Source of the DNA: Burkholderiales bacterium
GTDB taxonomy: Bacteria > Pseudomonadota > Gammaproteobacteria > Burkholderiales > Burkholderiaceae_C
DNA: 64,000 nt
Direction of reading: 5' to 3'
Assembly: GCA_028872015.1 (NCBI GenBank)
Contig: JAGWLO010000001.1
Span: 1 to 64,000 of the forward strand
A program made the translations under genes and the position numbers. Positions within the stretch are counted from its first letter, which is position 1. Each line of letters starts with the position of its first letter. The notes under the pieces are model-generated. The model was given only the letters and a program-made list of their open reading frames with translations. It searched no databases and was not told the DNA's origin. This document shows, in pieces, positions 1 to 64,000 of this stretch.

Positions 1-1872
1 CAGACGCAGAACGCCAACGTCATCGCCAGTTTCAGCAAGAAGCTCAGCAGCGACTTCCGGCTCGACCTGAAGGGCTCGCTCTTCGACAGCCGTGCCGAGC
101 AGTACCCGGCCGGTGCGCTGCTGACGTACCCGCAAGGCCTGAGCCCGATCGTGGCCGTCTCGGCCGGCGTCACCCCGTACATCGCCACGCCCGGCATCAC
201 GGCCATCACGGTGCCGTCGACCTACCCGGGCAACCCGTTCGGCGTGGCCGCGACCGTCAACGGCGTGATCCCCGACGCCCCGATCCCGCACACGATGACC
301 GACTCCAAGGCCACGCGCGTGGTGGCCGACCTGAACGGCTCGATCGGCGTGTGGGACGTCGGCGCCTCGCTCGGCTACACCAAGGTCTCCACGCTGCAGA
401 CGGTGCAGGGCCTGATCAACGTGCCGGCCTTGAACGCGGCGCTGAACCGCAGCGCCTTCCCGTTCAACGTGACGGGCGGCAACAACGCGTCCGACATCGC
501 CACCATCTTCCCCAGCTCCTCGGTCACCGACACCTCCAAGCTGACCTTCGGCGAGTTCCACCTGGGCCGCAGCCTGATGGCGCTGCAGGGTGGCGACATG
601 CAGCTCAGCACCGGCCTGTCGTACATCGACCGCAACATCGAGTCGCCGGCGCCACCGCTGATCGCCCAGGGCGTGGTCAACGGCAACAACGCCTATGTCT
701 CGGGCGGCCAGAAGGACACCGCCATCTACGCCGAAGTGGTGGCCCCGGTGCTGAAGTCGCTGGAGATCGACGGCGACCTGCGCTACGACCACTTCAACAA
801 CGCCGGCAACTCCACCACGCCCAAGCTCGGCTTCAAGTGGAAGCCGCTGGACAGCTTCGCGTTGCGGGGCACCGTCTCGCGCGGCTTCCGCGCGCCCAAT
901 GCGGCCGAGAACGGCCAGTCGGGCCAGGCCTACCTGGTCAACACCGTGGCCGATCCGGTGCTGTGCCCCAACGGGCCCAACGCCGCCGGCGCTGCCGTCA
1001 ACTACTGCAGCTTCCAGCCGGTCTACCTGAACTCGGCCAACCCGACCGTCAAGGCCGAGAAGTCGACGGCCGAGACCCTGGGCGTGATCCTGGAGCCGAT
1101 CCGCGGCTGGAGCAGCACCTTCGACCTGTACCAAATCAAGATCGACAACCAGATCGTGGCCGGGCAACCCGACATCGGCACGGCCGTGCGCAGCCCGACG
1201 CCGGTCTCCACCCTGTGCTCCAACGGCAGCGGTGGCACGGTGACCTGTTCGGTGAACCCGATCCTGTACATCCCGGTGGAGTACGTGAACGCGAACTCGA
1301 CCAAGACCAGCGGCTGGGAGCTGGGCACCTCGTACCGCTACAAGCTGGGCAACTACGGCTCGGTGCTGACCGAGCTGAACTGGAGCCACACGATGAGCTA
1401 CGTGCTCACGCTCGGCGGCACCGGCTACCAGCTCGCGGGCACGCACGGGCCGCTGGTGGTCGGCGGCGACACCGGCAACCCCAAGGACAAGGCGCAGCTC
1501 AGCTTCACCTGGAACAAGGACGCCTGGCAGGTGGCCACGGCCTTCAACTGGATGAGCAGCTTCGACCTCACCGACCCGTCCTTCGGCATCACGAACTGCG
1601 ATGCCGGCGCATCGATCGGCGGCTACTTCCCGAACGGGGGCGTGCCGGGCCAGTACTGCAAGGTCAAGTCTTTCCTGACGACGAACGTCGACCTGCACTA
1701 CCAGGTCACGCCGCAGCTGGCCCTGCACGGCGCGATCACGAACCTGTTCAACGCCCAGCCGCCGGTGGACCTGGCCACCTACGGCGGCGGCCAGCTGCCG
1801 TACAACCCGTCGATGCACCTGGCCGGCGCCATCGGGCGCTTCATCACGGTGGGGGCGACCTACAACTTCTGA
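1..1872 (+). CDS. TonB-dependent outer-membrane receptor, C-terminal part (5' end outside window)
   Basis: The frame is open from the first base, so this is the 3' part of a longer gene; a GTG at 151 is internal, not the start. The visible 623 residues look like the beta-barrel of a TonB-dependent receptor: alternating aromatic strands, the family signature RGFRAPNAAENG (about residues 293-304 of the visible part), an NLFN motif near the end, and the usual terminal Phe (GATYNF) recognised by the BAM machinery. The signal peptide and plug domain would lie upstream. Several Cys pairs in extracellular-loop-like segments suggest disulfide-braced loops. The receptor imports a siderophore, cobalamin or other large ligand using TonB energy; nothing visible identifies the substrate. 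It is convergent with the helicase gene and followed by a strong hairpin terminator. Confidence 0.93.
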   Translation, partial: QTQNANVIASFSKKLSSDFRLDLKGSLFDSRAEQYPAGALLTYPQGLSPIVAVSAGVTPYIATPGITAITVPSTYPGNPFGVAATVNGVIPDAPIPHTMTDSKATRVVADLNGSIGVWDVGASLGYTKVSTLQTVQGLINVPALNAALNRSAFPFNVTGGNNASDIATIFPSSSVTDTSKLTFGEFHLGRSLMALQGGDMQLSTGLSYIDRNIESPAPPLIAQGVVNGNNAYVSGGQKDTAIYAEVVAPVLKSLEIDGDLRYDHFNNAGNSTTPKLGFKWKPLDSFALRGTVSRGFRAPNAAENGQSGQAYLVNTVADPVLCPNGPNAAGAAVNYCSFQPVYLNSANPTVKAEKSTAETLGVILEPIRGWSSTFDLYQIKIDNQIVAGQPDIGTAVRSPTPVSTLCSNGSGGTVTCSVNPILYIPVEYVNANSTKTSGWELGTSYRYKLGNYGSVLTELNWSHTMSYVLTLGGTGYQLAGTHGPLVVGGDTGNPKDKAQLSFTWNKDAWQVATAFNWMSSFDLTDPSFGITNCDAGASIGGYFPNGGVPGQYCKVKSFLTTNVDLHYQVTPQLALHGAITNLFNAQPPVDLATYGGGQLPYNPSMHLAGAIGRFITVGATYNF

Positions 1873-1911
1873 TGGCCCGGCGGGGCGGCCGCTTAGGCCC
1901 GCGCCGCCCCC

Positions 1912-4464
1912 TTACTTCACGCCGGCGCGTCGCCTTCGACGCGCCGGCTTTTCTTTGCCCGCCAGCGCCGCCTCGCCGGCGGCCAGCAGGCGGTCCAGGC
2001 GCTGTTTCAGGCCTTCGGTGCTGAGCTGCTCGCGCAGGCGCTCCACCATCAGCGGCAGCGCGAACGGGCTCGGTGCCTGCAGCGCCACGCGGCGCAGCGG
2101 CAGCCCGCCCAGGGTGCGCAGCGTGCGGCCCAGCTGCTCGATGTCCAGCTCCTGCTGCAGCACCTCGGCCTCGGCCTGCGCCAGCAGGCGGTTGCCGGGG
2201 TCGTAGGTGCGGAAGACATCGAAGTACAGGCGGCTGGACGCCTGCAGCTGGCGCAGGCTCTTGGGCGCACCCGGGTAGCCGCCGAACACCAGCCCGGCCA
2301 CGCGCGCGATCTCGCGAAAGCGGCGCTGCGCCAGGGCGCCCGAGTTCAGGCTGGCCAGCACGTCGGGCAGCAGCTCGTCGGCGGTGAACAGGCGGCCGTC
2401 GAGCAGGGGCTGCAGGTCCAGCGGCCGCGCCGCCAGGATCTCGAGCCCGTAGTCGTTGACGCTGAGCGAGCAGGTGTTGGGCTGCGCGCGCGTCAGCCGC
2501 CAGGCCAGCAGCTGCGCCAGGCCGATGTGCACGTTGCGGCCGGCAAACGGGTACAGGAACAGGTGCTGCCCTTCGCGCGACGCCAGCTGCTCGACCAGCA
2601 GGCTGCCGCGGCGCGGCAGCTGCGACAGCCGCGCCTGGGCCCGCAGCATGGGCGCGGCGGCCCGCAGTTCGGGCTCGGCGCCCAGGAGGTCCTCGGTGGC
2701 CTCGGCAGCCTCGGTGGCGTCGATGGCCGCGGCCGCCTCGTCCAGCACCGCCTGCACCGACTCGGCCAGCTCGCTGGACAGCGGCATGCGGCCCCCGGCC
2801 CAGGTCGGCACCAGGCCCTGGCGCCGGGTGGCCAGGCGCACGTAGGCCGCCAGGTCGCGCGTGCGCACGTACTCGAGCCGGCGGCCGGCGAAGACGAAGC
2901 AGTCGCCCGGCTTCAGGCGCGCGATGAAGCCTTCCTCGACGCTGCCCAGGGTGCCGCCGGACAGCCACTTCACCGCCATCGTCGCGTCGCCCACGATGGT
3001 GCCCACCTGCAGCCGGTGGCGACGTGCGATGCCGCGGTCGCACACGCGCCAGCGGCCGTCGACCTGCCGGACGCGGTGGTACTCCGGGTAGGCGCCCAGG
3101 CTGTCGCCGCCGCGCTCGACGAAGGCCAGCGCCCAGTCGAACTCGGCACGAGCGAGCGCGCCGTAGGCGGTCGTGCCCCTCACTTCGGCGTACAGCTCGT
3201 CGGCCACGAAGCCGCTGTGCTGCCGGCCGTCGGCGTCCCCGTCGCCCCCCAGGGCCACCGTCACCAGGTGCTGCACCAGCACGTCCAGCGGCCGCTCGGG
3301 CGAGCGGCGCGATTCCACGCGCCCGGCCCGCGCGGCACGGCGCGCCGCCACGGCCTCGACCAGTTCGAGCGTGTTCGTCGGCACCAGCGTCACGCGGCTG
3401 GCGCGACCGGGCGCGTGGCCGCTGCGGCCAGCGCGCTGCAGCAGCCGCGCCACGCCCTTGGCGCTGCCGATCTGCAGCACGCGCTCCACGGGCAGGAAGT
3501 CCACGCCCAGGTCGAGCGACGAGGTGGCCACCACCGCCTTCAGCTGCCCGCTCTTCAGCCCCTGCTCGACCCAGTCGCGCACCGGCCGCGCCAGCGAGCC
3601 GTGGTGCAGCGCCACCAGGCCGGCCCAGTCGGGCCGCGCCTGCAGGATGAGCTGGTACCAGCTCTCGGCCTGCGAGCGCGTGTTGGTGAAGACCAGGCTG
3701 GTGGCGCTGCGCTCGATCTCGGCCACCACCGGCGCCAGCATCTGCGCGCCCAGGTGGCCGCCCCAGCCGAAACGGCCGGGCTCGGCCGGCAGCAGGGTGT
3801 CGATGACCAGCGGCTTGTCGATGCGGCCCTGCACCAGCCGGCCGGTCGATCCGGCGCCGGTGAGCGTGTGCATCGCCTCCTGCGGGTTGCCCAGCGTGGC
3901 CGACAGGCCCCACACCACCAGGCCCGGGTGCCAGCGCCGCAGCCGCGCCAGCGCCAGCTGCACCTGCACGCCGCGCTTGTTGCCGATGAGCTCGTGCCAC
4001 TCGTCCACGATCACGGTGTGCACGCCCCCCAGTTCGCGCGGCGCGGCTTCGCGCGTGAGCATCAGGCTCAGCGACTCGGGCGTGGTGACCAGCGCCTGGG
4101 GCAGCCGCCGGTCCTGGCGCGCGCGTTCGGCGGCCGTCGTGTCGCCGGTGCGCAGGCCCACCTGCCATCCCGGCGCCAGATCGGGCAGCGGGCGCTGCAG
4201 CGCGCGCACGGTGTCGGTGGCCAGGGCCCGCATGGGGGTGAGCCACAGCACCTGCAGCGGAACGGCCGCCGCCGGGGTCGGCACCTGGCGTTGCAGCGCG
4301 CCCAGCCAGACGGCCAGGGTCTTGCCGCTGCCCGTGGTGGCGTGCAGCAAGCCGCTGCGGCCGGCCGCCATGGCCGCCCAGACCTCGCGCTGGAAGTCGA
4401 ACGGCTGCCAGCCCTGGCGCTCGAACCAGGCCTCGGCGGCCGGCAGGAGCGGGCGGGACGGCAT
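1912..4464 (-). CDS. Lhr-type (ligase-associated) DEXH-box DNA helicase
   Basis: This 850-residue superfamily 2 helicase has motif I ATTGSGKT (about 41-48), motif II DEWH within [15 protein letters not shown] (about 152-166), motif [11 protein letters not shown], and motif [11 protein letters not shown] (about 341-349). The DEWH box followed by ELIGNKRG and the length match the ligase-associated DNA-damage-response DEXH helicases, which sit in the Lhr branch of 3'-5' DNA translocases. In many genomes the gene is grouped with an ATP-dependent DNA ligase, a metallo-beta-lactamase-fold exonuclease and a phosphoesterase; none of these adjoins it here, the neighbours being a TonB receptor and a chemoreceptor. 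The basic tail [12 protein letters not shown] is encoded by the terminator hairpin of the convergent gene. The ATG at 4464 gives the expected N-terminus just ahead of the Q-motif region FDFQREVW. Confidence 0.88.
1921..1955 (+). terminator. Rho-independent terminator of the TonB receptor gene
   Basis: A perfect 11-bp stem (GCCGGCGCGTC at 1921-1931 and GACGCGCCGGC at 1938-1948) with a 6-nt loop is followed on the plus strand by TTTTCTTT. This is a textbook intrinsic terminator for the receptor transcript. It lies inside the last codons of the convergent helicase gene, so the same bases also encode the Arg-rich C-terminus of that protein. Confidence 0.8.
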
Positions 4465-4504
4465 CGGGCCGATGTTGCCCGATGCGCGGCCGTCGACCGC
4501 GGCG

Positions 4505-6103
4505 TCAGCCCGGCGCCACCTCGGGCTCGTGGGCGTCGAGGCGGAAGCGGTCGACCAGGCCCGACAGGCGCCGTGCCTGCTCGAGCAGCGACGAGGCGGC
4601 CGCCGCCGACTGCTCGGCCAGCGCCGCGTTCTGCTGCGCCACGGTGTCGAGCTCGGCCACCGAGCGGCCGGCCTCGCCCACGCCGCCGCGCTGCTGCGCG
4701 GCCTCGGCCGACAGCGTGCTGACCAGCTCGGAGACGCGGGCCACCGAGCGCATGATCTCGTCGGTGGCGCCGCCGGCGTTGCGCACCTGGGCGCTGCCGC
4801 TCTGCACCTTCTCGAGCGAAGCCTGGATCAGGCCCTTGATCTCGCGCGCCGCGCCGGCGCTGCGCTGGGCCAGCGCCCGCACCTCGCCCGCCACCACGGC
4901 GAAGCCACGGCCCTGCTCGCCGGCGCGCGCGGCCTCCACCGCGGCATTCAGCGCCAGGATGTTGGTCTGGAAGGCGATGCCGTCGATCATGGTGATGATG
5001 TCGGCGATCTTGCGCGAGGCGCCGTCGATCGCCTGCATCGTCGACACCGCCTCGGTGACCACGGTGCCGCCGCGGTTGGCCACCGCCTGCGCCTCGCGCG
5101 CCAGGGTGCCGGCCGAGCCGGCAGTGCGCAGGGTCTGGTCGAGCATCGCCACCAGCTGCGTGATGGCGCTCGAGGTGGCCTGCAGCGTGGCCGCGGTCTG
5201 CTCGGTGCGCTGGCTCAGGTCGTGGCTGCCCTGGGTGATCTGGCCGCTGGCGCTGGCGATGCCCTGGCAGGCCTGGCGCACGCCGCCGGCCAGGCCGTGC
5301 AGGCTGCTGCGCATGCTCTCCAGCGCGTGCGCCAGCTGGCCCAGCTCGTCGTGTCGGCCCGACACCACGGGCTGCGACAGGTCGTGGCGCGCCATGCGCT
5401 CGGTGGCCTCCACCGCCTCGCGCAGGCCGCGGCCGATGTCGCGCGTCAGGCGCCAGGCGGCGAAGCTGCCGATGAGCAGCGCGCCCAGCGCGCCGGCGAT
5501 CACCCACAGGCGGGCGCTGCGCGCGTCGCTGCCGGCGGCCTGGCTGCGCTCGCGGTTGACCCGGGCGTCCCAGTCGCCCAGGGCCGCCAGGGCCTGGCTC
5601 CAGGCCTGCTGGCGGGCCGCCCACTTGGCGCCATCGGGGCCGGTGACCTCGGCGCGCAGGTTGAGCATCTGGGCCGCCAGGCCGCGGCCGGCGGCCGCCT
5701 GGTTCACCACCGTCATCACCTCGCGCAGCCCGGCCGAGCCGGCCGCGGCGGCCTGCAACAGCGCCGCCGTCTGCGCGCCCGGCGGCATCAGGCCCTGGAG
5801 GGTGGCGGCAGCCTGGTCGTAGCGCTGGCTGGCCGCACCCAGGCGGGCCAGCAGCGCTTCGGCCTGGTCCATCCCCGCGCCACCGGCGCTGCGCAGGGTC
5901 AGCGCGTAGTCGTTGGCAGCGCGCTCCATGGCGCCGATCGCCTGCATGCGGCTGGCGCCGCGCACGGCCACCTCGTCCAGCGTGGCGGCCAGGCTTTGCA
6001 TGCGCAGCAGGGCCAGGGCGGTGGTCAGCGCCAGCAAGGCCAGCACCAGGCCGAAGCCCAGGGCGAGGCGTTGCGAGAGTTTCAGGCGGGCGAACAGGGT
6101 CAT
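4505..6103 (-). CDS. Methyl-accepting chemotaxis protein (membrane chemoreceptor)
   Basis: A 532-residue chemoreceptor with one membrane segment near residues 14-34, a periplasmic helical sensor of about 150 residues, a second membrane segment ([19 protein letters not shown]), a HAMP linker, and a cytoplasmic coiled coil. The hairpin tip [20 protein letters not shown] is the near-invariant region that binds CheA and CheW. The periplasmic part is Ala- and Gln-rich and helical, like a four-helix-bundle sensor. I chose the ATG at 6103 because it places the start directly before the first membrane helix ([17 protein letters not shown]); an in-frame ATG at 6253 would add 50 low-complexity residues. 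There is no CheR-binding pentapeptide at the C-terminus (it ends EPEVAPG). It stands alone, without che genes nearby. The ligand cannot be told from the sequence. Confidence 0.95.
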
Positions 6104-6239
6104 GGGCGGGAGGGCCGGCGGGCCTTGCGGGGTGAACCGGGTGAACCGGACGAACAGGTCGATGGGGGGGGTATCGGCCGGCGCGCCCCATACTTGACCT
6201 CCCGACGAGCCCCGTCGTCCACCCCTGGACAAACCCACC

Positions 6240-6458
6240 ATGAACCCCACCAAACTCGCAGCGCTGGCCCTGATCGTGGCCGGCGTGCTGGCGCTGATGT
6301 ACGGCGGCTTCTCCTACACCAAGCAGACGCACGACGTGAAGCTCGGCCCGATCGAGCTGGCGCTGAAGGAGAAGCAGACCGTCAACGTGCCGGTGTGGGC
6401 CGGCGTGGCGGCCATCGCGGCGGGCGCGGCGCTGCTGGTGTTCGGCGGCAAGCGCTGA
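6240..6458 (+). CDS. Small DUF3185-family inner-membrane protein
   Basis: A 72-residue protein with two hydrophobic helices (about 5-24 and 51-68) separated by a polar segment ([21 protein letters not shown]). The layout and the GP(I/L)[15 protein letters not shown]-type connector match the DUF3185 family of tiny proteobacterial membrane proteins of unknown function. It is transcribed divergently from the chemoreceptor gene across 136 bp that contains an 8-G run (6164-6171) and a duplicated GGTGAACCG (about 6131-6149). It ends 52 bp before the convergent DUF429 gene. No function can be assigned; related proteins are often described as stress-associated membrane proteins. Confidence 0.8.
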
Positions 6459-6510
6459 ACCGGCCGCGCCCTGCCGCCTGCCCTCTGGGCGGTGGCTGTA
6501 GGCGGTGACT

Positions 6511-7332
6511 CTAGGCGGTGGCGATCCAGCCTTCCACCGGGTCCACGCCGGCGGGCAGGCCGCCTTCGGGCCGCGTGCTGGCCCAGGCCGCCTGCGCCAG
6601 GCACAGCACGGCGTCCAGGCGATCGCCCGTGGCGTCGTCCACCAGGGCCTCGCGCTGGGCGTGGCCGAGCTTCAGGCGCAGCGCCAGCCGGGTGCGGCCC
6701 TGCTCGAGCGCATCGACGATGTCCTTGCGCGCGATCAGTCGGTCGGGCGCGGTGCTGTTCTTGTACGAGCGCCGGCCGATGAGCTCGAACGCGAGCAGGC
6801 CGGGGTAGCCCTCCACGGCGCGCCGCGCGGGGTCGGCGGCATGCAGGCGCGGCAGCGTCACGCCGGCAGCGATCAGGCGCGACAGGCCTTCGTAGTACAT
6901 GAAGCCCACCGGCACGTAGCGCGTCTGCAGCGGGCTGGTCGAGCTCACGCCGGGCATCGCGCCGTCGGCCCGGCGGTGCGGCAGGCGCTGCCCGGCCGGC
7001 CGGGCGTTGCCCCAGGCATCGACCAGGGCGCGGAAATCCATCCGCGCCGGGCAGCGCCGGTGCAGCGCGGCCACCACCTCGGCCGCGCTGCGGCCCAGAC
7101 CCTGCGCGTCGACGAAGGCGCGCGGCAGCCCGAACGGGAAATCGAAGGCGCCGAACCAGGGCCCGGGCTCGGCCAGCAGGGCCTCGAACGCGGCCAGGCT
7201 GGCCAGGGCCTCCACCGCCTCCAGGCGCAGCACGTGGCCCACCAGGCGCCCGCGCGCGGCCGTGATGGGCTTGCGGCGGCCGGGGGCGCAGGTGAAATCG
7301 ACGCCGAGCAGGGGCAGCGCAGGCGGGCTCAC
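6511..7332 (-). CDS. DUF429 family protein (predicted RNase H-fold nuclease)
   Basis: A 273-residue protein that begins at a GTG overlapping the TGA of the upstream permease gene (GTGA), so it is the third gene of the yadGH-like operon and is probably translationally coupled. The early strand [10 protein letters not shown], with an Asp in the position of the first metal ligand, and the later [20 protein letters not shown] (EGYP motif) match DUF429, a family predicted to have an RNase H-like fold. The C-terminal [13 protein letters not shown] segment would supply another acidic residue. Biochemical function is not established for the family. Three degenerate copies of TAGGCGGTG-like sequence (about 6484-6522) lie across and just after the stop codon. 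A much longer open frame upstream is only a shadow of the permease. Confidence 0.8.
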
Positions 7333-8086
7333 GCCTTCAGCCGCCAGCCGGTCTTGAAGATCCAGCCCACGATCGCCAGCGCCAGCACCAGGAACAGCGC
7401 CGTCACGCCCAGGCTCGTGCCCACGGCCACGTCGGCCTGGCCGTAGAAGCTCCAGCGGAAGCCGCTGACGAGGTAGACCACCGGGTTGGCCAGCGCCACC
7501 GTCTGCCACGCCGGTGGCAGCATCTCGATCGAGTAGAAGCTGCCGCCCAGGAAGGTGAGCGGCGTGATGAGCAGCAGCGGCACCACCTGCAGCTTCTCGA
7601 AGCTGTCGGCCCAGAGCCCGAGGATGAAACCCACCAGGCTGAAGGTGACGGCGGTGAGCAGCAGGAAGGCCAGCATCCACACCGGGTGCTCGATGCGCAG
7701 GGGCACGAACAGCGCCGCCGTGGCCAGGATGATCAGGCCCAGCAGCACCGACTTGCTGGCCGCCGCGCCCACGTAGCCCAGCACCATCTCGAAGGCCGAG
7801 ACCGGCGCCGACAGCAGCTCGTAGATCGTGCCCGAGAAGCGCGGAAAGTAGATGCCGAACGAGGCGTTGGAGACGCTCTGCGTCAGCAGCGACAGCATGA
7901 TCAGCCCGGGCACGATGAAGGCGCCGTAGCTCACGCCGCCCACCTGCGGGATGCGCGAGCCGATGGCCGCGCCGAAGACCACGAAGTACAGCGAGGTGGA
8001 GACCACCGGCGAGACCACGCTCTGCATCAGCGTGCGGCGCGTGCGCGCCATCTCGAAGGCGTAGATCGCGCGCACCGCGAGCAGGT

Positions 8087-8090
<4 letters not shown>
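7329..8090 (-). CDS. ABC-2 type transporter permease (YadH-like)
   Basis: A 253-residue integral membrane protein with about six transmembrane helices and the ABC-2 architecture: an amphipathic start ([18 protein letters not shown]), a PGL motif after helix 2 ([12 protein letters not shown]), and a final long loop with the family signature [18 protein letters not shown]. It pairs with the ATPase encoded immediately upstream, whose TGA overlaps this ATG (ATGA). Together they resemble E. coli YadG/YadH, an exporter of unknown substrate; drug, lipid and polysaccharide exporters share this fold. The ATG at 8090 is supported by the overlap and by homology to the YadH N-terminus; the longer open frame upstream overlaps the ATPase out of frame. 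Confidence 0.92.
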
Positions 8091-9070
<980 letters not shown>

Positions 9071-9123
9071 GCGCCGAGCATAGCCGCGCCCCGTGGCGGC
9101 TTCAGCGGCTCCAGAATGCAGGG

Positions 9124-10155
9124 ATGAACGCCAACCCCATCCTGGTCGAGGTGCTGCGCGGCGCCAGCATCGAGTCGGCGCACCGCGGCGCGCTGGCCAT
9201 CGTCGACGCCGACGGCGCCCTCCACACCGCCCGCGGCGACATCGAGCGCCCGGTGTTTCCGCGCTCGGCGGTGAAGCTGCTGCAGGCCCTGCCGCTGGTG
9301 GCCAGCGGCGCGGCCGAGCGCTGGCAGCTCGACGACGACGAGCTGGCGCTGGCCTGCGCCTCGCACGGCGGCGAGGAGCGCCACACCGCGGCCGCGGCCT
9401 CGATGCTGGCCAAGGCCGGGGTGGACGCCGGCGCGCTGGAATGCGGCACCCACTGGCCCGCCTTCGACGGCGCCCTCAAGGCCCTGGCCGCGCGCGGCCA
9501 GGCGCCCAGCGCGCTGCACAACAACTGCTCGGGCAAGCACGCGGGCTTCGTCTGCCTGGGCTGCCTGATGGCGCAGGCCTCGGACCGGCGCGACTACGTT
9601 CGCGGCTACCTGCAGCCCGGGCACCCGGTCATGCGCGAGGTGACGGCGGCCCTGCAGGCCGCCACCGGCTGCGACCTGGCCCGTGCCGCGGTGGGCACCG
9701 ACGGCTGCTCGATCCCGACCTACGCCATCCCGCTGCGGCAGCTGGCGCAGGCGTTCGCGCGCGTGGCCACCGGCCAGGGCCTGAGCGCAGACCGCGCCCG
9801 CGCGGCCAGGCGGCTGCGCGCCGCGGTGGCGAAGGCGCCGTTCATGGTGGCCGGCAGCGGCCGCTTCGACAGCCGCGTGATGGAGCGCCTGGGCGAGCGC
9901 GTGTGCTGCAAGGTGGGCGCCGAGGGCGTGTACTGCGCCGCCCTGCCCGAGCTGGGGCTGGGGGTGGCGATCAAGGTCGACGACGGCAACACCGCGCGCG
10001 CCGCCGAAGTGGTGATGGCCGCCGTGATCGAGCGGCTGCTGCCGCTGGCCGACGCCGACGCCGGCTTCATGCGCAGCCTGTCCGAGCCGGTGCTGGTGAA
10101 CTGGAACGGCATCGAGGTGGGCCGGCTGCGGCCGGCGGCGCTGCTGCGCGGCTGA
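9124..10155 (+). CDS. L-asparaginase, Rhizobium etli type (L-asparaginase II family)
   Basis: A 343-residue cytoplasmic enzyme of the R. etli-type asparaginase family, which hydrolyses asparagine to aspartate and ammonia and is unrelated to the E. coli AnsA/AnsB enzymes. Family marks visible are the start [46 protein letters not shown] (about 78-88), the [10 protein letters not shown] loop (about 136-145) with the Ser-x-Lys pair linked to catalysis in this family, and [14 protein letters not shown]. The length is typical and there is no signal peptide. It is transcribed alone, divergent from the ABC exporter, and followed by a GC-rich hairpin. The choice of ATG at 9124 is supported by the conserved N-terminus. 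Confidence 0.92.
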
Positions 10156-10165
10156 GCGCGCCGTG

Positions 10166-10184
10166 GCGGCCCTGGCGGGGCCGC
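10166..10184. terminator. GC hairpin between convergent genes
   Basis: A perfect 7-bp stem (GCGGCCC / GGGCCGC) with a 5-nt loop lies in the 50-bp gap between the ends of the asparaginase gene and the small exported-protein gene. It has no T-tract, so it may only stall or protect transcripts. This is a weak call. Confidence 0.35.
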
Positions 10185-10205
10185 GGCCGCCGGCCCTCAG
10201 CCCCC

Positions 10206-10619
10206 TCAGGGGCGGGCGTGCATCAGGCGCGAGGCATGCCATACCTCGAACGGCACCGCCGGCGTCTGCTCGAGCCATCGGCGCCGCGGGTCGAGCACGT
10301 CCACCGCCACGCGGTGGGCGCCGCGCTGCACGCCATGCAGCGTGAAGGTGGGCGAGGCATACACCACCCGCAGCCGCCGGCCATCCAGCACCGGCCTCAC
10401 CCGGTCGCCGGCCGCCACGCCCGCCACCCGCACCAGCACGTCGCCGCTGTTGCTGTGCACGGTGGCACCGGCCCGTGGGCTGGTGATGCGGGCCGCGGCC
10501 CACGCGCCCAGGGGCAGCAGGGCCACGAACGCGGCGAGCGCCAGCGCAGCGCGCGGGCCCGGCCGACCGGGGACCGGCCCCATGGCCACGCCGGCGATCG
10601 GGAGGACAGGCGACTTCAT
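10206..10619 (-). CDS. Small exported Ig-like protein, function unknown
   Basis: A 137-residue protein with a hydrophobic stretch (ALALAAFVALLPLGAWA, about 25-41) that reads as a signal peptide with a long N-region, or as a membrane anchor. The mature part (ITSPRAGATVHSNSGDVLVRVAG, VLDGRRLRVVYASPTFTLHGV, RGAHRVAVDVLD, VPFEVWHASRL) has the pattern of a single Ig-like or fibronectin-like beta-sandwich, as found in the C-terminal domain of some penicillin-binding proteins. I do not name a family. It lies 74 bp downstream of argG on the same strand and may share its transcript. The start is uncertain: an ATG 12 codons downstream (MGPVPGRPG) would give a more standard signal peptide, and neither start has a clear Shine-Dalgarno. 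Confidence 0.6.
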   Translation of the reverse strand: MKSPVLPIAGVAMGPVPGRPGPRAALALAAFVALLPLGAWAAARITSPRAGATVHSNSGDVLVRVAGVAAGDRVRPVLDGRRLRVVYASPTFTLHGVQRGAHRVAVDVLDPRRRWLEQTPAVPFEVWHASRLMHARP

Positions 10620-10693
10620 GCGGGAGGGTGCGGGGCCGGAGGCTTTGACGATGGACCCTGGCCCGCCGCCCGAGTTCCGCCACCGGCCCCGGA

Positions 10694-13589
<2,896 letters not shown>

Positions 13590-13596
13590 CCGGGCA

Positions 13597-13634
13597 TTGT
13601 CGGGCCGGCCGAAGTATGTATGATCGATGCATAC
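13597..13634 (+). promoter_or_regulatory. Promoter and palindromic operator of the vapBC-like operon
   Basis: TTGTCG (13597-13602) and TATGAT (13619-13624), 16 bp apart, make a credible sigma-70 promoter in an unusually AT-rich patch. Overlapping the -10 is an inverted repeat GTATGTA (13614-13620) - 7 bp - TGCATAC (13628-13634) with six of seven positions matched. GTAT/ATAC arms are typical of operators bound by AbrB-fold antitoxins, so this probably mediates autorepression. The element is only 8 bp from the start of the divergent transporter gene, which it may also affect. Confidence 0.55.
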
Positions 13635-13654
13635 TCAATTTGTCAGACACCGCC

Positions 13655-13942
13655 ATGGAAGCGACCGTTGCCGAACGCGGGCAGATCACCCTGCCCAAGG
13701 CCGTGCGCGACGCGCTGGGCCTGAGCAAGGGCACCAAGCTCAAGGTCGAGCTCGAGGGCGGGCGCATCGTGCTGCGCAAGGACGTCAGCGACGCCATGTC
13801 GCGCATGCGCGGCCGGCTCAAGCTGCCGCCCGGCGTCAGCACCGACGACATCATGCGGGCGCTGCGCGGCCGCGCGCCGGGCGATCCGGTGCCGGCCTGG
13901 GACCAGCCGCAGCCGCCCGAGCGCAAGCGCGGCCGCAAGTGA
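13655..13942 (+). CDS. vapB: AbrB/SpoVT-fold antitoxin (VapB-like)
   Basis: A 95-residue protein whose first 45 residues (MEATVAERGQITLPKAVRDA, then LGLSKGTKLKVELEGGRIVL) form a swapped-hairpin AbrB/MazE DNA-binding domain. The rest is a flexible toxin-binding region ending in a basic tail (PPERKRGRK). It neutralises the PIN toxin encoded 38 bp downstream and represses the operon through the GTATGTA/TGCATAC operator. I start it at the ATG at 13655, where the AbrB fold begins; an in-frame ATG at 13616 lies inside the operator and -10 element and would add 13 unrelated residues. Confidence 0.85.
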   Translation: MEATVAERGQITLPKAVRDALGLSKGTKLKVELEGGRIVLRKDVSDAMSRMRGRLKLPPGVSTDDIMRALRGRAPGDPVPAWDQPQPPERKRGRK

Positions 13943-13980
13943 CCGGCCGCCAGTGACCGCACGCCCCTGAGATTGCGCCC

Positions 13981-14406
13981 ATGATCGCCGTCGACAGCAG
14001 CATCCTCATCGACTTCATCGGCGACGACGCAGCCGCCTCCGAGGCCGCCGACCTGGCGCTGCGCCGCGCACTGGCGGCCGGGCCCGTGGTCGCCTGCGAG
14101 GTCGTCGTGGCCGAGGTCGTGGCCGGGCTGGGCGACGGCTCGGTGGTGATCGAGGCGCTGGAGCAGATCGGCATCGACTTCTCGCCGCTGGAGCAGCGCG
14201 CCGCGGTGCGCGCCGGCGAGATGCAGCGCCGCTACGCCGAGCGCCGCCGCGCCGCGCGCGAGCCCGGCGATGCGCCGCGCACGGTGCCCGATTTCCTCAT
14301 CGGCGCGCACGCGCTGCTGCAATGCCAGGCGCTGATCACGCGCGACGCCGGCTTCTTCCGCGACTACTTCAAGGGGCTCAAGGTCATCGTGCCGAAAGCC
14401 GCCTGA
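13981..14406 (+). CDS. vapC: PIN-domain ribonuclease toxin (VapC-like)
   Basis: A 141-residue PIN-domain protein, normal length for VapC toxins, which are Mg-dependent endoribonucleases acting on tRNA or rRNA. The acidic tetrad is in place: Asp in [11 protein letters not shown] (residue 5), Glu in [11 protein letters not shown], Asp in [10 protein letters not shown], and Asp in [13 protein letters not shown]. It follows vapB by 38 bp and should be co-transcribed. The aconitase gene starts 38 bp after its stop, so some acnA expression could come from this operon. The specific RNA target is not predictable. Confidence 0.88.
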
Positions 14407-14444
14407 GGCAGCCCTCCTCCTTTCCTCCGACACAGGCCACCGCC

Positions 14445-17201
14445 ATGCCCACCAAGACCGTCAAACCCGCCAAGACCGCCGCGCCCAAGCACGCCTACGC
14501 CAAGACGCTCAAGACTTTCAGAACCGCCAGCGGCAAGGAGGGCCAGTTCTACTCGCTGCCCGCCCTCGCCAGGACCTACCCCGGCGTGAGCCGCATGCCG
14601 GTGTCGATGCGCATCGTGCTCGAGAGCGTGCTGCGCAACTGCGACGGCCAGAAGGTGACGCCGGAGCACGTTGCCCGGCTCGCGCAATGGGGCGCGACCG
14701 CCGAGCGCACCGAGGAGATCCCCTTCGTCGTCGCCCGCGTGGTGCTGCAGGACTTCACCGGCGTGCCGCTGCTGGCCGACCTGGCCGCCATGCGCAACGT
14801 GGCCGCCAGGATGGGCAAGGACCCGAAGTCGATCGAGCCGCTGGTGCCGGTGGACCTGGTGGTGGACCACAGCGTGATGATCGACCACTTCGGCAGCCCG
14901 AAGGCGCTCGACCTGAACATGAAGCTGGAGTTCCAGCGCAACCAGGAGCGCTACCAGTTCATGAAGTGGGGCATGGACGCCTTCAGCACCTTCGGCGTCG
15001 TGCCGCCGGGCTTCGGCATCGTGCACCAGGTGAACCTCGAGTACCTGGCGCGCGGCGTGCACAAGACCAAGCAGGGCGTCTACTACCCGGATTCGCTCGT
15101 CGGCACCGACAGCCACACCACCATGATCAACGGCATCGGCGTCGTCGGCTGGGGCGTGGGCGGCATCGAGGCCGAGGCCGGCATGCTGGGCCAGCCGGTG
15201 TACTTCCTGACGCCTGACGTGGTGGGGATGGAACTCACCGGACAGCTGCGCGAAGGCGTCACCGCCACCGACCTGGTGCTGACCGTGACCGAGATCCTGC
15301 GCAAGGAAAAGGTGGTCGGCAAGTTCGTCGAGTTCTGCGGCGAAGGCACGCGCACGCTGAGCCTGCCCGACCGGGCCACGATCGGCAACATGGCGCCCGA
15401 GTACGGCGCGACGATGGGCTTCTTCCCGGTCGACGAGAAGACGATCGAGTACTTCCGGGGCACCGGCCGCACCAAGGCCGAGATCGAGGCCTTCGAGGCC
15501 TACTTCCGGGCGCAGAAGATGTTCGGCGTGCCCACGGCCAGCGAGATCGACTACACGAAGGTGGTCAAGCTCGATCTGTCCACCGTGACGCCCAGCCTGT
15601 CGGGCCCGAAGCGGCCGCAGGACCGGATCGAGCTCGGCAAGGTGGCGGGCAAGTTCACCGAGCTCTACAGCGCCCCGGCGGCCGACAACGGCTTCAACCA
15701 GCCGGCCGAGAAGCTGGTCGCGCCGGTGACCACGCCCTCGGGGCTGGCGATCCGCAACGGCGACGTGCTGATCGCCGCCATCACCAGTTGCACCAACACC
15801 AGCAACCCGAGCGTGCTGCTGGCCGCCGGCCTGCTGGCGAAGAAGGCCGTGGAGGCCGGGCTGAAGGTCAAGAAGCACGTCAAGACCTCGCTCGCCCCGG
15901 GCTCGCGCATCGTCACCGAGTACCTCAGCAAGGCCGGCCTGCTGCCCTATCTCGAGAAGCTGGGCTTCAGCGTTGCCGCCTATGGTTGCACCACCTGCAT
16001 CGGCAATGCCGGCGACCTGACGCCCGAGATCAACGAGGCGATCACGAAGCACGATCTCGTCTGCGCCGCGGTGCTGTCGGGCAACCGCAACTTCGAGGCC
16101 CGCATCCACCCGAACCTGAAGGCCAACTTCCTGGCCAGCCCGCCGCTGGTGGTGGCCTACGCCATCGCCGGCAACGTCACCAAGGACCTGATGACCGAGC
16201 CGGTGGGCCAGGGCAAGGGTGGCAAGGACATCTTCCTGGGCGACATCTGGCCGACCAGCGAGGAGATCTACAAGCTGATGAAGTTCGCGATGAACGGCAA
16301 GGCCTTCCGCAAGAACTACGACAAGGTCAAGCGCGACCCCGGCAAGCTGTGGGAGAAGATCAAGGGCGTCTCATCGGGCAAGGACAGCAATGTGTACTCG
16401 TGGCCCCAGAGCACCTACATCGCCGAGCCGCCGTTCTTCGCCGACTTCACGATGGCGCCGAAGGCGCTGGTGGCCGGCGTGCAGGGCGCGCGCATCATGG
16501 GCCTGTTCGGCGACAGCATCACCACCGACCACATCAGCCCCGCGGGCAGCTTCAAGGACACGACGCCGGCCGGCAAGTACCTGCTCGAGCGCGGCGTGCT
16601 GAAGGCCGACTTCAACAGCTACGGCGCGCGCCGCGGCAACCATGAAGTGATGATGCGCGGCACCTTCGCCAACGTCCGGGTCAAGAACCTCATGATCCCG
16701 GCGCAGGCCGACGGCAGCCGGGTCGAGGGCGGCTACACGCTCTACCAACCCGGCGGCGAGCAGATGCCGATCTACGACGCCGCGATGAAGTACCTCGCCG
16801 CCGGCACGCCGACGGTGGTCTTCGCCGGCGAGGAGTACGGCACAGGCTCCAGCCGCGACTGGGCCGCCAAGGGCACCGCGCTGCTGGGCATCAAGGCCGT
16901 GGTGGCGCGCAGCTTCGAGCGCATCCACCGCAGCAACCTCATCGGCATGGGCGTGCTGCCGCTGCAGTTCAAGCCCGGCGACTCGTGGCCGGGCCTGGGC
17001 CTGAAGGGCGACGAGACCGTCGACGTGGTGCTGGCCGACGAGGTGCAGCCGCTGTCCGACGCCAAGCTGGTGATCACCGGGGCCGACGGCACGCGGCGCG
17101 AGCTCACGGTGACGCTGCGCATCGACACCGCCATCGAGGTCGACTACTACAAGCACGGCGGCATCCTGCCCTTCGTGCTGCGCCAGCTGCTGGCGGCCTG
17201 A
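14445..17201 (+). CDS. acnA: Aconitate hydratase A (aconitase)
   Basis: A 918-residue [4Fe-4S] aconitase that isomerises citrate and isocitrate in the TCA cycle. Cluster ligands are visible as Cys in [10 protein letters not shown] and the pair in [31 protein letters not shown] and the C-terminal swivel domain ([14 protein letters not shown]) are standard. The first 20 residues ([20 protein letters not shown]) are a Lys/Ala/Pro-rich extension ahead of the usual N-terminus and contain no signal. The ATG at 14445 follows the vapC stop by 38 bp; the open frame extends further upstream only as an overlap with vapC. Length and order match AcnA/IRP-type enzymes, not AcnB. Confidence 0.97.
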
Positions 17202-17246
17202 GCGCCGGCGCCGTCCGCCCCGGCGCCCGGGCCGCAGGCCGGCCGT

Positions 17247-17732
17247 TCAGGGCGTCCTGGCGGCCGGGCGGCTGACGCGCTCGAAGAAGTCGTGGATGCC
17301 GGCGTCGCCCATCGAGCGCGCATCGGCCAGTTCGCCGCCGCGGGTGGCGTACAGCACCTGGCCGGTCGGCGAGACCACGGCCACCGCCGGGATGCCCTTC
17401 TTCAGCGGCACGCCGTAGCGGGCCGCGATGTCCAGGTTGTGGTCGAAGCGCCCTACATCGACCTTCACGACGCGGAAGTCGCGCGCGATCAGCGGCGCGC
17501 TGGCGCCGGTGTGGAGCGCCAGGTCGAGCACGCGGCAGTCGGGGCACCAGTCGGCGCCGAAGACGATCAGCACCGGCACCTTGGCCAGGGCCGCCGCCGC
17601 CATCGCCTGCCGGATGTCGCGCTGCGCATCGGCCTGCGCGTCGTAGGCCGGCGCGGCGCGTGCGGGCAGCCCCGCCAGGGCGGTGCAGGCGATCAGCCCG
17701 CCCAGGGCCCGCCGTCGCAGACGTGTTTGCAT
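17247..17732 (-). CDS. Periplasmic thioredoxin-fold protein (WCPDC)
   Basis: A 161-residue protein with a signal peptide (RRRALGGLIACTALAGLPARA) and a thioredoxin fold carrying the motif GADWCPDCRVLD (about 59-70) in place of the WCGPC of thioredoxin. A cis-Pro follows in KKGIPAVAVVS. Related proteins act as periplasmic thiol reductases or in cytochrome c and copper-centre assembly; the specific role here is unknown. It starts 49 bp after the end of mutL on the same strand and is probably co-transcribed with it or expressed from the short gap. It is convergent with acnA. Confidence 0.85.
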   Translation of the reverse strand: MQTRLRRRALGGLIACTALAGLPARAAPAYDAQADAQRDIRQAMAAAALAKVPVLIVFGADWCPDCRVLDLALHTGASAPLIARDFRVVKVDVGRFDHNLDIAARYGVPLKKGIPAVAVVSPTGQVLYATRGGELADARSMGDAGIHDFFERVSRPAARTP

Positions 17733-17781
17733 GGTGCTTCCTTCACGTGGGGGATCGAAAGGGGCGTGGGCCGGTTCGGCG

Positions 17782-19599
17782 TCAGCGGCCGCGCAGGAAC
17801 AGCGCGTCCAGCTCCTTCAGCGTCACCTGGCGCCAGGTCGGACGGCCGTGGTTGCAGGTGTCGGCCCGCTCGGTGGCTTCCATCTCGCGCAGCAGCGCGT
17901 TCATTTCCTCGAGGGTCAGGCGCCGGTTGGCGCGCACCGCGCCGTGGCAGGCCATCGTGGCCAGGATGTCGTCGCGCGCGCGCTGCACGATGCGGCTGGC
18001 GCCGCCGCTGTCGGGGTGCGCCAGCTCGGCCAGCACCGAGCGCGTGAGCTCGGCCAGGTCGGCATCGGGCAGCGCCGCCGGGCGGCTGCGCACCACCAGC
18101 GTGGCCGCCGCCAGCACCCCCACGTCCAGGCCCAGCGCCAGCAGGGCGGGCTGCTCGGCTTCGGCGGTGGCAATCTCGGCCGCCGTCGCCGCCAGCGTCT
18201 GCGGGATCAGCAGCGGCTGCGCCGGCAGCACGGCATCGGCGGCAGCCGCGCGCTTCAGGCGCTCGTAGACGATGCGCTCGTGCGCGGCGTGCATGTCGAC
18301 CACCACCAGGCCCTGCGCGTTCTCGGCCAGCACGTAGGCGCCGCCGATCTGCGCCAGCGCGCGGCCCAGCGGCCAGGCGCCGGCCGGCGCCGCGGGCTCG
18401 GGCCGCGGCACGGGCCAGGGGGGCCGGGGCTCGCGCGCGACCGGCGGCGCCTCGGCGAGCGCGAGCGCCCCCTGCCAGGCAGAGGCCTGGGAGGACACCG
18501 ACGCCGGCATCGGCATCGGCGCCTGCATCGGCGCCAGCACGGGTGCGTGCCCCGGTGCAGGCTCCGGGACGACCCCGGCCAGCGCCCGCGTGGGGGCCAG
18601 CGCGTCCTCGACCGCGTGGCGCAGCGCCTGGTGCACGGCGCGGCCGTCCCGAAAGCGCACCTCGACCTTGGTCGGGTGGACGTTCACGTCCACCAGCTCG
18701 GGCGCGATGTCGACGAACAGCGCGTAGGCCGGCTGGCGGCTGCCGTGCAGCTGGTCTTCGTAGGCCGAGCGCACGGCATGCGCCAGCAGCCGGTCGCGCA
18801 CGAAGCGCCCGTTCACGAACAGGTATTGCAGGTCGGCGCGGGTGCGTGCGGCCTCGGGCCGGCCCACGCGGCCGGCGATGGCCAGCGGCCCGCGCGTGGC
18901 TGCCAGCGCGCCGCTGTCGGCCATGAAGTCGGGGCCCAGCACGTCGGCCCAGCGGGCGGGCGCCGCGGCGGGACGCCACTGCGCGATCAGCCGCGCCTCG
19001 TGCCAGAAGGTGAAGCCGACCTCGGGCCGCGCCAGCGCGTGGCGGCGCACGGCCTCCAGCGCATGCGCCAGCTCGGTGGCATCGGTCTTGAGGAACTTGC
19101 GCCGCGCCGGCGTGCTGAAGAACAGCTCCTGCACCTCGACCGTGGTGCCCACGGCGCGCGCGGCCGGGGCGATCTCGCCGTCCCGCGCGTCCAGGCGCCA
19201 GCCGTGCGGGTCGTCTTCGGTGCGGGTGAGCAGGGTCACGCCGGCCACCGCGGCGATGGCCGCCAGCGCCTCGCCACGGAAGCCCATGGTCGACACCGAT
19301 TCGAGCTCGGCCAGGCTGGCGATCTTGCTCGTGGCGTGGCGCTTCAGCGCCAGGGGCAGGTCTTCGCGGGCGATGCCGCTGCCGTCGTCCTCGACCACGA
19401 TGGCGCGTACACCGCCGGCCACCAGCCGCACCACGATCTGGCGCGCGCCGGCGTCCAGCGCGTTGTCGAGCAGCTCGCGCACCACCGAGGCGGGGCGCTC
19501 CACCACCTCGCCGGCGGCGATCTGGCTGATCAGGGTGTCGGGCAACTCGCCGATGCGGCGCCGCACGGACCGCTGCAGCGGCAGGGCCGGAACGTTCAT
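17782..19599 (-). CDS. mutL: DNA mismatch repair protein MutL
   Basis: A 605-residue MutL that links MutS mismatch recognition to strand removal. The GHKL ATPase domain is clear (LPDTLISQIAAGEVVERPAS; ELLDNALDAGA; VEDDGSGI; TMGFRGEALAAIAAV), followed by an Ala/Pro-rich linker (about 340-410) and the C-terminal dimerisation domain. The C-terminal domain keeps metal-site motifs of endonuclease-type MutL (ACHGAVRAN and CNHGRPTWRQ), while the DQHA(X)2E(X)4E motif reads DMHAAHERIVYE, with Met for Gln. In many Burkholderiales mutL is followed by miaA; here a thioredoxin-fold gene follows instead. The ATG at 19599 fits the conserved start. Confidence 0.96.
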   Translation of the reverse strand: MNVPALPLQRSVRRRIGELPDTLISQIAAGEVVERPASVVRELLDNALDAGARQIVVRLVAGGVRAIVVEDDGSGIAREDLPLALKRHATSKIASLAELESVSTMGFRGEALAAIAAVAGVTLLTRTEDDPHGWRLDARDGEIAPAARAVGTTVEVQELFFSTPARRKFLKTDATELAHALEAVRRHALARPEVGFTFWHEARLIAQWRPAAAPARWADVLGPDFMADSGALAATRGPLAIAGRVGRPEAARTRADLQYLFVNGRFVRDRLLAHAVRSAYEDQLHGSRQPAYALFVDIAPELVDVNVHPTKVEVRFRDGRAVHQALRHAVEDALAPTRALAGVVPEPAPGHAPVLAPMQAPMPMPASVSSQASAWQGALALAEAPPVAREPRPPWPVPRPEPAAPAGAWPLGRALAQIGGAYVLAENAQGLVVVDMHAAHERIVYERLKRAAAADAVLPAQPLLIPQTLAATAAEIATAEAEQPALLALGLDVGVLAAATLVVRSRPAALPDADLAELTRSVLAELAHPDSGGASRIVQRARDDILATMACHGAVRANRRLTLEEMNALLREMEATERADTCNHGRPTWRQVTLKELDALFLRGR

Positions 19600-19713
19600 C
19601 GCAGGATTGTAGAAGTCACCCTGTCAGGTTTGACGGTAGGAACGTCTCTTGCTGACGGGCAGAATGGGCGGGCACCCGAGGGCTCGAGCCGCGGGGCGAC
19701 GTTGGGGAATCGA

Positions 19714-20373
19714 ATGCTTTCTTGTTTTGCCGAGCTGGTCACGCGCAGCGACGAGGACCGGCGTGGGTTCGAGACCCACCCGGTGGTGGTGGCCGCGGTG
19801 GCCGACGGCATGGCGGTGGAGCGCTACCGCGCGCTGCTGCTCGAGCTGTACCACGTGGTCTGGAACTTCAACCCGGTGTGCGCCGCCGCGGCCAGCCGCA
19901 TGGGCGACCCCGCGCACGAGGCGCTGCAGCCGATCCGCCACTTCCTGTACCAGCACATGCACGAGGAGGCCGGCCACGAGACCTGGGTGCTGAACGACCT
20001 CGAGGCCATCGGCGTGGCCCCCGAGGCCGCCCGCGCGCACGCGCCGGCGGCACACACGCTGGCGCTGAACGGCTACAACTACTGGGCCGCCGACCGGCGC
20101 CACCCCTGCTCGGTGCTGGGCATGCTGTACGCGCTGGAGGTGATCGCGTCGGTGTACGGCGGGCCGTTCGCCAGCGCGATCCGCGAATCGCTGCTGCTCG
20201 ACGGCGACCGCGGCGTCTCGTTCATCGACTCCCACGCCACCATGGACGCCCAGCACATGGCCGACCTGCGCAAGGTCCTCAACCAACTCGATGGCGAGGC
20301 CGCGCTGCAGGCCGTGGTGGAATCGGTGCGCGTCAATTTCCACCACTTCACCCGCATCATCGAGGCGATCTAG
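19714..20373 (+). CDS. Haem-oxygenase-like diiron protein (iron-containing redox enzyme family)
   Basis: A 219-residue all-helical protein with the ligand pattern of haem-oxygenase-like diiron oxidases: LLLELYHVVW (Glu...His), MHEEAGHETWVLND (Glu and His), LYALEVIA (Glu), and DSHATMDAQHMADL (His, Asp, His). Members of this superfamily (for example UndA, CADD, and the central domain of SznF) use two irons and O2 to oxidise fatty acids, amines or amino acids. The gene ends 9 bp before an RpfF-type fatty-acyl crotonase and is almost certainly co-transcribed with it, so a fatty acid or acyl thioester is a reasonable substrate guess. The ATG at 19714 begins the conserved region; the 114-bp gap from the divergent mutL start has to hold the promoter. 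Confidence 0.8.
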   Translation: MLSCFAELVTRSDEDRRGFETHPVVVAAVADGMAVERYRALLLELYHVVWNFNPVCAAAASRMGDPAHEALQPIRHFLYQHMHEEAGHETWVLNDLEAIGVAPEAARAHAPAAHTLALNGYNYWAADRRHPCSVLGMLYALEVIASVYGGPFASAIRESLLLDGDRGVSFIDSHATMDAQHMADLRKVLNQLDGEAALQAVVESVRVNFHHFTRIIEAI

Positions 20374-20382
20374 GGCTGCCGC

Positions 20383-21354
20383 GTGTCGCTCTATCCCACG
20401 CCCGCCGTTGGCGTTGCCGGCCTGCTGGGCCGGCCGTACAAGACGATCCGCCTGGAGTGGAGCTCCGAGCTGCGCCTGCTGCGCGTGCGCACCTGCGTGC
20501 GGCCCATCCAGTGCTACAGCCTGGCGGCGATGGGCGAGCTGCAGCAGATGCTGTCCGACATCAGCGCCAACCCGGGGCTGGTGCGCCACTTCGTGATGAC
20601 CTCGGACGTGCCGCGGGTGTTCAACTTCGGCGGCGACCTGGCGCTGTTCGTGCTGCTGGTGCGCGCCGGCGATGTCGATTCGCTGCGGCTGTACGGCCGG
20701 CGCTGCGTCGACCTGGTGTGGTGGATGGAGAACGCCGCCAGCCTGGGCGTGCACACCACCGTGCTGTCGCAGGGCGACACCCTGGGCGGCGGGCTCGAGT
20801 CGGTGCTGCCCTTCCACCGCATCATCTTCGAGCGCGGCGCGCAGGCGGGCTTCCCCGAGGTGCTGTTCAACCTGTTTCCGGGCATGGGCGCCTGGGACTT
20901 CACCATCCGCAAGGCCGGCTTCGCGGTGGCCAACGAGATGATCCTGTCGGGCCGCCTGTACAGCGCCGAGGAGCTGCACTACCGGCGCGTCATCGACGTC
21001 GTGGTCGACGACGGCCAGGGCGAGGCCGCCATCGAGCAGGTGGTGCGCGAGGTCGACCCGCGCCACCGCGGCGTGCTGGCCGCGCTGCGGGCCCAGCGCC
21101 TGGCCGCGCCGATCCGCTACGAGACGCTGCTGGCCATCGTCGACCAGTGGGCCGAGAGCGCGCTCGGCCTGACCGACCGCGACCTGCGGCTGATGGAGCG
21201 CCTGGCGCGCGCACAGGCACGCAAGGCCGGCGGCGCCGACGAAGGCGCGGTCGAGGAGATCAAGCGGCTCGAGCTCGAGCAGGCCTGGGGCGACCGCCGC
21301 ACCGGCTTCGACCGCCGGGCCGGCAGCCCGGACGACCGCCGCGTGCGCACCTGA
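20383..21354 (+). CDS. rpfF: RpfF-type crotonase (putative DSF fatty-acid signal synthase)
   Basis: A 323-residue crotonase-fold protein close to RpfF, which makes cis-2-unsaturated diffusible signal factors by dehydrating 3-hydroxyacyl-ACP and releasing the free acid. The two RpfF catalytic glutamates appear to be present in QGDTLGGGLESVLPFH (about 128-143) and AGFPEVLFNLFPGMGAW (about 153-169); the C-terminal half (SGRLYSAEEL; QWAESALGL; RLMERLARAQARKAGG) also follows RpfF. An Arg-rich 25-residue tail (DRRTGFDRRAGSPDDRRVRT) extends past the RpfF end. It begins at a GTG 9 bp after the diiron-protein gene. No RpfC/RpfG or RpfR receptor gene adjoins it. A generic enoyl-CoA hydratase is the alternative, but the GGGLE/FPEVLF spacing favours RpfF. 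Confidence 0.82.
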   Translation: MSLYPTPAVGVAGLLGRPYKTIRLEWSSELRLLRVRTCVRPIQCYSLAAMGELQQMLSDISANPGLVRHFVMTSDVPRVFNFGGDLALFVLLVRAGDVDSLRLYGRRCVDLVWWMENAASLGVHTTVLSQGDTLGGGLESVLPFHRIIFERGAQAGFPEVLFNLFPGMGAWDFTIRKAGFAVANEMILSGRLYSAEELHYRRVIDVVVDDGQGEAAIEQVVREVDPRHRGVLAALRAQRLAAPIRYETLLAIVDQWAESALGLTDRDLRLMERLARAQARKAGGADEGAVEEIKRLELEQAWGDRRTGFDRRAGSPDDRRVRT

Positions 21355-21357
21355 GGC

Positions 21358-21642
21358 TCAGGCGGCGTGCCGCCGCGCGACCCAGAAGGTGGCGCCTTCG
21401 GGGCCGTAATGCTCGGCGTGCGGCACCTCGCGCGCCAGCTCGAACCCGGCTCCGGCCACGATGCGCCGGGTGTGGCCTTCGCAGGTGAGCGCGAACTCGC
21501 CGCTGACCACCAGCGCCTTCACGGCGAACGGGTGCGTGTGCGTGGCCACGCGCTGGCCCGGCGCCCACTCGCGCACCAGCACCTCGTCGAAGCCCTGGGC
21601 CAGGGCCTGGTGCCTGAATTCCTCGAAGGTCTGGGTTTTCAT
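21358..21642 (-). CDS. Small cupin-domain protein
   Basis: A 94-residue single-domain cupin. The first metal-binding motif is present (THTHPFAVKALVVSGEFAL) and the second is reduced to REVPHAEHYGPEG, with His available. Such proteins bind a metal or a small ligand; the function is unknown. I take the second ATG (21642) because AAGGA sits 8 bp before it; the ATG at 21648 is too close to that site. It is convergent with the rpfF gene, with only 3 bp between stops, and 37 bp downstream of icmF on the same strand, so it may be read from the icmF promoter. Confidence 0.75.
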   Translation of the reverse strand: MKTQTFEEFRHQALAQGFDEVLVREWAPGQRVATHTHPFAVKALVVSGEFALTCEGHTRRIVAGAGFELAREVPHAEHYGPEGATFWVARRHAA

Positions 21643-21679
21643 GCGCATCGTCCTTGCAGGAGGTGACCGGGCCCCGAGC

Positions 21680-24600
21680 CTACATGCTGCGCCGGTACTG
21701 CCCGCCGACCTCGAACAGCGCGTTCGTGATCTGGCCCAGGCTGCAGCAGCGCACGGCGTCCATCAGCACCTCGAACACGTTGCCGTTGTCGATCACCGCC
21801 TGCTGCAGGCGCTGCAGCATCGCCGGCGACTCGGCCGCATGGCGGGCGTGGAAGTCGCGCAGCCGCTGCAGCTGGCTCTGCTTCTCGGCCTCGGTGCTGC
21901 GCGCCAGCTCGATCGCTTCGGGCACCGGGTCGCCCTGCGGGTTGCGGAAGGTGTTGACGCCCACGATCGGATATTCGCCCGTGTGCTTGAGCATCTCGTA
22001 GTGCAGGCTCTCTTCCTGGATCTTGCCGCGCTGGTAGCCGGTCTCCATCGCACCCAGCACGCCACCGCGCTCGGCGATCTTCTCGAACTCGGCCAGCACC
22101 GCCTCTTCCACCAGCTCGGTCAGCTCGTCGATGACGAAGGCGCCCTGGTTCGGGTTCTCGTTCTTCGCCAGCCCCCACTCGCGGTTGATGATGAGCTGGA
22201 TCGCCATCGCGCGCCGCACGCTCTCCTCGGTCGGCGTGGTGATCGCCTCGTCGTAGGCGTTGGTGTGCAGGCTGTTGCAGTTGTCGTAGATCGCGATCAG
22301 CGCCTGCAGCGTGGTGCGGATGTCGTTGAACGCGATCTCCTGCGCGTGCAGGCTGCGGCCGCTGGTCTGCACGTGGTACTTCAGCTTCTGGCTGCGTTCG
22401 TTGGCGCCGTAGCGGTCGCGCATCGCCACCGCCCAGATGCGGCGCGCCACCCGGCCCAGCACGGTGTACTCGGGGTCCATGCCGTTGCTGAAGAAGAAGC
22501 TCAGGTTGGGCGCGAAGTCGTCGATGTGCATCCCGCGTGCGAGATAGGCTTCGACGAAGGTGAAGCCGTTGCTCAGCGTGAACGCGAGCTGGCTGATCGG
22601 GTTGGCGCCCGCCTCGGCGATGTGGTAGCCGCTGATGCTCACCGAGTAGAAATTGCGCACGTCGTGATGCACGAACCATTCGGCGATGTCGCCCATCACC
22701 TTCAGGCTGAACTCGGTGCTGAAGATGCAGGTGTTCTGCCCCTGGTCTTCCTTCAGGATGTCGGCCTGCACCGTGCCGCGCACGTTGGCCAGGGTCCAGG
22801 CGCGGATCTTCTGCGCCTCGTCGTCCGTCGGCTCGCGGCCGTTGTCGGCCTTGAACCTGTCCAGGTTCTGGTCGATCGCGGTGTTCATGAACATCGCCAG
22901 GATCGTCGGCGCCGGGCCGTTGATCGTCATGCTGACGCTGGTGCTCGGGTTCGTCAGCTCGAAGCCGCCGTACAGCACCTTCATGTCGTCCAGCGTGGCG
23001 ATGCTGACACCGCTGTTGCCGACCTTGCCGTAGATGTCGGGCCGCGGGTCGGGGTCGTTGCCGTACAGCGTGACGCTGTCGAAGGCCGTGCTCAGGCGCT
23101 TGGCCGGCAGGCCCTCGCTGACCATCTTGAAGCGCCGGTTGGTCCTGAACGCATCCCCCTCGCCGGCGAACATGCGCGTCGGGTCCTCGCCCTCCCGCTT
23201 GAAGGCGAAGGTGCCCGCGGTGTACGGGAAGCTGCCCGGCACGTTGTCCAGCAGCAGCCACTTCAGGATCTCGCCCTCGCACTCGTAGGCCGGCAGCGCG
23301 ACCTTGCGGATCTTGCTGCCACTCAGCGTGGTGTGGACGAGCGAGGTGCGGATCTCCTTGTCGCGGATCTTCACCACGTACTCGTCGCCGGCATAGGCCT
23401 TGCGCATGTCGGGCCACATCGCGAGCAGCTTCTTCGCGTGCGGGTCCTGCTTCGCCTCGCGCTGCGCGGCGAGGTCGTGCACCGCCTCGACCGCGCGATG
23501 GCGGCCGGGCTTGTCGGTGGTCAGCATCGCGGCCGTGGCGCGCAGCTGCTGCAGCTCGCGCGCCAGCCGGCTCTGCGCGATCGCACGCCGCTTGTAGCCG
23601 CGCACCGTGTCGGCGATGTCGGCCAGGTAGCGCACACGCGCGGGCGGCACGATCGGCACCTGGTGCGTGCTGTGGCGCGTGGCCACGGCCGGCAGCCGGC
23701 CCTCGGTCACCGGCATGCCCAGTGCCGCCAGCCGCGGCCGCAGGGCCTGGTAGAGCGCGGTCACGCCGTCGTCGTTGAAGCGGCTGGCCATGGTGCCGAA
23801 CACCGGCATCTGCTCGGGCGCCTGCTTCCAGGCCTCGCGGTTGCGCTGCACCTGCTTGGCGACGTCGCGCAAGGCATCGGACGCACCCTTGCGGTCGAAC
23901 TTGTTGATCGCCACGAACTCGGCGAAGTCGAGCATGTCGATCTTCTCGAGCTGGCTGGCGGCGCCGAACTCGGGCGTCATCACGTACAGCGGCACGTCGA
24001 CCAGCGGCACGATGGCCGCGTCGCCCTGGCCGATGCCCGAGGTCTCGACCACGATGAGGTCGAAGCCGGCGGCCTTGCACGCCGCGAGGACGTCGGGCAG
24101 GGACTGGCTGATCTCGCTGCCGAAGTCGCGCGTGGCCAGGCTGCGCATGAACACGCGCGGGCCGGCGCCCCAGGGCCCGATCGCGTTCATGCGGATGCGG
24201 TCGCCGAGCAGCGCGCCGCCGCTCTTGCGCCGGCTGGGGTCGATCGAGATCACCGCGAGGCGCAGCGCGTCGCCCTGGTCCAGCCGCAGGCGGCGGATCA
24301 GCTCGTCGGTGAGGCTGCTCTTGCCGGCACCGCCGGTGCCGGTGATGCCGAGCACGGGTGTCTTCGAAGCCTGGGCGGCCGCCGTGAGCGAGGCCTTCAG
24401 CGCGGCCGGGGCGGCGCCGTTCTCCAGCGCCGTGATCGCCTGCGCCAGCGCGCGCCAGGCGGCGTCGGTGTGGCCCTGCAGCGCAGCGGCATCGGCCGGC
24501 GCATGCGGCGACAGGTCGTGGTCGCAGCGCATCACCATCTCGCCGATCATCCCGGCCAGGCCCATGCGCTGGCCGTCCTCGGGGCTGTAGATGCGGGTCA

Positions 24601-24973
24601 CGCCGGCCGCCTGCAGGGCGCGGATCTCGGCCGGCACGATGACGCCGCCACCGCCGCCGAAGACCTGGATATGGGCGCCGCCGCGCTGGCGCAGCAGCTC
24701 GACCATGTAGGTGAAGTACTCCACGTGGCCGCCCTGGTAGCTGCTGATGGCGATGCCCTGCACGTCCTCGTGCAGGGCGGCCGTGACGACCTCGTCGACG
24801 CTGCGGTTGTGACCCAGGTGCACGACCTCGGCACCCATGCCCTGAAGGATGCGCCGCATGATGTTGATGGCCGCGTCGTGGCCATCGAAGAGGCTCGCGG
24901 CGGTGACGAAGCGCACCTTGTGCACGGGGCGGTAGGCCGCCAGGGCCTGGTAGTCGGCGGAGAGCTCGGTCAT
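21680..24973 (-). CDS. icmF: Fused isobutyryl-CoA mutase (adenosylcobalamin-dependent)
   Basis: A 1097-residue IcmF: an N-terminal B12-binding domain ([17 protein letters not shown], with the cobalt-ligating His, residues about 28-44), a central MeaB-like G-protein chaperone with P-loop [13 protein letters not shown] (about 208-220), and a C-terminal acyl-CoA mutase barrel (about 520-1097). It interconverts isobutyryl-CoA and n-butyryl-CoA in valine and fatty acid metabolism. In [11 protein letters not shown] a Phe stands where methylmalonyl-CoA mutase has the substrate-pocket Tyr, as expected for IcmF. Two of the three parts are separate genes in other mutases, and length agrees with known IcmF. 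The ATG at 24973 begins the conserved region ([11 protein letters not shown]). A perfect 20-bp palindrome about 104 bp upstream probably controls it. Confidence 0.95.
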
Positions 24974-25076
24974 GGCGTGCGGGAGGTCGGGCTGAGGGGG
25001 CAGGGCAGCTGGGAGGCAGGGCGCGGGCAGGGTGGCGACGAAGCCACGCACCGGCCGCAGGCCCTCCGCCTTCGGT

Positions 25077-25096
25077 TGACGTTTACGTAAACGTCA
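25077..25096. promoter_or_regulatory. Perfect 20-bp palindromic operator upstream of icmF
   Basis: TGACGTTTACGTAAACGTCA is a perfect palindrome in the 260-bp gap between the divergent icmF and coaX starts, 104 bp before icmF and 138 bp before coaX. The ACGTTTACGTAAACGT core resembles operators described for LiuR-type MerR regulators of branched-chain amino acid catabolism in proteobacteria, which would suit an isobutyryl-CoA enzyme. The regulator is not encoded in this window. The match to a named regulon is from memory of the motif and is less certain than the palindrome itself. Confidence 0.7.
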
Positions 25097-25233
25097 GATC
25101 GCATCATGCCACCGCGGGGTGTTGCCGATGCCCGCGCCGGGCCACCGTTCATGGTTAACCCGCAGCAGGCGGCGGCATGGCCCGGCGAGCGCGCTGCTAC
25201 GCTCGCGCCCCCGGCATCCGGCACCGACTCCCC

Positions 25234-26013
25234 ATGAGCTTCCTGGCCATCGACATCGGCAACACCCGCCTGAAGTGGGCGCTGTATGCGGCGCCGCACC
25301 CGGGGGCCACGTTGCTGCGCCACGGGGCGGTGTTCGTCGAGGCCATCGACGAGCTGGCCGAGCGCGAATGGCAGGGCCTGCCCGAGCCCGCCAGCATGCT
25401 GGGCTGCGCCGTCGCCGGCGAGGCGGTGCGGCGGCGCGTGGAAGAGCAGCTCGAGCTGTGGGACCTGGTGCCGCACTGGGTGGTGCCGGCCACGCGCGAA
25501 GCCGGGCTCGTGAACGGCTACGACCACCCCAGCCGCCTGGGCGCCGACCGCTGGGCGGCCTTGGCGGGGGCGCGCTCGCGGGCGCTGGCCGGCGCGCCCG
25601 CCGGCGACCGGCCCCCGCCGGCGCTGGTGGTGATGGTGGGCACCGCGGTCACGGTGGACGCGCTGGACGCCGACGGACGCTTCCTGGGCGGGCTCATCCT
25701 GCCCGGCTTCGGCCTGATGCTGCGCGCGCTCGAGATGGGCACCGCCGGGCTGCGCGTGCCCACGGGCGAGGTGGTGGACTTTCCCAGCAACACCAGCGAC
25801 GCGCTGATGAGCGGTGGCGCCAACGCCATCGCCGGTGCCATCGAGCGCCAGGCCCGGCGCCTGCACGCCCGAGCCGGCGCCGCGCCGCTGCTGCTGATGA
25901 CGGGGGGCGCGGCGGCCAAGCTGGCCCCCATCACCGATCTGCCCTTCGAGACCGTCGACACCCTGATCTTCGAAGGCCTGCTGCTGATGCAATCGCACCG
26001 GCTCAGCTTCTAG
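25234..26013 (+). CDS. coaX: Type III pantothenate kinase
   Basis: A 259-residue CoaX that phosphorylates pantothenate in the first committed step of coenzyme A synthesis. Motifs of the ASKHA fold are in order: [12 protein letters not shown] (about 5-16), [11 protein letters not shown] (about 106-116), [10 protein letters not shown] with the second phosphate loop, [21 protein letters not shown], and [12 protein letters not shown] start it at the ATG at 25234 because the fold begins there; 19 further residues upstream are unrelated. It is commonly followed by or fused near birA in beta-proteobacteria; here a hybrid kinase gene runs toward it with 10 bp between the ends. Confidence 0.95.
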
Positions 26014-26023
26014 CGCCGGCGCG

Positions 26024-27895
26024 CTACAGCCAGCGCTGCAGCAGGTCGAACAGCTGCATCCGCGAATAGGGCTTGGCCAGGTGCGCGTCCATGCCCGCGG
26101 CCAGGGCGTGGGCGGCGTCGTCCTGGAACGCGTTGGCGGTCAGCGCCACGATGGGCACCCGGGGCTGGTGCAGCCGGGCCTCGCGCTCGCGCAGCTGGCG
26201 CGTGGCGCTGTAGCCGTCGAGCACCGGCATCTGGATGTCCATCAGCACCAGGTCGACGCGGGCGTGCGTCAGCAGCGTCATGGCCTGCGCGCCGTCCTCG
26301 GCCTCGATCACCTCCAGGCCGAGGGACTTCAGCATCTCGGCGCCGATCATCCGGTTGACGACGTTGTCCTCGACCAGCATCACGATGCCGCTGAGCGAGG
26401 CGCCCGGCTCGAGCGCGCCGAAGTCGGAGTCGTGCGAGGGCAGCGGCAGGTGCGAGGTGACCGGCAGCACGAGCGTGAAGCTGAAGGCCGAGCCGACGCC
26501 GGGCTGGCTGCGCACCGAGATCTCGCCCCCCATCTCGCGCACGATGCGCTGGCTGATGGCCAGGCCGAGCCCGGTGCCGCCGCGCAGGCGCGAGCGCGTG
26601 CCGTCGATCTGGTGGAAGGGCTGGAACACCCGCTGCTGCGCCGCGGCGTCGATGCCGATGCCGCTGTCCTCGACCGTGAAGGTGACGCGGCAGGCCTGGG
26701 GGCCGGCGGGCACGGCGCTCAGGCTCAGCGCCACGCCGCCGCGTTCGGTGAACTTGACGCCGTTGCCCAGCAGGTTCAGCAGCACCTGCTTCAGGCGCGG
26801 TGCGTCGCCGACCACGCCGTCGGGCACGCCCGCGTCCAGGTGCAGGCCCAGGGTGAGGCCGCGGTTCTCCGCGTTGGCGCGGATCAGCGCCGCCGCCGAG
26901 GCCGCCACCGAGTGCAGCGACATCGGCGTGGCAGCCAGGATCAGCTTGCCGGCCTCGATCTTGGAGTGGTCCAGCACGTCGTTGAGGATGTCCATCAGGG
27001 CCTCGCCCGAGGTGGCGGCGGTCTTGACCAGCCGCCGCTGCCGCGGGTCGAGCGAGGTCTGGCGCAGCAGTTCGAGCGCACCCAGCACGCCATTCATGGG
27101 CGTGCGGATCTCGTGGCTCATCGTCGCCAGGAACTGGCTCTTGGCCTCGTTGGCCGCCTCGGCGGCGACCTTGGCCTGCAGCAGGTCGGCGTTGGCGGCG
27201 TCCACCGCCGCCTTGGTCTGCCGCAGGTCGGCGTTGGCCAGCTCCACCTCGTTCTTGGCCCGAATCAGGCCGGCGTTGGCCGCGTCGGCCTGCAGCCCCT
27301 GGCGGATGGCCCGCAGCGCCGTGTCGCGAAATTCGCGCGTGGCCAGCAGCATGGTCGCGCCGAACAGCACCGCCAGCACCGCCAGCGGCGGCGACCGGGC
27401 CGCCCCCGGCAGCAGCGAGACCACCGCCAGCGAGCCCAGTTGCAACAGGGTCAGCAGCAGGAAGCTGCGGCCCGCCATCGACATGAAGAAGGCGCCGGTG
27501 GCCACCGAGCCGCAGACGATGACGACGTACACCGTGGCCGTGGTGCCGCCGAGCGTGGGGTAGATGGCCGAGGTGGCCGTGGCCCACATTGCGCCCACGG
27601 CCAGCGCGTTGGCCTCGAGCGCGCGCACGATGGCCGCGATGCGCGGCGGTGCGATGGACTCGGTGCTGCCGCCGAACTGCCGGCCCAGCATCCAGCGCCA
27701 GGCCGCCACCCCCAGCCCCATGGCGGCGACGACGCTGGCGGCGGCGCGATCCCCGGCATGCCAGCCCAGCCAGGCCACGAACAGCACCGCCACGGTCAGC
27801 AGCCACACGCTGCGCCCCGAGTTGCGCACGGCCACGCGCAGCATGCTGCGCTGGACGGCTGCTTCTATGACTTCGGAGCCGGCTTCAGGCGTCAT
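26024..27895 (-). CDS. Membrane-bound hybrid histidine kinase with receiver domain
   Basis: A 623-residue sensor kinase. About six membrane helices occupy residues 27-195 without a large periplasmic domain, as in MASE-type sensors. A coiled coil of three imperfect 14-residue units ([14 protein letters not shown]-type, about 200-246) leads to the H-box [18 protein letters not shown], then the ATPase domain ([17 protein letters not shown]). A receiver domain at the C-terminus (about 505-623) has the phosphoacceptor Asp in [13 protein letters not shown] and the signalling Lys in [11 protein letters not shown]. There is no HPt domain, so a separate phosphotransfer partner or direct output is needed. 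No response regulator gene is adjacent. The signal is unknown. Start at 27895 from the first conserved residues; the longer open frame is a shadow. Confidence 0.93.
27181..27280 (-). repeat. 42-bp imperfect tandem repeat in the kinase gene
   Basis: The sequence GCAGGTCGGCGTTGGC (plus-strand reading) recurs at 27181-27196 and exactly at 27223-27238, with a close copy at 27265-27280, a period of 42 bp. It encodes the 14-residue coiled-coil units between the membrane and catalytic parts of the hybrid kinase. Each unit is two heptads, so copy changes would keep the coiled-coil register. Confidence 0.8.
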
Positions 27896-27987
27896 GGGCG
27901 CCGGAGGATAACGCGCACCGCAGGCCCGCGCGACCCCAAACACGGCCGCGGCCGCCGTTCCGGCTCGAGCCCGCTGCGGGCCCGCGA

Positions 27988-28416
27988 TCAGGACTGGATG
28001 TAGGTCTCCAGCTGGGCGATGGTGGCCTCGTGGGTGGCGATGATGTCGTCGAGGATGTCGCGCACCGAGATCATGCCCAGCACCAGGGTGCCCTCGACCA
28101 CCGGCAGGTGGCGGATCTTCCGCTGGCTCATCAGCGCCATGCAGGCGTCGATGTCGGTCTTGGGCGTGACCGTCGTGACCTGGGTGCTCATGATCTCGGC
28201 CACGCGCGTGGTCTTGCTGTTGCGGCCCTGCAGCGCCACCTTGCGGGTGTAGTCGCGCTCGGAGAGCACGCCCACCAGGCGCCCGCCGTCCATCACCATC
28301 AGCGCGCCGGCCTCGTAGGCGGCCAGCAGTTCGAGGGCGGCGAAGACAGTGTCGTCGGGGCGGACGTGCCACAGCGTGCCGTCGCGCTGTCTCAACAGTT
28401 CGGAGACCGGTTTCAT
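27988..28416 (-). CDS. CBS-domain pair protein
   Basis: A 142-residue cytoplasmic protein made almost entirely of two CBS domains ([20 protein letters not shown] about 42-61; the second ending [19 protein letters not shown]). Stand-alone CBS pairs bind adenine nucleotides or other ligands and regulate partner proteins; the partner is not evident. AGGTGA precedes the ATG at 28416 by a good distance. It is divergent from kynB with 87 bp between starts, and 92 bp downstream of the hybrid kinase gene start on the same strand. Proteins of this type are common in Burkholderiales. Confidence 0.9.
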
Positions 28417-28503
28417 GGGTGTCACCTCGTGGGGCCTGGCGGACCCGGCGAGCCTACGCCAACGCGGGCGGCGATCAAGGGGCGGTGCCCCTATGATGGT
28501 TGC

Positions 28504-29139
28504 ATGCAGCGCCGACTGTGGGACATCTCGCCGCCCGTGCGGCCGGGCTCGCCCGTGTTCCCCGGCGACGCGCCGTTCAGCCAGGACTGGGCCGCGCGCA
28601 TCGGGCCGGGCTGCCCGGTCAACCTGTGCACGCTCACGCTCAGCCCGCACACCGGCGCGCATGCCGACGCGCCGCTGCACTACGACGGCGGCGGCGCGGC
28701 CATCGGCGAGGTCGCGCTCGACGCCTACCTCGGCCCCTGCCGCGTCATCCACGCCATCGGCTGCGGCGCGCTGGTGCACTGGGACCATCTCGCGCACGCC
28801 GCCGCCGGGCTGCCGCCCCGGGTGCTGGTGCGCACCTACGCCTGCGCGCCGGTGGACCGCTGGGATGCCACGCTGCCGGCTTACGCCGCCGCCACCATCG
28901 AGCGGCTCGCCGCCCTCGGCGTGCGGCTGGTGGGCATCGACAGCGCCAGCATCGACCCCGCGGACAGCAAGACCCTGCCCAGCCACCAGGCGGTGCGCCG
29001 GCTCGGCCTGCACGTGCTCGAGAACCTGCTGCTCGACGATGTGCCCGAAGGGGACTACGAGTTGATCGCGCTGCCGCTGAAGCTGAGCACGGCCTGCGCC
29101 TCGCCCGTGCGTGCGGTGCTGCGCGAGCCGGCCCGCTGA
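28504..29139 (+). CDS. kynB: Kynurenine formamidase
   Basis: A 211-residue metal-dependent formamidase that converts N-formylkynurenine to kynurenine. The metal site HTGAHADAPLHY (about 49-60) is the KynB form of the HxGTHxDxPxH signature; DISPPVRPGSPVFPGD at the N-terminus and GIDSASIDPADSKTLPSHQ further on are standard. First gene of the kyn cluster, 23 bp before kynU. A TATGAT (28492-28497) lies only 6 bp from the ATG, so the transcript may start at or very near the initiation codon. The third pathway gene, kynA, survives only as a remnant after kynU. Confidence 0.95.
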   Translation: MQRRLWDISPPVRPGSPVFPGDAPFSQDWAARIGPGCPVNLCTLTLSPHTGAHADAPLHYDGGGAAIGEVALDAYLGPCRVIHAIGCGALVHWDHLAHAAAGLPPRVLVRTYACAPVDRWDATLPAYAAATIERLAALGVRLVGIDSASIDPADSKTLPSHQAVRRLGLHVLENLLLDDVPEGDYELIALPLKLSTACASPVRAVLREPAR

Positions 29140-29162
29140 GCACGCGCTGAACGCCCGCGCGC

Positions 29163-30440
29163 ATGAACCGCGACGACGCCCTGGCCCTGGATGCCGCCGA
29201 CCCGCTGGCGCCGCTGCGCGCCCAGTTCACGCTGCCGCCGGGGCTGATCTACCTGGACGGCAACTCGCTCGGCCTGTGCCCCGCCGCGGCACCGGCGCGC
29301 CTGCGCCAGGTCGTCGAGCAGGAATGGGCCCAGGGCCTGATCGCCAGCTGGAACCAGGCCGGCTGGATCAGCCTGCCGCAGCGCGTGGGCGACAAGATCG
29401 CACGCCTGGTGGGCGCGGGCGCCGGGGAGCTGGTGGTGGCCGATTCCACCAGCGTCAACCTCTTCAAGGTGCTGAGCGCTGCGCTCGATCTCGCGGCCGC
29501 GGCCGGGCCGCAGCGCCGCGTGATCGTCAGCGAGCGCGACAACTTCCCCACCGATCTCTACATCGCCCAGGCGCTGGCGGCCGCCCGCGGGCTGGAGCTG
29601 CGGCTGCTCGAGCAACCCGGGCCGCTGGCCGCGGCGCTGGATGCACGAACCGCGGTGCTGATGCTCACGCAGGTGAACTACCGCAACGGCCGGCTGCACG
29701 ACATGGCGGCGCTGTCGGCCGCGGCGCACGCGGCCGGTGCGCTGACGGTGTGGGACCTGGCACACAGCGCCGGCGCGCTGCCGGTGGACCTGCACCGCGA
29801 CGGCGCCGATTTCGCCGTCGGCTGCGGCTACAAGTACCTCAACGGCGGCCCGGGCGCGCCGGCCTTCGTCTGGGTGCATCCGCGCCACGCGGCGCAGGTG
29901 CGGCAGCCGTTGGCGGGCTGGCTGGGGCATGCGGCGCCGTTCGACTTCGCGCCCGACTACGTGCCGGCGCCGGGCATCGCGCGCTTCGTCAGCGGCACGC
30001 CGCCCATCCTGTCGCTGGCGGCGCTGGAATGCGGCGTCGACAGCGTGCTGGCGGCCGAGCCCCTGGGCGGCTTGGCAGCCCTGCGCGCCAAGTCGCTGGC
30101 GCTGACGCGGCTGTTCGCGCAGCGCGTGGAGGCCCTGGCCCCGGCGACGGGCCCGGCGCTCACGCTGGCCTCTCCGCGCGCTGACGCCGAGCGCGGCAGC
30201 CAGGTGTGCTTCTCGCATCCCGAAATCGGCTACCCCGTGATGCAGGCCCTGATCGCGCGCGGCGTGGTGGGCGATTTCCGGGCCGGCGCGGCCGGTGAAG
30301 CGGACATCCTGCGCTTCGGCTTCACCCCGCTGTACACCCGCTTCGTCGATGCCTGGGACGCGGCGGCGCACCTGGGCCAGGTGCTGGCGCTCGAAGAATG
30401 GCGCCGCCCCGGGTTCGATCAGCGGCGGGCCGTGACGTGA
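29163..30440 (+). CDS. kynU: Kynureninase
   Basis: A 425-residue PLP enzyme that cleaves kynurenine to anthranilate and alanine. Visible are [13 protein letters not shown] (about 30-42), the cofactor-binding [25 protein letters not shown] with the PLP-stacking Asp, and the PLP Lys in [16 protein letters not shown]. Length is normal. It lies 23 bp after kynB and is co-transcribed. In related organisms kynA completes this cluster; here a 135-bp kynA fragment follows within 40 bp, so formylkynurenine must come from a kynA copy elsewhere or the pathway works as a salvage route from external kynurenine. Confidence 0.96.
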
Positions 30441-30477
30441 GCCGCGCGGCGCCGCCCGAGCACGGCGAGACCAGGCG

Positions 30478-30612
30478 CACTGGGACCTGTACCGGCTGGA
30501 CGAGGCACAGCTCGATCTGGAAGACGCCTTCAGGCGCTGGCGCTTCCGCCACGTGATCGCGGTCGACCGCATCATCGGCTTCATGCGCGGCACCCAGAAT
30601 GCGGCAGCATGA
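30478..30612 (+). pseudogene. kynA: Remnant of tryptophan 2,3-dioxygenase (kynA)
   Basis: The 44 codons from 30478 read [18 protein letters not shown], then [17 protein letters not shown], then MRGTQN before a stop. This matches the segment HWDLY...LVDLEDAF.LWRFRH...ERIIGFKRGTGG near residue 200-240 of the roughly 285-residue KynA, including the haem-pocket region, but everything before and after is gone and no start codon precedes it in frame (stop at 30433). It sits right after kynB-kynU, where kynA is expected, so it is an in-place deletion remnant. Its stop overlaps the ATG of the next gene. The assignment rests on remembered family sequence; the local match is strong. Confidence 0.8.
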
Positions 30613-31319
30613 CCACCGACCTCTCCCGCTTCCCGATCACCCGCAAGTGGCCCGCGCGCCACCCCGAGCGCCTCCAGCTGTACTCGCTGCCCACGCCCAA
30701 CGGCGTCAAGGTGTCGATCGCGCTCGAGGAAACGGGCCTGCCCTACGAGCCGCACCTCGTGCGCTTCGACGCCGACGAGCAGACCTCGCCCGAGTTCCTC
30801 TCGCTGAACCCGAACAACAAGATTCCCGCCATCCTCGATCCGCAAGGGCCGGGCGGCCAGCCGCTGGCCTTGTTCGAGAGCGGTGCGATCCTGCTCTACC
30901 TGGCCGAGAAGACGGGGCAGCTGCTGCCCGCCGACCCGGCCGAGCGCTGGCAGGCGGTGCAATGGCTGATGTTCCAGATGGGTGGCATCGGGCCGATGTT
31001 CGGGCAGCTCGGCTACTTCCACCGGTTCGCGGGCAAGGACATCGAGGACCAGCGCCCCCGCGAACGCTACGTGGCGGAATCGCGCCGCTTGCTGGGCGTG
31101 CTGGACCGCCGCCTGGCGGGGCGCGACTGGATCATGGGCCGCGACTACACCGTGGCCGACATCGCCGTCTGGCCCTGGGTCCACACGCTGGTCGGCTTCT
31201 ACGGCGCCGCCGAGCTGGTGGGGTTCACGGATTTCGGGCAGGTGGCGCGCGCGCTGCAGGCCTTCCTGGCCCGGCCGGCGGTGGTGCGCGGCCTGCAGGT
31301 GCCACAGCGCCCGGCCTAG
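30609..31319 (+). CDS. Glutathione S-transferase, Nu class (YfcG/YghU-like)
   Basis: A 236-residue GST. The N-terminal thioredoxin-fold domain has [17 protein letters not shown] (about 25-41), with the TPNG of the YfcG/YghU group, [17 protein letters not shown], and [14 protein letters not shown] for glutathione binding. The helical domain carries [16 protein letters not shown] and [12 protein letters not shown]. Nu-class enzymes bind glutathione disulfide and have disulfide-bond reductase activity. Its ATG overlaps the stop of the kynA remnant (ATGA). It ends 38 bp before the aminopeptidase gene on the same strand. Confidence 0.93.
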
Positions 31320-31357
31320 AATCTTCGGCCACCGCGCAAGCCTTCGGAGACGCTTCC

Positions 31358-33172
31358 ATGGACACCCGCACTTCCCCGATCCGCCTGCGCCTGACCCAGC
31401 TGCGCGAGGTGCTGGCCGAGCGCGGCATCGACGCCCTGCTGGTGCCCAGCAGCGACCCCCACCTCAGCGAATACCTGCCCGAGCGCTGGCAGGGCCGCCA
31501 ATGGCTGTCGGGCTTCACCGGCTCGATGGGCACGCTGGTGGTGACGGCCGACCGCGCGGCCCTGTTCGCCGACAGCCGGTACTGGGTCCAGGCCGAGGCC
31601 GAGCTGGCCCCCGGCGGCATCGAGCTGGTGAAGATCGAATCGGGCACCTCGCCGGGCCATGTCGACTGGCTGGCGCGCGAGCTGCCGCGCGGCGCCGTGG
31701 TGGCGGTGGACGGCCAGGTGCTGGGCCTGGCCGCCGCCGAGCGGCTGCAGGCCGCGCTGGACGGCGCCGGAGTGCAGTTGCGCACCGACATCGACCTGCT
31801 GGACGCGATCTGGCCCGACCGCCCCGGCCCGCCCGCCGCACCGGTCTATGCCCACCGGCCCCCGCACGCCAGCCAGCCGCGCGCGGCCAAGCTGGCGGCA
31901 GTGCGCGCGGCGATGGCGCAGCACGGCGCCACGCACCACTTCGTCTCCACCGTCGACGACATCGCCTGGCTCACCAACCTGCGCGGCAGCGACGTGCCCT
32001 ACAACCCGGTGTTCCTGGCCCACCTGCTGCTGGACGGGCACGGCGGCACGCTGTTCATCGGCGCCGGCAAGATCGACGCCGCACTGGCCGCCGAGCTGGC
32101 CGCCGACGGCCTGCGCCTGGCACCCTACGGCCAGGCGGGCAGCGCGCTGGCGCAGCTGGGCGCCCCCGACACGCTGCTCATGGACCCCAGGCGCGTGACG
32201 CACGGCCTGCGCATGCAGCTGGGCGCCGGCTGCAAGCTGGTGCAGGCCATCAACCCCAGCACGCTGCTGAAGAGCCGCAAGAGCGCGGCCGAGGCCGCCT
32301 TCGTGCGCGAGGCCATGGCCGAGGACGGCGCGGCGATGTGCGAGTTCTACGCGGACTTCGAGGCCGCGCTGGCGCGCGGCGAGCGCCTCACCGAGCTGAG
32401 CGTGGACGAACGGCTCAGCGCCGCCCGGGCCCGCCGCCCGGGCTACGTGGGCCTGAGCTTCAACACCATCGCCGGCTTCAACGCCAACGGCGCGATGCCC
32501 CATTACCGGGCCACGCCCGAGTCCCACGCCACGATCGAAGGCGACGGCCTGCTGCTCATCGACAGCGGCGGCCAGTACCTGGGCGGCACCACCGACATCA
32601 CGCGCGTGTGGCCCATCGGCGCCGTGGATGCGGCGATGCGGCGCGACTACACGCTGGTGCTGAAAGGCACGCTGGCGCTGTCGCGCGCGCGCTTCCCACA
32701 AGGCACGCCGGGCCCGATGCTGGATGCGCTGGCGCGCGCGCCGCTGTGGGAGCAGGGGCTCGATTTCGGCCACGGCACGGGCCACGGCGTGGGCTATTTC
32801 CTGAACGTGCACGAAGGTCCGCAGAGCATCAGCAAGACCACGCCCGACGCCCACATGGGCATCGAGCCGGGCATGATCACCAGCGTCGAACCTGGTGTCT
32901 ACCGCGCCGGGCGCTGGGGCGTGCGGATCGAGAACCTGGTGCTGGCCGTGCCCGCCGCCACGCCCGAGGGCGGCGGCTTCGGCGAGTTTCTCGAGTTCGA
33001 GACACTCACGCTGTGCCCGATCGACACGCGCTGCATCGAGCGCGGGCTGCTGCGCAGCGACGAGATCGCCTGGCTGAATGGCTACCACGCGACGGTGCGT
33101 GCGCGGCTGGCGCCGCGGCTGCAGGGTGCGGCACTGGCCTGGCTGCAGGAGCGCACCGAGCCGTTGCCGTAG
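31358..33172 (+). CDS. Xaa-Pro aminopeptidase (M24, three-domain type)
   Basis: A 604-residue aminopeptidase P that removes N-terminal residues before proline. It has two creatinase-like N-terminal domains and a pita-bread catalytic domain with the five metal ligands: Asp in LLIDSGGQY, Asp in GGTTDITR, His in GHGTGHGVGYF, Glu in ITSVEPGVY and Glu in RIENLVL. The length and three-domain form are those of eukaryote-like XPNPEP1 and bacterial homologues rather than E. coli PepP (about 440 residues). The ATG at 31358 starts the conserved region; upstream open frame is shadow of the GST gene. No signal peptide is visible, so it is cytoplasmic. Confidence 0.94.
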   Translation: MDTRTSPIRLRLTQLREVLAERGIDALLVPSSDPHLSEYLPERWQGRQWLSGFTGSMGTLVVTADRAALFADSRYWVQAEAELAPGGIELVKIESGTSPGHVDWLARELPRGAVVAVDGQVLGLAAAERLQAALDGAGVQLRTDIDLLDAIWPDRPGPPAAPVYAHRPPHASQPRAAKLAAVRAAMAQHGATHHFVSTVDDIAWLTNLRGSDVPYNPVFLAHLLLDGHGGTLFIGAGKIDAALAAELAADGLRLAPYGQAGSALAQLGAPDTLLMDPRRVTHGLRMQLGAGCKLVQAINPSTLLKSRKSAAEAAFVREAMAEDGAAMCEFYADFEAALARGERLTELSVDERLSAARARRPGYVGLSFNTIAGFNANGAMPHYRATPESHATIEGDGLLLIDSGGQYLGGTTDITRVWPIGAVDAAMRRDYTLVLKGTLALSRARFPQGTPGPMLDALARAPLWEQGLDFGHGTGHGVGYFLNVHEGPQSISKTTPDAHMGIEPGMITSVEPGVYRAGRWGVRIENLVLAVPAATPEGGGFGEFLEFETLTLCPIDTRCIERGLLRSDEIAWLNGYHATVRARLAPRLQGAALAWLQERTEPLP

Positions 33173-33186
33173 CCGCTGCGCCAGCC

Positions 33187-33213
33187 CGCCCCGGCGATGT
33201 ATCGCCCGGGGCG
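33187..33213. terminator. Hairpin between convergent genes
   Basis: Arms CGCCCCGGCGAT (33187-33198) and ATCGCCCGGGGCG (33201-33213) pair over 12 bp with one bulged G. It lies in the 63-bp gap between the ends of the aminopeptidase and CHRD genes and can serve both strands. There is no T-tract, so intrinsic termination is uncertain. Confidence 0.5.
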
Positions 33214-33235
33214 CGGCGGCACCGCGGCGGCCTGA

Positions 33236-33661
33236 TCAGGGCATCAGATCGGCGCGGATTTCGCCGCCCTTGTGCTGCGCGGAATGCACGTTCACGTACA
33301 GGTGGCCGGCCGCGTAGGCCTGCATCTGCTCGGGCGTCAGCTTCGCGCCGGCCGGCACCGACCAGACCCCGGGCGAGGTCTGCGTCAGCGGGACGATCAC
33401 CGGGCCGTTCATGTTCTTGCCGGGCGCCATGTGGATGTGCGCCATCGTGCCCTCGACGCCGGTGGTGGTGACGCTGCCGCTGACCGAACCGTCGGCCGCC
33501 ACGGTGATGCTGCCGGTGCCGGTGGCCGAGGTCGTGACCGGGGGCACCTCGTGGGCGCCGCTGAGCTTGAGCATGTCGGTGCCGGCCAGCGCCGCCGACG
33601 ACCAGGCCAGGGCGGCGGCCGTGGCGGCCAGGGCGATGTGCTTCTTCAAGGCGAATGGCAT
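33236..33661 (-). CDS. Exported CHRD-domain protein
   Basis: A 141-residue protein with a signal peptide (KKHIALAATAAALAWSSAALA) and one CHRD domain (LKLSGAHEVPPVTTSATGTG; MAHIHMAPGKNMNGPVIVPL; YVNVHSAQHKGGEIRADL). CHRD domains occur in animal chordin and in many bacterial secreted proteins; the bacterial function is unknown. The His-x-His and terminal NVHS..H..GEIR residues may bind metal. GGAG lies 8 bp before the ATG at 33661; a longer open frame to 33754 lacks support. It lies 133 bp downstream of the Kdo hydroxylase gene on the same strand. Confidence 0.88.
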   Translation of the reverse strand: MPFALKKHIALAATAAALAWSSAALAGTDMLKLSGAHEVPPVTTSATGTGSITVAADGSVSGSVTTTGVEGTMAHIHMAPGKNMNGPVIVPLTQTSPGVWSVPAGAKLTPEQMQAYAAGHLYVNVHSAQHKGGEIRADLMP

Positions 33662-33794
33662 GCAGGTCTCCTCAGGGGTGGGTGGGAACGGCGCGGACTG
33701 TATGCCGGCCGACACCGCGGCGAAAGCCCCAGCGCGCGATGACCTTGGTGCCATGTGGATGAACCCGGCCCGCGGGCCTTCGGCGCCCGCCCGC

Positions 33795-34670
33795 TCAGAC
33801 CAACGCCCGACCGCTCAGCCGCTCGAGCACCCGCAGGGGCGAACGCGCCGGATCGTGCATGGCCGCCACGGGCAGGTGCCAGGTCTGCTCCAGCGCATAC
33901 TGGCCGCGCATCGCGGCGTGCGAGGCCTGGTCGGTGTAGACGAGCCAGGTGCAGCCGGGCTCGAAGGCGTGCGTGACCTGCGGCACCTCGGCCTGGTAGG
34001 CGGCGTCGGCCTTCATCGCATCGTGCAGGCCCAGCATGTAGTGGTCGTAGGCGCTGCGCCGGCGTTTGGTGACGTGCAGCCAGTGCATCAGCGCGCTGCT
34101 GCCGGGCCTCGGCGGGCGCAGCGCGGGCAGGAAGCGGCGCGCCACGTCCTCGAACGGCGCGCCCAGGCGCCACACGCGCGGCTGGCCGCTCGGGTTGACG
34201 TTGCTGAACACGCGCAGGATGCGCGTGCCCTGCGTGGGCGACGACGGGAAGCTGTCCACGTGCAGCCGCGTGTCGTCCTTGCGCCAGGAGATCTGGCGGC
34301 CGGCGATCTCGGCCGGGCGGAAGCTGGTGCGCGCCTGCTGCAGCGCCGCGCCATAGCCGGGCAGCAGGTGCTGCAGCAGCGCGCGCGTGGCCGCCGCATA
34401 GCGCTGCAGCAGGCCCTGCAGCAGCCGCTGCAAGGCCGCATCGGCGTCGGTGCCGCGCACCCGGCCGGTGAGCGGGTCGAGGCTGATGTTCTTGCCCTTG
34501 CCCTCCAGCGCCGCGGACAGCAGCCGCACCTCGTCGCCCTGCAGCGCGAACGGCAGCTGCGGCAGCAGCAACACGCTGCCCTGCTCGAGCGCATCGACGG
34601 CGGCGGCCTGCTCGTCGGCGGTGGCCGGCGCGTCCCAGCGCGCCAGCCGCAGGCGGGTGATCGGGTTCAT
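33795..34670 (-). CDS. kdoO: Kdo hydroxylase (Fe(II)/2-oxoglutarate-type dioxygenase)
   Basis: A 291-residue protein matching the Kdo 3-hydroxylase family of Burkholderia and Yersinia, which hydroxylates the outer Kdo sugar of the lipopolysaccharide inner core at C-3. The N-terminus (LEQGSVLLLPQLPFAL) and GKGKNISLDPLTGRVRG are family-typical. The iron ligands are likely His and Asp of RLHVDSFPSSPTQG (HxD) and His in VTHAFEPGCTWLVYTD. It starts at the ATG at 34670, divergent from the lipid A hydroxylase gene across 113 bp that includes a TACAAT (34729-34734). The pairing supports a shared role in remodelling the lipopolysaccharide. Confidence 0.85.
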   Translation of the reverse strand: MNPITRLRLARWDAPATADEQAAAVDALEQGSVLLLPQLPFALQGDEVRLLSAALEGKGKNISLDPLTGRVRGTDADAALQRLLQGLLQRYAAATRALLQHLLPGYGAALQQARTSFRPAEIAGRQISWRKDDTRLHVDSFPSSPTQGTRILRVFSNVNPSGQPRVWRLGAPFEDVARRFLPALRPPRPGSSALMHWLHVTKRRRSAYDHYMLGLHDAMKADAAYQAEVPQVTHAFEPGCTWLVYTDQASHAAMRGQYALEQTWHLPVAAMHDPARSPLRVLERLSGRALV

Positions 34671-34783
34671 CGCGAAGGTCTCCTGGGTGACGGCACCAAG
34701 AGTAACCCAAGGCCGCGGCGCGGCTAAATACAATGCCGCTGCCGCTCGACCGTCGTGCATCCTGGCCAGCGGGCCCGTCTCGA

Positions 34784-35692
34784 ATGCCCTATTTCAAGAT
34801 CGCCATCATCGCCCTGTTCGTGCTGAGCACCGCCTACGTGCATCTGCGCGGCCGCGCGCGGCTGGGCTTCTGGCGCCAGTTGACCGACCACTCGACGTTC
34901 ATGGCGCCGATCAACTGCTTCCTCTACCTGTTCTCGAAGGCGCCGGCCCAGCCCTACCTGCCGCTGGCACAGTTTCCGGAACTGGACATCCTGCAGGCAC
35001 ACTGGCGCGAGATCCGCGCCGAGGGCGAGCGCCTGTACGCCGACGGCGCCATCAAGGCCTCGGACCGCTACGACGACGCCGGCTTCAACTCGTTCTTCAA
35101 GACCGGCTGGAAGCGCTTCTACCTGAAGTGGTACGACCAGGCGCACCCCTCGGCGATGGCCCTGTGCCCGTTCACGACCCAGCTGTTGCAGCAGGTGCCG
35201 AGCGTGAAGGCGGCCATGTTCGCCGCCCTGCCGCCCGGCGCCCGGCTGGTGCGGCACCGCGACCCCTATGCCGGCTCGCTGCGCTACCACCTGGGGCTGG
35301 TCACGCCCAACAGCGACGAGTGCTACATCGACGTCGACGGCCAGCGCTATTCCTGGCGCGACGGCGAGGCGGTGATGTTCGACGAAACCTACCTGCACTA
35401 CGCCGAGAACAAGACGCAGACCAACCGCATCATCCTGTTCTGCGATGTCGAGCGCCCGCTGTTCACGCGCGCGGCCGCGGCCGTCAACCGCTACGTCAGC
35501 CGCCACCTGCTGGGCGCAGCCACCGCGCCCAACCAGCCCGGCGACCGCACCGGCGGGCTGAACCGGGCCTTTGCCTACATCCAGGTCGTGCGGCTGTGGG
35601 GCAAGCGCGTGAAGGCGCGCAGCCGCTTCGCCTACTACGGCCTGCAGTGGCTGATCTTCGGCGGCCTGCTCGTGCTCTGGCTGTGGCGTTGA
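34784..35692 (+). CDS. lpxO: Lipid A 2-hydroxylase (LpxO family, aspartyl/asparaginyl beta-hydroxylase fold)
   Basis: A 302-residue protein, the same length as Salmonella LpxO, which adds a 2-hydroxyl to a secondary acyl chain of lipid A using Fe(II), O2 and 2-oxoglutarate. An N-terminal membrane helix (YFKIAIIALFVLSTAYVHLRG) anchors it and a second helix closes the C-terminus (LQWLIFGGLLVLWLW). The jelly-roll core has RLVRHRDPYAGSLRYHLGL (iron-binding HxD) and YLHYAENKTQTNRIILFCD (distal His and 2-oxoglutarate Arg). I start it at the ATG at 34784; 17 upstream residues in frame are unrelated. The acyltransferase gene follows 56 bp downstream. Confidence 0.9.
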   Translation: MPYFKIAIIALFVLSTAYVHLRGRARLGFWRQLTDHSTFMAPINCFLYLFSKAPAQPYLPLAQFPELDILQAHWREIRAEGERLYADGAIKASDRYDDAGFNSFFKTGWKRFYLKWYDQAHPSAMALCPFTTQLLQQVPSVKAAMFAALPPGARLVRHRDPYAGSLRYHLGLVTPNSDECYIDVDGQRYSWRDGEAVMFDETYLHYAENKTQTNRIILFCDVERPLFTRAAAAVNRYVSRHLLGAATAPNQPGDRTGGLNRAFAYIQVVRLWGKRVKARSRFAYYGLQWLIFGGLLVLWLWR

Positions 35693-35748
35693 GCCTGGGC
35701 GTCACTGTCGCACCGAGCCGCCGGCGCTAGCTCGCCCCAGGGCCCGCG

Positions 35749-36618
35749 ATGGGGGTACGGCTGCTGATTCCGTTCCTGCGCCTGCTGCGCTGGCTGCCGT
35801 TCGGCGCCGTCACCGGGCTGGGGGTCGTCACCGGCTGGCTGATGTGGCTGCCGCCGACGCGGCGCAAGCGCCTGGGCCGCCGCAACCTGGCGGCCTGCTT
35901 TCCCGCCATGGTGCCGGCCGAGCGCGAGCGCCTGCTGCGGCGTCACTTCGTCGCCATCGCGCAGATGTTCCTCGAGTACGGCTACGGCTGGTTCGGCCCG
36001 CGCGAGCAGATCGAGCGCCTGGTGCGCATCGAAGGCCTGGAACACCTGCAGCGCCTCGAAGGCCGGCCCGTCATCCTGAGCATGCCGCATTTCACCGGCC
36101 TCGACCTGGCCGGGTTGCGGCTGTCGCTGGCGGTGCCGGTGGTCAGCGTCTATTCGGGCCACAAGGACCCGGCGCTGGACGCCTTCATGAAAGCCAAGCG
36201 GCTGCGCTTCGGCACCGGCATCGTGTTCCGGCGCCAGAGCGGCATCCGGCCGGCGCTGCGCGCCCTGCAGCAGGGCCTGCGCTTGTACTACCTGCCCGAC
36301 CAGGACCACGGTCCGCGCGATTCGGTGTTCGTGGACTTCTTCGGCGTCCGGGCCGCCACCATCACCGGCCTGTCGCGCATCGCCGCGCTCGCCGGCGCCA
36401 CCGTGCTGCCCTGCTACCCGCGGCGCGAGCGCGACGGCTACACCCTGGTCATCGAGCCGCCGCTGACGGGCTTTCCGAGCACCGACCTGGAGGCCGACGC
36501 GCGCCGCATGAACGCCGTCATCGAGCAGCAGGTGCTGAAGGTGCCGCAGCAGTATTTCTGGCTCCACCGGCGCTTCAAGAGCCGGCCGCCGGGCGAGCCA
36601 CCCTTCTACGACGACTGA
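35749..36618 (+). CDS. Lauroyl/lipid A-type acyltransferase (LpxL/HtrB family)
   Basis: A 289-residue inner-membrane acyltransferase with an N-terminal hydrophobic helix and the catalytic HX4D box HFTGLD (about 111-116). Later segments (VYSGHKDPALDAFMKAKRLRFG; YYLPDQDHGPRDSVFVDFFG; PQQYFWLHRRFKSRPPG) are typical of LpxL/LpxM-like enzymes that add secondary acyl chains to Kdo2-lipid A. It follows the lipid A hydroxylase gene, which modifies such chains, so the two probably act in sequence. Its last 13 bp overlap the end of the convergent RDD gene. Confidence 0.9.
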   Translation: MGVRLLIPFLRLLRWLPFGAVTGLGVVTGWLMWLPPTRRKRLGRRNLAACFPAMVPAERERLLRRHFVAIAQMFLEYGYGWFGPREQIERLVRIEGLEHLQRLEGRPVILSMPHFTGLDLAGLRLSLAVPVVSVYSGHKDPALDAFMKAKRLRFGTGIVFRRQSGIRPALRALQQGLRLYYLPDQDHGPRDSVFVDFFGVRAATITGLSRIAALAGATVLPCYPRRERDGYTLVIEPPLTGFPSTDLEADARRMNAVIEQQVLKVPQQYFWLHRRFKSRPPGEPPFYDD

Positions 36619-37460
36619 GCGTCGGCGGGCGGCGCCGCTTCGGCCCGGCCCGGCGCGCGCAGGTCGATGACCGCGGTATGGGCGGTCTTGTCCTGGATAC
36701 CCTGCCGGTTCGGGTCCCACAGCACCTGGAAGAAGCCCAGGCCGCCGGTGGCGACGCCGGCGGCGTAGCCACCGTAGCGCTTCAGGCAGCGCATCACCGT
36801 CATCGGCTTGCCGGTGAGTTCGACCACGCGCAGCCCGAACAGCTTCTTGCCCACCGTCTGGCCGCCCCACCAGGCCGGCAGCAGCGAGAAGTAGACGATG
36901 CCCCAGCCCAGGCCGGCGCCGAGATCGTCGAGCAGCTGCCCCAGCTTGTCCTTCCAGTGCAGGGACTTGGGGTGGCGCGCCTGGGCCAGCTCGGCCTCGA
37001 GCCTGGCGATGCGCTGGGCATCGGTCAGTGGCGGGGCCGAGGCCGCGCTGGCCGCGGCGGCGGCATCCGCCCCATCGCCAACGTCGCCGCTCTCGGCCGA
37101 CTGTGCCGTGACTGAGCCGGCCTGGTGCGACCGGCGCCAGGCCTGCCACTGCTCCTGTGCCTGCTGGAAGGCCAGCAGCAGCACCAGCGCCGCGCCGATC
37201 CAGCCCAGCACCCAGCGCGGCCCGCGCGAGCCACCGCCACGGCGGCTGCGCAGCTGCAGCACCACCAGGGCCAGGCCGCCGAGGAGCCAGAAGCCACTCA
37301 CATCGGACAGCAGCCCGATGACGCCCAGATCGACACTGATGGCCACGGCGCGCCGCAGCGGCGAGGCCAGTGGCTGCCCCACCAGCGCCGGCGCCACGTT
37401 CAGCGGCTCGGGGGTGATCCAGCGGCGGTCGCGCGCCGTCTTCACGCGATCGGCCAGCAC
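36606..37460 (-). CDS. RDD-family membrane protein
   Basis: A 284-residue RDD protein: an N-terminal segment with two helices (RRAVAISVDLGVIGLLSDVSG; WVLGWIGAALVLLLAF), a long hydrophilic Ala/Gln/Glu-rich middle (about 100-165), then the second half with GQTVGKKLFGLRVVELTGKPM, the conserved RDD core. The function of the family is uncertain; some members are Na+/H+ antiporters or membrane chaperones. It begins at a GTG one base after the stop of rng, so it is coupled to that gene and is the last of the minus-strand housekeeping run. Confidence 0.85.
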   Translation of the reverse strand: MLADRVKTARDRRWITPEPLNVAPALVGQPLASPLRRAVAISVDLGVIGLLSDVSGFWLLGGLALVVLQLRSRRGGGSRGPRWVLGWIGAALVLLLAFQQAQEQWQAWRRSHQAGSVTAQSAESGDVGDGADAAAAASAASAPPLTDAQRIARLEAELAQARHPKSLHWKDKLGQLLDDLGAGLGWGIVYFSLLPAWWGGQTVGKKLFGLRVVELTGKPMTVMRCLKRYGGYAAGVATGGLGFFQVLWDPNRQGIQDKTAHTAVIDLRAPGRAEAAPPADAQSS

Positions 37461-37461
37461 G

Positions 37462-38967
37462 CTACAGCAGCACGATGTCGTACTGCTCCGGATTCATCGT
37501 CGGCTCGGCGCTCAGGCTGATCGGGCGGCCGATGAACTCGCTCAGGCCGGCCAGGTGCACGCTCTCCTCGTCGAGCAGCATCTCCACCACCGCAGCGCTG
37601 GCGACGACGCGGAACTCCTTCGGGCTGAACTGGCGCGCCTCGCGCAGGATCTCGCGCAGGATGTCGTAGCACACGCTGCGCGCGGTCTTCACCTGGCCGC
37701 GGCCCTGGCAGGTGGGGCAGGGTTCGCACAGCATGTGGGCCAGGCTCTCGCGCGTGCGCTTGCGCGTCATCTCCACCAGGCCCAGCTGCGTGAAGCCGCT
37801 GACCGTGGTGCGCGTGCGGTCGCGCGCCAGCTGCTTGCGCAGCTCGGCCAGCACGGCCTGCTGGTGGTCCTCGCGCGTCATGTCGATGAAGTCGGCGATG
37901 ATGATGCCGCCCAGGTTGCGCAGCCGCAGCTGGCGCGCGATGGCGCCGGCCGCTTCGAGGTTGGTCTTGAAGATGGTGTCGTCGAAGTTGCGCGCGCCCA
38001 CGAAGCCGCCGGTGTTGACGTCGATGGTGGTCAGCGCCTCGGTCTGGTCGACGATGAGGTAGCCGCCGCTCTTCAGCTCGACGCGCCGGGCCAGCGCACG
38101 CGCCAGCTCTTCCTCGATGCCGAAGAGGTCGAAGATGGGCCGCTCGCCGCGGTACAGGTCGAGCTTGGCCACCGCGCCGGGCATGTAGGTCTCGCCGAAG
38201 GCCTTGAGCGCATCGCATTGCAGCCGGCTGTCGATGCGGATGGTCTGCGTGGCTTCGTTGGCCAGGTCGCGCAGCACCCGCTCGGCCAGGCTCAGGTCCT
38301 GGTGCAGCAGCGTGCCCGGCGGGCTCTTCTGCGCGCGCTCGCGGATCAGCGCCCAGGCGCGGCGCAGGTAGGCGATGTCATCGGCCAGCTCGGCATCGGT
38401 GGCCTCCTCGGCATTGGTGCGCAGGATGAAGCCGCCGGGCTTGTCGCCGTTCCTGTCGCCGGCCTTGTCGCCGGCCTTGTCGGGCTGCAACCCGGTCAGC
38501 GCCTGCATGCGCGCACGCAGCTGCTCGCGCAGCTCGGGGCTGCCGATCTTCTGGCTGATGCCGATGTGGTTGTCTTGCGGCAGGAAGACCAGCATGCGGC
38601 CGGCGATACTGACCTGGGTGGACAGGCGCGCGCCCTTGGTGCCGATGGCGTCCTTGATCACCTGCACCGTCAGCGTCTGGCCCTCGAACACCTGGCGCTC
38701 GATCGGCACCAGCGGGGTGTCGCTGCGCACCGGCGGGCCGCCGTGCAGGTCGGCCACGTGCAGGAAGGCGGCGCGCTCCAGGCCGATGTCGATGAAGGCG
38801 CTCTGCATGCCCGGCAGCACGCGCACCACCTTGCCCAGGTAGACGTTGCCGACCAGGCCGCGCTCGAGCGTGCGCTCGATGTGCAGCTCCTGCACGGCGC
38901 CGTTCTCGACCACCGCCACGCGGGTCTCCTGCGGCGACCAGTTGATCAGGATGTCCTGGGCGGGCAT
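37462..38967 (-). CDS. rng: Ribonuclease G
   Basis: A 501-residue RNase G that matures the 5' end of 16S rRNA and takes part in mRNA turnover. An S1 domain at the N-terminus (NVYLGKVVRVLPGMQSAFIDI, about 39-59) is followed by the catalytic domain with Asp in TIDVNTGGFVG and Asp in GGIIIADFIDM, and the zinc-link CEPCPTCQGRG. It lacks the long C-terminal scaffold of RNase E. Start ATG at 38967 lies 2 bp after the maf stop codon; the GTG of the RDD gene follows one base after its stop. Confidence 0.96.
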   Translation of the reverse strand: MPAQDILINWSPQETRVAVVENGAVQELHIERTLERGLVGNVYLGKVVRVLPGMQSAFIDIGLERAAFLHVADLHGGPPVRSDTPLVPIERQVFEGQTLTVQVIKDAIGTKGARLSTQVSIAGRMLVFLPQDNHIGISQKIGSPELREQLRARMQALTGLQPDKAGDKAGDRNGDKPGGFILRTNAEEATDAELADDIAYLRRAWALIRERAQKSPPGTLLHQDLSLAERVLRDLANEATQTIRIDSRLQCDALKAFGETYMPGAVAKLDLYRGERPIFDLFGIEEELARALARRVELKSGGYLIVDQTEALTTIDVNTGGFVGARNFDDTIFKTNLEAAGAIARQLRLRNLGGIIIADFIDMTREDHQQAVLAELRKQLARDRTRTTVSGFTQLGLVEMTRKRTRESLAHMLCEPCPTCQGRGQVKTARSVCYDILREILREARQFSPKEFRVVASAAVVEMLLDEESVHLAGLSEFIGRPISLSAEPTMNPEQYDIVLL

Positions 38968-38969
38968 GG

Positions 38970-39590
38970 CTACAGCTCCAGGCGCACGCGGGTGCGCGAC
39001 AGCAAGGTGATGGTCTCGTGCAGCGGCAGGCCCATGATGCCGCTGTAGCTGCCTTCCAGGTGCTCGATCCAGGCCGCGATGCGGCCCTGCACCGCGTAGG
39101 CGCCGGCCTTGTCGCGCGGCTCGCCGCTGGCGACGTAGCGCCTGATCGTGGCCTCGGACAGCGCCGCGAAGCGCACGCGCGAGGTGCTGGTGGCCAGGTG
39201 GTGCAGCCGCTCGTGGCCGACCACCACACTCGTCATCACGCGGTGGCTGCGGCCCGACAGCGCGCGCAGCATGGCCGCGGCATGGGTGTCGTCGCGCGGC
39301 TTGCCCAGGATGCGGCGCCCCAGCGCCACCGTGGTGTCGGCGCACAGGATGGGCGCCGGCGGCAGCCCGCGCCGCGCCAGCCGGCGCCGCGCCGCGCCCA
39401 GCTTCAGCAGCGCCACCCGCTGCACGTAGGCCAGCGGCAGCTCGCCGGTGCGCTCCTGCTCCAGCGTCTCGGCGTCTTCGTTGCGATCGGGCAGCAGCGG
39501 CCGGAAGGCGATGCCGGCCTGCGCCAGCAGCTGGGCGCGGCGCGGGCTGGCACTGGCGAGGTAGACGAAGTCGTACAGCATGCCGGCCAT
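38970..39590 (-). CDS. maf: Maf/YhdE-type nucleoside triphosphate pyrophosphatase
   Basis: A 206-residue Maf protein, a house-cleaning pyrophosphatase for dTTP, UTP and modified bases, also linked to septum formation. LASASPRRAQLLAQAG (about 11-26), CADTTVALG, and SGEPRDKAGAYAVQG are family signatures; the pattern favours the YhdE (dTTP/UTP) subgroup. Two in-frame ATGs three codons apart are possible starts. It is placed 31 bp after rlmH and 2 bp before rng, the order known from other Burkholderiales. Confidence 0.94.
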   Translation of the reverse strand: MAGMLYDFVYLASASPRRAQLLAQAGIAFRPLLPDRNEDAETLEQERTGELPLAYVQRVALLKLGAARRRLARRGLPPAPILCADTTVALGRRILGKPRDDTHAAAMLRALSGRSHRVMTSVVVGHERLHHLATSTSRVRFAALSEATIRRYVASGEPRDKAGAYAVQGRIAAWIEHLEGSYSGIMGLPLHETITLLSRTRVRLEL

Positions 39591-39621
39591 TGTCCATGGC
39601 CCGCCCTGCGGCGCGCCCCGA

Positions 39622-40098
39622 TCATTCCCGGTGGTACGGGTGCCCGCCCAGCAGCGACCAGGCGCGGTACAAGGCCTCGGCCAGCAGCACCCGCGCCAGG
39701 GCGTGCGGCAGGGTCAGGTCGGACAGCCGGATCGCTTCATCGGCACCTGATTTCAGCCCCGGCGCCAGGCCGTCGGGGCCGCCCAGGACGAGCACCACGT
39801 CGCGGCCCTGGCCCTCGTCGCGCCAGGCGCGCAGGCGCTGCGCCAGCTGCGCGCTGGACAGGCGTGCGCCCTGCTCGTCCAGCACGACGCGGCGTGCGCC
39901 CTTGGGGCAGGCCGCCGCGATGCGCGCGGCCTCGGCCTGCATGCACTGCGCCGCGGTCTTGCCGCTGCGGCGCGGCTCGGCCTTCAGCGCCGTCAACGCC
40001 AGCGGCATCTCGGGCGGAAAGCGCTTGGCGAATTCGGCCCAGGCGGCGTCGGCCCAGGCGGGCTGGCGCTGGCCCACGGCCACCACCAGCAACTTCAT
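39622..40098 (-). CDS. rlmH: 23S rRNA (pseudouridine1915-N3)-methyltransferase
   Basis: A 158-residue SPOUT-class methyltransferase that methylates pseudouridine 1915 in helix 69 of 23S rRNA on assembled ribosomes. The SAM-binding knot is seen in [15 protein letters not shown] and the diagnostic C-terminus [20 protein letters not shown] ends HPYHRE. Start ATG 40098 lies 4 bp after the rsfS stop codon. Size and context are standard. Confidence 0.96.
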
Positions 40099-40102
40099 GC
40101 CC

Positions 40103-40729
40103 TCAGCGCGGCCGCACGGCCTTGCGCGCCGGGGCCTTGGCGGCGGCGCGGGCGCCGGGCCTGGCGCCCGCCTTCGCCGCCACGCGCTGGTAGGCGGCGC
40201 TCTTGTTGCCGGCCTTCGTGGCAGCGGTCTTGGCGGCAGTCTTGGCGGCAGTCTTTGCACCGGACTTCGGCGCCGGCTTCGGCGCGGACCTCGGCGCCGG
40301 CGTGCGCGCCCCGGCCGGCTTGGCGGCCGCGGTCTTGCGTGGCGCCGGTGCCGGCTCGCTGGCCTTCACCAGCTTGGTGTTCACGTCGCCCACCTTCATG
40401 CGCACCGTCTTGCCGCCCCAGATCTCTTCGAGGTGGTAGTAGTCGCGGATCGCCGGCTGCATGATGTGCGCCACGGCGGCGCCGCAGTCGACGATGATCC
40501 ATTCGCCGTTGTCCTCGCCCTCGGTGCTCATCACCTGCATGCCGCGGCTCTTGACGCTGTCGCGCACGCTGGCCGCCAGGGCCTTGGTCTGCCGGTTGCT
40601 GGTCCCCGAGGCGATGATCACGCGCTCGAACATCGAACTGAGGTGCTCGGTGTTGAAGACGGCGATCTGCTGCGCCTTGACGTCTTCGAGGCCATCGACG
40701 ATGGCGCGTTGCAGCTTGCGAATGTCCAT
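40103..40729 (-). CDS. rsfS: Ribosomal silencing factor RsfS with long basic tail
   Basis: The first 115 residues are a normal RsfS, which binds L14 and blocks subunit joining in starvation: [40 protein letters not shown]-region as [16 protein letters not shown], and [10 protein letters not shown]. After that comes an extra 90-residue tail of Ala, Lys, Pro and Arg ([36 protein letters not shown]), resembling histone H1-like tails. The tail is in frame with a stop 4 bp before rlmH, so it is not a frameshift artefact. Its ATG follows the nadD TGA with no gap. Confidence 0.95.
40221..40259 (-). repeat. Tandem 12-bp repeat in the rsfS tail
   Basis: GCAGTCTTGGCG-type units (plus-strand reading) occur at about 40221-40235 (with a 3-bp insertion), 40236-40247 and 40248-40259. 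They encode the repeated KTAA/AKTA residues of the RsfS tail. The repeat length is a multiple of three, so changes in copy number would keep the frame. Confidence 0.7.
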
Positions 40730-41347
40730 TCAGCTCCCGGGTGGATTGAGGCCGCCTGCGGCCGGGGCGCGGTACAGGCCCTGCAGGTCAATATAGCGCG
40801 CCACCTGCGGCGGCACCAGTTGCGCGATGTCCCGGCCCTGCGCCACGCGACGGCGGATGTCGGTGGACGAGATGTCCAGCATCGGCAGCGGCAGCATGCG
40901 GTGGGCACAGGCCTGCACCTCGGGCGCGGGCTCGCGCGGCGGCCCCGGACGGTTGGCCACCGCCAGCGTGACCAGGCCGAGCAGCCGCGGCCAGTCGTGC
41001 CAGGTGTGCAGGCCGGCGTACTGGTCCTGCCCGATGACGAGCACCCAGTCGGTGCCCGGCTCGGCAGCGGCCAGCGCCTGCACCGTGTCCAGCGTGAAGC
41101 TGGGGCCGGCACGCTCGATCTCGATGCGGTCGAGCCGGAAGCGCGGCTCGCGCGCGATGGCCAGGCGCACCATCGCCTCTCGGTGCCGGGCCGGCGTGAC
41201 GGGGCGATCCTTCTGCCAGGGCTGGCCGGTGGGGATCCAGCGCACCTCGTCCAGTGCCAGCGCCGCCAGCGCGGCATGCCCGAGCGCGACATGCGCGTTG
41301 TGCACCGGGTCGAAGGTGCCACCCAGCAGGCCGACCCGCCTAGTCAT
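40730..41347 (-). CDS. nadD: Nicotinate-nucleotide adenylyltransferase
   Basis: A 205-residue NadD that makes deamido-NAD from nicotinate mononucleotide and ATP. The nucleotidyltransferase motif [18 protein letters not shown] (about 6-23) and the second motif [13 protein letters not shown] are present, with [14 protein letters not shown] in between. Its ATG overlaps the hemF stop (ATGA) and its TGA abuts the rsfS ATG, so translation is likely coupled across all three. Next to rsfS is its usual place. Confidence 0.96.
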
Positions 41348-42261
41348 TCATGCAGCCAGTCGCGCGGGCGCAGGAAGTCGGTCAGCAGCCGCGCCTCGGG
41401 CGTGCCCGGCTCGGGCTGCCAGTCGTAGCGCCACTTCACGAGCGGCGGCATGCTCATCAGGATGCTCTCGGTGCGGCCGCCGCCGTGCAGGCCGAAATGG
41501 GTGCCGCGGTCCCAGACGAGGTTGAACTCGACGTAGCGGCCGCGCCGGTAGGCCTGGAAATCGCGCTCGCGCTCGCCGTAGGGCGTGGCGCGCCGGCGCT
41601 GCACGATCGGCAGGTAGGCCGGGATGAAGGCGTCGCCGACGGCGCGCAGCATCGCGAAGCCGGTGGCGAAGTCGCCCTCGTTGAAGTCGTCGAAGAACAC
41701 GCCGCCGATGCCGCGCGGCTCGTTGCGGTGCTTGAGGAAGAAATACTCGTCGCACCAGGCCTTGAAGCGCGGGTACTTGTCGGCGCCGAAGGGCGCCAGC
41801 GCATCGGCGTTGACGCGGTGGAAGTGGCGCGCGTCGTCCTCGAAGCCGTAGTAGGGCGTGAGGTCCATGCCGCCGCCGAACCAGGTGACGGGATCGCGTC
41901 CCGCGGGGAACGCGGCCAGCAGGCGCACGTTCATGTGCACCGTGGGCACGTAAGGGTTGCGCGGGTGCATCACCAGGCTCACGCCCAGCGCCTCGAAGGG
42001 CGCGCCGGCGAGCTCGCCGCGGTGCTGCGTCGCCGAGGGCGGCAGCGAAGCGCCCTTCACGTGGCTGAAGTTGCAGCCGCCGCGCTCGAGCAGCTGCCCT
42101 TCCTCGAGCAGTTGCGACAGGCCGTCGCCCTCGAGCTTGCCGCCGGCCGGGCGCTGCCAGCCGTCGCTGCGGAAGGGCAGCCCGTCCTCGGTCTGCAGCG
42201 CCTGGACGATGCGGCCCTGGAGGCCGAGCAGGTAGGTGCGGACGGCGGCGACGTCGGTCAT
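41344..42261 (-). CDS. hemF: Coproporphyrinogen III oxidase, aerobic
   Basis: A 305-residue oxygen-dependent oxidase that decarboxylates coproporphyrinogen III to protoporphyrinogen IX in haem synthesis. The PROSITE-type signature is complete: [20 protein letters not shown] then GVFFDDF (about 170-196). [11 protein letters not shown] contains the catalytic His and [11 protein letters not shown] follows. The length is normal. It starts 34 bp after the acyltransferase gene ends and overlaps nadD. Confidence 0.97.
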
Positions 42262-42295
42262 GGCAGGCTCACAGGCTTCGCGGTCATCACCGCAG

Positions 42296-42934
42296 TCACG
42301 AGATCAGCGGCCGCACCGGTGCGGCGAGCCGGGCGCGCAGGCCGCGGCAGCCGGCGAGCCGGCGCGCGAAGCTCGCCAGGTCGGCCTGCAGATCGCCCGA
42401 CACGACCCAGAAGCTGTCGAAGCCGACGCGGCGGCGGCCGTAGTCGAGCACCACCAGGCCGACCGGCACGCCGGCCTGCGTGGCCAGGTGGTAGAAGCCC
42501 GAGCGCCAGCCCTCGGTGCGGCCGCGCGTGCCCTCGGGCGCCAGCGCCAGCCACATCCACTGGCCCTGCTCGCGGGCCTGCCGCAGCTGCGCCGCCATCT
42601 GCGCCACCGCGCCCTGCGGCGCATGGCGCACCACCGGCCGCCCGCCCAGCCAACGGAGCCAGCCGCCGAACAGCGGCACCTTGAACAGCGAGTCCTTGCC
42701 CCAGAACACGATCGGCAGGCCGATCGCCCACTTGGCGAGCAGACCGACGACGAAATCCCAGTTCGAGGTGTGCGGGTAGACGACGGCCACGCCCTGTGCC
42801 GCCGGCAGGCCGTCGAACAGCACCCGCCAGCCGGCCAGACGCAGCAGCGCGCGGGCCAGCCGGCTGCCGCGCAACGAGACCGTCCGCTCGGCGATCTCGG
42901 TCGCGGCCCGCGGCCGGGCGGCGCCGGTGGTCAC
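42296..42934 (-). CDS. 1-acyl-glycerol-3-phosphate acyltransferase-like protein (PlsC family)
   Basis: A roughly 212-residue acyltransferase with the catalytic HX4D box HTSNWD (about 51-56), a second block [20 protein letters not shown], and the glycerophosphate-binding [20 protein letters not shown]. It may acylate lysophosphatidic acid or another lysophospholipid. It lacks a strong N-terminal membrane helix. The start is uncertain: GTG at 42934 is used here, while a TTG at 42964 overlaps the purD stop as TTGA and would add 10 residues. Located between purD and hemF as in other Burkholderiales. Confidence 0.85.
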
Positions 42935-42960
42935 CGGCAGGCGAAGGTCGGGGCGTGCGC

Positions 42961-44253
42961 TCAATGCTTGATCGCGCGGTGACCGATGTCGCTGCGCCAC
43001 TGCGCGCCGTCGAAGCGGATCTGGCGCACCGCCTCCAGCGCCCGCTGCTGCGCCAGACGCACCGAATCGGCGAGCGCGGTGACGCACAGCACGCGGCCGC
43101 CGCTGCTGCGCAGCACGCCGTCTTCGAGCGCGGTGCCGGCGTGGAAGACCTGCAGCTCCGGGGTGCCGGCGGGCAACCCGGTGATGACGTCGCCCTTGCG
43201 CGGCGCCGCCGGGTAGCCGTGCGCCGCCATCACGACCCCGAGCGCGACGCGGCGGTCCCATTCGAGCTCGACGCCGGCGAGCTGGCCCTCGGCGGCCTGC
43301 AACAGCACCTCGAACAGGTCGCTCTTCAGGCGCATCAGGATGACCTCGGCTTCGGGGTCGCCGAGCCGGCAGTTGAACTCGACCGTGCGCGGCTGGCCCT
43401 GCTCGTCGATCATCAGCCCGGCGTAGAGGAAGCCGGTGAACGGGATGCCGTCCTTGGCCATGCCGGCGATGGTCGGCAGGATGATCTCGTGCATGACCTT
43501 GGCGTGCACGTTGGGCGTGACCACCGGTGCTGGCGAGTACGCGCCCATGCCGCCGGTGTTGGGGCCGGTGTCGCCGTCGCCGACGCGCTTGTGGTCCTGG
43601 CTGGTGGCCAGCGTGAGCGCGGTCTTGCCGTCGCTCAACACGATGAAGCTGGCCTCCTCGCCGGGCATGAAGTCTTCGATCACCACGCGCGCGCCTTCGG
43701 CGTTGTGGCGCACGCCCAGAGCGTTGGCGCCCAGCATGTCGTCGATCGCGGCATGGGCCTCGGCCTCGGTCAGCGCCACCACCACGCCCTTGCCGGCGGC
43801 CAGGCCGTCGGCCTTGACGACGATGGGCGCGCCGTGGCGGGCCACGTGCGCGTGCGCCGCCGCCACGTCGGCGGCCGAGGCCGTGAAGCTGGCGTACAGC
43901 GCGGTCGGGATGCCGTGGCGCTGCATGAATTCCTTGGCGTAGGCCTTGGAGCTTTCGAGCTGCGCCGCGGCCTGCGTGGGCCCGAAGATGCGCAGCCCGC
44001 GGGCGCGGAACAGATCCACCACGCCGGCCGCCAGCGGCGCCTCGGGGCCCACGACGGTAAGCGCCACCTTTTCGGCGGCGGCGAAGTCGGCCAGGGCACG
44101 GGGGTCGGTCAGCGGCAGGTTGCGCAGCGCCGGGTCCTGCGCCGTGCCGCCGTTGCCCGGCGCCACGTACACGGTCTGCACGCGCGCACCCTGGGCCAGC
44201 TTCCAGGCCAGCGCGTGTTCGCGGCCGCCGCTGCCGATGACCAGCACCTTCAT
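42961..44253 (-). CDS. purD: Phosphoribosylamine-glycine ligase (GAR synthetase)
   Basis: A 430-residue ATP-grasp enzyme for the second step of purine synthesis. MKVLVIGSGGREHALAWKL at the start, APIVVKADGLAAGKGVVVA in the ATP-binding region, and SQDHKRVGDGDTGPNTGGMG are classic PurD motifs; the metal-binding NCRLGDPEAEVILMRL follows. Length and sequence are ordinary. It lies 7 bp after yebC in the minus-strand run. Confidence 0.97.
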   Translation of the reverse strand: MKVLVIGSGGREHALAWKLAQGARVQTVYVAPGNGGTAQDPALRNLPLTDPRALADFAAAEKVALTVVGPEAPLAAGVVDLFRARGLRIFGPTQAAAQLESSKAYAKEFMQRHGIPTALYASFTASAADVAAAHAHVARHGAPIVVKADGLAAGKGVVVALTEAEAHAAIDDMLGANALGVRHNAEGARVVIEDFMPGEEASFIVLSDGKTALTLATSQDHKRVGDGDTGPNTGGMGAYSPAPVVTPNVHAKVMHEIILPTIAGMAKDGIPFTGFLYAGLMIDEQGQPRTVEFNCRLGDPEAEVILMRLKSDLFEVLLQAAEGQLAGVELEWDRRVALGVVMAAHGYPAAPRKGDVITGLPAGTPELQVFHAGTALEDGVLRSSGGRVLCVTALADSVRLAQQRALEAVRQIRFDGAQWRSDIGHRAIKH

Positions 44254-44260
44254 CGGCAGC

Positions 44261-44986
44261 TCATTCCGCGATCAGGGCGTTGTGGTAGACGTCCTGCACG
44301 TCGTCGAGGTCCTCGATGACGTCGAGCAGCTTCTGCATCCGCGCCGCGTCATCGCCGCCGAGTTCGACCGTGTTCTCGGCGCGCCAGGTGACCTCGGCGA
44401 CCTCGGGCTTCAGCCCCGCGCCTTCGAGGGCGGCCTTCACGGCCTCGAAGCCGGCGGGCGGGCTCAGCACCTCGATCGCGCCGTCGTCGTCGGTGAGCAC
44501 GTCGTCGGCGCCGGCGTCGAGCGCCACCTCCATCACCTTGTCCTCGCTCGTGCCGGGCGCGAAAACGAGCTGTCCGCAATGCTTGAACTGGAAGGCCACC
44601 GAGCCTTCGGTGCCCAGGTTGCCGCCGTACTTGCTGAAGGCATGCCGCACCTCGGCCACGGTGCGCACGCGGTTGTCGGTCATGCAGTCGACGATGATCG
44701 CCGCGCCGCCGATGCCGTAGCCCTCGTAGCGGATCTCCTCGTAGTTCACGCCTTCGAGGTTGCCGGTGGCCTTGTCGATGTTGCGCTTGACGGTCTCCAC
44801 CGGCAGGTTCACGGCCTTGGCCTTCTCGATGGCCAGCCGCAGCCGCGGGTTGGCACTGACATCACCCCCGCCCAGGCGCGCAGCGACCATGATCTCGCGG
44901 ATCACGCGCGTCCAGGCCTTGCCGCGCTTCTCGTCCTGGCGGCCCTTGCGATGCTGGATGTTGGCCCACTTGGAATGACCGGCCAT
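44261..44986 (-). CDS. yebC: YebC/PmpR-family protein (translation/regulation factor)
   Basis: A 241-residue YebC protein, with the invariant start [20 protein letters not shown] and [20 protein letters not shown]. Members have been described as DNA-binding regulators and, more recently, as factors that help ribosomes through proline-rich or otherwise hard sequences. It heads the housekeeping run; the 68 bp to the cytochrome gene upstream may carry a promoter. Confidence 0.96.
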
Positions 44987-45054
44987 GAAGAGGTGCTGCG
45001 AGGGTTGGGGAACCTCGCATTTTAGTCTGGCGACCGGGTCGGCCGCCCGGCGGG

Positions 45055-45414
45055 CTAGTCCCCGGGTGCCTTGCCGACCTTGACCTCGATCGCCGCGTAG
45101 TAGGCGGCGACATCCTCGATCTGCTGCGGCGACAGGGCCTGCACGATGACGGCCATCTGCTCGTTCCTGCGCTGGCCCGACTTGAAGGCCGTGAGCTGGG
45201 CGATGAGGTAGCCCTCGACCTGGCCGGCAAGGTTGGGCGCCTCGGGCATCTTCGACACGCCGTCCAGCCCGTGACAGGCCTGGCACATCTGGGCCTTCGC
45301 CCGGCCGGCCTTGACGTCGCCGGCGGCGTGGGCCACGGCACCGGCCAGCACCGCCGTCGACAGGAGCATCAGGCGCCGGGCCCGGCGTGCCCGCCTGGAA
45401 AATTCAGGGTTCAT
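45055..45414 (-). CDS. Class I c-type cytochrome, periplasmic
   Basis: A 119-residue mono-haem cytochrome c with a signal peptide ([18 protein letters not shown]), the haem motif CQACH (about 44-48), and a likely axial Met in [30 protein letters not shown] is typical of small cytochrome c4/c553-like proteins. It lies 83 bp downstream of the sugar dehydrogenase gene on the same strand and is the natural electron acceptor for it. Confidence 0.92.
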
Positions 45415-45443
45415 GGGATGGCGCTGCCGACAAGCGTTGAAGG

Positions 45444-45474
45444 ACGGCGGCCCGGCCTGTGACCGGGCCGCCGT
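45444..45474 (-). terminator. Strong intercistronic hairpin
   Basis: A 12-bp perfect stem (ACGGCGGCCCGG at 45444-45455 and CCGGGCCGCCGT at 45463-45474) with a 7-nt loop lies between the sugar dehydrogenase and cytochrome c genes. No T-run follows in the direction of transcription, so it may stabilise the upstream mRNA or reduce read-through into the cytochrome gene rather than end transcription fully. Confidence 0.55.
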
Positions 45475-45497
45475 GCCAGCTCCTCGCGGGAACCGGC

Positions 45498-46754
45498 CTA
45501 CTTGCCGTCGTAGGTGATGCGGTAGATCGCGCCCACCAGGTCGTCGGACACCAGCAGGGAGCCGTCCCAGTACTGCTGCACATCCACGGGACGCCCGAGG
45601 TAGTGACCGTTGTCATTCCAGCCTTCGGCGAACGGCACCGACGGCCCGGCGACATGACCGTCGGGCTTGAGGAAGGTGACCATCACGCGCGCGCCGACCG
45701 GCACCGTGCGGTTCCAGGAGCCGTGCTGGGTGGAGAAGATCGCACCCTGGTACTTCGCCGGGAACATGCTGCCCGTGTAGAAGCTCAGGCCCAGGTCGGC
45801 CGCATGGGCCGCCTGCTCGACCTCGGGGAACACGACGTCGGCGGGCGGCTTCTCGTCCTTGTACTCGTTGGTGCGCGTGTGCCCGCCGCCGTACCAGGGG
45901 AAGCCGAAGTTCTGACCCATCTTCGTGATGTGGTTCATCTCACCCGGCGGGATGTCGTCGCCCATCCCGTCGACCTGGTTGTCGTTGGTCCAGAGCGTCT
46001 TGTCCTTGGGGTTGAAGTCCATGCCCACCGGGTTGCGCAGTCCGGTCGCGTAGACCTCGCGGTTCTTGCCGTTCTGGTCCATGCGGATGATCCCGCCGAT
46101 GCCCAGCTTGCGGTACAGGTCCAGCTTCTCCTTGGGCGGCACGTTGTACGGCTGGCCGAGCTGGATGTAGAGCTTGTTGTCGGGCCCGACGCGGCACTGG
46201 CGCGCGGTGTGGTTGAAGCTCTCCTCCGACGTCGGGATCAGGTCGCCCTTGGGCACGACGACGCCGACCGCCACGTCCGGGCTCTCGTAGAAGAACTCGG
46301 CGGCCGGGTACTGCAGCACGCGGTTCTGCTCGACGATGTAGAGGAAGCCATCCTTCGACCAGCACGGGCCGTTGGGCAGGTCTTTCGGGATCGACGGGGC
46401 GAACTCCTTGACGTCGTCGGCGACGCCGCTGCGCGAGCGGTCGGTCACGGCATAGACCTTGGTCTTGCGCGTGCCCACGATCGTGACCACGCCCTGCGGC
46501 CCCACCGCCATGTGCCGCGCGTCGGGCACGAGCGCATACAGGCTGATGTGGAAACCCGGCGGCAGCTTGATCTTCTCCAGGATCTGCCGCACCTGGTCGG
46601 CCTTCGGGCCGGTCTGGGGAATCGTGGGCCAGTCGATCGGCGCCGTCTTGTGCATCGCGCCCAGGGTCTCGATCGGGTCTTCCGCGTGGACCGCGACGGA
46701 CCCCAGGGCCAAGACCGCGGCAGCGGCCGCGGCGCAGCAGGTGTAGAGCTTCAT
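45498..46754 (-). CDS. PQQ-dependent sugar dehydrogenase (sorbosone dehydrogenase-like), periplasmic
   Basis: A 418-residue exported beta-propeller enzyme. A signal peptide (CCAAAAAAVLALGSVAVHA) precedes the propeller, with LPPGFHISLYALVPDARHMA, GLRNPVGMDFNPKDKTLWTN, GEMNHITKMGQNFGFPWYG and STQHGSWNRT, all typical of the soluble glucose/sorbosone dehydrogenase family. It would oxidise an aldose or similar sugar in the periplasm and pass electrons to the adjacent cytochrome c. GAGGAGG lies 6 bp before the ATG at 46754, which settles the start; a longer frame to 46862 is unsupported. No PQQ synthesis genes are in the window. Confidence 0.88.
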   Translation of the reverse strand: MKLYTCCAAAAAAVLALGSVAVHAEDPIETLGAMHKTAPIDWPTIPQTGPKADQVRQILEKIKLPPGFHISLYALVPDARHMAVGPQGVVTIVGTRKTKVYAVTDRSRSGVADDVKEFAPSIPKDLPNGPCWSKDGFLYIVEQNRVLQYPAAEFFYESPDVAVGVVVPKGDLIPTSEESFNHTARQCRVGPDNKLYIQLGQPYNVPPKEKLDLYRKLGIGGIIRMDQNGKNREVYATGLRNPVGMDFNPKDKTLWTNDNQVDGMGDDIPPGEMNHITKMGQNFGFPWYGGGHTRTNEYKDEKPPADVVFPEVEQAAHAADLGLSFYTGSMFPAKYQGAIFSTQHGSWNRTVPVGARVMVTFLKPDGHVAGPSVPFAEGWNDNGHYLGRPVDVQQYWDGSLLVSDDLVGAIYRITYDGK

Positions 46755-47058
46755 GGAACCTCCTCGTTGACTTCGGTGTGTCCGTTGAATCGCCGGCCGG
46801 CTCGGAGCGATGCAGCGCGGCTGCCTCGAATCCGGCGGCGCGCGACACCGACGGATCGGCATGCCGCGGTCTTGTTTGAATCATCGTCAGTGGCACGCCG
46901 GGGAGCATCAATCCGGGAACACCCTGGTCGCCTGCCGAATCGCGGCGCCTGTGCAACAAGGCATAGGGGGGGGGCGGCGCGCGTGCGCCGCAACCACGCC
47001 GATCCGTGCCTGCAAACGCCTCTAGACTGATGCGCCCAGACCCCCGCCAAGCCGCTCG
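46755..47058. other. 304-bp intergenic region between divergent genes
   Basis: This gap between the sugar dehydrogenase and HerA-like gene starts must contain both promoters, but I find no convincing -35/-10 pair. It contains a run of nine Gs (46966-46974) and a somewhat lower-GC patch around 46870-46890. No convincing ORF, RNA gene or repeat is visible. Confidence 0.5.
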
Positions 47059-48585
47059 ATGCCCGAACCCATCCTCGTCGCCCAGCACGGCGACACCCGG
47101 TGCGCGCTGCTGCCCGCGCTGGCCAACCGCCACGGCCTGATCACCGGCGCCACCGGCACCGGCAAGACGGTGACGCTGCAGACCCTGGCCGAAGGCTTCA
47201 GCCGCCTGGGCGTGCCGGTGTTCATGGCCGATGTGAAGGGCGACCTCAGCGGCATCAGCCAGCCCGGCAGCCTGCCGCCCAAGCTCGCGGCCACCCTGCA
47301 GGAGCGCGGACTGCCGATGCCGGCGCCCGGGGCCTGCCCGGTCACGCTGTGGGACGTCTTCGGCGAGCAGGGCCACCCGGTGCGGGCCGCCATCACCGAC
47401 CTGGGGCCGCTGCTGCTGGCGCGCATGCTGGCGCTGAACGACACCCAGGCCGGCGTGCTGAACCTGGTGTTCAAGATCGCCGACGACAGCGGCCTGGCGC
47501 TGCTCGACCTGAAAGACCTGCGCGCGATGCTGCAGTTCGTGGGCGACAACGGCGCGCAGTTCCAGACCCGCTACGGCAACATCAGCGCCGCCAGCGTGGG
47601 GGCGATCCAGCGCGGGCTGATGCAGATCGAGGAACAGGGCGGCGACAGGTTCTTCGGCGAGCCCATGCTCGACATCGCCGACCTGATGCAGACCGTGGAC
47701 GGCCGCGGCGTGGTCAACATCCTCGCCGCCGACCGCCTGATGAACGCGCCGCGCCTGTACGCCACGGCGCTGCTGTGGCTGCTGTCCGAGCTGTTCGAGC
47801 GCCTGCCCGAGGTGGGCGATCTCGAGGCGCCGAAGCTGGTGTTCTTCTTCGACGAGGCGCACCTGCTGTTCCGCGACGCGCCCGCGGTGCTGGTCGAGCG
47901 CATCGAGCTCGTGGTGCGGCTGGTACGCAGCAAGGGCGTGGGCGTGTACTTCGTGACGCAGAACCCGCTCGACGTGCCCGACACCGTGCTCGCGCAGCTG
48001 GGCAACCGCGTGCAGCACGCGCTGCGCGCCTACACCCCGCGCGACCAGAAGGCGGTGAAGGCGGCCGCCGACACCATGCGCCCCAACCCGACGCTGGGCG
48101 ACATGGCCGCCGCCATCACCGAGCTGGCGGTGGGCGAGGCACTGGTCGGCTTTCTCGACGCCCAGGGCCGGCCCTGCCTCACCGAGCGCGCCTACGTGCT
48201 GCTGCCGGGCAGCCGGCTGGGGCCGATCACGCCCGAGCAGCGGCAGGCGCTGCTGCAGGGCTCGCTGGTGGCCGGCACCTACGAGCGGGTGGTCGACCGC
48301 GAATCGGCGTACGAGAAGCTGGCGGGCCGCGCCGCGGCCAGCGGCGCGGCGGCGGCACCGGCGGGCAGCCCGGCCGGCCCGGCCCCGGCCGCCGGCAGCG
48401 CCCTGGGCGGCGTGGTCGACGGCCTGAAGGACGCCCTCTTCGGCAGCACCGGCCCGCGCGGCGGCCGCCGCGAAGGGCTGGCCGAGAAAGCAGCCTCGTC
48501 GGCCATGCGCAGCATCGGCTCGGCCGTGGGGCGCGAGATCGTGCGCGGCGTGCTGGGCTCGCTGTTCGGCGGCCGGCGCCGCTGA
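47059..48585 (+). CDS. HerA-like ATPase (DUF853, YjgR family)
   Basis: A 508-residue P-loop ATPase of the HerA/FtsK class: Walker [15 protein letters not shown] (about 28-41), [14 protein letters not shown] (about 56-69), and Walker [14 protein letters not shown], followed by [20 protein letters not shown]. This is the YjgR/DUF853 group, whose biological role is unknown. After residue 415 there is an Ala/Gly/Pro linker and a short C-terminal amphipathic domain ([22 protein letters not shown]). The DUF4188 gene starts 20 bp downstream and is likely co-transcribed. Confidence 0.92.
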
Positions 48586-48605
48586 GCGAAAGGCCGGCGC
48601 GCACC

Positions 48606-49091
48606 ATGATCCACCGCGAGCGCCTGACCGCCACGCTGGACGGCGATTTCGTCGTCTTCCTGATCGGCATGCGCATCAACCAGCCGTTGCGCGTGCACAA
48701 GTGGCTGCCCGTCGCGCGGGCCATGCCGCGGATGCTGCGCGAGCTGCACCGGCAACCGCAACGGGGCTTCCTCCATGCCGAGATGTGGTTCTCGCGCACC
48801 ATCGTGCTGGTGCAGTACTGGCGCTCGATGGACCAGCTGCTGGCCTATGCCAAGGACCGCGACGCGGCCCACCTGCCGGCCTGGCAGGCCTTCAACCGGG
48901 CCGTGGGCAGCGACGGCGCGGTCGGCATCTGGCACGAGACCTACCTCAGCGGGCCCGGCCGCTGCGAGAGCGTGTACGTCAACATGCCCGCCTTCGGCCT
49001 GGGCCGCGCCGGCCGCCTGCAGCCGGCGCAGGGCGACCACCGGTCGGCCGCGGGGCGGCTGCGCGAGGGCGCGCGCGACGGGCCGCCCTGA
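48606..49091 (+). CDS. DUF4188 family protein (dimeric alpha/beta-barrel, haem-degrading-like fold)
   Basis: A 161-residue protein matching DUF4188: FVVFLIGMRINQPLRVHKWL at the start, then QYWRSMDQLLAYAKDRDAAH and WHETYLSGPGRCESVYVNMP. The family is predicted to have the dimeric alpha/beta-barrel fold of antibiotic monooxygenases and haem-degrading proteins; substrates are unknown. It follows the HerA-like gene by 20 bp and precedes the polyene operon by 79 bp, where a candidate promoter lies, so it probably belongs to the HerA unit rather than to the polyene operon. Confidence 0.8.
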   Translation: MIHRERLTATLDGDFVVFLIGMRINQPLRVHKWLPVARAMPRMLRELHRQPQRGFLHAEMWFSRTIVLVQYWRSMDQLLAYAKDRDAAHLPAWQAFNRAVGSDGAVGIWHETYLSGPGRCESVYVNMPAFGLGRAGRLQPAQGDHRSAAGRLREGARDGPP

Positions 49092-49117
49092 GACGGTCGC
49101 CGGCGGCCGCCTACAAT
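49088..49117 (+). promoter_or_regulatory. Candidate promoter of the polyene operon
   Basis: CTGAGA (49088-49093) and TACAAT (49112-49117) are 18 bp apart and precede the acyl carrier protein GTG by 53 bp. The -10 is good, the -35 matches four of six. It would separate the HerA-DUF4188 unit from the twelve-gene operon. Prediction only. Confidence 0.45.
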
Positions 49118-49170
49118 TGCAGGCCCGCCCTCGCCCCAGGGCCCCACGCAGCCCCTTGGAGCCGCCCTCC

Positions 49171-49503
49171 GTGTCCGTGTCGCCCTCTGCCCCCGACCCT
49201 GCCGCCGCTGCGCCCGCCACCGGTGCGCCAGCCCCGGTGCAGGCCCCCGAGGCGCTCGAGCGCGACCTGGCGCAGCTCTTCGTCGAGGCCCTGAACCTGG
49301 AGCTGGCGGCGACCGACATCGACCCGACGGCGCCGCTGTTCGGCGACGGTCTCGGGCTGGACTCGATCGACATCCTCGAGGTCGCGCTGGAGGTCTCGCG
49401 CCGCTACGGCTTCCAGCTGCGCTCGGACGACGAGGACAACCAGAAGATCTTCCAGAACCTGCGCAGCCTGGCGGCCCATGTCGCCCAGCACCGCACGCAG
49501 TAG
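49171..49503 (+). CDS. Acyl carrier protein of an aryl-polyene-like system
   Basis: A 110-residue phosphopantetheine-binding protein. After a low-complexity Ala/Pro stretch (about 1-28) comes a four-helix ACP with LFGDGLGLDSIDILEVALEV, where the Ser of GLDSID carries the 4'-phosphopantetheine. The sequence around DSIDILEVALE..YG is typical of ACPs in aryl-polyene clusters (ApeE/ApeF type). It starts the operon; the GTG at 49171 has GGAG 9 bp upstream. Only one ACP is visible here, whereas E. coli-type loci have two. Confidence 0.87.
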   Translation: MSVSPSAPDPAAAAPATGAPAPVQAPEALERDLAQLFVEALNLELAATDIDPTAPLFGDGLGLDSIDILEVALEVSRRYGFQLRSDDEDNQKIFQNLRSLAAHVAQHRTQ

Positions 49504-49516
49504 GCCCGGCGCGCGG

Positions 49517-50158
49517 ATGGCAGCCCGCACCGCCCTGGCCGCGCTGGTGGCGGCCGGGGCCGGCTACGCCCTGATCGGCCACTGGCTGATGGTGAACGCC
49601 CCCGACCGGCCCTGGACCGTGGCGCTGCTGTTCGGCCCGCTGCTGCTGGCCCTGGCCGGCGCCGGCTGGCAGCGGCGCCAGCCCTGGGTGCTGGTCGCCT
49701 GCGCCGCCGGCGTGCTGCTGCTGGGGGGGGTGGTGGCGCGCGGCGGCGTGGCGGACATCGACCGGCTGTACGTGCTGCAGCATGCCGGCATCCACGTCGC
49801 GCTGGGCCTGAGCTTCGGCCTGACCCTGCGCGCCGGCAGCACGCCGCTGATCACGGCCCTGGCGCAGTCCCTGCACGAGCAGTTCACGCCCGAGATGCGG
49901 GCCTACACGCGCTGGCTCACCGGCCTGTGGGCCGCGTACTTCGGCGCCATGGTGGCGGTATCGCTGCTGCTGTACGCGCTGGCACCGTGGTCGTGGTGGT
50001 CGTTCTTTGGCAACGTGCTCACGCCGCTGGCCGCCGCGGCGCTGTTCGCCGGCGAGCACATCGTGCGCTACCGCCGTCACCCCGAGTTCGAGCGCGTCTC
50101 TCTGCGGGCCGTCGTCGCCGCCTGGCGTCGCAGCGGCGAGCAGGCGGTGCCGCCTTGA
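49517..50158 (+). CDS. COG4648-type membrane protein of the polyene operon
   Basis: A 213-residue inner-membrane protein with about five to six helices (ALAALVAAGAGYALIGHWLM; LFGPLLLALAGAGW; VLVACAAGVLLLGG; the helix ending LALSFG-type; WLTGLWAAYFGAMVAVSLLL). Proteins of this kind accompany the ACPs of aryl-polyene loci (ApeG-like); their function is unknown. The loop GSTPLITALAQSLHEQFTPE is conserved in the group. A run of eight Gs (49723-49730) lies in the reading frame. I use the ATG at 49517; another at 49478 would overlap the ACP gene by 26 bp. Its TGA overlaps the next TTG. Confidence 0.75.
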   Translation: MAARTALAALVAAGAGYALIGHWLMVNAPDRPWTVALLFGPLLLALAGAGWQRRQPWVLVACAAGVLLLGGVVARGGVADIDRLYVLQHAGIHVALGLSFGLTLRAGSTPLITALAQSLHEQFTPEMRAYTRWLTGLWAAYFGAMVAVSLLLYALAPWSWWSFFGNVLTPLAAAALFAGEHIVRYRRHPEFERVSLRAVVAAWRRSGEQAVPP

Positions 50159-51897
50159 CGGCCGCCTCGACCGCAGGCGACGCGCCCACCCTGCCGCTGC
50201 TCGCCGCACGCGACCTGGCAGCGCCCCTGGCCTGGTGCGCGGGCCGTCCCGTCAGCGCCGGCCAGTTCGTGGCCGAGGCCCTCGCGCTGGCCGAGAGGCT
50301 GCCCGCGGCCGGGCGGCCTATCAACCTGTGCCAGGACCGCTACCACTTCGCGCTCGGCCTGGCCGCGGCGCTGCTGCGCGGCCAGACCAGCCTGCTGCCG
50401 CCGAACGCGCTGCCCGAGACGCTGCGCCAGGTGCCCGCGGCCGGCGCCACGCCCTACCTGCTGGCCGACGACGCCGCGCACGCCACCGCCGCGCTGCCCT
50501 GCCTGCAGGTCGCGCGGCCGCACGGCGTGGCGCCGCTGGCCGACGTGCACGCGCTGCCGCGCATCGCGGCCGGGCAGGAGGCGGTGTGCCTGCTCACCTC
50601 GGGCTCCACCGGGGCGCCGCAGCCACATGCCAAGCGCTGGGGCGCGCTGGTGGCCAACATCGGCGCCGAGGCCGAGCGCCTGGCCGAAGCGCTCGGCCGG
50701 CCCGGCGCAGCCGGCCTGGCCGGGCTGACCCTGGTCGCCACCGTGCCGCCGCAGCACAGCTACGGGCTCGAGTCGAGCGTGCTGCTGGCGCTGCTGGGCG
50801 GCGCGGCGTTCGAGGCCGGCCGACCCTTCTATCCCGCCGACATCGCGCAGGCGCTGGCCCGCGTGCCCACGCCGCGGGCCCTCGTGACCACCCCGTTCCA
50901 CCTCAAGACGCTGCTGCGCGCCGGCGTGCCGCTGCCGGCCACCGGGCTGCTGCTGTCGGCCACCGCGCCGCTGTCGCCGCAGCTCGCGGCCGAGGCCGAG
51001 GCGGCCTTCGCCGGCGTGCTGATCGAGATCTACGGCTGCACCGAGGCCGGCCAGGTGGCGAGCCGCCGCACCACCGAGGGCGACACCTGGACCACGCTCG
51101 GCGCGCTGCGGCTGACGCAGGAGCCCGGCCCCGACGGCGCTCGCTGCAGCGTCGCCGGCGGCCACGTCGAGCAGCCCACGCCGCTGGCCGACGTGCTGGT
51201 GCTGCACGACGCGCGCCGCTTCCAGCTGCTGGGCCGCGCCAACGACCTGATCCACGTCGCCGGCAAGCGCAGCTCGCTGGCGCACCTGAACTTCCACCTC
51301 AACCGCATCGAAGGCGTGCAGGACGGCGCCTTCTGGCTGCCCGACGAGAACCCGGGCGACGTGGCCCGGCCCGTGGCCTTCGTGGTCGCGCCCGGCCTGG
51401 CACCGGCCAGCGTGCCGGCGCTGGTGATCGGGGCCCTGCGGCGCCAGCTCGAGCCAGCCTTCGTGCCGCGCCGCGTGGTGGTGGTGCCGGCGCTGCCGCG
51501 CGAGGCCACCGGCAAGCTCACCGCGGCGGCGCTGCGCGCCTACGCCCTCGCCACGCTGGGGGCGGCCGCGGCAGCGCGAGCGGTCGACGGCGACGGCGTC
51601 GGCGAGGTCCACATCGCCGCCGACCACCCAGCCCTGGCCGGCCACTTTCCGGGCCGGCCGATGCTGCCCGGCGCGGTGCTGCTGTCGCTGGTGATGCAGG
51701 CCCTCGAGCGCGAGCCGGCGCTGCGCGCCCGGCTCGGCGCTGCGCCCTGCATCGGCAGCGCCAAGTTCCTGCGGCCGGTCGGGCCGGGCACGCGGCTGCG
51801 CATCGTGCTGCAGCCGCAGGACAGCGGCGTGGCCTTCGAGGTACAGGCCGGCGGCCAGGCGGTGGCGCGCGGACGGCTCGGCACGACGCCCGGATGA
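50155..51897 (+). CDS. AMP-dependent acyl/aryl ligase fused to a hotdog dehydratase
   Basis: A 580-residue fusion. Residues about 1-465 are an ANL-superfamily ligase: LLTSGSTGAPQPHAK phosphate loop (about 141-155), YGCTEAGQVA, and the late catalytic Lys in PREATGKLTAAALRAY. Residues about 475-580 are a FabZ-like hotdog domain with HFPGRPMLPGAVLLSLVMQAL. In E. coli and Vibrio aryl-polyene loci these are separate proteins, ApeH (which activates a 4-hydroxybenzoate-type starter and loads it on the ACP) and ApeI (a dehydratase). The start is a TTG overlapping the previous stop (TTGA); no better in-frame start is present. The next gene overlaps by ATGA. Confidence 0.85.
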   Translation: MTAASTAGDAPTLPLLAARDLAAPLAWCAGRPVSAGQFVAEALALAERLPAAGRPINLCQDRYHFALGLAAALLRGQTSLLPPNALPETLRQVPAAGATPYLLADDAAHATAALPCLQVARPHGVAPLADVHALPRIAAGQEAVCLLTSGSTGAPQPHAKRWGALVANIGAEAERLAEALGRPGAAGLAGLTLVATVPPQHSYGLESSVLLALLGGAAFEAGRPFYPADIAQALARVPTPRALVTTPFHLKTLLRAGVPLPATGLLLSATAPLSPQLAAEAEAAFAGVLIEIYGCTEAGQVASRRTTEGDTWTTLGALRLTQEPGPDGARCSVAGGHVEQPTPLADVLVLHDARRFQLLGRANDLIHVAGKRSSLAHLNFHLNRIEGVQDGAFWLPDENPGDVARPVAFVVAPGLAPASVPALVIGALRRQLEPAFVPRRVVVVPALPREATGKLTAAALRAYALATLGAAAAARAVDGDGVGEVHIAADHPALAGHFPGRPMLPGAVLLSLVMQALEREPALRARLGAAPCIGSAKFLRPVGPGTRLRIVLQPQDSGVAFEVQAGGQAVARGRLGTTPG

Positions 51898-52841
51898 GCA
51901 AAGCACCCGCCGCCGAATGGGCCGCCCGCGGTGAGCGCAGCAACCTGCTGGCGCTGCGCCTGATGGCCTGGATCGCGACCACGCTCGGTCGGCCCCTGGC
52001 GCGCGGGCTGCTGCACCCGATCGCGCTGTACTTCCTGGGCACGGCGTCGGCGCCGCGCCGGCATTCGCGGCGCTTCCTGGCGCGCGCGCTCGGCCGGCCG
52101 GCGCGCTGGCACGAGGTCTACCGCCACTTCCACGCCTTCGCCGCCACCGTGCTCGACCGCGTGTACTTCGTGCGCGGCCGGATGCAGGCCTTCGACATCC
52201 GCATCCACGGCGTCGAGCACGTGGACGCCACGCTCGCCGAGGGTCGCGGCGCCTTCCTGCTGGGGGCCCACATCGGCAGCTTCGAGGCGCTGCACGCGAT
52301 CGGCGAGACCCGCCCCGGCCTGCGCGTGAAGATGGTGATGTACCCCGACAACGCGCGCAAGATCCACCGCGTGCTGCAGGCCCTGGCGCCGGCGTTCCAG
52401 CTCGGCATCATCGGCATCGGGCGCAGCGGCTCCACGCTCGAGATCCGCGACGAGCTCGACCGCGGCGGCCTGGTCGGCCTGCTGGGCGACCGCTTCCTGG
52501 CCGGCGACGCGCGCGAAGCCCGCCATGGCGGCAGCGCCCTGCTGCCCTTCCTGGGCGCGCCGGCGCGCTTCACCGACGGGCCGTTCCGGCTCGCCCTGCT
52601 GCTGCGCCGGCGCGTGATCTTCATGGTGGCGCTGTACCACGGCGGCCGCCGCTACGAGGTGCGCTTCCTGCCGCTGGCCGATTTCCGGACGCCGCCGGCC
52701 GAGCCCGCCGGGCGCGAGCAGGCGCTGCGCGAGGCGCTGCAGGCCTATGTGGCGCAGCTCGAGGCGCTGGCGCGCGAGGCGCCGCTGAACTGGTTCAACT
52801 TCTTCGACTACTGGGGCGACGATGCGCGGCGCGAGGCCTGA
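51894..52841 (+). CDS. Lauroyl-type (LPLAT) acyltransferase of the polyene operon
   Basis: A 315-residue acyltransferase of the lysophospholipid/lipid A class, with the variant catalytic box HIGSFE (HX4E; about 120-125) and GRSGSTLEIRDELDRGGLVG, GDRFLAG further on. Related genes in aryl-polyene loci are thought to attach the polyene to a membrane glycolipid or to add a fatty acid to it. No glycosyltransferase domain is fused or adjacent, unlike several described loci. It overlaps the ligase gene (ATGA) and the LolA-like gene (20 bp). Confidence 0.85.
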   Translation: MSKAPAAEWAARGERSNLLALRLMAWIATTLGRPLARGLLHPIALYFLGTASAPRRHSRRFLARALGRPARWHEVYRHFHAFAATVLDRVYFVRGRMQAFDIRIHGVEHVDATLAEGRGAFLLGAHIGSFEALHAIGETRPGLRVKMVMYPDNARKIHRVLQALAPAFQLGIIGIGRSGSTLEIRDELDRGGLVGLLGDRFLAGDAREARHGGSALLPFLGAPARFTDGPFRLALLLRRRVIFMVALYHGGRRYEVRFLPLADFRTPPAEPAGREQALREALQAYVAQLEALAREAPLNWFNFFDYWGDDARREA

Positions 52842-53499
52842 TCCCACCCCGGGCCGGGCGGCCCGGCTCGATCGACACCCGGGCCGGACACCCCGGACGG
52901 GGCCCTGGCGGCGCGCGGCGCTGCTGCTGGCCACGGTGCTGTCGGTGCTGGCCGCGGCCCCGGCCCGGGCCGCCTTCGACCTCGATGCGCTGACCCACCT
53001 GCTGGCGCAGCGCCACAGCGCGCAGGCGCGCTTCACCGAAGAGCGCTTCGTCAGCGGCCTCGACGGCCCGCTGCGCGCCAGCGGCACGCTCAGCTTCACG
53101 GCGCCCGACCATTTCACGCGCCGCACGCTCGAGCCGCAGGCCGAGTCCATGAGCGTCGACGGCAACACCGTCACGCTCACCCGCGGCGGCCGCACGCGCC
53201 GCATGGCGCTGGATGCCGTGCCGCAGCTCACCGCGCTGATGGAGGCCGTGCGCGCCACCCTGAGCGGCGACGGCGCGGCGCTGCGGCGCCACTTCAAGGC
53301 CCGCGTCGAAGGCAACCCGGGCCTGTGGACGCTGACCCTGACGCCGCGCCGCACCGAGCTGGGCGAGCAGGTGCGCGAGCTGACGATCGCCGGCCAGGGC
53401 AGCGAGCTCCGCACCATCGAGCTGTGGCTGGCCGGCGGCGACCACTCGCTGATGCTGCTGACGCCGGTGCCGGCCACCCCGGACGCAGCGCCGAAATGA
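52822..53499 (+). CDS. LolA-like outer-membrane lipoprotein carrier homologue
   Basis: A 225-residue exported protein. A signal peptide (RRAALLLATVLSVLAAAPARA) is preceded by a long Pro/Arg-rich N-region, and the mature part (FTEERFVSGLDGPLRASGTL; APDHFTRRTLEPQAESMSVDG) has the LolA/ApeL half-barrel pattern. Such proteins carry a lipophilic cargo across the periplasm, here presumably the polyene lipid. It overlaps the acyltransferase by 20 bp, out of frame, and the exporter gene by ATGA. Confidence 0.83.
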   Translation: MRGARPDPTPGRAARLDRHPGRTPRTGPWRRAALLLATVLSVLAAAPARAAFDLDALTHLLAQRHSAQARFTEERFVSGLDGPLRASGTLSFTAPDHFTRRTLEPQAESMSVDGNTVTLTRGGRTRRMALDAVPQLTALMEAVRATLSGDGAALRRHFKARVEGNPGLWTLTLTPRRTELGEQVRELTIAGQGSELRTIELWLAGGDHSLMLLTPVPATPDAAPK

Positions 53500-55928
53500 A
53501 GGCCGCGCCCACGGCCGCCGCGCCGCTGCCGGCGGGCCGCCGCGCCGCGGTGCTGGCGCTGTGGGCGCTGCTGGCGCTGGCTGCCGCCTGGGCCATCGCA
53601 CACAGCCGCTTCACGGCCGATCTGTCGGCCTTCCTGCCCGCGCACCCCGACGCCCGCCAGCAGGTGCTGATCGAGCAGCTCAAGAGCGGCACGCCGGCGC
53701 GCACGCTGCTCATCGCCATCGACGGCGGCGACGGCGCGGCACGCGCGGCGGCCTCGCGCGCGCTGGCCGCGGCGCTGCGCGCCAGCGGCCTGTACGAGCA
53801 GGTGCAGAACGGCCAGGGCGACGGCCTGGCGCCCATCGGCCGCTGGCTGTTCGAGCACCGCTACCAGCTCAGCCCGGCGGTGGACGCGGCGCACTTCACG
53901 GCCCCCGGGCTGCGCAGCGCCATCACCGGCACGTTGTCGCTGCTGGGCACGCCGGCCGGCAATGCCATCAAGCCGCTGCTGGACAGCGACCCCACGGGCG
54001 AGACGCAGCGCATCGCCGAGGCCCTGATCCCCGCGCGCGCACCGCGCACCGAGGACGGCGTGTGGGCTTCGCGCATCGTGCCGCGCGCGCTGCTCGTGGC
54101 CACCGTGCGCGCCGCCGGTGCCGACCTCGACGCGCAGGCGCAGGCCATCGCGCAGGTGCGCACCGATTTCGGCCGCATCGCGGCCCCCGGGCTGACGCTG
54201 CAGATGAGTGGCGCGCCGGTCTTCGGTGTCGACAGCCGGGCCCAGATCGAGCACGAGATCCGCTGGCTGGCCATCGCCGGCACGGCGCTGATGAGCACGC
54301 TGCTGCTGCTGGCCTTCGGCAGCCTGCCGGCGCTGGCGGTGGCGCTGCTGCCGGTGGCCAGCGGCGTGCTGGCCGGCATCGCCGCCGTGGCGCTGGCCTT
54401 CGGCTCGGTGCACGGCATCACGCTGGGCTTCGGCACCACGCTCATCGGCGAGGCGGTGGACTACGCCATCTACTTCCTGATCCAGGCCCGCGCCGAAGGC
54501 TGGCGCCGCTGGCTCGTCACCGGCTGGCCCACGGTGCGGCTGGGGCTGCTGACTTCGCTGTGCGGCTTCGCGGCGCTGGCGTTCTCGGGGTTCCCGGGGC
54601 TGGCCCAGCTGGGCGTGTTCTCGCTCGCCGGGCTGGTGGGCGCCGCGCTGGCCACGCGCTACGGGCTGCCGGCGCTGATGCCCGGCGGCGCGCGCGCGCG
54701 CCGCGGCGGCCTGCGGCCGCTGCTGGGGCGGCTGGGGGTGTGGGGTGTGGCGCGGCTGCCGCGGCTGCGCTGGCCGCTGCTGGCGCTGGGCCTGGCGGCG
54801 CTGGCGCTGCTGGCCACGCGCAGCGGCCTGTGGCAGGCCGAGCTGAGCTCGCTGTCGCCGGTGCCGCCGGCCGCGCTGGCCCTGGACGCCAGCCTGCGTG
54901 CCGACCTCAGCGCCGGCGACGCCAGCGTGCTGGTGGTGGTGCAGGGCGCCGATCTGCAGACCACGCTGCAGCGCGCCGAAGCCGCCGCCGCGCGGCTGGA
55001 CCCGCTGGTGGACCGCGGCGCCATCGGCGGCTTCGACAGCGTCACGCGCTGGCTGCCCAGCGCGGCCACCCAGCGCGCGCGCCAGGCCAGCCTGCCCGAC
55101 GCGGCGGCCCTGCAGGCGGCGCTGGCCCAGGCCACGGCCACGCTGCCGCTGAAGCCGGCGCGGCTGGCGCCTTTCGTGCAGGCGGTCGAGCAGGCGCGGC
55201 AGCAGGCGCCAATCACGCGGGCCGCGCTCGCAGGCACGGCCCTGGCGCCGCTGGTCGACGCGCTGCTGCGGCCGCGCGCCGACGGCGGCTGGGCCGCGCT
55301 GCTGCCGCTGCAGCCGGCCGGCCAGACGCTGGACCGCGCGGCCGTGCAGGCGGCCCTGCAGGGCCTGCCCGACACCCAGGCCCTGACCATCGGCAACGAG
55401 CTCCGGCGCCTGTACGCGCGCTACCTCGGCGAGGCCCGGGCGCAGGCGCTGCTGGGGGCGCTGGCGGTGGTGCTGCTGATGGCGGCCACGCTGCGCTCGT
55501 GGCGCCGCCTGCTGGCGGTGTGCCAGCCGCTGCTGCTGGCGGTGCTGCTGACCATGGGGGCGCTGGCCGCGCTGGGCGTGAAGCTGGGCATCCTGCACCT
55601 GGTGGGCCTGCTGCTGGTGGTGGCGGTGGGCTCGAACTACGCCCTCTTCTTCGACCTGCTGCGCCAGCGCGGAGCCGGCACCCCCGACAGCAGCGCGCAC
55701 CCCGAGGCCGACACCCTGGCCTCGCTGCTGCTGGCCAACCTGACCACGGTGCTGTCGTTCGGGCTGCTGGCACTGTCGGCGATCCCGGCGCTGGCGGCCA
55801 TCGGCCGCGTGGTGGCGCCCGGGGCGCTGCTGGCACTCGTGCTGTCGGCGGCCTTCGCACCCGGGCCTGTGCCCGCGGCCCGCGCGCCGGCGTCGCCAGC
55901 GCCAGGGCGCCGCGCCGACGGTGGCTGA
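53496..55928 (+). CDS. MMPL-family exporter of the polyene operon
   Basis: An 810-residue RND/MMPL transporter with two repeats, each of a periplasmic porter domain and a cluster of helices (about helices near 18-35, 245-400, 425-445, and 640-790). TTLIGEAVDYAIYFLIQARAEG and VVAVGSNYALFFDLLRQRG are equivalent segments in the two halves, each with an Asp/Asn near the proton-relay position. It resembles the ApeM-type exporters of aryl-polyene loci and would move the polyene lipid out of the inner membrane to the LolA-like carrier. Starts at ATGA overlap. Confidence 0.88.
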   Translation: MKAAPTAAAPLPAGRRAAVLALWALLALAAAWAIAHSRFTADLSAFLPAHPDARQQVLIEQLKSGTPARTLLIAIDGGDGAARAAASRALAAALRASGLYEQVQNGQGDGLAPIGRWLFEHRYQLSPAVDAAHFTAPGLRSAITGTLSLLGTPAGNAIKPLLDSDPTGETQRIAEALIPARAPRTEDGVWASRIVPRALLVATVRAAGADLDAQAQAIAQVRTDFGRIAAPGLTLQMSGAPVFGVDSRAQIEHEIRWLAIAGTALMSTLLLLAFGSLPALAVALLPVASGVLAGIAAVALAFGSVHGITLGFGTTLIGEAVDYAIYFLIQARAEGWRRWLVTGWPTVRLGLLTSLCGFAALAFSGFPGLAQLGVFSLAGLVGAALATRYGLPALMPGGARARRGGLRPLLGRLGVWGVARLPRLRWPLLALGLAALALLATRSGLWQAELSSLSPVPPAALALDASLRADLSAGDASVLVVVQGADLQTTLQRAEAAAARLDPLVDRGAIGGFDSVTRWLPSAATQRARQASLPDAAALQAALAQATATLPLKPARLAPFVQAVEQARQQAPITRAALAGTALAPLVDALLRPRADGGWAALLPLQPAGQTLDRAAVQAALQGLPDTQALTIGNELRRLYARYLGEARAQALLGALAVVLLMAATLRSWRRLLAVCQPLLLAVLLTMGALAALGVKLGILHLVGLLLVVAVGSNYALFFDLLRQRGAGTPDSSAHPEADTLASLLLANLTTVLSFGLLALSAIPALAAIGRVVAPGALLALVLSAAFAPGPVPAARAPASPAPGRRADGG

Positions 55929-55967
55929 GCCCGACGCGGGAGTGGGAGAATTTCCGCGCCCCTGCCC

Positions 55968-56822
55968 ATGATCCCAGACGCCCCTCCGTTGCCCTCGCCC
56001 GACCCGGCGGCCGCCGGTCGCTGGCCGTTGCCGCCGCTGGTGCGCGCCAGCCTGGCGCTGCACGCGGCCGCCGGCGCTGCCGTGCTGGCGGTGCCGGCCA
56101 GCTGGCCCTGGGCCGCCGGCGCCGTGGTGGCCAACCACCTCGGCCTCGGCGCGGCCGGCCTGTGGCCGCGCAGCGCCTGGCTGGGGCCGAACGTCACGCA
56201 CCTGCCGGCCGCCGCGGCCGCGCGCGGCGAGTTCGCCCTCACCCTGGACGACGGCCCCGACCCCGAGGTCACGCCGGCGGTGCTCGACCTGCTGGCCGCG
56301 GCCGGCGTGGCCGCCACGTTCTTCTGCATCGCCGAGCGCGCGCGGGCGCAGCCGGCGCTGCTGCGCCGCATCGCCGCCGCCGGCCACAGCGTGCAGAACC
56401 ACAGCCTGCGCCACCGCCACCATTTCTCGTTGCTCGGGCCGCGCGCGCTGGCGCGCGAGATCGGCGATGCGCAGGACCTGCTGGCCGACCTGAGTGGCAT
56501 GCGGCCGCACTGCTTCCGCGCCCCGGCCGGCCTGCGCAACCCGCTGCTCGACCCGGTGCTGCACCGGCTGGGCCTGCACCTGGTGAGCTGGACGCGGCGC
56601 GGCTTCGACACCCGCCAGGCGCGGCCCGGCGTGGTGCTGGCACGCCTGGCGCGCGGCCTGGCCGGCGGCGACATCGTGCTGCTGCACGACGGCCACGCCC
56701 GGCGCACGGCGAGCGGCCGGCCGGTGCTGCTCGAGGTGCTGCCGCCGCTGCTGGCGCGGGCTCGCGCCGCGGGGCTGACGCCGGTCACGCTGGCGGCCGC
56801 GCTGCCGCCTCGCCGCGCATGA
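55968..56822 (+). CDS. NodB-type polysaccharide deacetylase, membrane-anchored
   Basis: A 284-residue protein with two N-terminal hydrophobic segments (about 25-65) followed by a NodB deacetylase domain. The motifs are intact: FALTLDDGPDP (catalytic and metal Asp, about 88-98), HSVQNHSLRHRHH (metal His pair H-S-L-R-H), CFRAPAGLRNP, and IVLLHDGHARR. It should deacetylate a glycan, sugar or small ester/amide at the membrane. This gene is not part of the aryl-polyene loci I know in enterobacteria and Vibrio. It lies 39 bp after the exporter and overlaps the methyltransferase gene (ATGA). Confidence 0.88.
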   Translation: MIPDAPPLPSPDPAAAGRWPLPPLVRASLALHAAAGAAVLAVPASWPWAAGAVVANHLGLGAAGLWPRSAWLGPNVTHLPAAAAARGEFALTLDDGPDPEVTPAVLDLLAAAGVAATFFCIAERARAQPALLRRIAAAGHSVQNHSLRHRHHFSLLGPRALAREIGDAQDLLADLSGMRPHCFRAPAGLRNPLLDPVLHRLGLHLVSWTRRGFDTRQARPGVVLARLARGLAGGDIVLLHDGHARRTASGRPVLLEVLPPLLARARAAGLTPVTLAAALPPRRA

Positions 56823-57640
56823 AGCGCGACCTGCCGCCGCCGTCCACGGCGAGCCCGCCGCGCCGGGCCGGCACCGACGCGGCGTGGAAGGCGCTGCACC
56901 GTGCCGCCAGCGCCATCTTCTACCGCCCGGCCGACCGCTGGCCCTGGTTCTGGGCCCGCGGCAAGCTCGGGCGCGACCCGGTGTTCCGCGGCCTGCTCGA
57001 GCGCGGCGACCTGCCGGCGGCGGCGCGCGTGCTCGATCTCGGCTGCGGCCAGGGCCTGATCGCCGCCCTGCTGCACGCCACCGAGGCGCTGGCCCGGCAG
57101 GGACGCTGGCCCGATGCCTGGCCGGCCGCACCTTCGGCGCGCGCCTACACCGGCGTCGAGCTGATGGCCAAGGACGCGGCGCGCGCGCAGGCCGCGCTGC
57201 AAGGCCTGACCTTCGGCTCGGGCGCGGCGCCGCGCATCGTCTGCGCCGACATGCGCAGCGCCGAGCTGCCGCCCAGCGACGTGGTGATCCTGCTCGACGT
57301 GCTGCACTACGTGGACCACGCGGCGCAGGACGCGCTGCTGCTGCGCGTGCGCCAGGCCCTGGCGGCTTCGCCCGGCCGCGGCCGGCTGCTGCTGCGCGTG
57401 GCCGATGCCACCGACCGCCGGCGTTACGCCATCGGCCAGTGGGTGGACCGCGTGGTCACCGGCGTGCGCGGCCACGCCCGGCCCCCCACCTGGGGCCGGC
57501 CGCTGGCGGCCTGGACCGCGCTGCTGCAGGGCCTGGGCTTCGCGGTGCACGCGGTGCCGATGAGCCAGGGCACGCCGTTCGCCAACGTGCTGCTGGTGGC
57601 CGATCTCGGGCCAGCGCCGCGGGCAGCCAGCACGCGATGA
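56819..57640 (+). CDS. SAM-dependent class I methyltransferase of the polyene operon
   Basis: A 273-residue Rossmann methyltransferase with motif I VLDLGCGQGLIAALL (about 71-85), ADMRSAELPPSDVVILLDVLHYVD (about 141-164), and LLLRVADATDRRRYAIGQWVD. An N-terminal AWKALHRAASAIFYRPADRWP segment is amphipathic and may contact the membrane. It could methylate the aryl head group, as proposed for methyltransferases in aryl-polyene clusters. ATGA overlaps link it to the genes on both sides. Confidence 0.85.
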   Translation: MKRDLPPPSTASPPRRAGTDAAWKALHRAASAIFYRPADRWPWFWARGKLGRDPVFRGLLERGDLPAAARVLDLGCGQGLIAALLHATEALARQGRWPDAWPAAPSARAYTGVELMAKDAARAQAALQGLTFGSGAAPRIVCADMRSAELPPSDVVILLDVLHYVDHAAQDALLLRVRQALAASPGRGRLLLRVADATDRRRYAIGQWVDRVVTGVRGHARPPTWGRPLAAWTALLQGLGFAVHAVPMSQGTPFANVLLVADLGPAPRAASTR

Positions 57641-58821
57641 AGCCGCTGGCCGTCACCGACTACACGCTGGTCACGGCGCTGGGCGCGGGCCGCGCGGCCA
57701 CGCTGGCGGCGCTGCAGGCCGGGCGCAGCGGCCTGGCGCAACAGGACTTCGAGACCGCGCGCATCGGCGCCTGGCTGGGCGTGGTGGCCGAGGTCGACGG
57801 GGTGGCCCTGGACCCGGCGCTGGCCGCCCACGACTGCCGCAACAACCGGCTGGCCGAGCTGGGCCTGCGCGCCGACGGCTTCGGCGCCAGCGTGCGCGCC
57901 GCCGCGGCGCGCTGGGGCGCGGCGCGGGTGGGCGTGTTCCTGGGCACCAGCACCTCGGGCATCCTGCAGACCGAGATCGCCTACCGCCACCGCGACCCCG
58001 CCACCGGCGCGCTGCCGGCGGGGCTGCGCTACGCCACCACCCACAACACCTACTCGGTGGCGGGCTACGTGCGCGCCGCGCTCGGGCTGCAGGGGCCGTC
58101 GTACGTGGTCTCCACCGCCTGTTCGTCCAGCGCCAAGGTGTTTGCGGCCGGGGCGCGGATGATCGCGCTCGGACTGGTCGATGCCGCGGTGGTGGGCGGC
58201 GTGGACAGCCTGTGCATGACCACGCTGTACGGCTTCAAGTCGCTGGAGCTGCTGTCGGCCGACATCTGCCGCCCCTGGGACGCGCAGCGCGCCGGCCTCT
58301 CGCTGGGCGAGGGTGCGGCCTTCGCGCTGCTCGAGCGCGAGCCACGGCGCGTGGCGGCCTGGCTGCGCGGCACCGGCGAGAGCAGCGACGGCCACCACAT
58401 GAGCAGCCCGCACCCCGAAGGCGCCGGCGCCGCGGCGGCCATGCACGCGGCGCTGCAATCGGCCGGCCTGCAGCCCGCCGACGTCGACTACCTCAACCTG
58501 CACGGCACCGGCACGCCGGGCAACGACGCGGCCGAAGACCGGGCGGTGTGCGGCGTGTTCGGCCGCGCCCTGCCCTGCAGCAGCACCAAGGGCGCCACCG
58601 GCCACACGCTGGGCGCGGCCGGCGGCGTCGAGGCGGCGATCGCGATGCTGGCGCTCCAGCACGGCTGGGCGCCCGCCGGGCTGAACCTGCGCCGGATCGA
58701 CCCCGCACTGCAGGCGAACTACCTGCGCCAGCCGCGCGCGCAGCGGCTGGAGGTGGTGGCCAGCAATTCGTTCGGCTTCGGCGGCAGCAACGCCTGCCTG
58801 CTGTTCGGGGCGGCCGCATGA
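57637..58821 (+). CDS. Beta-ketoacyl-ACP synthase of the polyene operon
   Basis: A 394-residue ketosynthase with the complete Cys-His-His triad: VVSTACSSSAKVFAAGA (Cys about 165), NLHGTGTPGNDAAED (His about 288), and STKGATGHTLGAAGG (His about 322). This elongates the polyene on the ACP. It is most like the ApeO-type enzyme, which in E. coli works with the ApeC chain length factor; such a partner is encoded next here. ATGA overlaps join it to the methyltransferase and to the partner gene. Confidence 0.92.
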   Translation: MKPLAVTDYTLVTALGAGRAATLAALQAGRSGLAQQDFETARIGAWLGVVAEVDGVALDPALAAHDCRNNRLAELGLRADGFGASVRAAAARWGAARVGVFLGTSTSGILQTEIAYRHRDPATGALPAGLRYATTHNTYSVAGYVRAALGLQGPSYVVSTACSSSAKVFAAGARMIALGLVDAAVVGGVDSLCMTTLYGFKSLELLSADICRPWDAQRAGLSLGEGAAFALLEREPRRVAAWLRGTGESSDGHHMSSPHPEGAGAAAAMHAALQSAGLQPADVDYLNLHGTGTPGNDAAEDRAVCGVFGRALPCSSTKGATGHTLGAAGGVEAAIAMLALQHGWAPAGLNLRRIDPALQANYLRQPRAQRLEVVASNSFGFGGSNACLLFGAAA

Positions 58822-59645
58822 CCGCGCCCGCCCTGCACGCGGCTGGCGGGAGCGAAGCCGGCGTGATCGACGTCGGCGTCACCGGCATCGGCCTGCTCGG
58901 CCCCGGCCTGGCCGGCTGGCCGGCGGGCCGGGCCCTGCTGCGCGATCCGGCGGCCTGGCTCGACACGCCCACCGCGGTGCCCGCGCCGCAGCGCCTGCCG
59001 GCGACCGAGCGGCGCCGCGCCGGCGCGCTGGTGAAGGCCGCCGTCGGCGTGGCCGACGAGGCACTGGCGATGGCCGGCCTGGCGCCCGCGGCGCTGGCGA
59101 CCGTGTTCACCTCGTCCACCGGCGACCCGCTGAACTGCCACCTGCTGTGCGAGGCACTGGCCGCGCCCGAGCGGCTGGTCTCGCCCACGCGCTTCACGAA
59201 CTCGGTCCACAACGCGGCGGCCGGCTACTGGCACATCGCCGCGGCCTCGCGCGCGCCGTCCACCAGCCTGGCCGCCTACGACGCCAGCTTCGGCGCCGGC
59301 CTGCTGGAAGCCGCGGTGCAATGCGCGGCCACGCAGGCGCCGGTGCTGCTGGTGGCCTGCGACCTGCCCTACCCCGAGCCGCTGCACGCATTGCGCCCGG
59401 TGGCCGACCTGTTCGCCACCGCCCTGCTGCTGGTGCCGGCCGGGCCGGGCCGGGGCTTGCGCCTGTGGCTGGGCCCCGGGCAGGCCGGCACCGCCTGCGG
59501 CAACGCCTTCGAGACCCTGCGCCAGGCCATCCCCTCGGCGCGCGCGCTGCCGCTGCTGCAGGCGCTGGCGCAGGACGCCGCGGCCGAGTTGTGCCTGGAA
59601 GGCGCGCCGGGGCTCGCCCTGCAGCTGCAGGTGGGGCCGCCATGA
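58818..59645 (+). CDS. Chain-length-factor-like ketosynthase partner (no catalytic Cys)
   Basis: A 275-residue, N-terminal-half ketosynthase-like protein. The region that carries the catalytic Cys in ketosynthases reads RFTNSVHNAAAGYWHIAAA, without Cys, and the C-terminal half with the His residues is short or absent. This matches ApeC-type chain length factors, which form heterodimers with the active ketosynthase and set product length. The short length is normal for the type, so I do not regard it as a broken gene. ATGA overlaps on both sides. Confidence 0.82.
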   Translation: MTAPALHAAGGSEAGVIDVGVTGIGLLGPGLAGWPAGRALLRDPAAWLDTPTAVPAPQRLPATERRRAGALVKAAVGVADEALAMAGLAPAALATVFTSSTGDPLNCHLLCEALAAPERLVSPTRFTNSVHNAAAGYWHIAAASRAPSTSLAAYDASFGAGLLEAAVQCAATQAPVLLVACDLPYPEPLHALRPVADLFATALLLVPAGPGRGLRLWLGPGQAGTACGNAFETLRQAIPSARALPLLQALAQDAAAELCLEGAPGLALQLQVGPP

Positions 59646-60097
59646 ACCCGGCCACGCTCGACCACGCCGGCATCGCCGCACGGATACCCCATGCCGGAGC
59701 GATGTGCCTGCTCGACCGCCTGCTGGCCTGGGATGCGGCGCACATCGTCTGCGGCGCACTGTCGCACCGCGACCCGGCGCATCCGCTGCGCAGCCCGGCC
59801 GGCCTGCTGGCGCCCTGCGGCATCGAGTACGCAGCCCAGGCGATGGCCTTGCACGGCACGCTGAGCGCCGCGCCCGGCACGCCGCCCACGCCGGGCTTTC
59901 TGGCCAGCGTGCGCGGCGTGCGCCTGCTGCGGCCGCGGCTGGACGACGTCGAGGGCGAGCTGCAGGTGCGCGCCGAGCGCATCGCCGGCGACGCCGGCCA
60001 GGCGCTGTACGGCTTCAGCCTGCGCAGCGCGGCCGGCGCGTTGCTGCTCGAGGGCCGCGCCACCGTCATCCTGAACGCGCTGCCCGCCCCGCCATGA
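59642..60097 (+). CDS. Hotdog 3-hydroxyacyl-ACP dehydratase (ApeP-like)
   Basis: A 151-residue hotdog protein with IPHAGAMCLLDRLLAWDAAH (about 15-34, with the catalytic His) and GIEYAAQAMALHGTLSAA. It is like ApeP, one of the two dehydratases that work together in aryl-polyene synthesis; the other, ApeI-like, is fused to the ligase in this operon. It removes water from the 3-hydroxyacyl intermediate to give each new double bond. ATGA overlaps with the preceding and following genes. Confidence 0.85.
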   Translation: MNPATLDHAGIAARIPHAGAMCLLDRLLAWDAAHIVCGALSHRDPAHPLRSPAGLLAPCGIEYAAQAMALHGTLSAAPGTPPTPGFLASVRGVRLLRPRLDDVEGELQVRAERIAGDAGQALYGFSLRSAAGALLLEGRATVILNALPAPP

Positions 60098-60855
60098 GCC
60101 CGAACGACCCACCCCTGCACGGCAAGCGCGCGCTCGTCACCGGCGCCAGCGGCGCCCTGGGCGCAGCCATCGCACGCCGGCTGGCCGCCGACGGCGCCAG
60201 CGTGCTGCTGCACGGCCACTCGCGGCCCCAGGCGCTGCAGGCGCTGGCCGACGAGATCGGCGCCGCCGGCGGCCAGGCGCGGCCTTGCGTGTTCGACCTC
60301 GCCAGCGACAGCGCCTGCGCCGAAGCGGTGGCCGCGATGCTGGCCGACGGGCCGGTGCAGATCGTCGTCAACAACGCCGGCACCCACGACGACGCGGTGT
60401 TCCCCGGCATGAAGCCGGCCCAGTGGCACGGCGTGATCGACATCTCGCTGCACGGCTTCTTCCGCGTCACGCAGCCGCTGCTGCTGCCGATGCTGCGCAC
60501 GCGCTGGGGCCGCATCGTCAACATCTCCTCGGTGGCGGCCCTGGCGGGCAACCGCGGCCAGGTCAACTACGCCGCCGCGAAGGGGGCGCTGAACAGCGCG
60601 ACCAAGGCCCTGGCGCTCGAGGTGGCCAGCCGCGGCGTGACCGTGAACGCGATCGCGCCCGGCATCATCGAGTCGCCCATGGCCACCGGCGCCGGCGCGG
60701 CCTTCGACGCCGAAGCGATCAAGCGCCTGGTGCCCTGCCAGCGCGCGGGCCGGCCCGACGAGGTGGCGGCGCTGGCCGGCTTCCTGTGCAGCGCGGCGGC
60801 GGGCTACGTCACGGGCCAGGTCATCTCGATCAACGGCGGGCTCTACCTCGGGTGA
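60094..60855 (+). CDS. 3-oxoacyl-ACP reductase (SDR, FabG/ApeQ-like)
   Basis: A 253-residue short-chain dehydrogenase: NADPH-binding VTGASGALGAAIARRLA (about 15-31), NNAGTHDDAVF, catalytic Ser in IVNISSVAALAGNRG and Tyr-x3-Lys in VNYAAAKGALNSA. It reduces the 3-keto group on the ACP after each elongation. Last gene of the operon; 56 bp separate it from the next gene. FabG of fatty acid synthesis is the alternative, but the position fixes its role here. Confidence 0.92.
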   Translation: MSPNDPPLHGKRALVTGASGALGAAIARRLAADGASVLLHGHSRPQALQALADEIGAAGGQARPCVFDLASDSACAEAVAAMLADGPVQIVVNNAGTHDDAVFPGMKPAQWHGVIDISLHGFFRVTQPLLLPMLRTRWGRIVNISSVAALAGNRGQVNYAAAKGALNSATKALALEVASRGVTVNAIAPGIIESPMATGAGAAFDAEAIKRLVPCQRAGRPDEVAALAGFLCSAAAGYVTGQVISINGGLYLG

Positions 60856-60911
60856 ATCCGTAGGCCGACCGGGGCCGAACGGCGGCTGATCTACACTGCG
60901 GCGCGCCTGTC

Positions 60912-61394
60912 ATGAGCCCTTCGATCCTGCACCCGATCTTCGGCCAGCGCCGCCTGCTGCGCGGCATCGGGCGGGTGCTCGTCGGCTTCTTGCTGCTCAC
61001 GCAGCTGGCCCTGTCGGGCTACGCCTGCCCGGCCCGGGGGCCGGCGGCGGCCCCCGCCGCCGATGCAGCTGCCCAGCCGGCTGCGATGCCGATGTCGATG
61101 CCGATGGCGACGGCAGCGCCCGGGCCGCACGAACCGGGCTGCGACGGCATGAGCGCCCAGCCCGACGCGCGGTACGCCAACCTGTGCGCCGCGCATTGCC
61201 AGCAGGGCCAGCAGAGCGACCACGCCCCGGCCGCACCGGTGCTGGCCGCGGCCCTGCCGACGGTGCTCTCCCTGAGCCCGCCGCGGCCCGGGCCCGCGCT
61301 GGCGCCGGCGCGGGCCGCCGCCGCAACGGCGGCGGATGCGCTGGCGGCGGCATCGCCGCCGCTGGCCATCCTGCACTGCTGCTGGCGCAACTGA
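60912..61394 (+). CDS. Small Met/Cys/His-containing exported or anchored protein of the Cus region
   Basis: A 160-residue protein with a hydrophobic helix (GRVLVGFLLLTQLALSGYACP, about 20-40) that reads as a signal peptide or lipoprotein/membrane anchor. The remainder is Ala/Pro-rich and carries a Met-rich patch (MPMSMPMATAA), a CDGM, LCAAHCQQGQQSDHA and a terminal ILHCCWRN. Met, Cys and His in such a layout suit copper binding. Small proteins of this sort are common at the head of metal efflux operons in Burkholderiales, but I know no tested function. It starts 150 bp before the outer-membrane factor gene. Confidence 0.65.
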   Translation: MSPSILHPIFGQRRLLRGIGRVLVGFLLLTQLALSGYACPARGPAAAPAADAAAQPAAMPMSMPMATAAPGPHEPGCDGMSAQPDARYANLCAAHCQQGQQSDHAPAAPVLAAALPTVLSLSPPRPGPALAPARAAAATAADALAAASPPLAILHCCWRN

Positions 61395-61544
61395 TCACCC
61401 GCGGCCCCGCGCACTGACGGCACACCGGCCCGGCCGGTGCCGTCTTGCGCCACGGTCGCGCCCCTGTTGCCGCATCCGGGCCCGGCCCGGGGTGTGCCGA
61501 TAGGGGCCGACGCGACCCACCGTGTTTCGTCGCCAGGAGATTCC

Positions 61545-62921
61545 ATGTCCGCGCCTTCCGCCCCTACCCTGTCGCGCCCAGGTGCGCGCCCCGTCGCGCC
61601 GCCGCGGCGCCATTGCCGCCGCGCGGCGGCGGTGCTGCTGGCCACGCTGCTGGCCAGCGGCGGCGCCCGCGCCCAGGCGACACTGAGCCTGGACCAGGCG
61701 CTGCAGCGGGCCGCGCAGCGCTCGCGCCAGCTCGCGTCGCAGGAGGCCGCTGCCAGCAGCGAGCGCGAGCGCGCGGTGGCCGCCGGGCAGCGGCCCGACC
61801 CCACGCTCGAGGTCGGCATCGACAACCTGCCGGTGGACACGCAGGACCGCTTCAGCCTCACGCGCGACTTCATGACGATGCGCACCGTGGGCGTGATGCA
61901 GGAGCTGACGCGCGGCGCCAAGCTCGCGGCCCGCTCGGCGCGCTACGAGCGCGCCGCCGACACCGCGCTGGCCGAGCGCGCGCTGGCGCTGGCGCGGCTG
62001 CGGCGCGACACCGCCGCGGCCTGGTTCGCGCGCTACTACGCCGAACGCGTGCTGGCGCTGGTGCGCCGCCAGCGCGACGAGGCCGTGCTGCAAGTCGATG
62101 CCGCCGAGGCGGCCTACCGCGGCGGCCGCGGCGCGCAGGCCGACGTGTTCGCCGCGCGCTCGGCGGTGGCGCAGATCGACGACCGCATCCTGCAGGCGCA
62201 GCAGCAGGCCGCCAGCGCGCAGACCACCCTCGCGCGCTGGGTGGGGGCGGCAGCGACGCAGCCGCTGGCCGAACCACCGCCGCTGGCCCTGGCGCAGGCC
62301 GATGCTCAGGCCGGTGCGCCTGCCGCCGCTGCGCCGCCGGCGCTGGACCGCCACCCCGAGATCGTGCTGCTGCGGCGCCAGGAGCGCCAGGCCCAGGCCG
62401 ATGCCGCGCTGGCGCGCGCCGACCGCGACCCCGACTGGAGCATCGCGCTGCGCTACAGCCAGCGCGGGCCGGCCTACTCCAACATGGTGTCGGTGAGCCT
62501 GTCGGTCCCGCTGACGCTGGACCGCGCGAACCGGCAGGACCGCGAGCTCGCCGCCCGCCTGGCCACGGTGGAGCAGCTGCGCGACCAGCGCGAAGAGGCT
62601 GCGCGGGCGCTGCAGGCCGAGATCGCGCGCTGGCAGCAGGCGTGGCAGAGCGACCGTGAGCGCCTGGCGCACTACGACCACGCGCTGATCCCGCTGGCGG
62701 CCGAGCGCACGCAGGCGGCCACCGCGGCCTACCGCGGCGGCGGCGGCAGCCTGGCGGCCGTGCTCGACGCGCGCCGCGCCGAGATCGACGTCCGCATCGA
62801 CCGCCTGCGCCTGCAGGCCGACGCCGCCGAGCGCTGGGCCGCGCTCGAGTACCTGGGGCCGGGCGCGATGGCCGGTGCCGACCCCTCCGCCGACCTGGCC
62901 ACCACCCCCCGGGAGCGCTGA
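61545..62921 (+). CDS. cusC: TolC-type outer-membrane factor of a Cu/Ag efflux system (CusC-like)
   Basis: A 458-residue outer-membrane efflux protein with signal peptide (AAAVLLATLLASGGARAQA) and the long helical, Arg/Ala/Gln-rich duplicated body typical of TolC proteins (LDQALQRAAQRSRQLASQEA; the second repeat around AAYRGGGGSLAAVLDARRAE). It would form the exit duct of the pump with CusB and CusA. AGGAGA precedes the ATG at 61545 by 5 bp. No CXXC lipidation site is seen, unlike E. coli CusC. Starts the pump operon with cusB 2 bp downstream. Confidence 0.9.
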   Translation: MSAPSAPTLSRPGARPVAPPRRHCRRAAAVLLATLLASGGARAQATLSLDQALQRAAQRSRQLASQEAAASSERERAVAAGQRPDPTLEVGIDNLPVDTQDRFSLTRDFMTMRTVGVMQELTRGAKLAARSARYERAADTALAERALALARLRRDTAAAWFARYYAERVLALVRRQRDEAVLQVDAAEAAYRGGRGAQADVFAARSAVAQIDDRILQAQQQAASAQTTLARWVGAAATQPLAEPPPLALAQADAQAGAPAAAAPPALDRHPEIVLLRRQERQAQADAALARADRDPDWSIALRYSQRGPAYSNMVSVSLSVPLTLDRANRQDRELAARLATVEQLRDQREEAARALQAEIARWQQAWQSDRERLAHYDHALIPLAAERTQAATAAYRGGGGSLAAVLDARRAEIDVRIDRLRLQADAAERWAALEYLGPGAMAGADPSADLATTPRER

Positions 62922-62923
62922 GC

Positions 62924-64000
62924 ATGACCTCCCGACGCCTGACTTTCATCGCGGCGGCCCTGCTCGCCGCCGTCCTGCTCGGTACCGCCGGCTGGGGCCT
63001 GTACACCGCCGGCGTGCAGCACGGCCGCGGCGCCGCCACCTCCGCCGCCTCCGTCACCTCCGGAGGGCTCGTGGCGGGCGACATCGACCCCGCCAACGGC
63101 AAGCACATCCTGTACTACCACGACCCGATGGTGCCGGCGTCGCGGTTCGACAAGCCCGGCAAGTCGCCCTTCATGGACATGCCGCTGGTGCCGGTGTACG
63201 CCGATGACCGCGGCACAGACAGCGGCAACGGCAACCACAGCGGAGTGCGCGTGAGCCCGCGCATGCGGGAGAGCCTGGGCGTGCGCACCGCGCCGGTGGT
63301 GGAGGGCACGCTGGCGCCGGAAGTCGCGGCCGTGGGCAGCATCGCCTTCGACGAGCGCGAGCAGGCCGTGGTGCAGGCGCGTGCCGGCGGCTGGATCGAG
63401 CGGCTGTACGTGCGTGCCACGCTCGACCGCGTGGCCGCCGGCCAGCCGCTGGCGGATCTGTACGTGCCCGACTGGATCGCGGCGCAGGAGGACTACCTGG
63501 CGCTGCGGCGCATGCCGGGCCCCGACCTCGCGCCCCTGGTGGACGCGGCACGCCAGCGCATGCTGCAGGCGGGCATGAGCGCCGACCAGGTCGCGCTGGT
63601 GGAGCGCAGCGGCCGCACGCAGCCGCGCATCACGCTGCGCGCGCCCATCGGCGGCGTGGTGGTCGAGCTGCAGGCGCGCCAGGGCATGACCGTGATGCCG
63701 GGAACCCCGCTGTTCCGCATCAACGGCCTGGCCACCGTCTGGGCCGATGCGCAGGTGCCCGAGAGCCAGGCCGGGCTGCTGCGGCCGGGTGCACGCGTGC
63801 AGGCCACGAGCCCATCGGCGCCCGGCCGCACGTTCAGCGGCCGGGTGCAGGCCATCCTGCCCGCGGTAGACCCGCGCACCCGCACGCTCACCGCCCGCAT
63901 GGTGCTGGCCAACCCGGGCCATCAGCTCGCCCCGGGCATGTACGTGCAGATGCGGCTGGCCGGCGCCGGCACCGGCCCGGCCCTGCTGGTGCCCAGCGAG
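62924..64000 (+). CDS. cusB: Cu(I)/Ag(I) efflux adaptor CusB, cut by the window edge
   Basis: The first 359 residues of a periplasmic adaptor (membrane fusion protein). A membrane helix (LTFIAAALLAAVLLGTAGWGL) is followed by a heavy-metal-binding segment ILYYHDPMVPASRFDKPGKS PFMDMPLVPVY, nearly identical in layout to that of E. coli CusB, which binds Cu(I) and Ag(I) through Met. The rest is the usual lipoyl/beta-barrel core (VSPRMRESLGVRTAPV; IGGVVVELQARQGMTVMPG). It receives metal from the periplasm and bridges CusA and CusC. The frame is open to the last base; cusA is expected just beyond. Confidence 0.93.
   Translation, partial: MTSRRLTFIAAALLAAVLLGTAGWGLYTAGVQHGRGAATSAASVTSGGLVAGDIDPANGKHILYYHDPMVPASRFDKPGKSPFMDMPLVPVYADDRGTDSGNGNHSGVRVSPRMRESLGVRTAPVVEGTLAPEVAAVGSIAFDEREQAVVQARAGGWIERLYVRATLDRVAAGQPLADLYVPDWIAAQEDYLALRRMPGPDLAPLVDAARQRMLQAGMSADQVALVERSGRTQPRITLRAPIGGVVVELQARQGMTVMPGTPLFRINGLATVWADAQVPESQAGLLRPGARVQATSPSAPGRTFSGRVQAILPAVDPRTRTLTARMVLANPGHQLAPGMYVQMRLAGAGTGPALLVPSE

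Follow-up and report, generated by a model that had tools for sequence, protein, structure and literature searches.

An HDO-linked rpf locus suggests an undescribed, oxidised version of Rpf/DSF signalling

Introduction

Diffusible signal factor (DSF) signals are cis-2-unsaturated fatty acids that vary in chain length, branching, and substitution, as set out in PMC6361424. The synthase RpfF converts 3-hydroxyacyl-ACP to a free cis-2-enoic acid and is also able to release saturated acids (PMC4504480). In the Xanthomonas-type rpf cluster, rpfB-rpfF faces rpfG-rpfH-rpfC. The RpfF/RpfR system of Burkholderia and Cronobacter also relies on an RpfF-family synthase, and we know of no haem-oxygenase-like diiron oxidase (HDO) in that system. 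Its receptor, RpfR, is a PAS-GGDEF-EAL protein (PMC4504480).

Only about a dozen HDOs have been characterised, and three His plus three carboxylates (3H/3C) are the majority ligand set of the superfamily (PMC13108848). The same paper describes how the HDO UndA binds the carboxylate of a free acid on Fe1, with C3 close to the cluster. Our searches of the open-access literature found no report of an RpfF-HDO pairing. In the available parts of PMC4212101 and PMC12072042 the term diiron refers to an HD-GYP phosphodiesterase, and neither these parts nor the available text of PMC4768671 links RpfF to an HDO.

Here we describe an HDO gene next to an RpfF-family gene in a 64,000-nucleotide stretch of a Burkholderiales genome (the window; contig JAGWLO010000001.1 of assembly GCA_028872015.1). 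The locus shares RpfF and convergent sensor-kinase genes with the Xanthomonas-type cluster. It differs in the addition of the HDO, and no RpfB was recognised by eye among the neighbours. In the window's own lineage the kinase also has a different N-terminal sensor and lacks Hpt, and RpfG does not adjoin it. This kinase is unlike RpfR.

Results

The core of the locus consists of an HDO gene (19714..20373, plus strand, 219 aa) and a crotonase gene (20383..21354, plus strand, 323 aa) separated by 9 bp. Re-checking the open reading frames returned the coordinates, lengths, and gap reported in a first-pass annotation of this DNA. The first protein matched the Pfam family PF14518 (Haem_oxygenas_2) at 1.3e-22 (80.9 bits; cut-off 28.9), and the closest solved structure by sequence was 3dde (PDB, 3.8e-14). 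Profile comparisons gave E-values of 6.2e-26 for 3dde, 1.7e-7 for CADD, 1.5e-6 for MboA, and 7.5e-6 for UndA, the weakest. UndA, a decarboxylase that turns free fatty acids into 1-alkenes, agrees with the window protein in fold and ligands but is only 16% identical to it; 3dde and CADD are closer by sequence. To our knowledge, UndA has no tie to a signal synthase.

The first-pass annotation had recognised a Glu/His diiron ligand layout in this protein, and alignment bore it out. The ligand set E85, H88, E142, H174, D178, and H181 was invariant in all 61 aligned HDOs. It is a 3H/3C set whose members align with six similar residues in UndA and also with residues of 3dde, and all six ligands were present in 43 of 43 aligned HDOs linked to rpf genes. 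The predicted fold is the haem-oxygenase alpha-helical bundle, which would fit a haem oxygenase equally well; it is the six ligands, rather than the fold, that lead us to favour an HDO. The 35 rpf-linked HDOs in our tree, drawn from both lineages described below, formed a single clade (96/99). These comparisons support the assignment of the window protein as a true HDO.

The crotonase matched NCBIfam PRK08788 at 1.8e-90 (303 bits, above the cut-off of 177). Its top PDB match was RpfF (3m6m, 9e-48), and it also matched 6dgn (2.7e-40); it shares the synthase family with the RpfF/RpfR system of Burkholderia and Cronobacter. Against the RpfF equivalog NF053515 (diffusible signal factor synthase RpfF) it scored 189.6 bits (6.4e-56), far under the cut-off of 550; an RpfF of the second lineage (L086) scored 218.9 bits. 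The motifs GGGLE (residues 135-139) and FPEVLF (residues 157-162) are present, as first noted, and their glutamates E139 and E159 were invariant across 19 RpfF-family rows. We take these two residues, which lie in GGG(L/F)E and (F/L)PE(V/I), to be the catalytic pair of RpfF.

In a tree, 49 RpfF-family rows split from four enoyl-CoA hydratases of the window's genome with support of 99/99. The window sequence fell within a 17-row sub-clade (100/100) on a long branch. For this tree, four of 12 hydratases were kept as the outgroup, RpfFs without an HDO were thinned from 28 to 15, and the badly cut row L066 was left out; an earlier version had contained that row and eleven long-branched hydratases. 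The separation rules out a generic enoyl-CoA hydratase, and the window crotonase, for which the first-pass annotation had proposed such a tree, groups with RpfF. Its assignment as a true RpfF-family synthase is thus supported. A tree test did not establish a single origin of all HDO-linked RpfFs (p-AU 0.055).

The RpfFs of 11 of 13 aligned genus members carry repeated (E/D)RR motifs in a C-terminal tail (21289-21351 in the window), which is missing from six compared RpfFs of other families. In the Piscinibacter aquaticus record L054 (8673-9600), the RpfF match is split into two pieces, which suggests a frame break or a sequencing error.

We scanned GTDB genomes, one per species, with an HDO profile and analysed the best 80 of 130 loci. 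Two gene orders emerged. The window's lineage, clade A, accounts for 61 of these best 80 loci, with HDOs at least 57% identical. HDO and RpfF genes are co-directional in 59 of the 61, and the remaining two contigs stop at the HDO gene. A 4-bp stop/start overlap between the two genes is possible in 33 of the 59. The other 19 of the best 80 loci form clade B (HDOs 42-48% identical), in which the two genes are convergent without exception and their stops lie -28 to 99 bp apart. In each of the 16 clade B loci with at least 3.4 kb of upstream sequence, genes for an RpfC-like kinase and an RpfG-like regulator point towards the HDO gene, giving the order RpfG-RpfC-HDO facing RpfF. Thirteen of the 16 have a full-length regulator; in L083 and L098 the contig start truncates it, and in L099 the match covers its receiver part only. 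Domains were read in one clade B locus, L092, which encodes a membrane kinase of HisKA-HATPase-REC-Hpt architecture and a REC-HD regulator of the HD-GYP type. On these domains, the second lineage has the Xanthomonas layout of rpfG-rpfC facing rpfF, as given in PMC4504480, plus an HDO in between. Two further RpfFs that group with the second lineage, L135 and L142, are faced directly by the kinase, and the flanks examined there contain no HDO gene.

Some clade B loci have an additional gene of the fatty-acid-hydroxylase family PF04116, which separates the rpfC-like gene from the HDO gene and is read from the opposite strand (counted in 5 of the 16; noted in L085, L088, L089, L092, L094, and L105). 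The L092 copy is weakly like the ornithine-lipid hydroxylase OlsE.

The linkage was also evident from the RpfF side. When 309 genomes of the family were searched with RpfF alone as the query, 24 contained an RpfF-type match, and 19 of these were of the window's type (63-100% identical). An HDO gene lay immediately upstream of all 19. None adjoined the seven other RpfF loci, which belong to the remaining five genomes and were covered for about 1.5 kb on each side. Among 37 genomes of the genus, 14 encode RpfF; an HDO of the linked type (at least 339 bits) was present in 14 of 14 RpfF-positive genomes and in 0 of 23 RpfF-negative ones. Six genus genomes hold another HDO scoring 134-143 bits, and three of them are RpfF-negative (G014, G018, and G024), so the HDO family in general is not specific to rpf loci.

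A sample of 399 genomes from the order contained HDO matches in 60 and RpfF in 72. Comparing the tables, HDO matches of at least 181 bits adjoined RpfF in 7 of 7 cases and those of 113 bits or less in 0 of 53. Among 369 genomes of the class, the window's own HDO alone exceeded 245 bits. The next best class HDO, in G554 (245 bits), had no RpfF within about 8 kb, and no RpfF was found in the flanks of 13 HDO loci from other genomes of the class (L199-L211). The G554 HDO (L212, 7693-8334) is of an intermediate type and is preceded by an open reading frame that looks globin-like by eye; from this locus, the older context of the HDO subfamily may not be rpf. HDO-RpfF adjacency is far beyond chance. 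The counts by family (19/19), genus (14/14), order, and gene order (59/61 in clade A, 19/19 in clade B) answer the adjacency search suggested in the first-pass annotation and reject an unconserved pairing.

Linked loci lie nearly all in records titled betaproteobacteria, Burkholderiales, or genera of Burkholderiales; those titled otherwise include L095 (Rhodospirillales), L041 (Silanimonas), and L067 (Glaciihabitans). Three metagenome-assembled records that bear the module, L087, L067, and L041, are titled Bordetella parapertussis, Glaciihabitans, and Silanimonas, and their labels or bins may be wrong.

Downstream of the pair, the window encodes a 623-aa hybrid histidine kinase (26024..27895, minus strand) with Pfam HisKA, HATPase_c, and receiver domains, which is a candidate receptor. 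Its N-terminus is strongly hydrophobic, the membrane part being judged by hydropathy alone, and a Pfam search of 26024-27898 gave no Hpt domain at E 0.01. The first-pass annotation had set this kinase aside as an orphan 5 kb away and no clear partner. We revise that view on locus and genus counts. Its sensor region was matched in 34 of the 51 clade A loci having at least 2 kb after rpfF, and in 30 of the 51 the kinase gene is convergent within 3 kb; among the 17 loci with no sensor match, L040 and L057 show a partial kinase at the contig end. In the 309-genome sample searched with RpfF alone, a matching kinase lay inside the covered flank of 14 of the 19 window-type RpfFs. The kinase core was also matched at 41-44% in 2 of 7 RpfF loci that have no HDO. 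Across the genus, the kinase occurs in 14 of 14 RpfF-positive versus 4 of 23 RpfF-negative genomes (Fisher p 5e-7, ignoring relatedness), a count that leaves out G008 and G016, where sensor matches reach only 62-64 bits. These counts reject an unrelated orphan, with the caveat that four RpfF-negative genomes keep the kinase; in two RpfF-negative genomes, G015 and G032, it sits next to coaX, which counts against a link to the pair, as does the missing Hpt domain.

The sensor of the window kinase and that of the clade B RpfC-like kinase did not cross-match (tblastn, 1e-6), a further point against the link. We do not assign the kinase as RpfC because of this result, and treat it as a candidate partner by conserved neighbourhood and a possible receptor. 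No RpfG (REC-HD-GYP) lies beside the module in the window. Elsewhere in the window's genome there are three HD-region matches, one of which (L175, 32%) also spans the receiver part.

Several other genes surround the pair. A 96-aa cupin-like protein (21358..21648, minus strand) has weak cupin matches, with AraC_binding just above the cut-off. Its gene lies 3 bp after rpfF in convergent orientation and, among the loci compared, was seen elsewhere only in L022 and L057; it is no conserved member of the module. IcmF, a fused isobutyryl-CoA mutase/GTPase (21680..25051, minus strand; NCBIfam IcmF, 1939 bits, above cut-off), is also encoded downstream of rpfF in L022, L034, L037, L039, L040, and L057, and could influence the availability of branched-chain primers from which a branched DSF would be built. 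Type III pantothenate kinase (coaX, 25177..26013, plus strand; PF03309, 4.9e-44) borders the kinase in loci of ten other genus genomes. In the window, IcmF, coaX, and the cupin-like gene thus lie between rpfF and the kinase gene, and L034 has the identical order minus the cupin. Upstream and divergent is MutL (17782..19599, minus strand; NCBIfam MutL above cut-off), whose cluster is shared by 22 clade A loci; we regard MutL and coaX as context only. Farther out, 12 kb downstream at 33795-34760, is a gene of the Kdo hydroxylase family (PF11004, 4.9e-111).

A second HDO subfamily is present in the order (L109-L131). Its members are 25-32% identical to the window HDO, retain the same six ligands in 18 of 18 cases, and are told apart from rpf-linked HDOs by 25 alignment positions. 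None adjoins RpfF, either in the order sample (0 of 53) or in L109-L131. An AMP-binding-type gene precedes the HDO gene in 19 of these 23 loci as judged by eye, with Pfam confirmation in L112; the next genes in that locus encode a short-chain dehydrogenase and a TPR-bearing protein. By its gene neighbourhood, this subfamily appears to mark a separate, uncharacterised oxidative pathway.

Discussion

We propose that the locus encodes an Rpf/DSF quorum-sensing module extended by one step: the free fatty acid made by RpfF would be oxidised by the HDO to a modified DSF, which the hybrid kinase would sense. We infer the substrate, reaction, product, and sensing in this model, and give it an even chance of being correct. 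RpfF would release a free cis-2-enoic fatty acid from 3-hydroxyacyl-ACP. This free acid, of C10-C14, would next be held by its carboxylate at the diiron site of the co-expressed HDO, in the manner of lauric acid in UndA, and be oxidised with O2. The likeliest outcome would be desaturation or hydroxylation at the allylic C4 rather than the decarboxylation carried out by UndA, since the C3-H of a cis-2-enoic acid is vinylic and not the sp3 C3-H thought to be attacked by UndA. The oxidised DSF would be sensed by the membrane hybrid kinase. The HDO is well placed for such a role because it is made together with RpfF and has UndA-like ligands, and UndA binds free acids by the carboxylate. The PF04116 gene in clade B loci and the AMP-binding gene beside the second HDO subfamily are supporting hints for this mechanism. 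By analogy with UndA, a fatty acid is a plausible HDO substrate.

A more specific version of this proposal is that the module represents a separate DSF branch. The HDO would make a new O2-dependent signal (e.g., a 2,4-dienoic, hydroxylated, or acetylenic acid) that reports both cell density and oxygen and is read by two different kinases in the two lineages. We offer this version tentatively, with somewhat less than even confidence.

Other roles for the HDO have to be weighed against these. It may instead remove saturated free acids released by the RpfF thioesterase, e.g., by UndA-like decarboxylation, and so fill the role of the acyl-CoA ligase RpfB in Xanthomonas. RpfF is able to release saturated acids, which RpfB counteracts (PMC4504480), the substrates of UndA are free mid-chain acids (PMC13108848), and no acyl-CoA ligase was recognised by eye in the 45 largest neighbour clusters. 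Against this, acyl chains would be wasted by decarboxylation, and RpfF systems with no HDO are common; we consider a clean-up function unlikely. The HDO could also inactivate DSF in an O2-dependent manner, setting the lifetime of the signal and tying it to oxygen. The gene order of the second lineage, where the HDO comes after the rpfG-rpfC sensing genes and not ahead of the synthase, would suit such turnover. In the window's lineage, however, the HDO gene is upstream of the synthase gene and often overlaps it, so that signal would be destroyed while it is made, and the available portion of PMC13108848 names no HDO of such a role. Signal turnover is quite unlikely on this evidence.

In RpfC systems, RpfF activity is controlled through protein contact. 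A non-enzymatic HDO that binds to RpfF or the kinase and so gates it, or that senses O2 or iron, would have a precedent in that control, and the near-fixed order of the pair suggests a fixed stoichiometry. The retention of six metal ligands in 43 of 43 rpf-linked HDOs favours catalysis, and we consider a purely protein-partner role unlikely. Finally, the adjacency might be an accident inherited within one bacterial group. Linked loci are nearly all betaproteobacterial or Burkholderiales by record title, and apart from the window's own HDO nothing in the 369 class genomes scored above 245 bits, as hitch-hiking would predict. Two gene orders, two different kinases, and perfect co-occurrence in the genus bring this explanation close to refuted.

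We return to the model in which the HDO oxidises the RpfF product. The HDO-linked rpf locus suggests an undescribed, oxidised version of known Rpf/DSF signalling, often accompanied by a sensor kinase. The module is directly testable because its gene set is small and is found in named strains of the environmental genera Piscinibacter, Rhizobacter, Azohydromonas, and Schlegelella. An orphan HDO subfamily, represented by the best 80 of 130 loci, gains a likely substrate class. With a conserved oxidase coupled to its synthase, DSF would undergo a further, enzymatic tailoring step and might become an O2-dependent signal.
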